Position numbers and translations under genes: made by a program | Virus record (IMG/VR): IMGVR_UViG_3300028925_016008 | Location: 1-41,974 of that record | From: a virus | Direction: 5' to 3' (one strand) | DNA: 41,974 nucleotides | Notes under the pieces: generated by a model | The model's input: only the letters and a program-made list of their open reading frames with translations | Told to the model about the DNA's origin: nothing | Database searches by the model: none | In this document: one piece after another, positions 1 through 41,974 of the stretch | How positions within the stretch are numbered: the first letter of the stretch is position 1 | Layout: every line of letters begins with the position of its first letter

Positions 1-549
1 TTATTTGCCCCTTCCAAGCTCGTCCTGAGCACGATCACCACCACCCAACGAATCAAACGATCCTTCGCACGCCAGCCCTCTTACTCGGCTTTCGTCGGCG
101 ACTCCAGCATAGAGTTGAGCGAGCGCTCCAAGCCGGCCGAGCAGCTCGGTACGCACTCGGGAATCGGCTTCTGCTGCCTGGCTGAGCTGGGAAGTGATGG
201 TATTGCCGGCGTCACGGCTGCGCTGTTCAGCTGCTTTGATGCGCAACTTGAGCCGCTCAAGAGCAGCACCAGCGCCAGCAGCATCAGCCCGTGCAGCTTC
301 CAGTTGTTGTTCCGCATCTCTCTGTACCTCTTCGCTCGCCGCGATGCGGCGCTTAGTTTCCTGCAGAGCGGCCAGCGTTGCCTTGCGGTCACGCTCGCTG
401 ACCTCGGTTTTGTAGTCGGCCAGAGCCGATACAGCGCCAGCAGCCTGCACCTGTGCGCCAGCAACGCGCAGCTGCTGCACACCAGCCACAGCAACCAGTG
501 CCAAGGCCCACCACGCCCAGGACGGGACCAGCTTTAGCCAGGCGGTCAT
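1..549 (-). CDS. Rz: Rz-like inner-membrane spanin (DUF2514-like), 182 aa
   Basis: Probable i-spanin, the inner-membrane half of the complex that disrupts the outer membrane at the end of lysis. The ATG at 549 is chosen because it sits just before a hydrophobic segment (about residues 8-24, rich in W, A, L and V) and overlaps the endolysin stop as TGATG. A long charged alpha-helical, coiled-coil-like stretch follows (about residues 35-140, many E, R, Q and A), as expected for a periplasmic rod. A second lysis-type gene is nested inside it in another frame (81-317). An in-frame upstream ATG at 615 would lie inside the endolysin gene and is less likely. Family assignment to DUF2514 is from recall of similar Pseudomonas phage proteins. 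Confidence 0.75.
   Translation of the reverse strand: MTAWLKLVPSWAWWALALVAVAGVQQLRVAGAQVQAAGAVSALADYKTEVSERDRKATLAALQETKRRIAASEEVQRDAEQQLEAARADAAGAGAALERLKLRIKAAEQRSRDAGNTITSQLSQAAEADSRVRTELLGRLGALAQLYAGVADESRVRGLACEGSFDSLGGGDRAQDELGRGK
81..317 (-). CDS. Rz1: Nested Rz1-like outer-membrane lipoprotein spanin, 78 aa
   Basis: This frame lies wholly inside the Rz-like gene. It starts at an ATG (317) preceded by a GAGG-containing ribosome site. The protein has a short polar start, a hydrophobic core (residues 11-20) and a Cys at residue 25 after S-G-S-S, so it resembles a lipoprotein signal peptide with an imperfect lipobox. The mature part opens with A-S-K-Q and is rich in P and S, like the short proline-rich Rz1 proteins of lambdoid phages. 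Nested Rz/Rz1 pairs are well known. The non-standard residue at -3 of the lipobox is the main weakness. Confidence 0.6.
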   Translation of the reverse strand: MRNNNWKLHGLMLLALVLLLSGSSCASKQLNSAAVTPAIPSLPSSARQQKPIPECVPSCSAGLERSLNSMLESPTKAE

Positions 550-986
550 CACGGCACGTCCTTGAAGAAGATGTGCCGGCCGATCTTGCAGGTGCGAGTT
601 GCGGCCTTCGCCCATGGCGGCGGGGCTTTCATGGTGGTCGAGTAGTAGTGCGTGGCCTTGCCGGTCGGGTCAGGCTGATGGGCATCGATCACAGCAAGCG
701 CTGCCTCACGGCACTGGATGAGCTGAGCTGCCGGGATCTGCTTCTCGCCACGCAGGTAGGCTGAGTTCGGATCGTTGCGGTTCCAGCAGCTGAACTGCCA
801 GGGCGCTTTGCAGACGCCGGTATAGCCTTCGCCCCACCAGTCAGGCTTGCCGTCATTGTGCAGGTCAGTCTCAACACGGTTGCGAATACACCAGCCCACG
901 GCAATCTGTCCGGCCAGGCCTTCGCCGCGGGCTTCACCCCATATCGTGCGGGCGAGCACATCAATGTCGCTTTCACGCTGACTCAT
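549..986 (-). CDS. Endolysin, SleB-like cell wall hydrolase (Hydrolase_2), 145 aa
   Basis: Probable muralytic enzyme for host lysis. The N-terminus carries L-A-R-T-I-W-G-E-A-R-G-E-G, the signature of SleB/CwlJ-type hydrolases, with the likely catalytic Glu at residue 18. Further family-like features are G-Q-I-A-V-G-W-C-I-R-N-R-V and a C-terminal A-T-H-Y-Y block. The start at 986 has a GGAG ribosome site and follows an intrinsic terminator. No signal peptide or membrane anchor is visible, so export would depend on a holin. The gene is immediately followed by the spanins, but the holin candidate lies 21 kb away beside the terminase genes. Confidence 0.85.
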   Translation of the reverse strand: MSQRESDIDVLARTIWGEARGEGLAGQIAVGWCIRNRVETDLHNDGKPDWWGEGYTGVCKAPWQFSCWNRNDPNSAYLRGEKQIPAAQLIQCREAALAVIDAHQPDPTGKATHYYSTTMKAPPPWAKAATRTCKIGRHIFFKDVP

Positions 987-1003
987 ACTTTTCTCCGGGC
1001 AAC

Positions 1004-1025
1004 AAAAAGCCCGCGCTGGGCGGGC
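1004..1025 (-). terminator. Intrinsic terminator upstream of endolysin
   Basis: On the minus strand a GCCCGC/GCGGGC stem (1009-1025, 5-nt loop) is followed by five T. It lies just ahead of the endolysin ribosome site and would stop unmodified late transcripts. Confidence 0.75.
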
Positions 1026-1086
1026 ATGGTCTAGGCTGTGAATTGCGCACAAAGCGCACCCACATACCTACGCAAGGATGCTACCT

Positions 1087-1287
1087 ATGGGACTGATCAT
1101 CGCCCGCCGTATTGACGAAGAGTTCGTGCTGTTTGCTTCTGAGGATGCCAACCCTGAAAGGCTCGCCGAGCAGTTGAAGGAAGGCATCACCATACGCATG
1201 CACAACCTCGATAGAGGCAAGGCCTGGCTCGACATCAGCGCACCGGATGAAATCACCATTCTTCGCAGCGAGCTGATCAAGCCCTGA
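1087..1287 (+). CDS. CsrA/RsmA-like RNA-binding regulator, 66 aa
   Basis: A small plus-strand gene between minus-strand late genes. The N-terminus M-G-L-I-I-A-R-R and the C-terminal block G-K-A-W-L-D-I-S-A-P with E-I-T-I-L-R-S-E-L match the layout of CsrA: the first strand L-I-L-x-R-R, then V-x-I-G-I-x-A-P and V-x-R-E-E. Between them is a longer connector (about residues 12-36) than in host CsrA. Family members are translational regulators that bind GGA in mRNA leaders as dimers. The start at 1087 is preferred over 1078 because AAGGA lies 8 nt upstream and it gives the normal N-terminus. The orientation and isolation suggest a moron expressed from its own promoter, but I see only weak promoter elements at 1043-1067. 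Confidence 0.7.
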   Translation: MGLIIARRIDEEFVLFASEDANPERLAEQLKEGITIRMHNLDRGKAWLDISAPDEITILRSELIKP

Positions 1288-1332
1288 TCAAACGGTCGGT
1301 GCAACCGTCTTGTAAGAACGAAGACCTCGCGC

Positions 1333-2319
1333 TTAAAGGCTGGTCATTACGCGGTTTCCAGTGCCAGAGTTCGCTACGGCGACGAATTTAGAAAGCGCTG
1401 GTGACCACGCCACAGACCGCCACGCGTTATCTACTGGTGTGCTGCGGAGCGTCCAGTTGATACCGTCCGGGCTGGTCATCGCCCGCTGAGACGTACCAGC
1501 AAGCGCGGTGGCAACCAGCAGCCCACGCTCTCCTGACCAACAGACATTGAACCAGCCCTTATCGCCAGGAGTAGATCGCACAGTCCAGCTGATCCCGTCT
1601 GTGCTTGTCGCGACTCTCGATGCAGCTGCACCCGAGTATGCAACCGCGACGAACATCCCGATCTCGGCGGCCCATGTGTGCGCGTAAAAGTCACGCGCAG
1701 GTACTGTTCGCGCGGTCCAGTTGATACCGTCCGGGCTGGTCATGCTGGTCGAGCCCGCCGAGGTTATAGCGAGGAAAATACCAAGGGCTGAGGCCCACGA
1801 CACCGAGCCGTATAACACGCCCGAAGGTGTAGACCGCATTGTCCAGTTTACCCCGTCAGTGCTTGTTGCCACTCTCTGGTTAGTGACAACAGCGGCGTCG
1901 CAAACCGCTACAAAGATACCCAGCTCCGGCGACCAGCACACATCGCGCCATAAGTTAGAGTTCGCGGTAATAGACCGGAGCGTCCAGTTGATACCGTCCG
2001 GGCTGGTCATCGCCCGACTACCTGCACCACTACTCGCTACTGCGACAAAGATCCCAAGGCCAGCAGACCAGCAGACCGCGCTCCAGCCGATTGCTGGCGC
2101 AGTTCGCGCGGTCCAATTTACGCCGTCTGCGCTAGTCATCACCGGAGTGCCCGCTGACGCTACCGCTACAAAGATACCCAGCTCCGGCGACCAGCACACG
2201 TCGTTCCAATCTGAGTCTGCTGCGCTTGCGCGGCTCGTCCAGACAAGACCAATGTTCGGATCTATTGGAGCCGGCCCACCTGCAGCTCTACGCTGCGCCA
2301 AAATACCCGGAATAATCAT
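1333..2319 (-). CDS. Seven-repeat beta-propeller-like tail tip or fibre protein, 328 aa
   Basis: After about 25 residues the protein is seven tandem units of about 40-46 residues. Each unit has W-T-x-R near its start, a central C-W-S-x-x-L-G-I-F-V-A-V core, and an end of the M-T-S-P-D-G-I-N type. Seven units fit one closed seven-bladed propeller. Its place at the distal end of the tail operon suggests a tail-tip or receptor-binding accessory. The ATG at 2319 overlaps the preceding fibre stop as ATGA, implying translational coupling, and GGTGG lies upstream. At DNA level a 29-bp segment recurs identically at 1451-1479, 1715-1743 and 1982-2010, which suggests recent blade duplication. Function is inferred from fold and context only. 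Confidence 0.65.
   Translation of the reverse strand: MIIPGILAQRRAAGGPAPIDPNIGLVWTSRASAADSDWNDVCWSPELGIFVAVASAGTPVMTSADGVNWTARTAPAIGWSAVCWSAGLGIFVAVASSGAGSRAMTSPDGINWTLRSITANSNLWRDVCWSPELGIFVAVCDAAVVTNQRVATSTDGVNWTMRSTPSGVLYGSVSWASALGIFLAITSAGSTSMTSPDGINWTARTVPARDFYAHTWAAEIGMFVAVAYSGAAASRVATSTDGISWTVRSTPGDKGWFNVCWSGERGLLVATALAGTSQRAMTSPDGINWTLRSTPVDNAWRSVAWSPALSKFVAVANSGTGNRVMTSL
1451..2010. repeat. 29-bp identical DNA repeats within the propeller gene
   Basis: Copies lie at 1451-1479, 1715-1743 and 1982-2010, 264 and 267 bp apart, about two propeller units per period. They encode the M-T-S-P-D-G-I-N-W-T blade junction. Confidence 0.9.
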
Positions 2320-3608
2320 GCTGCCACCAATCGGCCGATCAGGCTCCAAGTGTTGGACGCTCGCCACAGCGCTGTTGCTGCTGCGCCTGCACCTGCCAAC
2401 ACGTTCGTGTCACTGGCGTGCAGCGTCACGCTGAAACCGGCCCCAGTAACCGTCACAGCGCCCGCACCAACCTGCAGAACATGGAACATCGGCAGGATGC
2501 CGGAAGTGGTCCAGGCGGCTGTTGCCTCGGCGCCGATGGTCAGGGTGATGGGCGTTGCGCTGGTGCAGATCAGCCACTTACCAGCATCAGCTGGGGTAAC
2601 AGCGCCGCTGGCGGTGATAGTGCGGGATGGCAAACCGAGCGGCGCGGCGCCTGGCGGGCCTTGATCGCCGATCAGCGACTCCAGCCACTGCGCTTCGGTG
2701 CCAACAAAGCCGTTGGCAAGCGCTACCTCGTAGGCGCTTGGGCCATCGGCACCATCTGCCCCAGGCGCACCATCCACCCCGTCACTGCCAGGCGCCCCCT
2801 GAAGCGATGCAAGCCATGCGGCTTCAGTACCCACAAACCCGTTGGCAATAGCCACTTGGTAAGCGCTTGCGCCTGCAGGCCCAGGGTCGCCCGGCTCACC
2901 ATCAGCACCAGCCGCGCCCGGCTCACCCTGCGGCCCACGGATTGGCCCGGTGTTCAGCCAGGCACCATCAACCCACAGCCAAAGGTCGCCGGCGATTATG
3001 TAGCCTTCGCCTGGGCTTCCGGCGCCTGGTAAATCGCCCGACGATGGCAGCTCGCCCACGATATTCAGGCCAGCACCATCAGCCCCGTCTGCGCCGGGGG
3101 CACCCTCAAGGGATTCAAGCCATTCCAGTTCAGTGCCAACAAAGCCATTGACTACGGCCACCTGGTAGGCGCTAAGCCCGGCTGAGCCGTCCGCGCCTGG
3201 CGCACCCTGAAGCGAATCAAGCCATGCGGCCTCGTCGCCAACAAACCCATTGGCAACCGCTACTTCATAGGCGCTGGCACCTTCTGCCCCGCCGCTGTCG
3301 CGCAAGGTTTCCAGCGTGCCCGCAGTGGCGCGGGCGCTGATTGATGCGCCAACTGACCACGCAGCAGCGGTAGTGCCTTCCACCGGCCGTTCAACAGTCA
3401 GCACCCCACCCACTACGGCGGTTACCTTGACGATTTCCCAGCTTGTTTCAGCGTCGTCCACCACCTCTACCAGGGTCAGCAGGTAGTAGTCGCCAGCGCC
3501 AAGGCCAGTCAGCAGCGCGGCTTGCGCCGGGTCGACGCTCAACGTCAAGTCGCCAGAGGTCGCTGGAGCCGTCAGCGTAGCGGCCCAGTTATTGATAAAA
3601 AGCTGCAT
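2316..3608 (-). CDS. Tail fibre protein with collagen-like segments, 430 aa
   Basis: Probable trimeric tail fibre. Residues 1-100 form a beta-rich N-terminal module that could attach to the tail. Then four copies of a motif around S-A-Y-E-V-A-V-A-N-G-F-V-G (near residues 112-137, 146-171, 248-273 and 291-315) alternate with short Gly-x-x collagen-like runs such as G-A-P-G-A-D-G and G-P-Q-G-E-P-G. The C-terminal 110 residues are beta-rich and probably globular. The A-Y-x-x-A-x-x-N-G-F-x-G-T-E-x-x-W-L-x-S-L pattern is common in phage fibre proteins with collagen repeats. The start has GGAG upstream. The gene overlaps the propeller gene at its end. Confidence 0.8.
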   Translation of the reverse strand: MQLFINNWAATLTAPATSGDLTLSVDPAQAALLTGLGAGDYYLLTLVEVVDDAETSWEIVKVTAVVGGVLTVERPVEGTTAAAWSVGASISARATAGTLETLRDSGGAEGASAYEVAVANGFVGDEAAWLDSLQGAPGADGSAGLSAYQVAVVNGFVGTELEWLESLEGAPGADGADGAGLNIVGELPSSGDLPGAGSPGEGYIIAGDLWLWVDGAWLNTGPIRGPQGEPGAAGADGEPGDPGPAGASAYQVAIANGFVGTEAAWLASLQGAPGSDGVDGAPGADGADGPSAYEVALANGFVGTEAQWLESLIGDQGPPGAAPLGLPSRTITASGAVTPADAGKWLICTSATPITLTIGAEATAAWTTSGILPMFHVLQVGAGAVTVTGAGFSVTLHASDTNVLAGAGAAATALWRASNTWSLIGRLVAA

Positions 3609-3616
3609 GGTGGCTC

Positions 3617-5305
3617 CTAAATGTGCAGGTAACTGCTCTTGTCGCCTGCGACAAGCTCATAGGTGAGGGGGTGATAGCTGCCGGATAGCGTGAATGGATC
3701 TGTCTCGACAACCGGGTTGTCCCAGGTGGCATGGGCGGCAATAAAGCGGTGGGTTTTGCTGAAGTTGGGCAGCGTGGCGGAATCGAACAGCGCATACCGC
3801 GCACTAACCAGTTGGTTGTTTACCCGCTGCAGGTTGTAGGTGACGCGCCCATAGCTGCCGCCCGTGCTTGCGGTGAATGTCACGCCAACGCCCCATGAGT
3901 AAGGCGTCCAAATAGAGATATCGGACTGGTTCGGGTCGCTGGTGTAGCTGTGCACGGTTGCGCCATTGACGGTAAAGGTGTCGGTACGCGTGCGGTCGCC
4001 TGTCCATACCGGCGCCAGAGTGCTCGCATTGATATTTGACGGAGACAGGGTTGACGGATAGCCGCCGGGCGCCTCGAAAAACAGCAGGTCAGTGCGCGCA
4101 CCGCTGTAGTCGCGGCTGAAGGTGGCTTGGTCTACCGGTATGCCCGCGCGCTTGATCACCACCTCATAGTCCTCTGAGGCAAAGGTCGAGCGGTTAACGC
4201 TGTAATCAATGCGCCCGGCTGCGTCAGCGGTGTTTACGCCGGGCGGGAATGTCGCCACAAGGCTACCGGTGGCGCTGACAAAGGTGGGCGCGATATAGGT
4301 TTCACTGAGCGTCCAGGTTTGATCGGCGCTGAAGGTGACAATCTCGTCCGCGTCGTCGTAAATCAAGCCCAGTACCCGCCCAATGCGGCTGCTAGTCACC
4401 GTGCGCGTGCCGGCGGGCCACTGGCCTGGCGAGCCCGGGGTAGGGGTTTGCAGTGCAATGCCACTCATGGTGCCGGTCATCACGCGATCAACAATCGAAT
4501 AGGAAAAAGCGCCGGCAAGCTTGTAGCCGACGCGCTCGTTCACGTCGCTTACCACGGTGGTGCCGAGGGCTTGCGCTCTGCTGTGGATGACGGAGAGCGC
4601 CAAGCCAAAGCTGGGGCCGTCGCCGGTCAGCTCCAGCTTGAGCCAGCCGCAGGCAAAATCATTCACGGTCGCAAAGTCGCCTTTCGGGTACAGGGCAATC
4701 AGCACAGAGCGGCCGTGGCTGGCAATGCTGTGGGGCCGCATCCGCACCTTCGGCTCACCGCCAAGCGTTTCGCCATCCTGCTGTATATCAGCCAGGGTGG
4801 TTTCTATCGTGATTGGAGTGGCCAGGGGGTTACCGATAAGCGCATAAGGCACAACATCAAACCGCAGCGTCAGGGGGCTGCCGATAGTGGCGTCACCGTA
4901 GCGCAGGTTATTTAAGCCCACAGGGCGCACCAGCCAGCGCCCACCAGATGGGTCGATGCAGATCCAGCCGTCCAGCTGCACCCCATTCACCACCATCTTG
5001 GTGCCGGCCAGCAAGGTGTAGTTTCGCCAGGCCCGCCCGAGCGCCGCATGGGCGGCCTCTTCCTCTGGAGTAAAGGCCAGCGGCGCAACGCCCGGCACGC
5101 GCACCAGGTGCAGATTCTTGCTGTCCTCTGGAGGCATGCCGAAAATGCCGCCGATGTAAACGCTCAGCGAGTCATCAAGCGCTTGCGGGAAAACGGGGTC
5201 AGTCAGCAGACGCTCAGTGCCGCCAGCATCGCCCGTGCGCAGCACCATCCCGGAGCCTGAGCCGATCAGCAGGCCATGCCACGGAAAACCGCAGGGAGCA
5301 CTCAC
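3617..5305 (-). CDS. Tail or baseplate structural protein of unknown role, 562 aa
   Basis: Not recognised at family level. A long, predominantly beta-strand-like protein without membrane segments, located between the baseplate-like genes and the fibre, so probably part of the tail tip. The start is GTG (5303-5305), which overlaps the upstream stop as GTGA and indicates coupled translation. Gene order suggests a structural adaptor carrying the fibre. Confidence 0.55.
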   Translation of the reverse strand: MSAPCGFPWHGLLIGSGSGMVLRTGDAGGTERLLTDPVFPQALDDSLSVYIGGIFGMPPEDSKNLHLVRVPGVAPLAFTPEEEAAHAALGRAWRNYTLLAGTKMVVNGVQLDGWICIDPSGGRWLVRPVGLNNLRYGDATIGSPLTLRFDVVPYALIGNPLATPITIETTLADIQQDGETLGGEPKVRMRPHSIASHGRSVLIALYPKGDFATVNDFACGWLKLELTGDGPSFGLALSVIHSRAQALGTTVVSDVNERVGYKLAGAFSYSIVDRVMTGTMSGIALQTPTPGSPGQWPAGTRTVTSSRIGRVLGLIYDDADEIVTFSADQTWTLSETYIAPTFVSATGSLVATFPPGVNTADAAGRIDYSVNRSTFASEDYEVVIKRAGIPVDQATFSRDYSGARTDLLFFEAPGGYPSTLSPSNINASTLAPVWTGDRTRTDTFTVNGATVHSYTSDPNQSDISIWTPYSWGVGVTFTASTGGSYGRVTYNLQRVNNQLVSARYALFDSATLPNFSKTHRFIAAHATWDNPVVETDPFTLSGSYHPLTYELVAGDKSSYLHI

Positions 5306-5763
5306 GGTGCCACCTCAACGCCGTTGGGGTTGGCGTACTCAAACACCACCTCGGCGCCATTGGCATCGGTAAAGCGTTTGGTTTTCCAGGCCGGCAACAC
5401 AAGTAGCGCATCGGTGGTCAGGTAGCCTTCTGGCCAGGACTCATCGTCGGGCACCACGCGGCCGCTCTCAACCTTGGTTTTCTCAGTCAGCGGGCTGGCA
5501 ATGCCGCCGCCAGTTGCAGGCGGCGGCGTGTAGTTGCCACGACCACGGGCCGCAGGCGAGGCCCCAACGGGCGCAACGGGCCGCAAGCTGCGCCGCTGCC
5601 GGGCCGGATTGATCAGGCGGTTGAGGTCTTCCACCACCGCTTCACCGCGGCGCTCGGTTTCAATGCGGGAGCCCGTGGCCCGGCGCTCATCCGCCCCCGT
5701 GGCCGCACGGGTACTGCGCACGCCAGCTGCAATCGCCGCGCGCTGCTGTGCAAGTGTGGGCAT
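5302..5763 (-). CDS. Small tail-region protein, 153 aa
   Basis: No family recognised. The first 75 residues are rich in Arg, Ala, Glu and Gln and probably helical. A Pro/Gly linker follows, then a short C-terminal domain with W-P-E-G-Y and a K-R-F-T-D-A-N-G-A-E-V-V-F-E-Y stretch. It begins 3 nt after the previous stop and overlaps the next gene by GTGA, so it belongs to the tail-tip operon. It could be an assembly or adaptor protein. Confidence 0.55.
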   Translation of the reverse strand: MPTLAQQRAAIAAGVRSTRAATGADERRATGSRIETERRGEAVVEDLNRLINPARQRRSLRPVAPVGASPAARGRGNYTPPPATGGGIASPLTEKTKVESGRVVPDDESWPEGYLTTDALLVLPAWKTKRFTDANGAEVVFEYANPNGVEVAP

Positions 5764-5766
5764 TGG

Positions 5767-7452
5767 TTAAAGCTCCAACAGGTCATTGGGTATTGCTACC
5801 CGGTAAACGCGCTCAATCGGCACAACCCGCTCATCCCGCAGATCTTCAGCTATCTCGCTGGCCTCGATCTCGAAGCGGCGCGGGTACTGCTCGCCAGAAC
5901 CAAAGCTGTAGTTGCCGGCAAACCCGAGCAGCTCATCGTCATAGGGCGGCGAATCTGGGCGGTTGCCCAGCTGGGTTGGCAGGCTGGTTGAGTCAAAGAC
6001 CGGATCAGGCTGCGGCTCATCCACTGAGGCCGGTGGTGTGAGCGGGTCTGTCACCGAGCCGCCGCCGCGCATAACCTTGATGCTGATTGTGGTGGTGGGC
6101 AGAGCCTCACCGAAGTCATCGGCTACGCGCACGACCTTGCCGAGTGCCCGGGCGCCTTGATCCTCGAAAAGGATCGTGTGCACCAGGTCTATGCCCATCA
6201 CCATGCTGGTGGGTACTTGCCAACTCAGCACTGTGCCACGGTGCGCCTGCACCACAGTGGCAACAGCCTGAAGCAACTGCACCTGCAGGAAGAGCACCCG
6301 ACGCGCATCGTCGCGCTCATCGGTGTGGCTGCTGCTGCCGGTGTCAAACGGCGTATCTGCCCAAGTCTCGGCGGCCACGCTTTCAACTTCGAAGGCGCTA
6401 CCTATGCGCTCGATCACTTCGCCCGCTGCCGCAATGCTGGTAGGCACTTGCACGCTAATGGCATAGCGCTCGGTTACCGACTGAGCCCAACGCCGGCCAA
6501 GCGTAAAGGTCGCACCCAGCAGCAGCTCTTCGCCCACAAAGTTGTTGATCCAGGGGATGCCGAGCAAGCAAGGGTCAGGGTCGCTACCCGGCAGCAAGTC
6601 CCAGCTGTAGCCGTTCATCAAGTTGCCGCCGCCGCTTTCCACAGCCTCACGCACCATTGCGCTGGTGGGCAGCTCTTTGCTGTCACTGAAGTACCAGCCG
6701 CAGAAACCGCCACCGATCCATGCGTATGACTCGTTGCGCTGCCGCAGGCGCATGTAACGGTAATCGGACTCGATGGCCACGGTGTTCACTAAACGTGACA
6801 AGTCGGGCCACTCGACGCTGAGGCTTTCGTCGAGAGTGGTGTTGTAGCCAAAGACAAAGGCCGGTGCCGTGGCGTACCAGCTGGTAACCCGCAGCTCACC
6901 GGTGGGCGAGCAGTCCAGACTCGCAGTGCGGGTGCTCATGCGTTCCTGGGCATAGTCCCAGCGGCTGCGACCTTCAACCGGATCAAACACATCCGGTGAC
7001 CACTGGCCGCCGGTAAGCGCATCAATCTCGGCAATGCTCAGTGCTTCAACCCGTTGCTGCAGCTGATCGCTGCACTCGCAACTGAGGATTCTGTTGTTGG
7101 AGTCCCATTGCGGCGGCCCGGCGATGCGACCGGTAAAGCGCCGCGCCTCGGTGGTAACACCCTCTTTGGTGCTGATGTAGTCGATAGTGACGGTGCGCCC
7201 TACCCACTCACCAGGCACAACCGGGCCGGCGGGCAAATACAGCTGGAAGCCCGCCACACCGGCGGCACCTTCCTCGCGGTCAACATCCGCGCCGCCCGTG
7301 AGCTGGGCGCTCATGTCGATGCCGCCAACCACCACGCGCAAACGCCACAGAAAGCTGATGCCAGCAACCACATACTCCGGCTCAGGCGCTGCCGAAGCCG
7401 CGCCAGCGCCATTCAGTGGGGCGCTGTTGAGAGGTCCGCCATTGAGCAGCAT
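5767..7452 (-). CDS. Tail tip/baseplate hub-like structural protein, 561 aa
   Basis: A large, beta-rich structural protein with no recognised enzymatic motif. The N-terminal part (about residues 30-130) has an R-x-x-V-x-x-G-G-I-D-M pattern with hydrophobic strands, reminiscent of baseplate hub domains. The C-terminal 100 residues are acidic and Pro-rich. It follows a tail gene with a TGATG overlap and lies downstream of the tape measure gene, where distal tail and hub proteins are usually encoded. The role is positional inference. Confidence 0.55.
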   Translation of the reverse strand: MLLNGGPLNSAPLNGAGAASAAPEPEYVVAGISFLWRLRVVVGGIDMSAQLTGGADVDREEGAAGVAGFQLYLPAGPVVPGEWVGRTVTIDYISTKEGVTTEARRFTGRIAGPPQWDSNNRILSCECSDQLQQRVEALSIAEIDALTGGQWSPDVFDPVEGRSRWDYAQERMSTRTASLDCSPTGELRVTSWYATAPAFVFGYNTTLDESLSVEWPDLSRLVNTVAIESDYRYMRLRQRNESYAWIGGGFCGWYFSDSKELPTSAMVREAVESGGGNLMNGYSWDLLPGSDPDPCLLGIPWINNFVGEELLLGATFTLGRRWAQSVTERYAISVQVPTSIAAAGEVIERIGSAFEVESVAAETWADTPFDTGSSSHTDERDDARRVLFLQVQLLQAVATVVQAHRGTVLSWQVPTSMVMGIDLVHTILFEDQGARALGKVVRVADDFGEALPTTTISIKVMRGGGSVTDPLTPPASVDEPQPDPVFDSTSLPTQLGNRPDSPPYDDELLGFAGNYSFGSGEQYPRRFEIEASEIAEDLRDERVVPIERVYRVAIPNDLLEL

Positions 7453-7955
7453 CAGGCTTCTTCCCAGTTCAGCGACCAGCTGTGAAAGCCTTGGTCCTGT
7501 GTTTCCTGCGGCGGTTCACACATCACCGAATAAATCGGCATGGCCCACACCTGGTAACCCTCGGCGCCGGCCACGGCAGTCACAGTGCTTACGCCGGCAA
7601 CGGTTGAGCACGGGGTTTCGACCCACTCACCATTCACGAAAGCAAACGCCCATGGGGCTGCATCTGGGCGCGGGGTGAAGGGCAGCTCATACACCAGGCC
7701 GGTGCCGGAAACCGTGCGCACCTTGGTGCTGCGCAGCTCCATAGGCTGGCTGAAATCCAGCCCGGCCAGGCCTGGCGGCATCCAGCCTTGCGCGCTGATC
7801 GAGCCGGCCTGCTTACTCCAGCGCTCCATCTTCACCGCGAGGCCACCGGATAGCCGGAATGAACCCGTGCCACCGCCAAGCTTCCCTTCAGTGATTCCCG
7901 GCGCGCCAGCGTGCAGCGGGATTACCAAACCGCCAAGCATCAGGGGTGCGGACAT
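7452..7955 (-). CDS. Distal tail-region protein, 167 aa
   Basis: First gene after the tape measure gene. The N-terminus reads M-S-A-P-L-M-L-G-G-L-V-I-P-L-H-A-G, a strand-rich opening, and the rest is compact and beta-rich. A strong GGAG ribosome site precedes the ATG, and an intrinsic terminator separates it from the tape measure gene. A distal-tail or minor tail protein is plausible from position alone. Confidence 0.55.
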   Translation of the reverse strand: MSAPLMLGGLVIPLHAGAPGITEGKLGGGTGSFRLSGGLAVKMERWSKQAGSISAQGWMPPGLAGLDFSQPMELRSTKVRTVSGTGLVYELPFTPRPDAAPWAFAFVNGEWVETPCSTVAGVSTVTAVAGAEGYQVWAMPIYSVMCEPPQETQDQGFHSWSLNWEEA

Positions 7956-7974
7956 TCAGGTAACTCCAGGCAAT

Positions 7975-7996
7975 AAAAAGCCCGCACTTGGCGGGC
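7975..7996 (-). terminator. Intrinsic terminator after the tape measure gene
   Basis: A GCCCGC/GCGGGC stem (7980-7996, 5-nt loop) is followed on the minus strand by five T, directly ahead of the ribosome site of the next gene. Confidence 0.75.
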
Positions 7997-8015
7997 TGGT
8001 GTATATGGCTAGCGG

Positions 8016-10142
8016 CTAGCCGCCGTGCTTCATTGCAGTGCGGCGCAGCAGGCGGTCAAAAGAGTCCTGATTCACCATCACCGACACAGGCTCTTTATCA
8101 CCATTGATGTAGAGGTTTGCGGGTACCCGATTGTCAGCGCCAGGCGCTGCCATGGCCGCAACGGACTCGACCATGCCACCATCAGCAAAGCGGCGCATGG
8201 GGATGCCGTTGTTGATCAGGTCGAGATAACCCTTGCCCAGCTTGCGCACAGCTGCCGCTCGGATGACGTACTCTCCGTTACTGAGCAAAGCCGGGATGCT
8301 GTCACTGGTGCCGCTGCCAGGGCCGCGAACGTGGCCGCCGCTGGCGAACTCCGGCAGAGGGCCTACGAAGTCAGCACCAGTGGAGGCAACTCTGACTGGC
8401 AACACAATCTCGGTATTACCGAGGGATGCCGCCAGGTTCTGGATCTGCGTACGCACGGCCTCAATACTTGCGTCGTCAGCTTTGACGCTGACCGGCATGT
8501 TCTTCAGCTTCTCAGCATCCGCCGCAAGTGTTGCCATGCTCACACCGATGGCAGTGATTTTGTCTTCTGCGCGGGTTTGCTCAATGTCGTTTGCGGCCAA
8601 CTCAATAGCCTGCAGCTCTTGGATAAAGCCGCCAAACCCATAGGTGTTCTCACCGGCTGCTGCGAGGTCTTGCAACATTTTTAATGCTGCCTGGGCCTGG
8701 GCCTGGGCACCTTCAACATCGCCCGCTTTAAGCGAAGTCCGAGCCCCAACCTTCAGCGCCTGCGCGCTGCTGTAAGAAGCCTCACCCTCACCTCCAAGGC
8801 CGGCCAGCGCTTCGCTATAGCGCTTCTCGATATCAAGCCGACCCTTCTTGACCTTCTCCAGATCGGCATTGGCTTTTTTCTGGGCGGCTACTAGGGCTTT
8901 GGCTTGTTTCTCGGCGGCATCAACCTGCTGGCCCTGCAGGGTTTTCAGCTCGGCAACATACGCCCGACGATCATCGATCTCTTTCTGTTGCGCCGTTTTT
9001 TCATTTGCGACGCGCTCATCGGCCAAAGACTTGGCCTCTGCTGTCATGCCACCAAGCGTATCGACAATTGATGCTCGAAAGGCAGATAGCGCATTGCGCT
9101 TGGCCGTTAACTCTTCCTTGCTGTACAGCAAGCCATCAATCGTGGTGCTGAGCCCGGTACCGGCAATGCTTCGATCAAGGTCAGCAATTTGCTGATCCAC
9201 CTGATCAAGCTCTGTTACCAAGCCCGCAGAGTTGGCAGTGATAAAAGCGATCCGCTTGCCTAGGTCAACAAACTCAGAAGCGCCCTCTACAGCGGCGCCT
9301 GCCAGACTGGCCAAGGCCGAGGCCAGCTTCACCAAGTTATCAACCACAACTGGGTCGGATAAAGTCTCACCCAATCTGTTAACTGCATTAATCAGAGGCT
9401 GCACATCAGCCTGACCAATCGCCTTATTCCAACGATCAGCAAGAGCGGTCATAGCGCCGCCAACGGTTTCGGGCAGGGACTCGGCTTCCTTTCGCAGCAC
9501 CTCAAGCTGGCTGGTGAGCGCGTTTGTCACAACGTCAGCCGTCAACTCTCCCTGTGCGGCCATATCTTTTAATGCGCCCGTAGGCACGCCCAGGCTATCC
9601 GCCAGCGCCTGCATCAACCGCGGTGCTTGCTCTGCCACGCTGTTGAACTCATCCCCGCGCAGCGCGCCTGAACCCAAGGCCTGGGCAAATTGGATAACGC
9701 CGTTCTCGGCTTCCTGGGCACTGGCCCCGGAAACCCTGAAAGCCGTGGCGACCGCTTCAGTAACCTTGAGAATGTCCTCTTGGCTGCGGCCAGCCTCTTT
9801 AAGTGGGCGGCTTATGCGGCCATACAGGGTTACCAGAGAGGCCAGAGGCGTTTGGGTGCTGGCAGCAATTTTGCGCAGCTCAGACTGGGCGGTGTTGAAC
9901 TCTTCCTGTGACTCTGTTGCGAGCTGCAGGCGGGCATTCATCAGGTTGTAACTGTCCGCCGCAGCGGCAATGCCTTGCACAGCACTCGTCAGCGCAGATA
10001 TGGAGAATGCACCGATCACCGCGCGGCCAGCGGCTTCCAGCTTTTTGTTCATGCTCTCAAGCGAAGAGTTAACCTCCTTGAACGCCTGCTGGGTTTCGTT
10101 TTTGCCACGGATGACAACCTGGGCTTCTGCCTTGCGTGCCAT
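8016..10142 (-). CDS. Tail tape measure protein, 708 aa
   Basis: Sets tail length and is injected during infection. Residues 60-250 carry the conserved tape-measure N-terminal region, with A-A-D-S-Y-N-L-M-N-A-R-L, L-Y-G-R-I and G-A-L-R-G-D-E-F-N-S-V-A-E-Q-A-P-R-L motifs (TIGR02675-like). The middle (about 390-560) is long coiled coil rich in K, E, A and Q. The last 120 residues contain G-G-x-V-R-G-P-G-S-G-T-S-D-S-I-P-A-L-L-S-N-G-E-Y-V-I, frequent near the C-terminus of these proteins. It is preceded by the frameshifted tail assembly chaperone genes, the standard order. At roughly 0.15 nm per residue the tail would be about 105 nm (inference). Confidence 0.92.
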   Translation of the reverse strand: MARKAEAQVVIRGKNETQQAFKEVNSSLESMNKKLEAAGRAVIGAFSISALTSAVQGIAAAADSYNLMNARLQLATESQEEFNTAQSELRKIAASTQTPLASLVTLYGRISRPLKEAGRSQEDILKVTEAVATAFRVSGASAQEAENGVIQFAQALGSGALRGDEFNSVAEQAPRLMQALADSLGVPTGALKDMAAQGELTADVVTNALTSQLEVLRKEAESLPETVGGAMTALADRWNKAIGQADVQPLINAVNRLGETLSDPVVVDNLVKLASALASLAGAAVEGASEFVDLGKRIAFITANSAGLVTELDQVDQQIADLDRSIAGTGLSTTIDGLLYSKEELTAKRNALSAFRASIVDTLGGMTAEAKSLADERVANEKTAQQKEIDDRRAYVAELKTLQGQQVDAAEKQAKALVAAQKKANADLEKVKKGRLDIEKRYSEALAGLGGEGEASYSSAQALKVGARTSLKAGDVEGAQAQAQAALKMLQDLAAAGENTYGFGGFIQELQAIELAANDIEQTRAEDKITAIGVSMATLAADAEKLKNMPVSVKADDASIEAVRTQIQNLAASLGNTEIVLPVRVASTGADFVGPLPEFASGGHVRGPGSGTSDSIPALLSNGEYVIRAAAVRKLGKGYLDLINNGIPMRRFADGGMVESVAAMAAPGADNRVPANLYINGDKEPVSVMVNQDSFDRLLRRTAMKHGG

Positions 10143-10387
10143 CAGTCGAACCCCTTCATGATTTTCTTGAAGTCTTTGGCGTCTGCCTTGGCGCAGCGGG
10201 CAGCAATGATGGAATTGCGCATGTCTTCGCGGCCCTGTTTTTCAGTTGCTTCAAGGTAGAGTTCAACTTGTGCCAGGGTGTAGTCACCCACCTCTGTGGC
10301 GCTATGCCCGGCGCTTATCAGGCGCTGGGCGATAACGGACCACTCAACGCCCTTACCATTGCTGGCAGGGCGTCGACGAAAAAACCC
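10142..10387 (-). CDS. Tail assembly chaperone extension made by -1 frameshift (gpT-like part)
   Basis: This frame continues the upstream chaperone gene after a -1 slip. Its conserved part is V-E-W-S-V-I-A-Q-R-L-I, then a helical stretch ending K-I-M-K-G-F-D. No well-placed start codon with a ribosome site was found, and the first in-frame ATG/GTG candidates lie inside the upstream gene. Joined at the slippery site 10381-10387, the fusion would be 180 residues. Such G/GT pairs chaperone the tape measure protein in many siphoviruses. The stop overlaps the tape measure start as TGATG. Confidence 0.75.
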   Translation of the reverse strand, partial: GFFRRRPASNGKGVEWSVIAQRLISAGHSATEVGDYTLAQVELYLEATEKQGREDMRNSIIAARCAKADAKDFKKIMKGFD

Positions 10388-10683
10388 GTATTCACCCGTA
10401 CGACCTCGGCCAGCACCTGCACACAAATGGCAGAGGGCATAAACCAGAGCTGCCAGCGTTTTAAGCTTGTTGTCGCCAGAAGTACCTTGCGAATTTCACC
10501 GGCGTTCTTGGCCGCGTAGCGGTTTACTTCGGGCACACTGGCCTTTGCAAAAAGCTCGACAAGAGCGCCTGCCGTTTTCCCGTACTGCTCAAAATGCCGC
10601 AGCTTGACCGGGTAAACCATCACAGTACGACCCCGCACCTCAATGGCCTCGGGCGTTGGGTACATTATTTCAAGCGCGCTCAT
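10318..10683 (-). CDS. Tail assembly chaperone (gpG-like), 121 aa
   Basis: Probable tail assembly chaperone, positioned between the tail tube gene and the tape measure gene. The start at 10683 has GGAGA upstream and follows a terminator. The sequence begins M-S-A-L-E-I-M-Y-P-T-P and has a conserved-looking V-Y-P-V-K-L-R-H-F core. Near its end the codons G-F-F lie on the slippery heptamer G_GGT_TTT. A minority of ribosomes should slip and make the 180-aa fusion with the following frame. Confidence 0.8.
   Translation of the reverse strand: MSALEIMYPTPEAIEVRGRTVMVYPVKLRHFEQYGKTAGALVELFAKASVPEVNRYAAKNAGEIRKVLLATTSLKRWQLWFMPSAICVQVLAEVVRVNTGFFVDALPAMVRALSGPLSPSA
10381..10387 (-). promoter_or_regulatory. 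-1 programmed frameshift slippery site G_GGT_TTT
   Basis: The minus strand reads GGGTTTT, with zero-frame codons GGT and TTT, a canonical X_XXY_YYZ heptamer. Nine nt downstream is a stem-loop (10371-10349) with a 5-bp GCCCT/AGGGC outer stem, a 3-bp CCA/TGG inner stem and a GCAA tetraloop. The -1 frame leads exactly into the downstream chaperone frame ending at 10142. Confidence 0.85.
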
Positions 10684-10698
10684 ACAATCTCCGGGCAT

Positions 10699-10726
10699 TA
10701 AAAAACCCGCCGAGGCGGGTTTTTTT
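10699..10726. terminator. Bidirectional intrinsic terminator
   Basis: A-run, CCCGC/GCGGG stem and T-run (10699-10726) form a near-perfect palindrome usable on both strands. It separates the secreted-protein gene from the tail chaperone gene and overlaps the former's TAA stop. Confidence 0.85.
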
Positions 10727-11183
10727 AGTTCCAGTAGGTGAAGCACCCACGGGTATCTACATACAAATATCTGTTTCGGTACTCGTCAATGGGATAAACC
10801 CACTGCTCGCCGCTGGCGCTGCTATTAATCTCGCTGGGCGCGCCCCATATACCGCGCACATCATCGCCCGTCATACCTAAGACTATTTCTCCGCGACCTC
10901 TCGCATAAGCGATATCGACCTGCGTCAAATCTCCGCAATGGTTGAATGTCCGCTTAACTCTCGGCCTAGGTGGCTGCGTTGACGGCTTTGCCATTTTAAC
11001 AGCAGGCCCATCACCACTAGGCCTGGGCGGCTGACTGATAGTTACTGATTGCTGTGTTGCGCCTTCTGAGCAGCCATATTGTGAAAATGTGACCTTGCCT
11101 TTGCTGTCTACACACTTGGTAACCGGGCTGCCATAGGCGCAGGTGCAGGCGAATGCAATCAAAACAAAGGTAAATCGGCGCAC
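10725..11183 (-). CDS. Secreted DUF4124-like protein, 152 aa (probable moron)
   Basis: A signal peptide is clear (M-R-R-F-T-F then a hydrophobic core to about residue 18). Next comes K-C-V-D-S-K-G-K-V-T-F-S-Q-Y-G-C, typical of DUF4124 periplasmic proteins, where two Cys may form a disulfide. After a Pro-rich linker, the C-terminal part has G-M-T-G-D-D-V-R-G-I-W-G-A-P, resembling SmpA/OmlA-like motifs, and ends with another Cys. The start is GTG with an AGGGA ribosome site that lies inside an 8-bp hairpin. Flanking terminators and an unrelated role in a tail operon suggest a lysogenic-conversion gene. Confidence 0.7.
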   Translation of the reverse strand: MRRFTFVLIAFACTCAYGSPVTKCVDSKGKVTFSQYGCSEGATQQSVTISQPPRPSGDGPAVKMAKPSTQPPRPRVKRTFNHCGDLTQVDIAYARGRGEIVLGMTGDDVRGIWGAPSEINSSASGEQWVYPIDEYRNRYLYVDTRGCFTYWN

Positions 11184-11190
11184 AGGGCTT

Positions 11191-11213
11191 CCCTCCCAAT
11201 TGATATGGGAGGG
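11191..11213 (-). promoter_or_regulatory. Hairpin sequestering the ribosome site of the DUF4124-like gene
   Basis: A perfect 8-bp stem (CCCTCCCA with TGGGAGGG, 7-nt loop). Its 3' arm on the minus strand contains the GGGAGGG ribosome site for the GTG at 11183. There is no T-run, so it is not a terminator. Confidence 0.6.
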
Positions 11214-11230
11214 AATGTAGCACGCCCCTA

Positions 11231-11761
11231 TTAGGTGATCACATCCATCTCAATCTTGAAGAACTGCGACAGGCCAGCGGTAACGATGCTGGTGTCGATC
11301 AGCACTTCGCCGGTAATTTCCAGGGCGCCGAAGTCATCACCGATGAAGCCCAGGCCCTGAGCAGCGCCGATCTTGGCGCGGTGTACGGTGACGGTCACGG
11401 TCTTGCCGGTGGCTGCTTCGTTCAAACCTTCGAACACCATCTCGAAGGTTTGCGCGCCAGTGGTCAGCGCCTCGATGGTGGCCTTGGTCGGCGTGTTGCT
11501 GTCGATATCGACAGTTCCGAACAGCACCATGGCCAGGTTCTCGGGGCTCAGGTCATGCAGAGTTGCGGTGAACTCCACCGACTCAATGCGGTTGACCTGA
11601 GCATAGGTGCCGCCGCCGGCGCTGCGGTAGTTTGGCAGCTTGATGATGTTCTCGTTTACGTTGAACTGCAGCGCAGACACGTTGCCGACGTCGCGGGCGA
11701 TGCCGCCAGCTTCCGGGGTGAGCTTAACGATGCCCTTGCCCATGTATGCATAGTTGGCCAT
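11231..11761 (-). CDS. Major tail tube protein, 176 aa
   Basis: Position between the tail completion protein and the tail chaperones is standard for the major tail protein of siphoviruses. The sequence is beta-rich and begins with M-A-N-Y-A-Y-M-G-K-G-I-V-K-L. It carries the P-N-Y-R-S-A-G-G-G-T-Y motif and a V-E-F-T-A-T-L-H-D-L-S-P-E-N-L-A-M-V-L-F-G block, typical of tail tube proteins that start by describing a base fold. The ribosome site AGAGGAAA precedes the ATG, and a strong terminator lies just upstream, so its transcription may be tuned separately. Confidence 0.8.
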   Translation of the reverse strand: MANYAYMGKGIVKLTPEAGGIARDVGNVSALQFNVNENIIKLPNYRSAGGGTYAQVNRIESVEFTATLHDLSPENLAMVLFGTVDIDSNTPTKATIEALTTGAQTFEMVFEGLNEAATGKTVTVTVHRAKIGAAQGLGFIGDDFGALEITGEVLIDTSIVTAGLSQFFKIEMDVIT

Positions 11762-11781
11762 TTGCGGGTTTCCTCTAGGCG

Positions 11782-11804
11782 AAAAAAAAACCCGCGAATG
11801 CGGG
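11782..11804 (-). terminator. Intrinsic terminator upstream of the tail tube gene
   Basis: A CCCGC/GCGGG stem (11791-11804, 4-nt loop) is followed on the minus strand by nine T. Confidence 0.8.
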
Positions 11805-11824
11805 CTGTTGGTAAGTGAGTGGGG

Positions 11825-12256
11825 TCAGTAGGTTTCGATGTATCGCATGGTCAAGGACACAACCACGTTGCGGAACGTGCTGCCTTCGCTTTCTGGGTCA
11901 AACTCGGCGGACTCTTCAAACTGCCAGCCGCTGGCCAGTGGGCGCAGCATGGGCAGCGGGTCAGCGCCGATGGTTTTGATGATGTCGTGGTGCAGGCGCT
12001 GCAGGTCTTGCAGGGTGGCAGTGCGCGGGAAAACGCCCTGAATATGGTAGGTAGCAGAGCGCAGCCACTTGTTGCCTACCTCGTTTTCTTTAACATCTTC
12101 GGCAACGCGCACCAGGATGCATGGCAGCGGTGCTTTATCGGGCTTGTTCTGGCCAAAGCCGTACACGCCCATGATTTCGGTATAAAAGCCGGCGGCCTGC
12201 TTGATGGCGCCCAGCCGGGTTTCGATGGCCTCGGATAGCTCGGTTGCTTTGCTCAT
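11825..12256 (-). CDS. Tail completion/terminator-like minor tail protein, 143 aa
   Basis: Likely caps the tail tube at the head-proximal end, as lambda gpU does. The start at 12256 overlaps the previous stop as ATGA. Features are an N-terminal helix (S-K-A-T-E-L-S-E-A-I-E-T-R-L), a central strand region with P-C-I-L-V-R-V-A-E-D, and C-terminal V-V-S-L-T-M-R-Y, all common in minor tail/tail terminator proteins. The assignment rests on size and place between the gpZ-like gene and the tube gene. Confidence 0.6.
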   Translation of the reverse strand: MSKATELSEAIETRLGAIKQAAGFYTEIMGVYGFGQNKPDKAPLPCILVRVAEDVKENEVGNKWLRSATYHIQGVFPRTATLQDLQRLHHDIIKTIGADPLPMLRPLASGWQFEESAEFDPESEGSTFRNVVVSLTMRYIETY

Positions 12257-12858
12257 CGCACACCCTTGTCGATTTCTTTCTGCATGCGCTTGGCGAAGTC
12301 CTGCTGCAGGAAGTCGCTGATCCACAACATGGTCTGGTTGGTGGTTAGCTGCTTAAACCAGTAAGCGGTGCTCGGGCCTAGCGCAGCGCTCAGCGCCTTT
12401 TTGTAGGCGTAGGTTTTGCCGCGGGCGGTTGTCTTGCTGCTGCGCGTACTCAGCGGCGCTTGCCGGCTGCTGGCAGGGTTTACAAACCCGGCGGCAACCT
12501 TGCGGCCACGCAGGCCGTACACATAGATGCGCGCCCTGGTTGGGGCCAGCACTTCGAATACCCAGCGGCGGTAATCGTCCACCCGCACCCCTGAGCCGCT
12601 GGGGATAATGCGGCTGTTCATGCGGCCCCTGCGGGCGCGCTTGATGGTGAGCTTGCCGCGCAGGTCGGCATTACCCAGGCGGCTACCCAGCACGGAGCTT
12701 TTAAACAGTTTGCTCATGGGCTTCACGTAGCGATCTGTGCGGCCTTTTGTTGCGGTGCTGTTGAGTGCGCCGCGCAGCACGGGATCAACTTTCTTGCCGT
12801 GCTCGGCCAGTTGCTTCTGTGCCTGCTTGAGGCCTATCACTTGAATGGTGACGTTCAC
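12253..12858 (-). CDS. Minor tail protein, gpZ/HK97 gp10-like, 201 aa
   Basis: A basic protein starting M-N-V-T-I-Q-V-I-G-L-K-Q-A-Q-K-Q-L, then R-G-A-L-N-S-T-A-T-K-G-R-T, the usual opening of gpZ/gp10-like head-tail joining proteins. It contains a K-L-T-I-K-R-A-R-R-G-R stretch and a long C-terminal helical part. It overlaps the head-tail adaptor gene by 4 nt and the next gene by ATGA. Slightly longer than the family's usual size because of the basic insert around residues 105-165. Confidence 0.65.
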   Translation of the reverse strand: MNVTIQVIGLKQAQKQLAEHGKKVDPVLRGALNSTATKGRTDRYVKPMSKLFKSSVLGSRLGNADLRGKLTIKRARRGRMNSRIIPSGSGVRVDDYRRWVFEVLAPTRARIYVYGLRGRKVAAGFVNPASSRQAPLSTRSSKTTARGKTYAYKKALSAALGPSTAYWFKQLTTNQTMLWISDFLQQDFAKRMQKEIDKGVR

Positions 12859-13406
12859 GCAACAAGTTCCAGCCAGAGCCCGCGCACCACGCCATCATCA
12901 CTCTCGCGGGCGTAGGCGATGACGTTGTAGAGGGTGCTGGCGATCAACAGTTGGTCGCCCTCTTCCGGGCGGCCTACCTCGATCACGGCCACCTCGGCCT
13001 TGGTCTTGTAGTCCGTGACCTGGCCGAGATCATCCAGGTACGGCGCCGAGTGCGTCAGGTGCACACGGCAGGCAACTGGCACGCCGCCTTGCGGGCGGTA
13101 TTCGGCGGGCACACCGATGAACTCGTCCGCTGTGATCCGCAGTTCGGCCTTGTTGCCGAGCGGGTCGCGGGCGCTGGTGATATGGAACAGCCGGCAGCCT
13201 TGGCGCAGATACCGGCCCTGCACGATCCGGGGACTGAATCGAGCACGGATGTCGACACGGGCCGGGCTGCGCAGGCCGGAGGGCATAGGCGGTTCTGCCG
13301 ATTCCTTCGCGATGATGCCGACCCATAGCTGGCCCAAATCGACCGGGCACAGGCCCGCATTCAGCTCCAGCAGCGTGGCGGGGTGACGGAGTTCGCCGAG
13401 TCTCAT
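12855..13406 (-). CDS. Head-tail adaptor (head closure) protein with C-terminal extension, 183 aa
   Basis: Residues 1-100 match the layout of the SPP1 gp16/Phage_H_T_join group: L-R-H-P-A-T-L-L-E, a W-V-G-I-I-A-K-E strand, S-P-A-R-V-D-I-R-A-R-F-S, and a final R-L-F-H-I-T-S-A-R-D-P strand pair. Family members are usually about 100-120 residues. Here about 75 more follow, with another strand-rich unit (V-I-E-V-G-R-P-E-E-G-D-Q-L and V-R-G-L-W-L-E-L). The extension may be a fused second connector. ATGA overlaps join it to both neighbours. Confidence 0.65.
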   Translation of the reverse strand: MRLGELRHPATLLELNAGLCPVDLGQLWVGIIAKESAEPPMPSGLRSPARVDIRARFSPRIVQGRYLRQGCRLFHITSARDPLGNKAELRITADEFIGVPAEYRPQGGVPVACRVHLTHSAPYLDDLGQVTDYKTKAEVAVIEVGRPEEGDQLLIASTLYNVIAYARESDDGVVRGLWLELVA

Positions 13407-13723
13407 ATGCCCAGCCCGACACGGTAGAAGTGCAGCAGGGTTTCCGCTGCCTTGCGGTTTGCAACGATGGTGCCCATCACGGTGTTTTCGCGGTGCTGGT
13501 CGAAGTCAGCGATCAGCAGCAACAGGGCGCGCTTGATGGATGCGGGAACGGGAACCGGGTCGCCTTCCTCGTCGGCCCACGGAATCGGGCGACCGATGTA
13601 CTGGCTGGCGTAATCGATGGCCTGCAGTTCCAGCGATTCCAGCCAGTCGTCCTGACTGTCGTCATCCGGGCACAGACGAAGCTGGGCGCGGATTTCCTGA
13701 ATCGTAAGCACGGCAGTCGCCAT
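13403..13723 (-). CDS. Head-tail connector protein, gp6-like, 106 aa
   Basis: Probable connector that binds under the portal. It is short, helical and starts with a T-I-Q-E-I-R-A-Q-L-R-L segment, followed by a D-D-x-x-x-D acid patch and A-S-I-K-R-A-L-L-L-L-I-A-D-F, as in HK97 gp6/YqbG-type connectors. It sits between a cargo gene cassette and the head-tail adaptor, and shares a stop/start overlap with the methyltransferase gene upstream. Confidence 0.7.
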   Translation of the reverse strand: MATAVLTIQEIRAQLRLCPDDDSQDDWLESLELQAIDYASQYIGRPIPWADEEGDPVPVPASIKRALLLLIADFDQHRENTVMGTIVANRKAAETLLHFYRVGLGI

Positions 13724-14337
13724 CAGCCGAACCTCCGGAACGCAAAGCTGCTGATGCCTTCGCGGCCAAGCTCAGACTCAGCCTCGTTGATTTCCACACA
13801 GCCAAAGCCCTGGCGGGCAAACCAGCCAATCAGGCCTTGCAGCGTGAAGTACCAGATGTGCTCGCCGGGCTTGAAGTGCTTGGAGCGCAGGCAGTCGAAC
13901 TGGCCCAGGTAGATAGGCATGGAAACAAACACCCACTCACCCGCACGCGCCACCAGTTGCTCAGGATCTGGCACGTGCTCCAGGCTGTCCCAGCAGGTCA
14001 GCACCTCGGCGTGGTTGGCGTAGATATCGAAATACAGGCCACTGCCACACAACCAGCTTATCGCCTCGGGGTTCACGTCATAGCCGTGGCCGCCAGACTC
14101 CTGCACGAAACGGCCGCCACCGATTCCGATATCCACCGGCAGCAGCTCGGTGTGGCGCTGCACCATGGCCACGCGGGCTCGGGTGAGCGCGGCGCCCATC
14201 TCCGAGGCATCCAGCGCCTGGTACTTCTCAAAGTACGGGCCTGAGTAATCCATGGGCGGGCGCGGGTGGTATCCCATGCCCAGCTCATCAGACCACAGCA
14301 GGCAGTCGGTCAGTCCATTCGGCAAAGCGCTGGTCAT
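13723..14337 (-). CDS. Class I SAM-dependent methyltransferase, 204 aa
   Basis: The SAM-binding motif V-D-I-G-I-G-G-G-R-F-V (near residue 70) is followed by G-Y-D-V-N-P-E-A-I-S-W-L and by T-C-W-D-S-L-E-H-V-P-D-P, the standard order for type-11/class I methyltransferases. Nothing points to DNA as substrate, and the lack of a DPPY/SPPF motif argues against a DNA methyltransferase. The start at 14337 is 50 nt inside the previous gene. It forms a cassette with the glycosyltransferase-like and MptE-like genes next to it, so a sugar or polysaccharide substrate is possible. Confidence 0.65.
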   Translation of the reverse strand: MTSALPNGLTDCLLWSDELGMGYHPRPPMDYSGPYFEKYQALDASEMGAALTRARVAMVQRHTELLPVDIGIGGGRFVQESGGHGYDVNPEAISWLCGSGLYFDIYANHAEVLTCWDSLEHVPDPEQLVARAGEWVFVSMPIYLGQFDCLRSKHFKPGEHIWYFTLQGLIGWFARQGFGCVEINEAESELGREGISSFAFRRFG

Positions 14338-15121
14338 AGTCGGGAATTCTCTTGTCGCAGGTGTGCTCCCGCTGCGTGCAGCGGCAGAAGTTGTCCGGCA
14401 CCGCAAACGCTATGCGGGTCAGATCCATGGTTGGCGCGGTGATCAGTTCGGGGGCGTTGTAGCCACCCTGCCCTCCGCAGACGATCCAGGCGGGGATCTT
14501 GGCGGCAATCGCTGCTGGCACAATCCAGCCGATGCCGCCGATCACAGCCACAGCTCCCTGCAGCAGGGCCAGCAGTTGCTCAACCGGCAGCTCGCCCGCG
14601 TGATAGCGGATATCGGCCGGCGGCAGTGGCTCGAGCGCCCATTCCATGCCGTCCTCCAGATCGGCCACGGAAACCACCGTGAAGCCGCGCCGGCGCATCT
14701 CGGCAGCCGCCTGAGCCACGTACTCCGGCAGCGGGTTGCGCGAATCCGCCCGCCACTCTGATCGGAGGGTGACCGGGCGCACCACGATGTAGCGCCCACC
14801 AACCGGGGATGGCCCGAAGTCCGGCAAATCAAACTCTCCGGGCTGGCGGCCGAACTTGGCGGCCATGCCGGGAATGATGCCGGCCTGCCCATACGCAACT
14901 TGGGTGATTCGCCCTCGCGGTGCCCGTTCCCAGGCGGCATGCCGGCGCATGTTCTTGGCCTGCGTGCGCAGCTTGGTGTCTGGCTTTACCAGCCGGACCA
15001 TAGGCAGATCGGCGTACAGCTCAGGCCATGGCGTTTCCAGCCAGACCGGATGCTTAAGACCCTTTAGGAAGGCCCGCTGGTAGATGTTGTCTCCCAGTCC
15101 CTTCATGCCCTGGATGTGCAA
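14288..15121 (-). CDS. GT-B-like glycosyltransferase (family-9-like), 277 aa
   Basis: The N-terminus I-Q-G-M-K-G-L-G-D-N-I-Y-Q-R resembles the first loop of heptosyltransferase-like GT-B folds, a glycine-rich loop then helix. The C-terminal half has A-V-I-G-G-I-G-W-I-V-P-A-A-I and I-V-C-G-G-Q-G-G-Y-N, like the donor-binding domain. The start is TTG at 15121, supported by GGAGG 6 nt upstream and by keeping the conserved start. Such genes occur near head genes in some Pseudomonas phages. The substrate is unknown. Confidence 0.55.
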   Translation of the reverse strand: MHIQGMKGLGDNIYQRAFLKGLKHPVWLETPWPELYADLPMVRLVKPDTKLRTQAKNMRRHAAWERAPRGRITQVAYGQAGIIPGMAAKFGRQPGEFDLPDFGPSPVGGRYIVVRPVTLRSEWRADSRNPLPEYVAQAAAEMRRRGFTVVSVADLEDGMEWALEPLPPADIRYHAGELPVEQLLALLQGAVAVIGGIGWIVPAAIAAKIPAWIVCGGQGGYNAPELITAPTMDLTRIAFAVPDNFCRCTQREHTCDKRIPDYDQRFAEWTDRLPAVV

Positions 15122-15668
15122 GGGCGTCCTCCAGCCGCATGCGCGGAAAGCAGTCGATGGCGGTTGAGCGGCTGCAATTCAGCACCTCAACACCCGCCAC
15201 GGCCGCTGCCGTCGCGCGGAACAGTGCCGGCCACTGGTCGACGCTGCCGGCATTGCCCATGGGCGCCGGGTGATCGGCATGCCAATGGGCACGACCGCCG
15301 CGGTGCTTGCAGTCAAAGCCGAGCAGAAGGATGCGGCTGGCGCCGCTGTGGGCAGCCAACTCAATCGAACCAGCGCCGGAGTTGTGAAATGCCAGGCGTA
15401 GCTTGCGCACCCCTGGAACGGTAGAGGCCGACCAGCGCTCGCCGGCAAACCCGGAAGCGGCCTCTCGGTAGTGCTGCCACCACTGGGCATCGGCTGCGAA
15501 TAGCGCATCGGCCCAGGGCACCAGCTGGAATGAATTATTGGCGACGACTACTGCGCGCCCGGCTTGCTTTTCGCGCCACGCGCGGACCGACTCAACGTCT
15601 GCTCCGGTGAGGCTTGGGCCGCTTGCGATGCAGACGACTTCCCGCCAGCGGCCTTGGCGGGGGGGTGA
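15054..15668 (-). CDS. MptE-like/DUF115-like protein, apparently without an in-frame start
   Basis: Coding continues far upstream of the nearest start codon. The GTG at 15521 would remove a conserved-looking region: E-V-V-C-I-A-S-G-P-S-L-T, then W-R-E-K and V-V-V-A-N-N-S-F-Q-L. The frame is open to a TGA at 15669-15671, with no ATG, GTG or TTG between 15668 and 15522. A seven-C run at 15659-15665 lies just after an in-frame-by-one GTG (15672). A one-nucleotide change there, or a -1 slip from the upstream 82-aa frame, would restore a full gene. The C-terminal half has N-S-G-A-G and L-L-L-G-F-D-C-K-H, as in DUF115-type enzymes tied to surface sugars. Confidence 0.55.
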   Translation of the reverse strand, partial: SPPRQGRWREVVCIASGPSLTGADVESVRAWREKQAGRAVVVANNSFQLVPWADALFAADAQWWQHYREAASGFAGERWSASTVPGVRKLRLAFHNSGAGSIELAAHSGASRILLLGFDCKHRGGRAHWHADHPAPMGNAGSVDQWPALFRATAAAVAGVEVLNCSRSTAIDCFPRMRLEDALAHPGHEGTGRQHLPAGLPKGS

Positions 15669-15796
15669 TCACCCACAACCTCAACCAGTCCGGCGCGCAA
15701 CAGGGCGGCGGCATGATTATCGCTAACGTCGAAGCGCTCACCACGGCGGCGGCTGGAGCCGTGCTCGAATGAACACAGTGCAATTACTTCGGGCAT
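15548..15796 (-). CDS. Small head-region protein, 82 aa
   Basis: A small protein beginning M-P-E-V-I-A-L-C-S-F-E-H-G, followed by R-G-E-R-F-D-V-S-D-N-H-A-A-A-L-L-R-A-G-L-V-E-V-V-G. This resembles short capsid-adjacent proteins seen after major capsid genes. The Ala/Ser-rich tail overlaps the MptE-like frame by 120 nt. The ribosome site GGGAGAG is clear. At its C7 tract (15659-15665) the codons C-A-C, CCC, CCC sit on a potential slippery heptamer. Confidence 0.6.
   Translation of the reverse strand: MPEVIALCSFEHGSSRRRGERFDVSDNHAAALLRAGLVEVVGDHPPAKAAGGKSSASQAAQASPEQTLSRSARGAKSKPGAQ
15659..15665 (-). promoter_or_regulatory. C7 homopolymer, candidate frameshift or slippage site
   Basis: Seven consecutive C on the minus strand, in codon phase C_CCC_CCC for the 82-aa gene. 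A -1 slip enters the MptE-like frame. The run may instead be a sequencing or mutational frameshift. Confidence 0.45.
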
Positions 15797-15843
15797 GAAT
15801 CTCTCCCAGTGAGGCAGGTGGGGCCGAAGCCCCGCCTGTTACA

Positions 15844-17268
15844 TCACGCCGTTGCCGGCAGGCCGTCGAAGTCGCCCTTGACGAAGGCTTCCGGACGGAA
15901 GACGGACAGACCCACGCGCTCCTCGCAGAGGATGGTGACCATGTTCTTGACGAAGTTGTCGCGGTCTTCCGTCGATACGGTGACCGATACATCTTCGCGG
16001 TCCCAACCCTGCGCACCCTGCTGGAAGCTGCCCACCAGATAGTCGCCCGCGTCCATCGCCTGGGTGGCAACGACCGGACGACCCCAGAGGCCCGGAACAG
16101 CCAGGCCGGTCGGCGAGGCGAACAGGTACTGGTTATCGGTGGTCTTGGTCAGCTCGATGGCCGCCCAGTCGATCGGGCTCAGGACGATGCCGTCAGCCTC
16201 GTACTCGGCCAGGGCAACCTGCAGCAGAGCGATGCGCAGACGATCGATGGCGGTCTCGGCCTGTACGGTAACGCCCGGGTTCAGGAACGAACTGGCCTGG
16301 GTGTAGATGCCGTTCAGGTTCAGGCCAACGCCCGAACCCTTCAGAAGCTGCGCTTCTTCCTTGAGCTTCAGGCCATAGCGCAGGCGGCCGTCGATGTAGC
16401 TCTGCAGCATCGCTACGTCCGACAGCACCTGGCGCGAGGCACGCACCCAGTGCGCGATGGTTGCCACCGGGTCGGTGTCCAGCTCAAAGGCCAGGCTCGA
16501 CTCGGGCTTCGGGTTGGCCGGGTTTTCCGACACCACGTTGGCGCTGTTGGTGAAACCGGTTTCGCGCACGTACTCGATGCTGTTGGAACCGGTACGGCCC
16601 CAGCTGAGCAGGTCGCGCAGGAACAGGCGCTGCTGGGTCGGCTGGATCAGGCCGACGCGAGTGGGCTGGATCAGGGTGCCAGCGGAGCTGTCCAGGCTGG
16701 TGATGGCGGCCTTCACCGGAGCGGTGAAGCTTCCCTTGCCGCCACCGGCCGCACGCACTGCGAACTCTTCCAGACCTTCGGACTGGACGAAAGCCTGGCC
16801 CATGCTCATGGGAGCCTCGCGGCCACCGCCCTGCTCCAGCTTGACCATGTGCTGCTCGGCAGCCTGCAGGCGTGCATTCAGCTCGCCCTGAGTGGTCAGC
16901 AGCTTGTCGACGTTGGCCTTGGTTTCCTCGGAGAGCTGGGCGTGCGCCTTGATTTCTTTTTCAGAGGATTCGGCGTATCGCCGCAGATCGTCGCCAACCT
17001 TTTTCAGGTCAGCCTGAACCTGCTTGTACTCCTTCTCGATCTCGCCATCTTCACCGGCACGACCATACTGACCGTGGCCGCGATGCTGCGTGAATTTGGC
17101 TGGCTCTACGAGGAGAGCAGCCAGAACAACAACACTTGCGCTGCCAAGCAGCGAGGCAGCAAGGATCTCGGACGTTGGCGCCACGATTGCCAGGCTGAAC
17201 AGCGGAATAGCCACCGCGATGGCAATGACGGCCAGGATCAGTGGGGCTGAAAGCTTAAAACGCTTCAT
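15844..17268 (-). CDS. Major capsid protein precursor (HK97 fold) with N-terminal membrane segments, 474 aa
   Basis: The C-terminal 310 residues show the HK97-fold pattern: T-L-I-Q-P near residue 200, F-L-R-D-L-L-S-W, an alternating strand region with L-A-F-E-L-D-T-D-P-V-A-T-I-A-H-W-V, and a terminal R-x-E-x-F-V-K-G-D-F. Residues 76-146 are a long charged coiled coil, as in the delta (scaffold) domain that the prohead protease removes. Unusually, two hydrophobic stretches (about 8-30 and 35-54) precede it. The ATG has GAGGAAAA upstream and lies 10 nt after the protease gene. The hydrophobic part is either a membrane tether or an extension that is cleaved away. Confidence 0.85.
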   Translation of the reverse strand: MKRFKLSAPLILAVIAIAVAIPLFSLAIVAPTSEILAASLLGSASVVVLAALLVEPAKFTQHRGHGQYGRAGEDGEIEKEYKQVQADLKKVGDDLRRYAESSEKEIKAHAQLSEETKANVDKLLTTQGELNARLQAAEQHMVKLEQGGGREAPMSMGQAFVQSEGLEEFAVRAAGGGKGSFTAPVKAAITSLDSSAGTLIQPTRVGLIQPTQQRLFLRDLLSWGRTGSNSIEYVRETGFTNSANVVSENPANPKPESSLAFELDTDPVATIAHWVRASRQVLSDVAMLQSYIDGRLRYGLKLKEEAQLLKGSGVGLNLNGIYTQASSFLNPGVTVQAETAIDRLRIALLQVALAEYEADGIVLSPIDWAAIELTKTTDNQYLFASPTGLAVPGLWGRPVVATQAMDAGDYLVGSFQQGAQGWDREDVSVTVSTEDRDNFVKNMVTILCEERVGLSVFRPEAFVKGDFDGLPATA

Positions 17269-17278
17269 GGGGTTTTCC

Positions 17279-18133
17279 TCAATTACTTAGGGGGAACGTG
17301 AGCCGCGGCAGCGGTTCGAGCTGCAGCGAGTTGGCCTTTCGGCCGCTTTCGGTGGCGTCACGCTCACCGTCACTGGCCGCGTCGCGCAGGCCAGCTTTGA
17401 AATCTGAAATCAGGCGCATGGCCTCGGTGCGAGGCATGCCGGATGCGCGCAGTGCCGACTCGATGCGGCGCACCGCTATAGCTGCGGGCTTCTCTTCGCC
17501 CTGCTCGATCTGGTCGGAGGCCAGAAGGGTGTCGGCAAATCCTTGGTCAATAGCGGCACTGCCGCCGATCCAGGTCTCGCCATCCATCATGGTCTGCACG
17601 TTCTTCAGGTCGAGGCCTGAGCGGGCGACGTAGATGTCCGCCATGGATGTGTCGAAGGGCTCGAGGTAGTCGGCATAGCCGCGGAAGTCGTGGCGGTTGC
17701 CGGCGGCAAGAACCCAGGCGTTATGGATCATCAGAAAGCCGGCGCGCGCGATCTGCACGTCATCGCCAGCCATTGCGATGATGGACGCGGCAGATGCTGC
17801 AACGCCGAGCACCTTGACCGTCACGTTGCCAGGGTGCTCGCGCAGCAGGTTGTAGATGGCCAGGCCTTCGAACATGTCGCCGCCAGGCGAGTTGATGTTC
17901 ACTACCACGTCACGCTCACCGATCGAACGCAGAGCCGCAGCGATGCGCTTGGCTGTCACGCCCTCCCCGCTCCAGTAGTCCTGGCCGATGACGTCGAACA
18001 CGCTGATGGTGTTGTCATCAGTGGCGGCGGCCTGGACGGTTGGGTTCCAGCGGTCCAGCGCCTTGGCGGAAAGATCGAACCGGACGCCGCCCACGCGGGC
18101 GCCGGCCAGCGCGGCGGGCAGGTTTCTACGCAT
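17279..18133 (-). CDS. Head maturation protease, ClpP-like serine protease, 284 aa
   Basis: Probable prohead protease that removes the capsid delta domain. The ClpP signatures are I-N-S-P-G-G-D-M-F-E-G-L-A-I-Y (oxyanion loop), G-V-A-A-S-A-A-S-I-I-A-M-A-G-D with the nucleophile Ser near residue 114, and F-L-M-I-H-N-A-W with the catalytic His near 137. The start at 18133 removes an unlikely basic N-terminal stretch that would overlap portal coding. It sits between portal and major capsid, the usual order, with an 8-bp overlap to the portal. Confidence 0.9.
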   Translation of the reverse strand: MRRNLPAALAGARVGGVRFDLSAKALDRWNPTVQAAATDDNTISVFDVIGQDYWSGEGVTAKRIAAALRSIGERDVVVNINSPGGDMFEGLAIYNLLREHPGNVTVKVLGVAASAASIIAMAGDDVQIARAGFLMIHNAWVLAAGNRHDFRGYADYLEPFDTSMADIYVARSGLDLKNVQTMMDGETWIGGSAAIDQGFADTLLASDQIEQGEEKPAAIAVRRIESALRASGMPRTEAMRLISDFKAGLRDAASDGERDATESGRKANSLQLEPLPRLTFPLSN

Positions 18134-19364
18134 TGTCGGCACCTTGGGCTGCGCCCAGTTGGTCAATCGGGATGAGGGCGGTCTGGACGGTAAGCACGTC
18201 CGCATTGCCGCCCTTCGGTGGCAGGTTGTCTTTGGCACGGCCTTCGTCTCGGGTCATCAGGCCGTTATTCACCATGGTCGATAGGTAGGTGGCGCGGCCG
18301 GCGCTGTCGGCGCGCAGCAGGCCCTCGATGCTGAACTCGGCGTAGTAGCGCATCTGTTCAACGGGGCTCAGCAGATCCTTGTTGATTGCTTGCTCGATGC
18401 GGCTCAGCCAGGGGCGCAGAGTGAAGGTCAGAAACCCGATCATCTGCTGCTCAATGCCGGTGCCCCAACTGGTCGACTTCTCGCTGTGGCCGACCATGAA
18501 CGGCGGGACGCGGAACCAGCGGCAGATTTCTTCAACGCTGAACGAGCGCGATTCGAGAAGCTGCGCGTCCTTCGGGTTGATGCCGATCGTCTGCGCTTCC
18601 ATGCCGCCCTCAAGCAGCGGAGACTCGCCGGCATTGATGGCCCCGGAGATGGCGCGCAGGTTCTCCCGGAACTCATCCCGCTGCTCTTTCTTGAGCACCT
18701 GGGTCATCTTGAAAGCGACGGTGGGCGACAGGCCTTTCTCGAACGTGCTGTTCGCTGCGTTCGTTGCCGCCAGCGCGGAACCGAAAACCTTGGCGCCGTA
18801 CTCGATCACCGATAGTCCCCACTCGCCATCCGTGGTGAAGCCGGGAATGCGGAAGATGTTTGACTCTGGAATGTCGCGCTGCGTGCCGTCCGCATCGGTG
18901 TATTTGTAGCGGCGCCGGCCCTTGCTGTCCTTTGTGATGCTCAACCGGCTGGCTGCCAGGAACTGCAGCGCAACCATTCTTCCGCCGAGCATCCGGCGCT
19001 CGGCGAATGCGTTGCCGCGGAGCAGCATGGAGACAATCATCGCCTCCCAGAACACTGCAGCCGTAGTGCTGCCGTTGGGCTGGCGGTGCAGGAGGAAGTG
19101 CAGCGGGTGTTCGCTTGCCGATCTGCGCCCCTGGCCGGTGCGCTCGTAGATTCCAAGCGGCAGCGTGGCGATGGTCTCCGCGATGATCCTGGCGCAGGCC
19201 CACACAGTGGAGAGCTGGAGTACGGTTCGCTCGTTTACCTGCTGCCCCGCTTCATTGCCGGCGAACGACGCCCAGAAGGCTTCATCCGTCAATCCAATGG
19301 GCACGCCGAGCCAGTTGAGCACGGCGGCCTTGATACGGCCCGGCTTCTTCGATTCTTTGCTCAT
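18126..19364 (-). CDS. Portal protein, HK97 family, 412 aa
   Basis: Forms the dodecameric portal at one capsid vertex. Family-like blocks are W-A-C-A-R-I-I-A-E-T-I-A-T-L-P (residues 50-65), H-P-L-H-F-L-L-H-R-Q-P-N and A-M-I-V-S-M-L-L-R-G-N-A-F, then Y-G-A-K and M-V-G-H-S-E-K-S-T-S-W-G-T-G-I-E-Q-Q near residue 270. The length fits the family. It overlaps the large terminase stop as ATGA and is followed by the protease. Confidence 0.92.
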   Translation of the reverse strand: MSKESKKPGRIKAAVLNWLGVPIGLTDEAFWASFAGNEAGQQVNERTVLQLSTVWACARIIAETIATLPLGIYERTGQGRRSASEHPLHFLLHRQPNGSTTAAVFWEAMIVSMLLRGNAFAERRMLGGRMVALQFLAASRLSITKDSKGRRRYKYTDADGTQRDIPESNIFRIPGFTTDGEWGLSVIEYGAKVFGSALAATNAANSTFEKGLSPTVAFKMTQVLKKEQRDEFRENLRAISGAINAGESPLLEGGMEAQTIGINPKDAQLLESRSFSVEEICRWFRVPPFMVGHSEKSTSWGTGIEQQMIGFLTFTLRPWLSRIEQAINKDLLSPVEQMRYYAEFSIEGLLRADSAGRATYLSTMVNNGLMTRDEGRAKDNLPPKGGNADVLTVQTALIPIDQLGAAQGADNA

Positions 19365-21064
19365 GCGATGATCGGGTTCCGTAGGAAGTCAGAGATGTCG
19401 TCACCCTTCTCGGTGCCGATGGCGCGACTTAGCGCCATGATCAAGCCGACAATTCCGTCGATCTTGTTCTCGGGGCGCTCTTTGTTCGGGTAGATGTTGT
19501 CCTTCACATCGAGCTTGGCGATCACGTTGCTGGCCATCCATGTGAGGATCGGGCAGTCACCGTGAGCCAGCACTTTGCGCAGGGTCATGGCTTCCAGCTC
19601 TTTCATGGGCTCGCTGATGTTCTGCACGGTCTGCCGTACCTCGACCATGAGCAGCCCTTCGGCTTGCATCTCCTGGGCAAGCTGGGTGGCTTGCCAGGGG
19701 TCATAGGCGACCTGCTGCACATCGAAGCGGCCGGCGAACTCGCGCAAATCCTCTTTGATGACTTCGAAGTCGATGACTTCGCCATCGGTGAGGGTCAGCA
19801 GGCCAAGGGCATCAAACTCGCGGTAGCGGGCGGTGTTGCTGTCTAGCTCTTCGATCACCCGCACTTCCGGCAGGTAGTACCGGCCGTGCACGTGCCAGAT
19901 CGGGTCACCTTCGACCGGCGGGAACAAAAGCAGGTTGCCGGCTATGTCGATCTTGCTGGCCAGGTCGAGGCCGATGATGCAGGGCCTGCCTTCAAGCTCT
20001 GCCAGCGCCTTGCGGGCCGGCGCTTCCTTCCAGCGCAGCATGTTGAGCCAGGCGTTTTTGGCGCCGACCCATTCGTTGAGGTGCTTGGTGCGGAACGTGG
20101 CCTGCTTGGCCGCGCTCTGCATGGCGTCACGCTGGCGGGCCTGCAGGAAGTCGCCGTTGATGCTGACGCCGTAATTCGGGTTGGCCTTGATCAAGACCGC
20201 TTCGCTGGTCCAGTCGTCGCCTGGGTCAATCGTGTAGAGCATGGCCCAGAGGTCGGGGCGATCAATCGCACCTTCGAGCATGCGCTCGGCATCCCGCACC
20301 AACTGGTGACACGGGCCGCCGATGCTTGAGCCGGCTGTGGTTATCACCAACATGAGCGGCTGCTCACGGGCGCCCATGCCGGTCTCCATGGTGTCGAACA
20401 GGGTTGAGTCCTGGTGCTCATGGAACTCATCGACGATGGCGCAGGACGGGCTTGAGCCGTCGCCGGGCTTGCCGATCACGGGCTCGAAGCGGGAGCCGTC
20501 ATCAAGGCGGCACATGTTCGAGGCGTTGACCTCTACGCCGTAGTGGTCGCGCAGCTCTGGTGTGCGATCCACCATCAGCTTGGCCGGCCGGAATACCTCC
20601 CAGGCCTGCTTCTCGGTGGTGGCGCCGCTGTATACCTCGGCACCGAACTCGCCATCAGCAGTGAACATGTACACGCCGACGCCGCCGCCGATGATCGACT
20701 TGCCGTTTTTGCGCGGCACGAAAATCAGGATGGTGCGATAGCGCCTGGTTTCATCCTTCTTGCGTAACCAGCCAAACGGGATGCAGACGCTGAACAACTG
20801 CCAGCCTTCAAGCTTGATCAGTTCGCGCTTACTGGCCCACTTGCCTTTGGTGTGCGGCAGCAGCTGCAGGAACTTGGCGACGCGCTCAGCCTTGGCCGGG
20901 TCGAAGTAGTACGGGAAGTCGGCTGACTTCGAGAGCTTCAACTCGTCCAAGTGCTTGCGGCACGCCAGCTTGATCCACTTGCATGCCGGGATCTTCCCGC
21001 TGATCACCTGGCGCGCGTAGGCCTCCGCAGCCTTCACCAACGGATAAGTTTTCTTGGCGGCCAT
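19361..21064 (-). CDS. terL: Terminase large subunit, 567 aa
   Basis: DNA-packaging ATPase and nuclease. Walker A is P-R-K-N-G-K-S at residues 117-123, and Walker B is C-A-I-V-D-E-F with the acidic pair near 212-213. The C-terminal nuclease candidates are I-I-G-L-D-L-A-S-K-I-D, V-A-Y-D-P-W-Q and the N-K-I-D-G acidic site. The 567-residue length suits the HK97-like terminase group. It overlaps the small subunit stop by one base. Confidence 0.95.
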   Translation of the reverse strand: MAAKKTYPLVKAAEAYARQVISGKIPACKWIKLACRKHLDELKLSKSADFPYYFDPAKAERVAKFLQLLPHTKGKWASKRELIKLEGWQLFSVCIPFGWLRKKDETRRYRTILIFVPRKNGKSIIGGGVGVYMFTADGEFGAEVYSGATTEKQAWEVFRPAKLMVDRTPELRDHYGVEVNASNMCRLDDGSRFEPVIGKPGDGSSPSCAIVDEFHEHQDSTLFDTMETGMGAREQPLMLVITTAGSSIGGPCHQLVRDAERMLEGAIDRPDLWAMLYTIDPGDDWTSEAVLIKANPNYGVSINGDFLQARQRDAMQSAAKQATFRTKHLNEWVGAKNAWLNMLRWKEAPARKALAELEGRPCIIGLDLASKIDIAGNLLLFPPVEGDPIWHVHGRYYLPEVRVIEELDSNTARYREFDALGLLTLTDGEVIDFEVIKEDLREFAGRFDVQQVAYDPWQATQLAQEMQAEGLLMVEVRQTVQNISEPMKELEAMTLRKVLAHGDCPILTWMASNVIAKLDVKDNIYPNKERPENKIDGIVGLIMALSRAIGTEKGDDISDFLRNPIIA

Positions 21065-21444
21065 CAGAGGTCAGCGAATGCGTTGCCTTTGGGGGCGTCT
21101 TTCTTCCCGCCGACCTTGGCGCGGTCGGCCGGCGTCATGCCGAACTTACCGAGCAGCGCTTCCAGGCGAACCAACTTGGCCGCGGGGAAGTCGACCGGGT
21201 TGAGCCGGAACTGGGCCAGCAGATTGGCGGCCAGCTCCAGAGCCAGGCGGTCGGATTCGGTCAGCACCTGCAGCGGTGCCGACTTTGCAATTTCCTTCCA
21301 GGCCTTCAGAACATCACCGGTCACATGGCTCGGCGGATTGCCCAATGGCCCGGCGGTCGGTGCATCAGTACGCGCCCGCTCGGGGTGCTTCTTGAATGCG
21401 CCACGGGCGTCGAGCACGTTGGTCGGCGTCCTTGGTCGGGCCAT
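21064..21444 (-). CDS. terS: Terminase small subunit, P27 family, 126 aa
   Basis: Probable DNA-recognition subunit. Starts M-A-R-P-R-T-P-T-N-V-L, then A-W-K-E-I-A and L-L-A-Q-F-R-L-N-P-V, and ends with K-D-A-P-K-G-N-A-F-A-D-L, features of P27-type small subunits. The ATG at 21444 has a weak ribosome site. The 60-bp gap to the HNH gene may hold the packaging site. Immediately followed by the large subunit. Confidence 0.85.
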   Translation of the reverse strand: MARPRTPTNVLDARGAFKKHPERARTDAPTAGPLGNPPSHVTGDVLKAWKEIAKSAPLQVLTESDRLALELAANLLAQFRLNPVDFPAAKLVRLEALLGKFGMTPADRAKVGGKKDAPKGNAFADL

Positions 21445-21504
21445 TTTTGAAAACCATTATTTTGGAGACGTAAGAAAAAGGTTCCCCCCGTCGTTCGGAA
21501 GGCG
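21445..21504. other. Candidate cos region between HNH and small terminase genes
   Basis: The only non-coding interval in the packaging cluster, with a C6 run (21484-21489) followed by GTCGTTCGG. In HK97-like phages cos lies between an HNH gene and the small terminase gene, so this interval is the best positional candidate. No clear symmetric nick site was identified. Confidence 0.35.
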
Positions 21505-21921
21505 TCAAAGCTCTGACTTTTTACCCTCCCCCTCCCCGGTCAGGCCGACCCGCTCGCCTATGCGGTTGTGGCATGGGCGACAGAGCGGCCTGACGTTGTG
21601 CCAGTCCAGCCCCAGGTGCGGGTGAGTCTTGTAGGGTTTGATATGGTCGAGGATCACAGCAGCTGTCACCCGACCTTGCCTTTCACACTCAACGCAGAGT
21701 GGATGCATGCGCAGGTAGTAAGTCCTGAAGCGTGTCCAGCGAGTTGTCTTGTAGAACTCATCAGACTCATCGCGGCGCTTGTTGTATTGCTTGTGAGCAC
21801 GCTTGAGTTGCTCTGCCCTGCGCTCATCAGCCAATGGCTTGTGAGTGGCACAGTGGCTAACACCTCTGGTCAGCACGCTGCAGCCAGGCCAAGCGCATGG
21901 CTTGGGCGGCCTTAGTGACAC
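21505..21921 (-). CDS. HNH endonuclease, packaging-associated, 138 aa
   Basis: HNH motif: I-L-D-H-I-K-P, then D-W-H-N-V-R-P-L-C-R-P-C-H-N-R, with further Cys pairs (C-A-W-P-G-C, H-P-L-C-V-E-C) that could bind zinc. In HK97-type phages, an HNH protein beside terminase stimulates cos cleavage. The start appears to be GTG at 21921, directly after the holin TAA stop, with a poor ribosome site. The alternatives inside the frame would cut the Cys-rich N-terminus. Confidence 0.85.
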   Translation of the reverse strand: MSLRPPKPCAWPGCSVLTRGVSHCATHKPLADERRAEQLKRAHKQYNKRRDESDEFYKTTRWTRFRTYYLRMHPLCVECERQGRVTAAVILDHIKPYKTHPHLGLDWHNVRPLCRPCHNRIGERVGLTGEGEGKKSEL

Positions 21922-22311
21922 TTACTTGGCCGCCAGCGCTTTAAGCTCTCGGATCATGTCAGCCAGGCTCATGTGCTTACGGGCCTCGGCATATACGAAC
22001 CAGGCACGAACGATGGCCCAACCAGGCAGGCCACACACGAAGATCACAGCGCCCAAGGCAATCACGCCGATGTCATCGTTTGCGAAGTGCTGAAGCTCAA
22101 ACCAACGGATAACAAACGCCCCGCCGCCAATGCTCGACACCACAGTGCAGATCATCGCGACAACGAACTCGCGCACGGTCTTTGGCAGCGTCATGGCCAT
22201 TACAACAATGGTCACTAGCACAGCAGAGAACGCGCCGAGCACGCCCAGCTTGTACAGCGCGATCCCGCCAAATGCGGTAGAAGCTGGCTCTGTCATATCT
22301 CTGGCTCTCAT
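21922..22311 (-). CDS. Holin candidate with three membrane segments, 129 aa
   Basis: Three hydrophobic helices are visible (about residues 22-42, 49-70 and 80-102), with a charged C-terminal end. Size and topology fit a holin of the three-segment type, which controls endolysin release. It lies upstream of the HNH and terminase genes, far from the endolysin, so assignment rests on topology. Two starts are plausible: 22311 (AAGG 7 nt upstream, giving M-R-A-R-D-M) and 22296 (MTEPAS). The longer form adds charged residues, which recalls holin/antiholin dual-start genes. Confidence 0.55.
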   Translation of the reverse strand: MRARDMTEPASTAFGGIALYKLGVLGAFSAVLVTIVVMAMTLPKTVREFVVAMICTVVSSIGGGAFVIRWFELQHFANDDIGVIALGAVIFVCGLPGWAIVRAWFVYAEARKHMSLADMIRELKALAAK

Positions 22312-22420
22312 TGGCGTACCTTGGCCACTGCCGGCTTGGCTGCGTTTGTATCCAGCACAGCAATGCGCCGCCATCCGCCTGGAAGCAAAGAGACGGGCAT
22401 GCGTGCTGGGTGTCGGTGAT

Positions 22421-22445
22421 AAAAAGCCCGCGTGTGATGGCGGGC
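22421..22445 (-). terminator. Intrinsic terminator upstream of the holin
   Basis: A GCCCGC/GCGGGC stem (22426-22445, 8-nt loop) followed on the minus strand by five T. It would stop early transcripts before the holin/terminase genes unless antiterminated. Confidence 0.7.
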
Positions 22446-22481
22446 AAAGCTGTTGCGGTAACAGCTGAGGGATCAGAAACG

Positions 22482-22512
22482 AAAAAACCCAGCGCGATGG
22501 CTGGGCTTTTTT
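22482..22512. terminator. Bidirectional intrinsic terminator between early and late minus-strand genes
   Basis: A CCCAGC/GCTGGG stem (22488-22505, 6-nt loop) has an A-run on one side and a T-run on the other, so it can act on both strands. It forms a tandem pair with the terminator at 22421-22445. An AGCTGTT/AACAGCT inverted repeat (22449-22466) lies between them. Confidence 0.8.
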
Positions 22513-22580
22513 GAGGCGGATGGTGTGTTACGCACCAAACCGCAGATTGGCATTTATAGTGCTCATTTGCTCACTGCACG

Positions 22581-23108
22581 TCAAGCGGCTTCGTGAGTGA
22601 TCAGCCCGCGATAGGCGAGCACCGGCTCAGCCTGTCGGAAAGCCTCATTGACCTGCGCCTCAAGCCACTTTCGCATAGTGCTCCGCCAGCGCCGCAGCGT
22701 GCCCTCTGGCGTGCCATCCGCATCCCAGGTGTGCAGCTGATAGAACGCCTCAGGCAGACGGCGCGGGATCGCCCAGGCCGTCACACACTTCATCCTGAAC
22801 AGATGATGGGCCGGGCATGAGATGCGAGGAACAAGCCAGTGGATGGCCTGCGCGACCTCAACGTCATTGATGCTGTACTTTGCCACCAGCACTTGCCAGG
22901 CCAGCTCGGGCAGCTCTCGGTGAAGGGCGGCGCGCGTCATGCTGTCCTGGGTCAGGCGCTCATGCTCGGTTAGCCCCTCCCCGCCGGGGCGTGACTCAGG
23001 AAAGCCCGCCTGATACCGCTGCTGCCATCCAGCCTTCTTTGTGCCGTCGATGGTCTCTATGCTCATCACTCGCGCGATGACGTGGCCAACATCTCTATAA
23101 ACGCCCAT
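22581..23108 (-). CDS. Unknown protein, position of a late antiterminator (Q-like candidate), 175 aa
   Basis: No family recognised. Helical, with W and R-rich segments (I-H-W-L-V-P-R-I-S-C-P-A-H-H; R-R-W-R-S-T-M-R-K-W-L near residue 140). It is the last early gene before two terminators and the holin, as lambda Q is. AGGGGATAGCC precedes the ATG. A Q-like function is inferred from position only. Confidence 0.5.
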   Translation of the reverse strand: MGVYRDVGHVIARVMSIETIDGTKKAGWQQRYQAGFPESRPGGEGLTEHERLTQDSMTRAALHRELPELAWQVLVAKYSINDVEVAQAIHWLVPRISCPAHHLFRMKCVTAWAIPRRLPEAFYQLHTWDADGTPEGTLRRWRSTMRKWLEAQVNEAFRQAEPVLAYRGLITHEAA

Positions 23109-23117
23109 GGCTATCCC

Positions 23118-23438
23118 CTAATCGCCAGTGAAGTGCGCGCCGCCCGCGCCCTTCTTGTTGTTGCCCTGGTAGTCCGCTGCTGGGCCTGTAACAGGCACCA
23201 AGCCGGCGCGCTCCAGTTGTTCTCTTTGCTGCTCAACCTGGCGATTAGCCCGGTTCAGCCTTACTCGAAGCTGTTGCACCATCACCTCGGGGCTCAGGGC
23301 CTCGCAGGTCTGCCGATCGACCAAACCAGCGCCATTGCAGCCGGCACAATCCATCGTGTGGAAAATGCCCTTAATCACACCCTTGCCCTGGCATATCTCG
23401 CACCGGCCCAGCGGGATCACCGCAACCATGCGACCCAT
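23118..23438 (-). CDS. DnaJ-type zinc-finger protein, 106 aa
   Basis: Cys pairs form a C-x2-C-x-G-x-G repeat: C-E-I-C-Q-G-K-G and C-A-G-C-N-G-A-G (residues about 13-36), which should bind zinc. The rest is a helical, coiled-coil-like stretch (Q-Q-L-R-V-R-L-N-R-A-N-R-Q-V-E-Q). Lambda-type Q antiterminators carry a similar zinc element, so with the next gene this may form a split Q function. The start at 23438 overlaps the upstream stop as TGATG and has GAGGAA upstream. Confidence 0.6.
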   Translation of the reverse strand: MGRMVAVIPLGRCEICQGKGVIKGIFHTMDCAGCNGAGLVDRQTCEALSPEVMVQQLRVRLNRANRQVEQQREQLERAGLVPVTGPAADYQGNNKKGAGGAHFTGD

Positions 23439-23782
23439 CAGAATTCCTCGACCTGCCAACCGGTGTTGCGCTTGCCACGCTGCACAACGAAGAACTTGAA
23501 CGGGTACATGCTGGCGGCCACCTTAGTCTTCACGCGGGCGTCATCCGTCCAGAAGCCCTTTACCTCATGCACCTCCAGCACGCTCTCGGCATTCATCACG
23601 AAGAAGTCGGCGGTGTAGAAAGTGTTGTCAGCCAGGCGAAGCTTCACACCTTCGAAGCGATACCACTGGATCTCGCCGGCATGCAGGCGCTGCTTCAGCA
23701 GCAGGTCATAGGCCGCCTCGGTCTTGTTCATTGCGCCTTGCTTGAGGCGACCTAGGGCCTGGAGTGCGCGAACCGAACTCAT
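23438..23782 (-). CDS. DUF1064-family protein, 114 aa
   Basis: Matches the DUF1064 pattern: N-K-T-E-A-A-Y-D-L-L-L near residue 19, then I-Q-W-Y-R-F-E-G-V-K-L-R-L, Y-T-A-D-F-F-V and V-H-E-V-K-G-F-W. The D-x(n)-E-x-K arrangement recalls the PD-(D/E)xK nuclease fold, so a nuclease role in recombination or replication is possible (family knowledge, not tested). The gene overlaps both neighbours by a few bases in the early operon. Confidence 0.75.
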   Translation of the reverse strand: MSSVRALQALGRLKQGAMNKTEAAYDLLLKQRLHAGEIQWYRFEGVKLRLADNTFYTADFFVMNAESVLEVHEVKGFWTDDARVKTKVAASMYPFKFFVVQRGKRNTGWQVEEF

Positions 23783-24054
23783 GCTGGCACCTCCTTCGAC
23801 AGCTGGCGTTCTGGCTGGAAGTCACCGCGCAGGGGCATCAGCGATTTATCTGCGTAGGCGGCGTTTAGGGGCGCGAGATCATGAGCGCATATCCAACCAT
23901 CACCCTTGGCGACATAACAGCCCGAGGGCGTATCGACGTAATCGCCCTTGGTGATGCGCTCAAGCAGCTCGACAACACTTCCTGCCATTACCGGTGGCAG
24001 GTCGATCAGCGTCAGCGCCACGCCCCCAACTTCCAGTTTTCCGTCCATCTTCAT
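23779..24054 (-). CDS. Small early protein, 91 aa
   Basis: No family recognised. Compact, with strand-like E-V-G-G-V-A-L-T-L-I-D-L-P-P-V near the start and a Y-V-D-T-P-S-G-C-Y-V region. AGAGG lies upstream of the ATG at 24054, which overlaps the recombinase stop as ATGA. Confidence 0.55.
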   Translation of the reverse strand: MKMDGKLEVGGVALTLIDLPPVMAGSVVELLERITKGDYVDTPSGCYVAKGDGWICAHDLAPLNAAYADKSLMPLRGDFQPERQLSKEVPA

Positions 24055-25082
24055 CCTCTACCCGTGAATACACTGGAAACGCCCGGAATGCCCGCAGCGT
24101 CTAGGCTTGCGTCCGTTTCCGGGGATGCAGCAGCGGCAACATTTAAGCCGTGCGCGATTGAAAAGCCGCACTCATCAAGCCGGGCATGCCATAGCTCAAG
24201 CGCCTCACGGCAGCGGCCTGCAACGTCACGGGTCAGATAGGTTTCGGCGGTCTTGCCCAGGCTGTGGTTGATCAGCCGCTCACCAATGAAGTGATCCACA
24301 CCCAGCTCAGACAGCGACGCCCGCATCAGCTTGCGCAGGTCATGGCTCGACCACTTACCGCCCGATATCGACCGGAACATTGAGTGCGCCGTAGTGGCTG
24401 ACAACCGAGCCCCGCCCCGCACCGGGAACACCCAATCACCCTGGGCGCGGGCATCAGGCAACGCCGCCCGATAGCGCGCCAGCAACGCCAGCACCTGAGG
24501 CGTCAAAGGCAGCTCATGAAGCCGGCTGGACTTGTTGGCAGGGATCACCCAAAAGCGCTCAGCCCTCGAAATATGCGCCCAGGTGGCCTTGAGCGTTTCC
24601 GATATGCGCGTGCCGTGGGCCAGCATCATCAAAGGCAACAGGCCGTTCACCGGGTCTTTGTCGAAGGCCTCTGAAAGCTGCGCAACCAAAGGTGGCAGGT
24701 CGATACGCGACAACGCCGCTGGCTTGCTCTTGATGGGCGCGCTGTCGAAGTCCTTGAACGTGATCGAGGCCATCGGGTTGATCTTGATGCGCCCCGTCTT
24801 TTCCGCCGTAGCGAACGCACGGCGCAACACCTGAATAGCCTTCTGCTGGGTGGCGGGCTTCTTCCCGTCACCGCCCATGCGCCAGATCAGCTTGTCATCC
24901 ACAACCCGCCGATCTAGCTTCTTGATGGCCACACGCGCCAGCGCCGGGAGAATGTTCACCCTGGCCATCGAAACCACGTTCTTCCTGTAATCCGAGTTCG
25001 CCGGGTACTTCTGCTCAACCCGGCGAAGCCACCACAGCACCACGTCGCCTGTGGTTCGCAGTTCGCCGCCCTTGGATGCCAT
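24051..25082 (-). CDS. Tyrosine recombinase within the early operon, 343 aa
   Basis: Full catalytic set visible: A-H-G-T-R-I-S-E with R159, N-K-S-S-R-L-H-E with K184, S-S-H-D-L-R-K with H247 and R250, I-N-H-S-L-G-K with H273, and A-E-T-Y-L with Y282. An N-terminal core-binding region precedes it. It differs from the terminal integrase, and its place among early lytic genes suggests another job, such as resolving replication intermediates or dimers, or an alternative integration target. It overlaps neighbours on both sides (TGATG with the DUF5664 gene), so it is co-transcribed with replication genes. Confidence 0.85.
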   Translation of the reverse strand: MASKGGELRTTGDVVLWWLRRVEQKYPANSDYRKNVVSMARVNILPALARVAIKKLDRRVVDDKLIWRMGGDGKKPATQQKAIQVLRRAFATAEKTGRIKINPMASITFKDFDSAPIKSKPAALSRIDLPPLVAQLSEAFDKDPVNGLLPLMMLAHGTRISETLKATWAHISRAERFWVIPANKSSRLHELPLTPQVLALLARYRAALPDARAQGDWVFPVRGGARLSATTAHSMFRSISGGKWSSHDLRKLMRASLSELGVDHFIGERLINHSLGKTAETYLTRDVAGRCREALELWHARLDECGFSIAHGLNVAAAASPETDASLDAAGIPGVSSVFTGRG

Positions 25083-25522
25083 CAGCGCTTCACCTGGTCA
25101 GCAATAGTGAAGTGCTTCGGCGAGCGATCAGCGTGCACATCCTGCAGGCGCGGCACATGCTGGGTCAGCGCATCAATCAGCGAGCGGTAACCGCCTGGCA
25201 CCTGGCGATCATCCACCAGCAACCCGGCAGCGTCGGCATCCACCAGAATGGCCAAGCAGGCCAGTGCATGGGACAAGTGCGGCAGGCCGCTATCAGGGTC
25301 TAGCGCCTCACCTTCAAACCAAGCGTTAAGGTGTCGGCTGGCGGCGTCGAAGTAGATCGAGGCGCGCACGCCAGCCACCCGCCAGTTGGCGCGCCCATAC
25401 TTCAACGCACCGTCCATCAGACCAAGGCAGCCCATCGCCGTGGCAGTTGTAGGCCAAAGGTGCAGCGGCAGCTTCTGAGAGCCGATGGCGTCCTTTGGGT
25501 TGGTTTCTTTTAGTTCAGCCAC
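25082..25522 (-). CDS. DUF5664-like (dATP/dGTP diphosphohydrolase-like) protein, 146 aa
   Basis: The N-terminal region K-E-T-N-P-K-D-A-I-G-S-Q-K-L-P-L and the G-A-L-K-Y-G-R-A-N-W-R motif match DUF5664, whose N-terminal domain is annotated as dATP/dGTP diphosphohydrolase. The H-L-S-H-A-L-A-C-L-A-I-L-V-D-A helix carries a metal-like H/D pattern. This would be a nucleotide-pool function. Overlap with adjacent genes places it in the early operon. Confidence 0.65.
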   Translation of the reverse strand: MAELKETNPKDAIGSQKLPLHLWPTTATAMGCLGLMDGALKYGRANWRVAGVRASIYFDAASRHLNAWFEGEALDPDSGLPHLSHALACLAILVDADAAGLLVDDRQVPGGYRSLIDALTQHVPRLQDVHADRSPKHFTIADQVKR

Positions 25523-25718
25523 GCTTCACCTCCGGCAGATTCATCCAGCCCAAGAGAGGGGCGTCAGCCCACTCGGTTACAAACCAGTCGTAGTCCTTGC
25601 CGGCGAAGTACCACTTGCAATACATGTCCGACCAAAACGCGACTACAGCGATTGGCCCACCAAAATCGGCAAGAATCGCTCTGTCTTTTGGCGCGGTTTC
25701 AGGTGGCAGCCAGGTCAA
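25515..25718 (-). CDS. DUF551-like small protein, 67 aa
   Basis: The pattern W-L-P-P-E-T-A-P-K-D-R, then V-A-F-W and a final W-M-N-L-P-E matches DUF551 phage proteins of unknown role. The start is TTG at 25718, overlapping the upstream stop, with GAGTGAG upstream. It overlaps the DUF5664 gene by 8 nt. Confidence 0.6.
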   Translation of the reverse strand: MTWLPPETAPKDRAILADFGGPIAVVAFWSDMYCKWYFAGKDYDWFVTEWADAPLLGWMNLPEVKRG

Positions 25719-25876
25719 TTGGACTCACTCACAAGCCGGCAAACCAACTCGGAATTTCCCATTCCAGCCCTAAAGCGAAGAGCTTCATCACGGTCGTTAA
25801 AAGCGAGATTCGCCAGCACGAACATTGCCAAGAACCCAAGTCCAAACAGCCCAGTCATGAATTTATAAGCGGCCAT
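25715..25876 (-). CDS. Small single-span membrane protein, 53 aa
   Basis: One hydrophobic segment (about residues 7-27: T-G-L-F-G-L-G-F-L-A-M-F-V-L) followed by a polar tail. The ATG at 25876 overlaps the stop of the next upstream gene as TGATG. Could be a membrane peptide modulating host functions. No family recognised. Confidence 0.55.
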   Translation of the reverse strand: MAAYKFMTGLFGLGFLAMFVLANLAFNDRDEALRFRAGMGNSELVCRLVSESN

Positions 25877-26001
25877 CAAACCACCTCCGCATTCGGCCAA
25901 ATTGATCGGGCAACAGTCAGCGCGTCTTCGTCGTCATCCATCAGGATCATCGAGAACGGCGCACGGCCCGGTAACAACACTTTCCAGCAGCGCTTACTCA
26001 T
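25876..26001 (-). CDS. Tiny acidic protein, 41 aa
   Basis: A clear open frame from an ATG at 26001, which overlaps the P-like stop as ATGA, to a TGA shared with the next start. It reads M-S-K-R-C-W-K-V-L-L-P-G, then a D-D-D-E-D acidic patch and A-R-S-I-W-P-N-A-E-V-V. The exact packing between two other genes supports translation. Function unknown. Confidence 0.65.
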   Translation of the reverse strand: MSKRCWKVLLPGRAPFSMILMDDDEDALTVARSIWPNAEVV

Positions 26002-26669
26002 GCCCGGCCACCCCCAACCTTCTGCCGCAGGGCTGCCAGCGCAGCGCGGCCAACCTCCGGGGTGCGCGGGCCTGCCTGCTCAGGCAGCGCCGCCACCGGC
26101 ATCGGGGCCAGCTCTTCGCCGCGCCCAAGCTTGTGGCACTGCTCCATGTACTTTTGCTCAAAGCGCTTCAGGCCAAGGGCGCGGTCAAGGCGCTGCAGGC
26201 TGTACCAACCAGCGGCCACCGATGCGTGATAGATCGCAGCATGCGACCACTTGCAATGGCCGGTTTGCGAAGGGTGTGTATTGCGCAGTGCTTGCTTGTA
26301 GGCGCTCTCGGCATCCGGCAGGCCAAATGCCTCCGGCGCAAAGCACCAGCCCACAAACACCCCCGGCGACGGCGCGAAAGCAGAAGGGTCTTTGGCAGCC
26401 AGGCGCACACCGTGCTGGATCTGCTCAATCTGGCGAATGCCCGAGCGCATAAACTCTGCCAGCCATTCCCGCTTGGCGTTGCGCAGCTCGGCATCAGTCG
26501 GCCAAGCCTGTTTCCACGCAGGGTAAAGCGCCTTCAAGCGGTCAAACAGATCGTTGATAACCTGCTTGGTCTGGTCATCGACTCGCACCGGTGCGCTTGG
26601 CTGCAAAGCTGTCTCAGCCTGCGGCTTGAGGTTGGCCACCACGTTGGCGGCGGATACTGGACCGGTCAC
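25998..26669 (-). CDS. Replication protein P-like (helicase loader), 223 aa
   Basis: Recognisable lambda P-type pattern: V-I-N-D-L-F-D-R-L-K-A-L-Y-P-A-W-K-Q-A-W-P near residue 38, then K-R-E-W-L-A-E-F and S-P-G-V-F-V-G-W-C. P proteins recruit the host replicative helicase to the phage origin. It follows the O-like gene with a 4-bp overlap, the normal order. Ends with basic and Ala-rich helices. Confidence 0.8.
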   Translation of the reverse strand: MTGPVSAANVVANLKPQAETALQPSAPVRVDDQTKQVINDLFDRLKALYPAWKQAWPTDAELRNAKREWLAEFMRSGIRQIEQIQHGVRLAAKDPSAFAPSPGVFVGWCFAPEAFGLPDAESAYKQALRNTHPSQTGHCKWSHAAIYHASVAAGWYSLQRLDRALGLKRFEQKYMEQCHKLGRGEELAPMPVAALPEQAGPRTPEVGRAALAALRQKVGGGRA

Positions 26670-27496
26670 AGGCGCACCCCCTGCCCTGCCCAGTCATCAT
26701 CCCCATCGGCGCTGGCATGGGCGTTGACCGCATTGCGCACAGCCTGGTTCTTCACCCACTTCGCCAGCCGATGGCACCATCCGCCTTGGCTGTCGGCCAT
26801 GTCGCGGTTAATCCAGAACGCCCTGAACTCATCCACCGCAGATTGGGTGATCAGGTTGGCTGCTACCCCGAGCAGGGTTGTTTGGGCCTTGAGGTTCAAC
26901 TCATCCGGCTGCCAGTCGAGGTGCATTTCAAACCGATGGCGCGCTTCAACGGAAGCACCGGTAGGTGCTGTAGTAGTAGATGTAGATGAAGAAGAAGATG
27001 TAGACCCGTCACCTTGCCGTTGGCTTGGTGTTGCACCCTGCCCTTCACCTAAGCCCCCCTTTGGTGAAGGCTTTGGCGTCTTCTTTCTAGGCCCATCACC
27101 CTCACCAAAGCGGGTGGATTCACCCCGCACAGTGCGCACATATTCATCACGCACCATGCGCGGGCTAAACCACACCGGGCCTTGCTGGACGGGCACCAGC
27201 GCTACTGGCTCACCTTCTTTACGACCACTGCGCGGCGTGTAAACAAACGGCTCGCACTCGCCCTTCTCAACGCCGTACAACACACCCTTATCAACCAGCT
27301 CTTTTAAGGCCTTCAAAGGCGCACCCAAAGCCTGCGCAATTTCCTTCAAAGGCCACGACAAAACACCGTAATTATCGCTGTCATGCAGCAGGCCCAGCAG
27401 CTCAATCCAAACCCCGCGAGCCTCCCATGAGCAGCGGCGAAGCTTGGCGTTGTTGCGCCAGTCAGCCGGGTAAAACTGGAACGATGGACGCTTCAC
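26666..27496 (-). CDS. Replication initiation protein O-like (DnaT-like C-terminus), 276 aa
   Basis: The N-terminus F-Q-F-Y-P-A-D-W-R-N-N-A-K-L is the start of DUF1376-like winged-helix replication proteins. A Ser/Thr-rich linker (about residues 162-180) and K/P-rich stretch separate it from a C-terminal domain resembling DnaT: W-Q-P-D-E-L, A-A-N-L-I-T, F-R-A-F-W-I-N-R. This layout suits an origin binder and primosome loader. A candidate origin repeat is inside the gene (27042-27070). The start at 27496 overlaps the regulator gene upstream. Confidence 0.8.
   Translation of the reverse strand: MKRPSFQFYPADWRNNAKLRRCSWEARGVWIELLGLLHDSDNYGVLSWPLKEIAQALGAPLKALKELVDKGVLYGVEKGECEPFVYTPRSGRKEGEPVALVPVQQGPVWFSPRMVRDEYVRTVRGESTRFGEGDGPRKKTPKPSPKGGLGEGQGATPSQRQGDGSTSSSSSTSTTTAPTGASVEARHRFEMHLDWQPDELNLKAQTTLLGVAANLITQSAVDEFRAFWINRDMADSQGGWCHRLAKWVKNQAVRNAVNAHASADGDDDWAGQGVRL
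27042..27070. repeat. Inverted repeat inside the O-like gene, possible origin element
   Basis: CCTTCACC (27042-27049) and GGTGAAGG (27063-27070) are perfectly complementary, 13 nt apart, in the linker-coding part. Several further TCACC/TTCACC elements lie nearby (27010-27135). Lambda-type phages often place their origin in the O gene. Confidence 0.3.
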
Positions 27497-28302
27497 AGGC
27501 CACCCCCAACACGCTTCACCAGCTCAACAAAGCGCTCGGTGTACCAATGCGGCTGGGTCTCACGCGGGCAGCTTGGGCTGGTGAGGTTTTTACCGTACTG
27601 CAGGCCCATATCCGTGATCGACCAAAAGGCCACCTCAGCGCCATGGCTGTTCTTGCGGGTCAGGCGCTTGAGGTAACCGTGAGCCTTCAACACCTGGTTG
27701 AACGCACTGGCACTCAGCGTCACGCCATGCTCACGCAACAAAGCACTCAGCGCCTTGGTTGGCATAGAGCTGCCATCGGTAGAGCCTGGGGCAGCGTCCA
27801 CCGCGTAGCCCGGCAGAAATCCAGCATCAAGGCCGTTCTGCTGGGCGATCTTCGACAGCATCATCATCTGGCTGGATGGCGCAGGCTTCAGCAGGCGCGT
27901 GAAGCACTCCAAAATGGCCATTTCACCCAGCAGCTTGCTTTGCAGAGGGGCAGCACCAGCAGCGGCATCAATCGCATTCAACCGAGCTACCACGCGACGG
28001 CGCACCGCCTTAGATTCGCGCATCGACACCAACATGCACTGATCGCGCGTGAGGTCGAAAATGGCCGACTCGGTTTTGTTCAAATTTTGCACTACCCTTT
28101 TTGTGTAGTGCTCGCCCTCAAGCTCATCCTCGATCTTCTCCGCAAACTTGTTGCGGCGGATCTCCGGTTCTCCGGCTTCGGCGCGGGCTGCATTGATAAT
28201 CTCAAGCAGTTCGGCGCTGCTCATTGTGCGCGCCACGTTTTGCGCAATCGGCAAACGTGGCGCGGCAATGGCGGTATTGATTGAGCGGGTGGCTGTGTGC
28301 AT
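27493..28302 (-). CDS. Rha/KilAC-like phage regulatory protein, 269 aa
   Basis: The N-terminal half has I-R-R-N-K-F-A-E-K-I-E-D-E-L, Y-T-K-R-V-V-Q-N and E-S-A-I-F-D-L-T-R-D-Q-C, then V-R-R-R-V-V-A-R-L-N-A-I, as in pRha-type regulators. The C-terminal part resembles the KilAC antirepressor domain (L-R-E-H-G-V-T-L near residue 190). Such proteins modulate the lysogenic switch or replication. Since the CI-like repressor lacks an autoprotease domain, an antirepressor role is worth considering. Confidence 0.65.
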   Translation of the reverse strand: MHTATRSINTAIAAPRLPIAQNVARTMSSAELLEIINAARAEAGEPEIRRNKFAEKIEDELEGEHYTKRVVQNLNKTESAIFDLTRDQCMLVSMRESKAVRRRVVARLNAIDAAAGAAPLQSKLLGEMAILECFTRLLKPAPSSQMMMLSKIAQQNGLDAGFLPGYAVDAAPGSTDGSSMPTKALSALLREHGVTLSASAFNQVLKAHGYLKRLTRKNSHGAEVAFWSITDMGLQYGKNLTSPSCPRETQPHWYTERFVELVKRVGGGL

Positions 28303-28331
28303 AATCGACTCCGTGCATAGTTGTTGAAGAA

Positions 28332-28356
28332 GCCGGGCCGCAATCCCGGCTTTTTT
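28332..28356 (+). terminator. Intrinsic terminator in the plus orientation between CII and Rha genes
   Basis: A GCCGGG/CCCGGC stem (28332-28350, 7-nt loop) is followed by six T on the plus strand, although the surrounding genes are on the minus strand. It would stop antisense transcripts, not the operon. Confidence 0.6.
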
Positions 28357-28367
28357 GTGCCTGGGAT

Positions 28368-28799
28368 TTAAGCGGCCTTGATCGCCGCCTCAAGCGTGGC
28401 CAGGCTGTCACGCGCACCGACCAGCTCACGCTTGATCAGCTGCTTCTCATGCTGCGAAACATGGCCATCCTCCAGCGCATCTGTAACCGAGCGGGTTACG
28501 TCAGCCACCTCGGCGGACATATGCAGCAGCGCTGTGGTGAGGTCTTTGGCCAACACGGCCTGCTTCTCCACCAGCGCATAACCGAACTCATTCAGCAGTG
28601 CCCCCAGCACCAGCCGGCGGGCTTCCTCCGGCAGATGGGTCAGCACTTGGCCGAACAGCTCCAGGCTCATCCGGTGGTTCTCACGGTTGGGGTTCGCGCA
28701 ATCCAGCAGGCGGCTCTCGTTCACGCCCATACGCTTGGCCAGCGCGGTGCCGTTCTCGGCTTTAACCGCGCGGTGCAAGGTCCACTCAAAATCTTCCAT
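28368..28799 (-). CDS. CII-family phage regulator, 143 aa
   Basis: Opens M-E-D-F-E-W-T-L-H-R-A-V-K-A-E-N-G-T-A-L-A-K-R-M-G-V-N-E-S-R-L, the conserved start of phage regulatory CII-family proteins (PF06892-like), with a helix-turn-helix around residues 17-35. The rest is helical (S-L-E-L-F-G-Q-V-L-T-H; V-A-D-V-T-R-S-V-T-D-A). Members act as transcription factors promoting lysogeny. Encoded right after the cro-like gene. GGAG lies upstream of the ATG. Confidence 0.75.
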   Translation of the reverse strand: MEDFEWTLHRAVKAENGTALAKRMGVNESRLLDCANPNRENHRMSLELFGQVLTHLPEEARRLVLGALLNEFGYALVEKQAVLAKDLTTALLHMSAEVADVTRSVTDALEDGHVSQHEKQLIKRELVGARDSLATLEAAIKAA

Positions 28800-28864
28800 T
28801 GCGAAACTCCGAATTTTCTCGCGTGGCGCTGGGTGGCCACCTGGGCGAATCTGTAGTCACTGGG

Positions 28865-29065
28865 TCAGGCAGCGCTCTTAGGCAGCTGCGATGGAAATGG
28901 ACGCACTTCTTCCCCCTTCCAGGAGCCGTCCTCCTGTTCAGTCACGAAGACCTCACGGCCAACGCGCAGGGCTTTGCTCAGCGCGCCTTGCGACATGCCC
29001 AGCAAGGTGGCTGCCTGGACCTGGCCTTTCTCGGTTGCGAATTGATTAAGTGGGATGCGCCGCAT
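28865..29065 (-). CDS. cro: Cro-like repressor, 66 aa
   Basis: First gene of the minus-strand early operon, divergent from the CI-like gene. The sequence M-R-R-I-P-L-N-Q-F-A-T-E-K-G-Q-V-Q-A-A-T-L-L-G-M-S-Q-G-A-L-S-K-A-L forms a typical small helix-turn-helix, followed by a beta-like tail with V-F-V-T-E-Q-E-D-G-S-W. GGAG lies 8 nt before the ATG at 29065. Size and location match Cro, a dimeric repressor of the early promoters. Confidence 0.8.
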   Translation of the reverse strand: MRRIPLNQFATEKGQVQAATLLGMSQGALSKALRVGREVFVTEQEDGSWKGEEVRPFPSQLPKSAA

Positions 29066-29097
29066 GTGATGGGCTCCAGCTGCAAGTACACACACAG

Positions 29098-29125
29098 ATT
29101 ATATCCATGGGATATACATAAGCAA
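29098..29125 (-). promoter_or_regulatory. PR-like early promoter driving cro
   Basis: On the minus strand a TATAAT -10 (29103-29098) lies 16 nt downstream of TTGCTT (29125-29120). The -10 overlaps operator 29100-29116. The leader to the cro ATG is about 25-30 nt. Confidence 0.65.
29100..29116. promoter_or_regulatory. Repressor operator, perfect (OR1-like)
   Basis: Palindrome TATATCC-ATG-GGATATA with 7-bp arms. The same arms occur at 31514-31530. It covers the PR-like -10 region. Confidence 0.8.
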
Positions 29126-29139
29126 GCCCATTGGAGATA
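29123..29139. promoter_or_regulatory. Repressor operator, weak (OR2-like)
   Basis: Arms CAAGCCC and GGAGATA around ATT; 9 of 14 positions match the consensus. Centre 23 bp from each neighbour. Confidence 0.4.
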
Positions 29140-29145
29140 GATGCT

Positions 29146-29162
29146 TATAGCCTTTGGGAATA
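29146..29162. promoter_or_regulatory. Repressor operator, intermediate (OR3-like)
   Basis: TATAGCC-TTT-GGGAATA; 11 of 14 positions match. It lies just upstream of the cI start at 29173, so may serve autoregulation. Confidence 0.55.
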
Positions 29163-29172
29163 CGATTCGCGA

Positions 29173-29667
29173 ATGACGACAGACCGCCGCAAACTGAATC
29201 CACAAGAACTCGCTGAGTGCGCTGCGCTGAAGGCCGAGATAGCGGCGCACAACTCTAAAGCGCAGCCAGGCAAGAAGCTCACGCAAGAGTTTCTGGCTCA
29301 AGAACTAGGGATGACCCAGGGCAATCTCAGTAGCCACCTCAATGGCAAGCGCGCCATAAGCAAGGAAATGGCGGCGAAGGCTGCGCTGCTTTTAGGCATC
29401 CAAGTAGAAGCCTTTAGCCCGCGATTGAGCTCCGAAATTTCTCTTATGGCACAGGCTGTCTCCAGCCCTGCCGCAAACGCAGCACCAGCGCCAGACTTCA
29501 ATATGGCCGCACTGCAACGCCTCAAAGGCAAAGCCACACCCCGCAGCTTGGCTGCTCTTGACCGCATAGAAAAGGCTGCCCAGCAAGGGCGACTCAAGGA
29601 AGCGGACCTCGTATTACTAGAAGGGATTGCTGCGCGCTTTGAAGAACTCAATACCAACCAGCCTTGA
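29173..29667 (+). CDS. cI: CI-like prophage repressor lacking the S24 domain, 164 aa
   Basis: XRE-type helix-turn-helix at about residues 36-60 (L-T-Q-E-F-L-A-Q-E-L-G-M-T-Q-G-N-L). The protein ends at residue 164 with an Ala/Gln-rich helical tail (R-S-L-A-A-L-D-R-I-E-K-A-A) and shows no LexA/CI-type peptidase (S24) domain, so RecA-stimulated self-cleavage is not expected. It is divergent from cro, next to three operators, and its end overlaps a HipA-like kinase gene, giving a repressor-kinase pairing like HipB-HipA. The start at 29173 is preferred over 29131 because that leaves the third operator upstream. Confidence 0.75.
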   Translation: MTTDRRKLNPQELAECAALKAEIAAHNSKAQPGKKLTQEFLAQELGMTQGNLSSHLNGKRAISKEMAAKAALLLGIQVEAFSPRLSSEISLMAQAVSSPAANAAPAPDFNMAALQRLKGKATPRSLAALDRIEKAAQQGRLKEADLVLLEGIAARFEELNTNQP

Positions 29668-30487
29668 GCCCATAGGCAAAGCCAACGTCAGTACCTTGCT
29701 AGGCAGGATGGACGAAGGCCGCGACGGCGAAACCTACAAAGCCGAACTGTTGGACGGTGACGGAAAAACCGTCACTGGCTACGTTAAGCTTTCGCTAGAC
29801 CCGCGCAAATTGATTGCCGAGTTGGCTACCGCCCAGGTTGGGCGGGCGCTTGGGCTGCGCATCCCAAGACCCTATGTAGCTGTGCTGGATACCGCCGACC
29901 TTCGCCCAGAGTTCGGCTCAGCCTTCGCCAATCGAGGGTCGATGGTCTGCTTTGCCAGTGAGCAAGCCGGCAAACGCAGCTACAGCCTGGAGCGCGGATT
30001 GCGCAAACCAAGCAAGGCACTCAAAGCGGCGCTTGAGAAACAGTTTGACCTGGGCAGCACCATCGCCCTAGATGAGCTGGTTGCTAATGATGACCGCAAC
30101 CTAGGCAACGTAATTTTCGCGCCCGGCAAACAAGAGTTCTGGTTAATCGACCATGGCCGGGCGCTAACAGGGACCTATTGGGCTTTGTGGGGCCTCGATG
30201 ACCCCTCCATTTCAGTGCGCAACCAACTGGCAGATGAAAGTGCGGGCGTTTGGGACCAGGCACAGCGAAAAGCCATCATCGACAAAGCCCGTGACCTTGT
30301 GAACAAATGCGCTACCTTGTGCCTAGATGACCTTGACCTCAACGGTTACTTCGCCAAAATTGACGCCACAACAGACCGTCAGGAAATCATCAACTTCCTG
30401 CGCCAGCGCATAAATCACACGGTGCACCTGCTATGCAATCGCCTACAAATGGGGCATCTGTCTTTGACGCAGCCCAAGCCTTCCTGA
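29627..30487 (+). CDS. HipA-like kinase, 286 aa
   Basis: HipA-type kinase motifs: a strand with G-Y-V-K-L-S, whose K near residue 54 could be the ATP lysine; then A-L-D-E-L-V-A-N-D-D-R-N-L-G-N, the catalytic loop with Asp near 155-156 and Asn 161; then W-L-I-D-H-G-R-A, the metal-binding Asp near 175. HipA kinases phosphorylate host proteins such as a tRNA synthetase, inhibiting growth. The frame begins with TTG at 29627, inside the repressor gene, and another TTG lies at 29639. The start is therefore uncertain, though the conserved N-terminal region requires one before 29708. Translation is likely coupled to the repressor. Confidence 0.75.
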   Translation: MLRALKNSIPTSLEPIGKANVSTLLGRMDEGRDGETYKAELLDGDGKTVTGYVKLSLDPRKLIAELATAQVGRALGLRIPRPYVAVLDTADLRPEFGSAFANRGSMVCFASEQAGKRSYSLERGLRKPSKALKAALEKQFDLGSTIALDELVANDDRNLGNVIFAPGKQEFWLIDHGRALTGTYWALWGLDDPSISVRNQLADESAGVWDQAQRKAIIDKARDLVNKCATLCLDDLDLNGYFAKIDATTDRQEIINFLRQRINHTVHLLCNRLQMGHLSLTQPKPS

Positions 30488-31353
30488 GCGAAGCCCCAGC
30501 CCAGCCATTGCTTAACGCCAGTTGGATGCCGGTGCTGCTTGAGCCAATCACTTTTTCTGGCGAGCGCATTACCATCGGTGTTGCTGTAGTGCCCGCTGAT
30601 GACACCCCTCCAAGGGTTATCAGCACCCTGCTCCCAGAGCCACTGGAACAAGTTTTTGGTCAGTACGGCAAACACCTTTACAACCTGGCGGGCGGCGTCA
30701 TCGCCGACCTGCAGGCGTTTCTCCTAACCGGTGGGAATCTGACCGCATGGGAGCCCCACATGCAGGGCGTTTTTGCCGGCAACATTGTGCCTACGCGCAA
30801 CATCAACTTGGCGGCAATCATCAAGTCAGCACTGGCTAACTCTTCACTGTTCAGCGCCAAGGCTCATGACAGCGCCAACCAGGTAGATGCTGCCGAGCGT
30901 TCGCTGAACAAATTCCAGGAAGAGATCAAGAAGCTGGTAGTGAGCTCGCGCGAAGGCATGAAGGTACGCTTTAACCAGCGCATGGCCATTTACGGCGGGA
31001 AAACCAAAACCCCTATAACCTACGTGGGTACCAGCTTAGCCATCAACCTGGCGGCTCTCGACACAACCATGACCTCGCACTCACAGCAGCGTGATGCAGC
31101 GCACCGCAAAATCAACCAGCTGCTTGCCCTGCGTGACATCGTGATCGGCCACCGAAAAGACCATTTAATGGTCGGCCTATGGACGCCCAAACGCGAGCTC
31201 ACAAAGCACCAAGAAGAACTATTCGACGCTTACACAACCGAACTGGAGTGGGCATCCAACAAGGCTGGAGTCGAGTATGTTCTTGCCGACGGCGGTGTTG
31301 ATACCGCGATGGCAGCGAAGCCATTTGCTCAGAAAATACTGGCAGACGCCTGA
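30433..31353 (+). CDS. Unrecognised 306-aa protein paired with the HipA-like kinase
   Basis: Overlaps the kinase by 55 nt, so it is probably part of the same function. The N-terminal 100 residues include P-I-T-F-S-G-E-R-I-T-I-G-V-A-V-V, faintly like the E-R-x-N-x-G-V-x-V of DUF3037, which often accompanies HipA-like kinases elsewhere. The rest is helical, with a K-F-Q-E-E-I-K-K-L coiled segment near 160. No catalytic motif was recognised. It could be a regulator, a substrate or an antitoxin. Ends 33 nt before an intrinsic terminator. Confidence 0.6.
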   Translation: MQSPTNGASVFDAAQAFLSEAPAQPLLNASWMPVLLEPITFSGERITIGVAVVPADDTPPRVISTLLPEPLEQVFGQYGKHLYNLAGGVIADLQAFLLTGGNLTAWEPHMQGVFAGNIVPTRNINLAAIIKSALANSSLFSAKAHDSANQVDAAERSLNKFQEEIKKLVVSSREGMKVRFNQRMAIYGGKTKTPITYVGTSLAINLAALDTTMTSHSQQRDAAHRKINQLLALRDIVIGHRKDHLMVGLWTPKRELTKHQEELFDAYTTELEWASNKAGVEYVLADGGVDTAMAAKPFAQKILADA

Positions 31354-31386
31354 CTTAGACTAACCTCGCCTAAACCGCACAACCAA

Positions 31387-31414
31387 AGCCCCGCCATTGA
31401 GCGGGGCTTTCTTA
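31387..31414 (+). terminator. Intrinsic terminator ending the repressor operon
   Basis: Perfect 8-bp AGCCCCGC/GCGGGGCT stem (31387-31408) followed by a T-rich run. Isolates the lysogeny operon from the PL-like promoter. Confidence 0.85.
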
Positions 31415-31449
31415 TCCAAGGCTGACCATCCTTCAGATCATCTAAGCAA

Positions 31450-31470
31450 GCCCGCCCAGCGCGGGCTTTT
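31450..31470 (+). terminator. Second intrinsic terminator before the PL-like promoter
   Basis: A GCCCGC/GCGGGC stem with a 5-nt loop and five T, the same stem as the late-gene terminators at 1009-1025 and 7980-7996. Confidence 0.8.
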
Positions 31471-31489
31471 TCATGTCCACGCGAAATAT

Positions 31490-31506
31490 TATTTCCATTG
31501 GAGTTG
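31490..31506. promoter_or_regulatory. Repressor operator, weak (OL2-like)
   Basis: TATTTCC-ATT-GGAGTTG; 10 of 14 positions match. It overlaps the PL-like -35 element and is centred 24 bp from the perfect copy. Confidence 0.45.
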
Positions 31507-31532
31507 ACGAATGTATATCCCCTGGATATATT
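31504..31532 (+). promoter_or_regulatory. PL-like promoter of the plus-strand early operon
   Basis: TTGACG (-35, 31504-31509), a 17-nt spacer and TATATT (-10, 31527-31532): a strong sigma70-type promoter. The perfect operator covers the spacer and -10, so the repressor should silence it in the prophage. Confidence 0.85.
31514..31530. promoter_or_regulatory. Repressor operator, perfect (OL1-like)
   Basis: TATATCC-CCT-GGATATA, the same arms as the operator at 29100-29116. Confidence 0.8.
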
Positions 31533-31559
31533 CAATCCAGCGCCGGCCAACACCGGCCA

Positions 31560-31571
31560 GGCCGAAAGGCC
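31560..31571 (+). promoter_or_regulatory. boxB-like GNRA hairpin
   Basis: A 4-bp GGCC stem closed by GAAA, 4 nt before the boxA. The order boxB then boxA is that of rRNA operon leaders. Confidence 0.45.
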
Positions 31572-31575
31572 GCCA

Positions 31576-31586
31576 CTCTTTAACAA
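31576..31586 (+). promoter_or_regulatory. boxA antitermination element
   Basis: CTCTTTAACAA is an exact match to the core of the E. coli rRNA leader boxA, which binds NusB-NusE. Confidence 0.7.
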
Positions 31587-31789
31587 CCAGCTGCAACACA
31601 AACCGCACGCCTCTACCGGCGACCGGCGTCAGACAGGTGAACGAGGAAAGCCTGCCAACGGTGCGAACGCACACGGCTGACGATGGATTACCACCCGAGC
31701 GAATGACCCGGAAAGCAGTGCGGCTGGAAAGTATCACTGAGCAGCCTTGGCGACAGGGCTGCTTGGGATGACAACCGGAGGGAATCAGC

Positions 31790-32020
31790 ATGTTTGAAAG
31801 CATCCAACACATAACCAGCGGGCCTGGCATGAGCATTGCCCGCTACTCCGATGGCGAAGTAACGGGCGGAGTTGCCTTTAGCAGCGACGAGAAGGCAACG
31901 CGAGTCTTCAGCCATATAGGGCCGCTCGAAGCGAGCCTTGAGTGCGTGGCCGCTCATTGGGTCGGCTATCGCGGCCGCTACAAAGCGCGGATCGAAGAAC
32001 AGGTGCAGTCATACGCCTAA
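31790..32020 (+). CDS. First PL-like operon protein, 76 aa
   Basis: Not recognised. A small mixed protein (M-F-E-S-I-Q-H-I-T, then H-I-G-P-L-E-A-S-L-E and W-V-G-Y-R-G-R-Y-K-A-R) with a strong GGAGGG ribosome site. It occupies the position of lambda N but lacks an obvious arginine-rich motif, so an N-like role is not supported. Confidence 0.6.
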   Translation: MFESIQHITSGPGMSIARYSDGEVTGGVAFSSDEKATRVFSHIGPLEASLECVAAHWVGYRGRYKARIEEQVQSYA

Positions 32021-32131
32021 ATAATCCCGAAACACGACCGGGACGCCGCCGGGCAACGCATGAAGCAGCGCCCGGTAATAAGCAGGTTTGCCGCCTGGGC
32101 ATAAGGCACCGATCACCTGCATGCAGGGCGT

Positions 32132-32328
32132 ATCGGGGTGTGATCTTCGGCGTGGAAAGCAGACACGCACAGCGACGGATAGGTGCTGACCTGAATAACC
32201 ACCTGCAATACCTGCCGCTTGAACGACGCTCGGTATGCCAGCAGGGGCTATAGCCGAGACGGGAGAGAAAGGCTTTGTCGGCCTGATGAGGATAGCTGGA
32301 GTAGCGACCAGCAAGATCACACCCCGAT
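32132..32328 (+). ncRNA. Candidate structured RNA closed by a 16-bp inverted repeat
   Basis: The arms ATCGGGGTGTGATCTT and AAGATCACACCCCGAT are perfectly complementary and enclose 165 nt. Further short stems lie inside, for example GCCGA/TCGGC within 32252-32280. The spacing is too large for a terminator. Confidence 0.45.
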
Positions 32329-32489
32329 GCGCAATATCGCGCATCACAACCAGTTGAACGCTTTGCCGCGATCACTGGGCAAGAAGGTAGCAACACCACC
32401 GGATCAGGGGACGCAGGAGCGGAACCGCCAGGGCCCACTACACCCGAAGATCAGCCGGATGGCGTAAGCCGGCAACAACCCTTCCCCCG

Positions 32490-32561
32490 TACCCATAAGC
32501 AGCCAACCCAGCACGCAGCCTTGCGGAAGTCTGGCGCGTTGGTGCGGCTGACTTATGGGTA
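32490..32561 (+). ncRNA. Long hairpin just before a small gene
   Basis: TACCCATAAG-CAGCC (32490-32504) pairs with GGCTG-ACTTATGGGTA (32546-32561) with one bulged base, giving about 15 paired bases. It ends 22 nt before the ATG at 32584 and may control its translation. Confidence 0.5.
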
Positions 32562-32583
32562 TGACCAACCGAGGTGCCACACC

Positions 32584-32844
32584 ATGAACGCAATCCAGCA
32601 AGCCAAAGCCAGTATCCAGCACCTTGCCGCCATGATGCGCGGCACAGCAGAAGCCCGCGCAACCTTCGAAGCCAAGCGCCTGCCACCGCCACGCGCCACC
32701 ACCGTATACATCAACGGTAAAGGCATGGTGCAGGTGCTGGATGCCGACACCGGGCGCTGTCTCGGCTTCCGTCGCACGCACAAAGAAGCGGCCTGGCTGC
32801 AGCAGGCGCTTGAAAACGGCACCCACACCCAGGAACACGCCTGA
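32584..32844 (+). CDS. Small protein, 86 aa
   Basis: No family recognised. Starts M-N-A-I-Q-Q-A-K-A-S-I-Q and has a strand-like T-V-Y-I-N-G-K-G-M-V-Q-V-L region, then R-R-T-H-K-E-A-A-W. The chosen ATG follows a GAGGTG site, and an in-frame upstream start at 32521 would enter the long hairpin. Confidence 0.6.
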   Translation: MNAIQQAKASIQHLAAMMRGTAEARATFEAKRLPPPRATTVYINGKGMVQVLDADTGRCLGFRRTHKEAAWLQQALENGTHTQEHA

Positions 32845-32856
32845 CCGGAGGCCAGC

Positions 32857-33225
32857 ATGATCAGTACCCCGCATTTTCAGAGCCACGCGCAGCAGCAAGC
32901 CATGCTCGGCTGTGCAGCTAAGCTAGATCCGGCCAAGCACCCGCGGCGCTATGCCCAGCTTCAGGCCCGCCAGCGCCTCAACAAAGAGGTGCGCTGGCTG
33001 GACCAAGAGAACTCGCTGCCCGGCATCCTTTATGCCCGAGAGCGGCTCAATCAGATGCGCCTTGAGCGCCGCGCAAAGCAGGCTGAACAGATCAAGCCAC
33101 TGGCGGCCACAGGCGAAACTATCATCGGCATGGCGCGCGCCATCGGCAGCACGCCACGCACCATCCTGAGCCTGCTGGATGAGTTCAAGATCACACGCGG
33201 CCCCAAGATGAACTTGGAGGCGTGA
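32857..33225 (+). CDS. Small basic protein with C-terminal helix-turn-helix-like region, 122 aa
   Basis: Basic, helical protein. Residues 90-118 (I-I-G-M-A-R-A-I-G-S-T-P-R-T-I-L-S-L-L-D-E-F) look like a helix-turn-helix, so a DNA-binding role is possible. GGAGG upstream. The stop overlaps the next ATG as TGATG. Confidence 0.55.
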   Translation: MISTPHFQSHAQQQAMLGCAAKLDPAKHPRRYAQLQARQRLNKEVRWLDQENSLPGILYARERLNQMRLERRAKQAEQIKPLAATGETIIGMARAIGSTPRTILSLLDEFKITRGPKMNLEA

Positions 33226-33554
33226 TGGCCAAGAACACGCAGGAGCGCTCAAAGAAGTCCGCTGAAAAAGCTGCAAAGGCTGGCGAGGAAGAACTGCGCC
33301 ACAAAGTGCGACCTGGCATCCGCGCCATGCTCGCCGACCTCATGCGCTGGCACGGCATCACGGTCATATCCGAAGCAATCCAGAACATGATCATCAACCT
33401 GCATGCCCTCGGGCCGGAAGGCTCAGCCCATGCACTGAAAAGCCCGCGCCACACTTTCGAGATAAGCGAAAACGTGGCGCGGCAATTCCACAACGAAAGC
33501 CTGCGAGAACTACGCGCAGATCCGGGCGACGAGAACACCGCCCACATCAAGTAA
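33225..33554 (+). CDS. Small regulatory-like protein, 109 aa
   Basis: K/E-rich start, then G-I-R-A-M-L-A-D-L-M-R-W-H-G-I-T-V-I-S-E-A-I-Q-N, resembling a short helix-helix DNA-binding core, followed by E-I-S-E-N-V-A-R-Q-F. No family firmly recognised. The start at 33225 is chosen for the TGATG overlap with the preceding gene. Confidence 0.55.
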   Translation: MAKNTQERSKKSAEKAAKAGEEELRHKVRPGIRAMLADLMRWHGITVISEAIQNMIINLHALGPEGSAHALKSPRHTFEISENVARQFHNESLRELRADPGDENTAHIK

Positions 33555-33609
33555 CCCACCCAAGCCCAGCGCCAGCAGCGCAACGGGCTGCTATTGCCTG
33601 GAGAAAGCT

Positions 33610-35004
33610 ATGGGCTATCAAGAATTTATTGCACGCAAGCTTGAGACGGTTGCGCCATCTGGCCTATCTGATCCATTCACGCTGCCTGGCTCACTATTCC
33701 CCATGCAGCGAGACTTGGTTGCCTGGGCATTGCGCCGCGGGCGCGCGGCTATCTTTGCCGACACCGGGCTTGGCAAAAGCCGTATGCAGATTGCCTGGGC
33801 TGATGAGGTAGTACGCCGCACTGGCGGCTCGGTGATGATCCTGGCTCCGCTGGCGGTGGCGGCGCAGACGGTCGGCGAAGGCAACAGTATCGGTATCAGT
33901 ATCACGCATTGCCGAGAGGCAGATGATCTGCGGCCCGGCATCAACATCACCAACTATGACCGCATCCATAAATTCGATTGCTCGCAATTCGCGGGCGTTG
34001 TGCTGGACGAGTCGAGCTGCATCAAACACCACACATCAAGGACGTTTGATCAGCTTGTCATGGCTTTTGCGAACACCCCATACAGGCTCTGCGCAACTGC
34101 TACCCCAGCGCCGAACGACTGGACCGAGCTCGGTACCCATGCTGAGTTCATGGGCGTTTGCACTCGGGCCGAAATGCTCGCCGAGTTCTTCGTACATGAC
34201 GGTGGCGACACACAGACGTGGCGACTTAAAGGGCACGCCAGGCATTTGTTTTGGCGCTGGGTCAGCCAGTGGGGCGCATGCGTGCGCAAGCCATCCGACC
34301 TTGGCTACGACGACAGCGCATATCTGCTGCCACCGCTGGTGGAGACAGAGCACATGGTCGAAGTTGACCAGGGAAACCTAGTCAGTGAAGGCATGCTGTT
34401 TGCCCTTGAGGCCAGCAGCCTGATGGAGCGCCGGGCCGCACGCAAAGAGAGCATGGATGCGCGGGTCAAGGCGTGCGCCGATCTAGTCAACGCCAACGAC
34501 GAGCCGTGGATTATATGGGGCGAATACAACGCCGAAACCGAGGCGCTTGTCAGGCTTATCGATGGGGCTGTCGAGATTGCCGGATCACATACATCTGAGC
34601 AGAAGGAGCAGCGCCTGGGCGACTTTGCAGCCGGCCGCATCCGCGTCCTGGTCACCAAGCCAAGTATTGCGGGGTGGGGGCTTAACTGGCAGCACTGCGC
34701 TCGCATGGCCTTCGTCGGCGTATCTGACTCGTTCGAGGCGTACTACCAGGCAGTTCGCCGCTGCTATCGATTCGGCCAGAAGCGCGAGGTTCACGTGCAC
34801 CTGTTCAGCTCGCAGCTTGAGGGCGCAGTACTCGCCAACCTTCGCCGCAAACAGCATGACGCCGTAGCAATGGGCGAGGCCCTGGCAGCCGAAACATCGG
34901 CGGCGGTAAGAACCGCGATAGGCGGCACAAAACGACAATCCAATTCACACAACGCTGCGCGCACGGTCAAGGCACCCGCGTGGCTCAGGAGTGACGCAGC
35001 ATGA
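33610..35004 (+). CDS. SNF2-like DEAD-box helicase/translocase, 464 aa
   Basis: Helicase motifs in order: D-T-G-L-G-K-S-R (Walker A, 51-58), V-V-L-D-E-S-S-C-I-K (DExx, 130-139), A-T-A-T-P-A-P-N-D (162-170), then the C-terminal domain with V-T-K-P-S-I-A-G-W-G-L-N-W and Q-A-V-R-R-C-Y-R-F-G-Q. It lacks accessory SNF2 insertions, so a compact phage version. It overlaps the methyltransferase start as ATGA, implying joint action, for example replication-coupled or anti-restriction modification. The ribosome site GGAGAAAG precedes the ATG. Confidence 0.85.
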   Translation: MGYQEFIARKLETVAPSGLSDPFTLPGSLFPMQRDLVAWALRRGRAAIFADTGLGKSRMQIAWADEVVRRTGGSVMILAPLAVAAQTVGEGNSIGISITHCREADDLRPGINITNYDRIHKFDCSQFAGVVLDESSCIKHHTSRTFDQLVMAFANTPYRLCATATPAPNDWTELGTHAEFMGVCTRAEMLAEFFVHDGGDTQTWRLKGHARHLFWRWVSQWGACVRKPSDLGYDDSAYLLPPLVETEHMVEVDQGNLVSEGMLFALEASSLMERRAARKESMDARVKACADLVNANDEPWIIWGEYNAETEALVRLIDGAVEIAGSHTSEQKEQRLGDFAAGRIRVLVTKPSIAGWGLNWQHCARMAFVGVSDSFEAYYQAVRRCYRFGQKREVHVHLFSSQLEGAVLANLRRKQHDAVAMGEALAAETSAAVRTAIGGTKRQSNSHNAARTVKAPAWLRSDAA

Positions 35005-35870
35005 ATTGCATCAGCCAGGTTGATCGGCCAGACAGCACATTGTTTAACGGAGACTGCGTAGAAGTGATCGCTGGGCTTCCTGATCGCAGCGTCGATTACG
35101 CGATATTCTCGCCACCGTTCTCCAGCCTTTACACCTACAGCAATAGCCCGCGTGATATGGGCAACAGCCGTACGGACGCCGAATTCTTCGAGCACTTCGA
35201 TCATCTGGTAAAAGAACTGGCGCGCGTAATCAAACCGGGACACAACGTCAGCTTCCATTGCATGCAGCTGCCGACCAGCAAAGAGCGCGACGGCTATATC
35301 GGCCTGAAAGACTTCCGTGGCGCGCTGATAAAGGCATTCGAGAGCCACGGGTTTATCTATGCGTCCGAGGTAACGATCTGGAAAGACCCGGTCACCGCCA
35401 TGCAGCGCACTAAGGCGCTAGGCCTACTGCATAAAACCATTCGCAGTAACGCCACCATGAGCCGCCAAGGCATCGCCGACTACCTGGTGACCATGCGCAC
35501 GCCAGGCGAGGTCGAGGACAAGGTTGCGCACGACGATTTGCCGGTTGATGAGTGGCAGAAGCTGGCCAGCCCAGTCTGGATGGATATCAACCCCAACGAC
35601 ACTCTGCAATTTCGAAGCGCTCGCGAACACGACGACGAGCGCCACATCTGCCCGCTACAGCTGGACGTTATTCGGCGGGGAATCCGGCTGTGGACCAAAG
35701 CCGGAGACGTGGTGCTGACGCCATTCCTGGGCATCGGAAGTGAAGCTTTCTGCGCCGTGGAAATGGGCCGCAAGGCTATCGGGATCGAGCTGAAAAAGAG
35801 CTACTTCGATCAGGCAGTGAAAAACATCGATGCCCTTGCAGCTCAGTGCGACATGTTTGCCACCGCATGA
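35001..35870 (+). CDS. DNA N4-cytosine/N6-adenine methyltransferase, 289 aa
   Basis: Permuted order of motifs: SPPF (catalytic motif IV, residues 37-40) first, and F-L-G-I-G-S-E-A-F-C (SAM-binding motif I) near 240, followed by A-I-G-I-E-L-K. This beta-type order with SPPF is commoner in N4-cytosine enzymes, but N6-adenine cannot be excluded. The V-A-H-D-D-L-P-V-D-E-W region is characteristic of phage-type enzymes. No restriction enzyme gene was seen beside it, so an orphan methyltransferase protecting phage DNA is likely. Confidence 0.85.
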   Translation: MNCISQVDRPDSTLFNGDCVEVIAGLPDRSVDYAIFSPPFSSLYTYSNSPRDMGNSRTDAEFFEHFDHLVKELARVIKPGHNVSFHCMQLPTSKERDGYIGLKDFRGALIKAFESHGFIYASEVTIWKDPVTAMQRTKALGLLHKTIRSNATMSRQGIADYLVTMRTPGEVEDKVAHDDLPVDEWQKLASPVWMDINPNDTLQFRSAREHDDERHICPLQLDVIRRGIRLWTKAGDVVLTPFLGIGSEAFCAVEMGRKAIGIELKKSYFDQAVKNIDALAAQCDMFATA

Positions 35871-36064
35871 CCCACCACCCCAAGCGCAGCCGCTGCCAAT
35901 CCTGCACCAAGCGCCTGGACAACTGCAGCGACCTTCCCTTCCACACCATGCCAGTGCACCGGCAGGACGGAACAGACGTGGTGGTCATCTGCACACAGTT
36001 CGTGCCAGCAGCTGGCGAGCGCGGCAAGCCGTTTCTCAATCCGAGGCGCGGCCGCCGGCTGTAA
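35867..36064 (+). CDS. Small zinc-ribbon-like protein, 65 aa
   Basis: Starts M-T-H-H-P-K-R-S-R-C-Q-S-C-T-K-R-L-D-N-C, giving a Cys cluster, then a strand-like V-V-V-I-C-T-Q-F. Overlaps the methyltransferase stop as ATGA. Ends 50 nt before the convergent gene. Confidence 0.55.
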   Translation: MTHHPKRSRCQSCTKRLDNCSDLPFHTMPVHRQDGTDVVVICTQFVPAAGERGKPFLNPRRGRRL

Positions 36065-36111
36065 CCACCCTACCCGCCCACTCCCTGCCTGATGCTCGGG
36101 CGGGAGGGTGG
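36065..36111. terminator. Strong hairpin between convergent genes
   Basis: Two 7-bp blocks separated by one bulged base: CCACCCT (36065-36071) with AGGGTGG (36105-36111) and CCCGCCC with GGGCGGG. It lacks a T-run but lies exactly between a plus-strand and a minus-strand stop. Confidence 0.5.
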
Positions 36112-36119
36112 TGGCGGGA

Positions 36120-36365
36120 TTATAGCGGCTTGTCCTTCTTGAGTCGGAACAAGAACTGACCGTTCAGACGAGAAGCAACGCCGTCTTCAATGAAGCCGAA
36201 AAGGTCGCCGCCCATTCCATAGACCTCGTTGCCGTCGACTCTGTACTCCCAAGTTCCCGGGCCTGTGCCGTATGACAAGTAACCGTCTTTTAGTTGGCCT
36301 AAGCGAGGCCCATCCGGCCCTTCGCCATAGACCACGTACCTTCCTTCGCCGTAATCGATATCCAT
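36120..36365 (-). CDS. Minus-strand gene in the plus-strand operon, Gly/Tyr-rich, 81 aa
   Basis: The excellent ribosome site AAGGAGG and a small, evenly Gly/Tyr-rich sequence (Y-G-E-G-R-Y-V-V-Y-G-E-G-P-D-G; Y-L-S-Y-G-T-G-P) suggest repeated short strands. It is the only likely minus-strand gene in this operon, so it may be expressed in the prophage as a moron. Function unknown. Confidence 0.6.
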   Translation of the reverse strand: MDIDYGEGRYVVYGEGPDGPRLGQLKDGYLSYGTGPGTWEYRVDGNEVYGMGGDLFGFIEDGVASRLNGQFLFRLKKDKPL

Positions 36366-36447
36366 ACCTGCCTCCTTGTACCGGCCCCATGCCGGGCCTG
36401 AACAAATACCCCACTTCAACCTTTCACGCCACTGGCGAGGGATAACC

Positions 36448-36678
36448 ATGCCTAAAGCAATCACTACATGCGCGTTAACTGCTCGCCAGCCTGCCGTCAT
36501 CTGGCAACCCTATATCGAAGGGAATGGCCCGGGCGAGCCGGCGTTACTTGTTCATGCCGACGCCATCGGCCTGCTTGTTATCTCGCAAGAGGGGCGCGAG
36601 GTGCTTATCCAGCCCGAAGTTCTGCCGGCACTGATCAAGCAATTGAAGCGCCTGGCCGCTGAGCATCCACGCCAATGA
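36448..36678 (+). CDS. Small protein, 76 aa
   Basis: Not recognised. Strand-rich, with L-L-V-H-A-D-A-I-G-L-L-V-I-S-Q-E and a final K-Q-L-K-R-L-A helix. GAGGG upstream of the ATG at 36448. Confidence 0.6.
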   Translation: MPKAITTCALTARQPAVIWQPYIEGNGPGEPALLVHADAIGLLVISQEGREVLIQPEVLPALIKQLKRLAAEHPRQ

Positions 36679-36758
36679 CCCCGACCTTCTGCCGCACCAC
36701 CCGCCTACCTGTAGCCAAGTGCGGCTGCCTTCGCTGCACGCCCATCACGCCGGAGTAA
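36675..36758 (+). CDS. Tiny cysteine-rich peptide, 27 aa
   Basis: An ATG overlapping the previous stop as ATGA opens a frame ending at TAA 36758, with four Cys (F-C-R-T, A-K-C-G-C-L-R-C). It fits the overlapping-gene layout, but being so short it may be a chance frame. Confidence 0.4.
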   Translation: MTPTFCRTTRLPVAKCGCLRCTPITPE

Positions 36759-36764
36759 TCCACC

Positions 36765-37088
36765 ATGCGCCGCATCTACCTGGCCGGGCCCTGCACCGGC
36801 ATCCCCGATTACAACTACCCAGCCTTCCACGCAGAAGCAGCAAGGCTGCGGGCGCTTGGTTATCACGTCGAGAACCCGGCCGAGAACCAGGCGCCAGAGT
36901 GCGGCACCTGGGAGGCATATCTGCGCATCGCTCTGCGCCAGATGCTCACCTGCGAAGTCGTTGCCCTGCTGCCTGGCTGGATTGATAGCCGCGGCGCAAC
37001 GCTTAAGCGCTACACGGCGCAGCAGGTTGGCATCGCCATCGTCAACGCATCAGCCATTCAGGAGGCATTGCAATGTCAGGCTGCATGA
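36765..37088 (+). CDS. DUF4406-like (nucleoside 2-deoxyribosyltransferase-like), 107 aa
   Basis: Starts M-R-R-I-Y-L-A-G-P-C-T-G-I-P-D-Y-N-Y-P-A-F, the start of DUF4406, followed by L-R-A-L-G-Y-H-V-E-N-P and V-A-L-L-P-G-W-I-D-S-R-G-A. This family is related to nucleoside 2-deoxyribosyltransferases and may act on nucleotide pools. GGAG upstream. Confidence 0.75.
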   Translation: MRRIYLAGPCTGIPDYNYPAFHAEAARLRALGYHVENPAENQAPECGTWEAYLRIALRQMLTCEVVALLPGWIDSRGATLKRYTAQQVGIAIVNASAIQEALQCQAA

Positions 37089-37276
37089 CCGACAGCGCCC
37101 AGGTGCAGCGCATCAACGCCCAGCTTGAACGCTGGCTGCACAAACCCAGCGGCCGGCGAGGCTGCGTGATCTTCGAAGTAGCCGGCACCTGCGAATTGCA
37201 GGGCATAGACGGCCGCAGCTTCTACGCCAAGCGAGAAGACCTCAACAACACCGAAACATGGGAGCGCCTGCCATGA
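37073..37276 (+). CDS. Small protein, 67 aa
   Basis: Not recognised. Contains R-R-G-C-V-I-F-E-V-A-G-T-C-E-L-Q-G-I-D-G-R, strand-like. A GGAGG site precedes the ATG. Overlaps the preceding gene by 16 nt and the following by ATGA. Confidence 0.55.
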   Translation: MSGCMTDSAQVQRINAQLERWLHKPSGRRGCVIFEVAGTCELQGIDGRSFYAKREDLNNTETWERLP

Positions 37277-37929
37277 GCGAACAAACAGCAAACCTATGCA
37301 CCACTGATGCGGCTGAGTCGCTGCGGGCAGTTGTGGCTGAGCGGGATCGGGAGATTGAACGGCTGAAAGAAGGCCAGAGCATCCTGATCCTTGCGCGTGA
37401 CGAACAGAAGCGCTTGGCCAATGAATACCGGGATCTGTGGTCACGCGCCGCCCTGAAAGCCCAGCCGAGCGGGGTGGTGCATCATAATCTGATAGAGGCG
37501 CTCAAGTTCTACGCGAACGGTGATCACTTGCTGTTGGCTGATCCTGACGCCTGGGACACATGCAGCGGCGAGCCGATCAATTTCTTGCACGACGATGCGG
37601 GCACGGCAAGCGTTGAAGACGGTTCGATTGCCAAGGCCGCGCTGGATAGCCTCAACTCATCACCTGTCAGCGCTGGCGATGATGCAGAGCAAGCTGCATT
37701 CGAAGATTGGCTCGTTCGAGTATGCCCAAGCGGCGACGCTGATAGCGTGCATGCGCAATGGCTGGAAAGCTCTGACTATGAAGACTTTTGCGATCAAGCG
37801 TATGACATTGAGGCAGAGCGCTTGACCGCCGAAGCACTTGGCACTGGGGCGGGCATCAACCCTAACGCCACCTCGATTGACGATATTTTCCTCACCGAAA
37901 GCGCTGGCGGGGTGGATGAGCGTGAGTAG
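37273..37929 (+). CDS. Unknown protein with coiled-coil N-terminus, 218 aa
   Basis: A coiled-coil segment at about residues 18-55 (E-R-D-R-E-I-E-R-L-K-E-G-Q), then a middle part with N-L-I-E-A-L-K-F-Y-A-N-G and an A-A-F-E-D-W-L-V-R-V block, similar to the A-A-F-E-A-W-Y in the gene at 38419. Not recognised at family level. Its end overlaps the HNH-AP2 gene by 14 nt. Confidence 0.55.
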   Translation: MSEQTANLCTTDAAESLRAVVAERDREIERLKEGQSILILARDEQKRLANEYRDLWSRAALKAQPSGVVHHNLIEALKFYANGDHLLLADPDAWDTCSGEPINFLHDDAGTASVEDGSIAKAALDSLNSSPVSAGDDAEQAAFEDWLVRVCPSGDADSVHAQWLESSDYEDFCDQAYDIEAERLTAEALGTGAGINPNATSIDDIFLTESAGGVDERE

Positions 37930-38422
37930 CGCCATAAAGTCCGAGCTGGACTACTGCCTGGATATCGCCGGGCGCGTCAGATACGAAGACGGCGCGCTGT
38001 TTTGGGTAAAGACATGCCAGCACAGAAACATCGGCAAGGTTGTTGGTCGGCCAGACCGGGACGGCTACATGCGCATACACCCGGTCAAGGGCCGAATGAT
38101 CGCTTGCCACCGCCTGATCTACTTCATGTTTCACGGATGGCTTCCGGAGATTGTCGATCACATCGACGGCAATCCACGGAACAACCGCATCGAAAACCTG
38201 CGAGCTGCTGACGCCTGCAAGAACACTCAAAACTGCAAGACGCCAGAGACAAACACAAGCGGCGTTAAGGGCGTGTATTTCCACTCAGGCCTCGGCAAGT
38301 GGACAGCAAGCATACGGGTCAATAAGCGGCTAACTCACCTCGGCACATTCGGGAACATTCTCGACGCTGCCTGCGCAAGGAAGTCAGCCGAAATAAAGCA
38401 CTACGGAGAATTTTCCAGATGA
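37916..38422 (+). CDS. HNH homing endonuclease with AP2 DNA-binding domain, 168 aa
   Basis: HNH_3-type nuclease core A-C-H-R-L-I-Y-F-M-F-H-G-W and V-D-H-I-D-G-N-P-R-N-N-R-I-E-N-L-R near residues 63-98, followed by an AP2-like region (G-V-K-G-V-Y-F, then W-T-A-S-I-R-V and L-G-T-F). Free-standing homing endonucleases of this type move between phage genomes. Its start at 37916 overlaps the previous gene, so insertion may have altered that gene's end. Confidence 0.85.
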   Translation: MSVSSAIKSELDYCLDIAGRVRYEDGALFWVKTCQHRNIGKVVGRPDRDGYMRIHPVKGRMIACHRLIYFMFHGWLPEIVDHIDGNPRNNRIENLRAADACKNTQNCKTPETNTSGVKGVYFHSGLGKWTASIRVNKRLTHLGTFGNILDAACARKSAEIKHYGEFSR

Positions 38423-38664
38423 ATATTGAATCAGAACGGGCGGCGTTTGAGGCGTGGTATCTCGGCCACTTCTACATGGGCGATAAGCAGTGCGAACTGG
38501 AATGGCTTTCAACTGAGCCATGCGGCGGCTACCGGCACCAGCACCCGGCAGAGCAGTGGGTCGTATGGCAAGCCCGCGCCGCCCTCTCAGCGCCAGGCCA
38601 TGGTGAGCAGGTGCGGGAGGTGGAGTGGCATGTGGATGATAGTGATAAGGAGGTATGGAAATGA
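38419..38664 (+). CDS. Small protein, 81 aa
   Basis: Has S-E-R-A-A-F-E-A-W-Y-L-G-H-F and a W-V-V-W-Q-A-R-A-A motif, typical of many short phage proteins of unknown role. It overlaps the HNH stop as ATGA. Confidence 0.55.
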   Translation: MNIESERAAFEAWYLGHFYMGDKQCELEWLSTEPCGGYRHQHPAEQWVVWQARAALSAPGHGEQVREVEWHVDDSDKEVWK

Positions 38665-38993
38665 GCGGCAGTCACTTTAACTACGATCAATACAAGGTCA
38701 GCCAGATTGCTGACCAGATTGACGACTTGATATTTCACAACGGCTCGCAAGAGCGCGACAGTTACGGCGAGCTGCGCTATCAAGAATATCCGCCAAGTAT
38801 TGTAGAGGCGTTCAAGGCCGCTGCGAACAAGCTGCGCGAGGCCTATGTATACGCCAAGCGGGTTGACTGGCTTGTGTCTGGTGATGATGGCGAAGATAGC
38901 TTTAGACGCAGACTTGCCATGGACTTGAAAGGATTAAAGCCATACCAGCTGGACGCCGCCCCATCAGCAGGCAGTCATAAGGAGCAAAAGTGA
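38661..38993 (+). CDS. Small protein, 110 aa
   Basis: Not recognised. N-terminal M-S-G-S-H-F-N-Y-D-Q-Y-K-V-S-Q-I-A-D-Q-I with a helical middle (I-V-E-A-F-K-A-A-A-N-K-L-R-E-A-Y-V-Y-A-K). ATGA overlap at its start. Confidence 0.55.
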   Translation: MSGSHFNYDQYKVSQIADQIDDLIFHNGSQERDSYGELRYQEYPPSIVEAFKAAANKLREAYVYAKRVDWLVSGDDGEDSFRRRLAMDLKGLKPYQLDAAPSAGSHKEQK

Positions 38994-39241
38994 TGGGCAT
39001 ATCTACGAGGACAGTAACCGAGATCAGCTGCGACTTGTGCGGCAGCGAATGTAGCGCGTCCGATGGCGTGATCGACATTCAGGTCAACAGTGGCGACGGG
39101 CGTGATGTTGGTCCCGCAACTTTGACAGCCGCATTCAGGCTCGACCAGCCGTATGGCGTGCAAGGCGGGATTATCTGCGGGGAATGCAAGTTCAAGTGGC
39201 TTGGCATTTACCTTGAGCGCAACCAGCAGCGGAGTAGCTAA
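38993..39241 (+). CDS. Small zinc-binding-like protein, 82 aa
   Basis: Two Cys pairs (C-D-L-C-G-S-E-C and I-I-C-G-E-C-K) suggest a zinc ribbon. Otherwise unrecognised. TGATG overlap with the previous gene. Confidence 0.55.
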   Translation: MGISTRTVTEISCDLCGSECSASDGVIDIQVNSGDGRDVGPATLTAAFRLDQPYGVQGGIICGECKFKWLGIYLERNQQRSS

Positions 39242-39243
39242 CG

Positions 39244-39819
39244 ATGAGCATGCACAAAATACCGCTGACACCGATTGAAGAATCAGGTCTTCGCGCGCAC
39301 GGTCTGGACATTGGAAAGCCAAGCCAGTTGTCTGACGCATTCCGCCAGGGCGTGCGATATGCCAGCACCCAACTGCCCAGCCAAGGGGGCGAGGCTGTTG
39401 AGGTGGTGGCGTGGCGACACTGGGGCGATAAGACCAGATTGCTGTGCGATCTAGGAAAGCAACGCGCCATACCCGGCACCATCGCGGACGAGTTTACTGT
39501 ACCGCTTATGACCGTCGCCCAACACCAGCGCATTCTGGCTGCGGGCGTGGGCATTGCTGAGCCTGTCGCCATGAAGACTCACGGCGCATGGGATGGCCTG
39601 GACGACCTAAAAGACTTACCGGATGGCACCAAGCTCTACACCCACCCAGCCGACCAAGTGGCAGAGGGTGTGGTTGTGCCAATAAAGCTGCTGAAGATTA
39701 TCGAGCAGAGCTGGCGCATTCCGAACGGTTGTCCGAAGTCAGTATCGGAAGAAGTCGGCGAAATTATCGGCAACGGCCTGGCCGAACTCCGCGCCCTGCT
39801 GAATGGTGGCCGGTCATGA
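39244..39819 (+). CDS. Unknown protein, 191 aa
   Basis: Begins M-S-M-H-K-I-P-L-T-P-I-E-E-S-G-L-R. The middle has V-E-V-V-A-W-R-H-W-G-D-K and P-L-M-T-V-A-Q-H-Q-R-I-L-A-A, motifs seen in short phage proteins of unknown role. A C-terminal helix (I-I-G-N-G-L-A-E-L-R-A-L-L) closes it. GGAG lies 10 nt upstream. Confidence 0.5.
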   Translation: MSMHKIPLTPIEESGLRAHGLDIGKPSQLSDAFRQGVRYASTQLPSQGGEAVEVVAWRHWGDKTRLLCDLGKQRAIPGTIADEFTVPLMTVAQHQRILAAGVGIAEPVAMKTHGAWDGLDDLKDLPDGTKLYTHPADQVAEGVVVPIKLLKIIEQSWRIPNGCPKSVSEEVGEIIGNGLAELRALLNGGRS

Positions 39820-40133
39820 GCGGCGTGAAGCGGTATGACGTGCTTGGGGATTGTGACGGCGGTTATCTCGATGAAGCCAAAGAAGGCCGGGCGGTGCTTT
39901 ATACCGACTACGCCGCGCTTGAGACTGAGCTGAAGAAGGTCAAGGCTGACCGATCTGCATGCTGGGCAGAGTTCAATGTTTTGACCAAATCGTGCCTTGA
40001 TGCTGAGTGTGAGCGCGACGTGGCGATGGCTGAGTGTGAGCGATTGACGGCGATGCTGCATCGCGCAAGCAAAGCCGAAAGCAGACCTGAGTTTATGCAG
40101 ATCATCGCCGAAGCCCTGAGCGCCAAGCCATGA
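39816..40133 (+). CDS. Small coiled-coil protein, 105 aa
   Basis: Starts M-S-G-V-K-R-Y-D-V-L-G-D, then a coiled-coil-like part with A-L-E-T-E-L-K-K-V-K-A-D-R and C-E-R-D-V-A-M-A-E-C-E-R. Overlaps the previous stop as ATGA. Confidence 0.55.
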   Translation: MSGVKRYDVLGDCDGGYLDEAKEGRAVLYTDYAALETELKKVKADRSACWAEFNVLTKSCLDAECERDVAMAECERLTAMLHRASKAESRPEFMQIIAEALSAKP

Positions 40134-40342
40134 TCCTGCGCCCGCTTGAAGGCAAAACCGGCACAGGCCCAATCGACAACCTGGCCATGCACGAAACCCA
40201 GCTTGAGTGCCCGCAGTGTGGCGCGCTTGAGGTCTGGCATATCCCAGCGCAATCCGGCACCTGCCATGGTGGCGACTTCCACAATAGATGTATCGAGCAC
40301 TACTGGTGCGAGTCGTGCGAAGCAGCGCTGACTGACAAATAA
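40130..40342 (+). CDS. Small zinc-ribbon protein, 70 aa
   Basis: C-P-Q-C-G near residue 28 and C-E-S-C near 60, with His/Cys between, suggest a zinc ribbon. Function unknown. ATGA overlap. Confidence 0.6.
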   Translation: MILRPLEGKTGTGPIDNLAMHETQLECPQCGALEVWHIPAQSGTCHGGDFHNRCIEHYWCESCEAALTDK

Positions 40343-40397
40343 CCCCGATCAAACCCCAATCAACTGTGCCGGCTTGAGCCGGTGGAGAGGTATTGCT

Positions 40398-40598
40398 GTG
40401 TCTCACATATACGATTCACACACCGCGCCAGGGCACGGACGATGGCGAACATGCAGAAATTGCGGAACAGCCGTACACGGCGGCAGCTACTGGCTTGCAG
40501 GTTACAAAAGCAAGACCGAACCGCCCTGCGAATACTCGCCAATCAATGCGGATTGGAAGGCCCAGGCCACACGAGTCCCGCTGGAAGAAATGCCATAA
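40398..40598 (+). CDS. Small zinc-finger-like protein, 66 aa
   Basis: GTG start at 40398 with GAGAGG upstream; then H-I-Y-D-S-H and R-T-C-R-N-C-G-T-A-V. Probably a small metal-binding protein. An in-frame TTG at 40374 is less likely. Confidence 0.5.
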   Translation: MSHIYDSHTAPGHGRWRTCRNCGTAVHGGSYWLAGYKSKTEPPCEYSPINADWKAQATRVPLEEMP

Positions 40599-40641
40599 CC
40601 CCCTTCCCACCCTCCCCGGCATAGGGGTAGAGAGGTATCCA

Positions 40642-40884
40642 ATGAGTCTTGCAACCCTTGAAGAGTGGGCGGCCGAGAACTTCAAAACGCCGCCCAGCAC
40701 CAACACCCTGCGCAAGTGGGCCCGCGAGGGCTCAATCCAGCCTGCGCCAGTCAAGCATGGCCGCAGCTATTATGTTGAGCTGGATGCCAAGTACAAAGAA
40801 CCCGAGAAGCCTCAGCCAATCCCCCGAGGCTCAAGCCTTATCAGCCGAATAGAGGCCGCCCGCCATGTCTCCCAGGCCGCGTAA
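40642..40884 (+). CDS. xis: Excisionase (Xis-like), 80 aa
   Basis: Opens M-S-L-A-T-L-E-E-W-A-A-E-N-F, followed by P-S-T-N-T-L-R-K-W-A-R-E-G-S-I-Q-P-A-P-V and G-R-S-Y-Y-V, the winged-helix pattern of lambda-type excisionases. It directs excisive recombination with the integrase. The ATG has an AGAGG site, and the gene overlaps the integrase by 20 nt. Confidence 0.85.
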   Translation: MSLATLEEWAAENFKTPPSTNTLRKWAREGSIQPAPVKHGRSYYVELDAKYKEPEKPQPIPRGSSLISRIEAARHVSQAA

Positions 40885-41974
40885 TGAAGGCAGCAAAGAC
40901 CTTGCTGGCCTGAACCTGTACCGCAAGCTGGATAAGCGCAACGGGAAAACCTACTACACGTACCGCGACCCAGTGTCGGGCCGCTGCTTTGGGCTCGGCA
41001 CGGACAAGGAGACCGCTATCCGTGAGGCGGTCGCGGCCAATCACGCGCTGAACACTAAGCCGCCGGCATTGGCTGATCGGCTAGCGGCGAAGTCCGCCGC
41101 GCCAAGCCGCCTGTTTTCTGCATGGTTGGACGAGTACCGGGGGCTTTACCAGGAGCGCGGCCTGGCGCCAGCCAGCATCGAGACCATGCGCATGCGGATC
41201 AACCGGATTGATGCAGTGTTTGGGAGTATGGATATCCGGCAGATCACCACCATGGACGTAGCCAGCTACCTGGGAGACATGGCCAAGGCCGGCAAGGCGC
41301 AGATGTCCAGGGCCATGCGTTCGCTGCTGCGGGATGTATTCATGGAGGCGGTGGCGGCAGGATGGGCAACCACCAATCCGGTGGAAGTCACCAAGGCTGC
41401 GAGGGTCAAGATCAAACGGCAGCGCCTGACCCTGGAGATTTGGAAGGCGACATATGCGGAGGCCAAGCAGGCGTGGCTGAAGAGGGCCATGGAACTGGCT
41501 GTACTGACTGGGCAGCGACGGGAGGATATTGCCGGCATGCTGTTCAAGGATGAGCACGACGGTTTCTTGCATGTGGTTCAATCGAAGACCGGGGCGCGAC
41601 TGCGGATCAGCACCGGACTGCGGCTAGAGGCTTTAGGCCTAGAGCTTGGCAGCGTGATCAAAAGCTGCCGGGATCGGGTGGTGTCACAAAACCTTATCCA
41701 TCACGCGCGCACAATTAGCCTCGCGAAGGCTGGGCAGCGGGTTGTGCTGGATACCATCAGCAAGGAGTTTGCCGCAGCACGCGACCGAGCAGCCGCAAAG
41801 CTTGGGATCGACTTCGGCGACCACCCACCCACCTTCCATGAGATGCGATCACTAGCGGCCCGCCTGCATGCCGCCGAGGGCCGCGACCCTCAGTCACTGC
41901 TTGGCCACCGGCACGCGAAGATGACCGATCTTTACCGAGACAGTCGTGGGGCCGAATGGATCGACGTGGCATAA
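40865..41974 (+). CDS. int: Lambda-type phage integrase (tyrosine recombinase), 369 aa
   Basis: Site-specific integrase. An arm-binding-like N-terminus (Y-Y-T-Y-R-D-P near 30), a core-binding domain, then the catalytic residues: G-Q-R-R-E with Arg near 218, Q-S-K-T-G-A-R with Lys 241, T-F-H-E-M-R with His 325 and Arg 328, L-G-H-R-H with His 348, and D-L-Y-R-D with Tyr 357. The window ends at its stop, so the attachment site beyond is not visible. It follows the excisionase in the PL-like operon, so its repression in the lysogen is expected. Confidence 0.95.
   Translation: MSPRPRNEGSKDLAGLNLYRKLDKRNGKTYYTYRDPVSGRCFGLGTDKETAIREAVAANHALNTKPPALADRLAAKSAAPSRLFSAWLDEYRGLYQERGLAPASIETMRMRINRIDAVFGSMDIRQITTMDVASYLGDMAKAGKAQMSRAMRSLLRDVFMEAVAAGWATTNPVEVTKAARVKIKRQRLTLEIWKATYAEAKQAWLKRAMELAVLTGQRREDIAGMLFKDEHDGFLHVVQSKTGARLRISTGLRLEALGLELGSVIKSCRDRVVSQNLIHHARTISLAKAGQRVVLDTISKEFAAARDRAAAKLGIDFGDHPPTFHEMRSLAARLHAAEGRDPQSLLGHRHAKMTDLYRDSRGAEWIDVA

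Follow-up and report, generated by a model that had tools for sequence, protein, structure and literature searches.

A HipA_2-fold kinase and a DUF3037-like partner in the rex position behind a peptidase-less CI repressor of a Pseudomonas-type prophage

Why would a prophage carry a HipA-like kinase and a further protein of 306 aa in one operon with its repressor, and does the repressor act as the antitoxin of that kinase? The window, by which we mean the whole stretch of DNA that was analysed, is a virus record of 41,974 bases (IMG/VR record IMGVR_UViG_3300028925_016008). Its source is a dormant virus (prophage) of a Pseudomonas-type bacterium. It carries a lambda-type immunity region, with oR and oL operator arrays around cI, a divergent cro, a cII gene and accessory genes before oL. 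A DnaT-domain replication gene is also found on the minus strand, beyond cro and the CII-like gene. The record contains two integrase-family genes, one in the early minus-strand operon (24051-25082) and one on the plus strand at the right end (40865-41974).

The operators were recognised by a 17-bp palindrome, TATATCC-N3-GGATATA, which has perfect copies at 29100 and 31514 and none elsewhere in the window. With up to three mismatches allowed we see 3 matches, where 0.15 would be expected by chance. The operator-like sites at 29100, 29123 and 29146 have a 23-bp register in common, and since sites with 9 or 10 of 14 matching positions also arise by chance elsewhere, the weak operator-like sites depend on this register only. 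CI would be expected to bind at the oR and oL palindromes. As oR (29100-29162) and oL (31490-31530) flank the operon, its three genes occupy the position of lambda cI-rexA-rexB. Two terminator-like hairpins were also found, in a region where the number of such sites is not above that in shuffles. No LexA-box-like site was found in the window.

The operon itself (29173-31353, plus strand) runs from the CI-type repressor through the HipA_2-fold kinase to the 306-aa protein. The cI and kinase frames overlap by 41 bases, and the kinase and 306-aa frames by 55 bases. The start of the kinase is uncertain, with TTG codons at 29627 and 29639 that both lie within cI. Both the frames and the domains confirm the overlapping operon that a previous sequence-only reading had described. 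From the operators, the shared strand and the overlaps we infer that cI, the kinase gene and the third gene are on one lysogenic transcript. The same reading had proposed a search for this gene order in other phages. It recurs in many loci, which shows that the arrangement is not due to chance, and the analysis of co-inheritance given below does not contradict it.

Table 1. Positions of the operon, its regulatory sites and neighbouring genes in the window
Feature	Positions	Strand	Basis or remark
Antirepressor-family protein, lytic (pR) operon	27493..28302	-	phrog_129, phrog_1726, phrog_63 anti-repressor
CII-like activator	28368..28799	-	Pfam Phage_CP76 E=1e-18; phrog_101
Cro	28865..29065	-	Pfam Cro E=1.3e-20; divergent from cI
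oR1-like palindrome TATATCCATGGGATATA	29100..29116	.	14/14
Weak operator-like site	29123..29139	.	9/14; 23-bp register its sole support
Operator-like site directly before cI	29146..29162	.	11/14; 23-bp register
CI-type repressor, 164 aa, ATG start	29173..29667	+	HTH_3 E=2.4e-7; HTH about aa 15-80, linker, helical C-terminal tail
Repressor C-terminal tail, aa 111-160, MAALQRLKGKATPRSLAALDRIEKAAQQGRLKEADLVLLEGIAARFEELN, with T122-P-R-S125 motif	29503..29652	+	Kept behind unrelated HTHs
HipA_2 (HipA/CtkA-fold) Ser/Thr-type kinase, 286 aa	29627..30487	+	Pfam PF20613
DUF3037-like partner, probable antitoxin, 306 aa	30433..31353	+	phrog_21150; profile chain to DUF3037/PDC-M66B
GC-rich hairpin then T-rich sequence, operon end	31385..31410	+	Sequence; terminator-like
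Second terminator-like hairpin	31448-31468		Sequence
Weak operator-like site beside oL	31490..31506	.	10/14
pL-like promoter TTGACG-17-TATATT	31504..31532	+	Consensus match 10/12; overlaps oL operator
oL-like palindrome TATATCCCCTGGATATA	31514..31530	.	14/14

The repressor has a helix-turn-helix (HTH) domain and gave no match to Peptidase_S24 in Pfam. The CI of phage FBPa19 has an HTH which is 60% identical to that of the window repressor and is followed by Peptidase_S24, so the C-terminus of the window repressor truly differs. This agrees with the expectation, raised from the sequence alone, that the repressor lacks a peptidase and is non-cleavable. Since the peptidase is missing, induction probably proceeds via an antirepressor rather than RecA, and the antirepressor-family gene of the lytic operon is a candidate inactivator. 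Non-cleavable repressors under antirepressor control are known from the Gifsy phages (PMC3121763). The Gifsy repressors GfoR and GtgR are small and are inactivated by antirepressors, and GfoR has no kinase behind it.

The second gene had been read as a HipA-like kinase, and our results support this assignment. The protein matches HipA_2 (PF20613) with 30.4 bits, above the Pfam cut-off of 27, and its AlphaFold2 model (pLDDT 90.1, pTM 0.87) is most similar to the HipA-like kinase CtkA (Z 17, 226 residues, 4.0 A), followed by PI4-kinases, HipA (Z 12-13.7) and HipT. Among 31-34 homologues the catalytic residues D156, R157, N161 and D175 show no variation, nor do K54, E65, D149 and N154, so that the catalytic positions speak for a genuine kinase. 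A loss of the catalytic Asp/Asn positions, named in the sequence-only reading as a refuting result, is thus not seen. The match to PDC-M66A has E=0.023. No meaningful direct sequence match of the kinase to solved structures was seen, and no plasmid copies of it were found.

For the 306-aa protein there is no match in Pfam, and the PHROG and Pfam matches of the kinase and third gene together are HipA_2, phrog_11186, phrog_3162 and phrog_21150. A relationship to DUF3037 emerges in two steps. In profile comparisons a bridge set matches the family of the window protein along the entire length (E 6.6e-7, prob 92) and also matches canonical DUF3037 (E 1.7e-6, prob 90), whereas the window family compared directly with canonical DUF3037 gives no significant match. 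Homologues of the third protein in loci L096 and L147 exceed the DUF3037 cut-off, and PADLOC PDC-M66B matches bridge proteins, including that of L096. The DUF3037 signature E(F/Y)LNVGV is present in the homologues from D14P-type and similar loci, and L147 reads LLEPDMLRGERINIGV, which resembles LLEPITFSGERITIGV of the window protein. We therefore call the third protein DUF3037-like, that is, a putative divergent relative linked through intermediates. Its AlphaFold2 model has two domains (pLDDT 85.6, pTM 0.51); the fold search gave no strong match, and direct sequence comparison gave no meaningful match to solved structures. The C-terminal domain (aa 151-306) reaches Z 8-9.6 to CdiA-CT, ERCC1, Can2 and PspGI, which is near the baseline and a weak hint.

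Kinases of this family with a DUF3037 partner have been characterised in phage defence. In Retron-Sda1, deletion of the kinase abolished defence and deletion of the DUF3037 gene was toxic, and the HTH protein, the ncRNA and the reverse transcriptase were dispensable (PMC12548924). In DS-6/HipAD, mutation of a catalytic residue of the kinase led to loss of defence, and kinase and DUF3037 protein are strongly predicted to form a complex (PMC13092281). HipAD has been found in E. coli prophages, according to Brenes and Laub 2025 as cited in PMC13092281. HipAD (DS-6, PDC-M66) and Retron-Sda1 share with the window the kinase family, the order of kinase and then partner, the overlapping genes and the prophage location. 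The window pair differs from HipAD in that it forms a divergent branch, with a kinase of about 20-30% identity to characterised relatives, and in that it overlaps a tail-type repressor, while canonical phage copies mostly follow an S24 CI with a gap. Because the partner neutralises the kinase in these published relatives, it is the third gene, and not the repressor, that is the likely antitoxin. The most direct transfer from the relatives makes the kinase the likely toxin and the third protein its likely antitoxin, in place of the regulator or substrate that had been suggested for it.

The occurrence of the pair across phages bears on the role of the repressor. In almost all loci a homologue of the third protein comes after the kinase. 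Profile scans, which were pattern-based, covered IMG/VR and sampled genomes and do not give unbiased frequencies, gave us 47 distinct kinases, mostly from divergent pairs. Upstream of them we find a tail-type repressor in 22 cases, an S24 repressor in 10 (including the two canonical HipAD loci L115 and L118), another HTH protein in 3 and an Arc protein in 2; for the remainder the upstream region either ends at the contig edge or holds no repressor that we recognise. An S24 or tail-type repressor thus precedes 32 of the 47. A scan for canonical HipA_2, with the same caution on frequencies, yielded 175 phage relatives, of which 80 were kept and 49 are distinct. DUF3037 lies downstream of every one of these 49. 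For 36 of them an S24 CI is encoded upstream, within 1.2 kb and on the same strand, and a short HTH protein precedes at least four others. Kinase and DUF3037 lie side by side in 18 of 18 sampled canonical DUF3037/HipA_2 loci. HipAD-type pairs regularly reside behind cI in phages. Copies behind an Arc-type gene were seen at L003:3585-5522 and L059:1201-3125, and in L003, an Acinetobacter phage, the pair lies among tail genes outside the immunity region.

These data, which show that the pair is not bound to one type of repressor, are the main argument against a classical HipBA module, in which neutralisation would fall to the prophage repressor as HipB and the third protein would be a substrate or regulator. 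It is true that the HTH gene precedes and overlaps the gene of a HipA-fold kinase, as in hipBA, that HipBA and HipBST likewise have an HTH gene before the kinase in one operon, and that the repressor HTH has a weak match to a HigA-antitoxin HMM. However, the kinase and third gene are kept with tail-type, S24, Arc, other or no repressors, the kinase gene almost always has the third gene after it, and in the relatives it is the DUF3037 protein that neutralises, the HTH being dispensable for defence (PMC12548924). In contrast to HipBA and HipBST, the window has a DUF3037-like partner, and we found no antitoxin of a dedicated HipB or HipS type there. We consider it very unlikely that the module works as HipBA does, and the proposal of the sequence-only reading that the repressor doubles as HipB is not supported.

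We suggest instead that the operon probably is a HipAD-type abortive-infection or toxin-antitoxin cassette in the rex slot under the control of CI. In the lysogen, CI at oR and oL would keep the lytic promoters off, and cI, the kinase and the partner would be expressed from the promoter of cI as one overlapping operon. By analogy with HipAD and Retron-Sda1, the DUF3037-like partner would bind the HipA_2 kinase and keep it inactive. A superinfecting phage might then upset the pair; the kinase would phosphorylate some target in the cell, and growth would be arrested in time to keep the invader from spreading. CI would regulate transcription of the operon, much as HipB does in hipBA, without being the antitoxin that chiefly neutralises the kinase, and induction would probably take the antirepressor route. 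The repressor tail would be part of the inherited cassette; it may contact the pair, although this explanation does not require contact. Toxicity, neutralisation and defence are here transferred from distant relatives, and should be read as predictions. The frequent occurrence of HipAD-type pairs behind cI suggests that the immunity operon of a lysogen can also power abortive infection.

Other phages have filled the same position in different ways. Lambda rexAB and RexABpp of P. putida fill the slot behind cI (PMC12894663). Like the window pair they are two-gene systems downstream of cI that are expressed in lysogeny, and their function is exclusion, but they pair a DNA-binding protein (RexA) with a membrane protein (RexB), where the window has a kinase and a DUF3037-like protein. 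The Stk kinase of phage 933W is co-transcribed with cI and aborts superinfection by HK97 (PMC3564112). Unlike the window kinase it is a eukaryotic-like tyrosine kinase outside the HipA family, and no DUF3037 partner of it is known. A parallel for the repressor comes from the cryptic prophage CP-933P, where paaR2-paaA2-parE2 combines, within a lambdoid immunity region, a peptidase-less CI analogue with a toxin-antitoxin pair (PMC8630535). As in the window, the pair is co-transcribed with the CI analogue and lies opposite Cro- and CII-like genes; the differences are the toxin ParE, the antitoxin PaaA2 and the order repressor-antitoxin-toxin. A characterised lysogeny switch of similar build, of which the sequence-only reading knew none, does exist. 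The combination of a HipA_2/DUF3037-like pair, a peptidase-less CI and a tail cassette is a variant on known concepts, and we did not find the same combination of elements in the literature searched.

The paaA2-parE2 pair stabilises its replicon (PMC8630535), and from its same position one might suppose that the window pair, too, consists of accessory lysogeny genes that tune the lysis-lysogeny decision or maintain the prophage by addiction, with no part in phage defence. The placement of the pair in the immunity operon would fit such a role. Against it stands the phage defence given by the relatives HipAD and Sda1 (PMC12548924, PMC13092281), and we think there is little chance that the pair has purely accessory functions.

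One of the more unusual features of the operon is the inheritance of the repressor tail. In loci with kinases that are 69-88% identical the HTHs are unrelated or weakly related, while the C-terminal 50 residues are alike. In 21 triads compared pairwise, the identities of the tail correlate with those of the kinase at r=0.88, and those of kinase and third protein at r=0.98, compared to r=0.24 for HTH and kinase. Mean identity within the kinase clade of the window is 28% for the HTH, 72% for the tail, 66% for the kinase and 61% for the third protein. Judged by these identities, the tail is inherited with the kinase in the lineage of the window, while the DNA-binding half is swapped. Double coding does not account for the conservation of the tail, since no more than its final residues are shared with the kinase frame. 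The HTH of the window is found elsewhere with other C-termini, S24 in FBPa19 and possibly a HEPN-like one in L061, and the D14P HTH occurs with an S24 C-terminus in L118. The varied pairing of HTHs and C-termini places a recombination joint inside cI, where the HTH is exchanged and the short tail stays with the kinase. Comparison with solved structures gave no meaningful direct sequence match for the tail, and an identity with the tail of the Gifsy repressors was ruled out as the tail profile does not match GfoR.

The co-inheritance raises the question whether the kinase pair could dock on the tail or use it as a phospho-acceptor. The repressor might guard the kinase, which would be set free once the repressor is lost. 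Alternatively, the kinase might phosphorylate the tail, for instance at S125 in T-P-R-S, and alter repression, leading to SOS-independent induction. In such a three-part switch the kinase, held by its partner, would bind or phosphorylate the tail, and one kinase would set both immunity and growth arrest in a RecA-free manner; phages would acquire a new immunity by swapping the DNA-binding half, with the tail-kinase-partner cassette left in place. Apart from the correlations given above, a coupling is favoured by a search with the tail only, in which 12 of 12 loci have kinase and partner (several of them nearly identical copies of a single P. aeruginosa-type prophage), and by the presence of the tail with 22 of the 47 mostly divergent kinases versus none of the 49 canonical ones. 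A further point in its favour is the last position of the conserved tail motif [ST]-P-x-[ST]. All 21 kinase-linked tails have S or T there, whereas 22 of 26 proteins without a kinase have A (for distinct segments, Fisher p=1e-5); this statistic ignores relatedness, so the contrast is only a lead towards phosphorylation.

Several observations weaken the case for coupling. The tail adjoins the kinase gene, and hitch-hiking would yield co-inheritance without any contact. In 25 viral loci of one Pseudomonas clade the tail is present and the kinase absent, which rules out a strictly kinase-specific tail. In L096, a member of the D14P-type kinase clade, the repressor is of the S24 type, so the kinase has been kept without the tail. 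The contrast of S or T with A stems from few clades, and the position may merely cap a helix. We regard a docking or phospho-acceptor role of the tail as rather unlikely, and the three-part switch built on it, including the exchange of immunity around a constant cassette, as doubtful to the same degree. If the tail does contact the kinase, it would directly link phage immunity to a persister-type kinase and provide a RecA-independent control of lysogeny.

Further arrangements of these parts were seen in other loci. A large clade of Pseudomonas prophages (L020-L044, L102-L110) has peptidase-less repressors of 150 aa that share the tail and lack the kinase, and in several of these loci an Arc-type or second HTH gene lies downstream of the repressor. 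L061:3226-3906 encodes a window-type HTH with another C-terminus that has a weak Swt1-like HEPN match (E=0.008) and an R-N-E-I-A-H motif, and is possibly an HTH-HEPN repressor. It overlaps a distant HipA_2 kinase and partner, and L120 is a relative. Finally, a very divergent triad is found in a 2.1-Mb genome (L122:1135-3147), with a tail-type repressor, a kinase with NVDRHLNN and IDNG motifs and a DUF3037-like protein, which suggests that the arrangement may extend beyond Pseudomonas.
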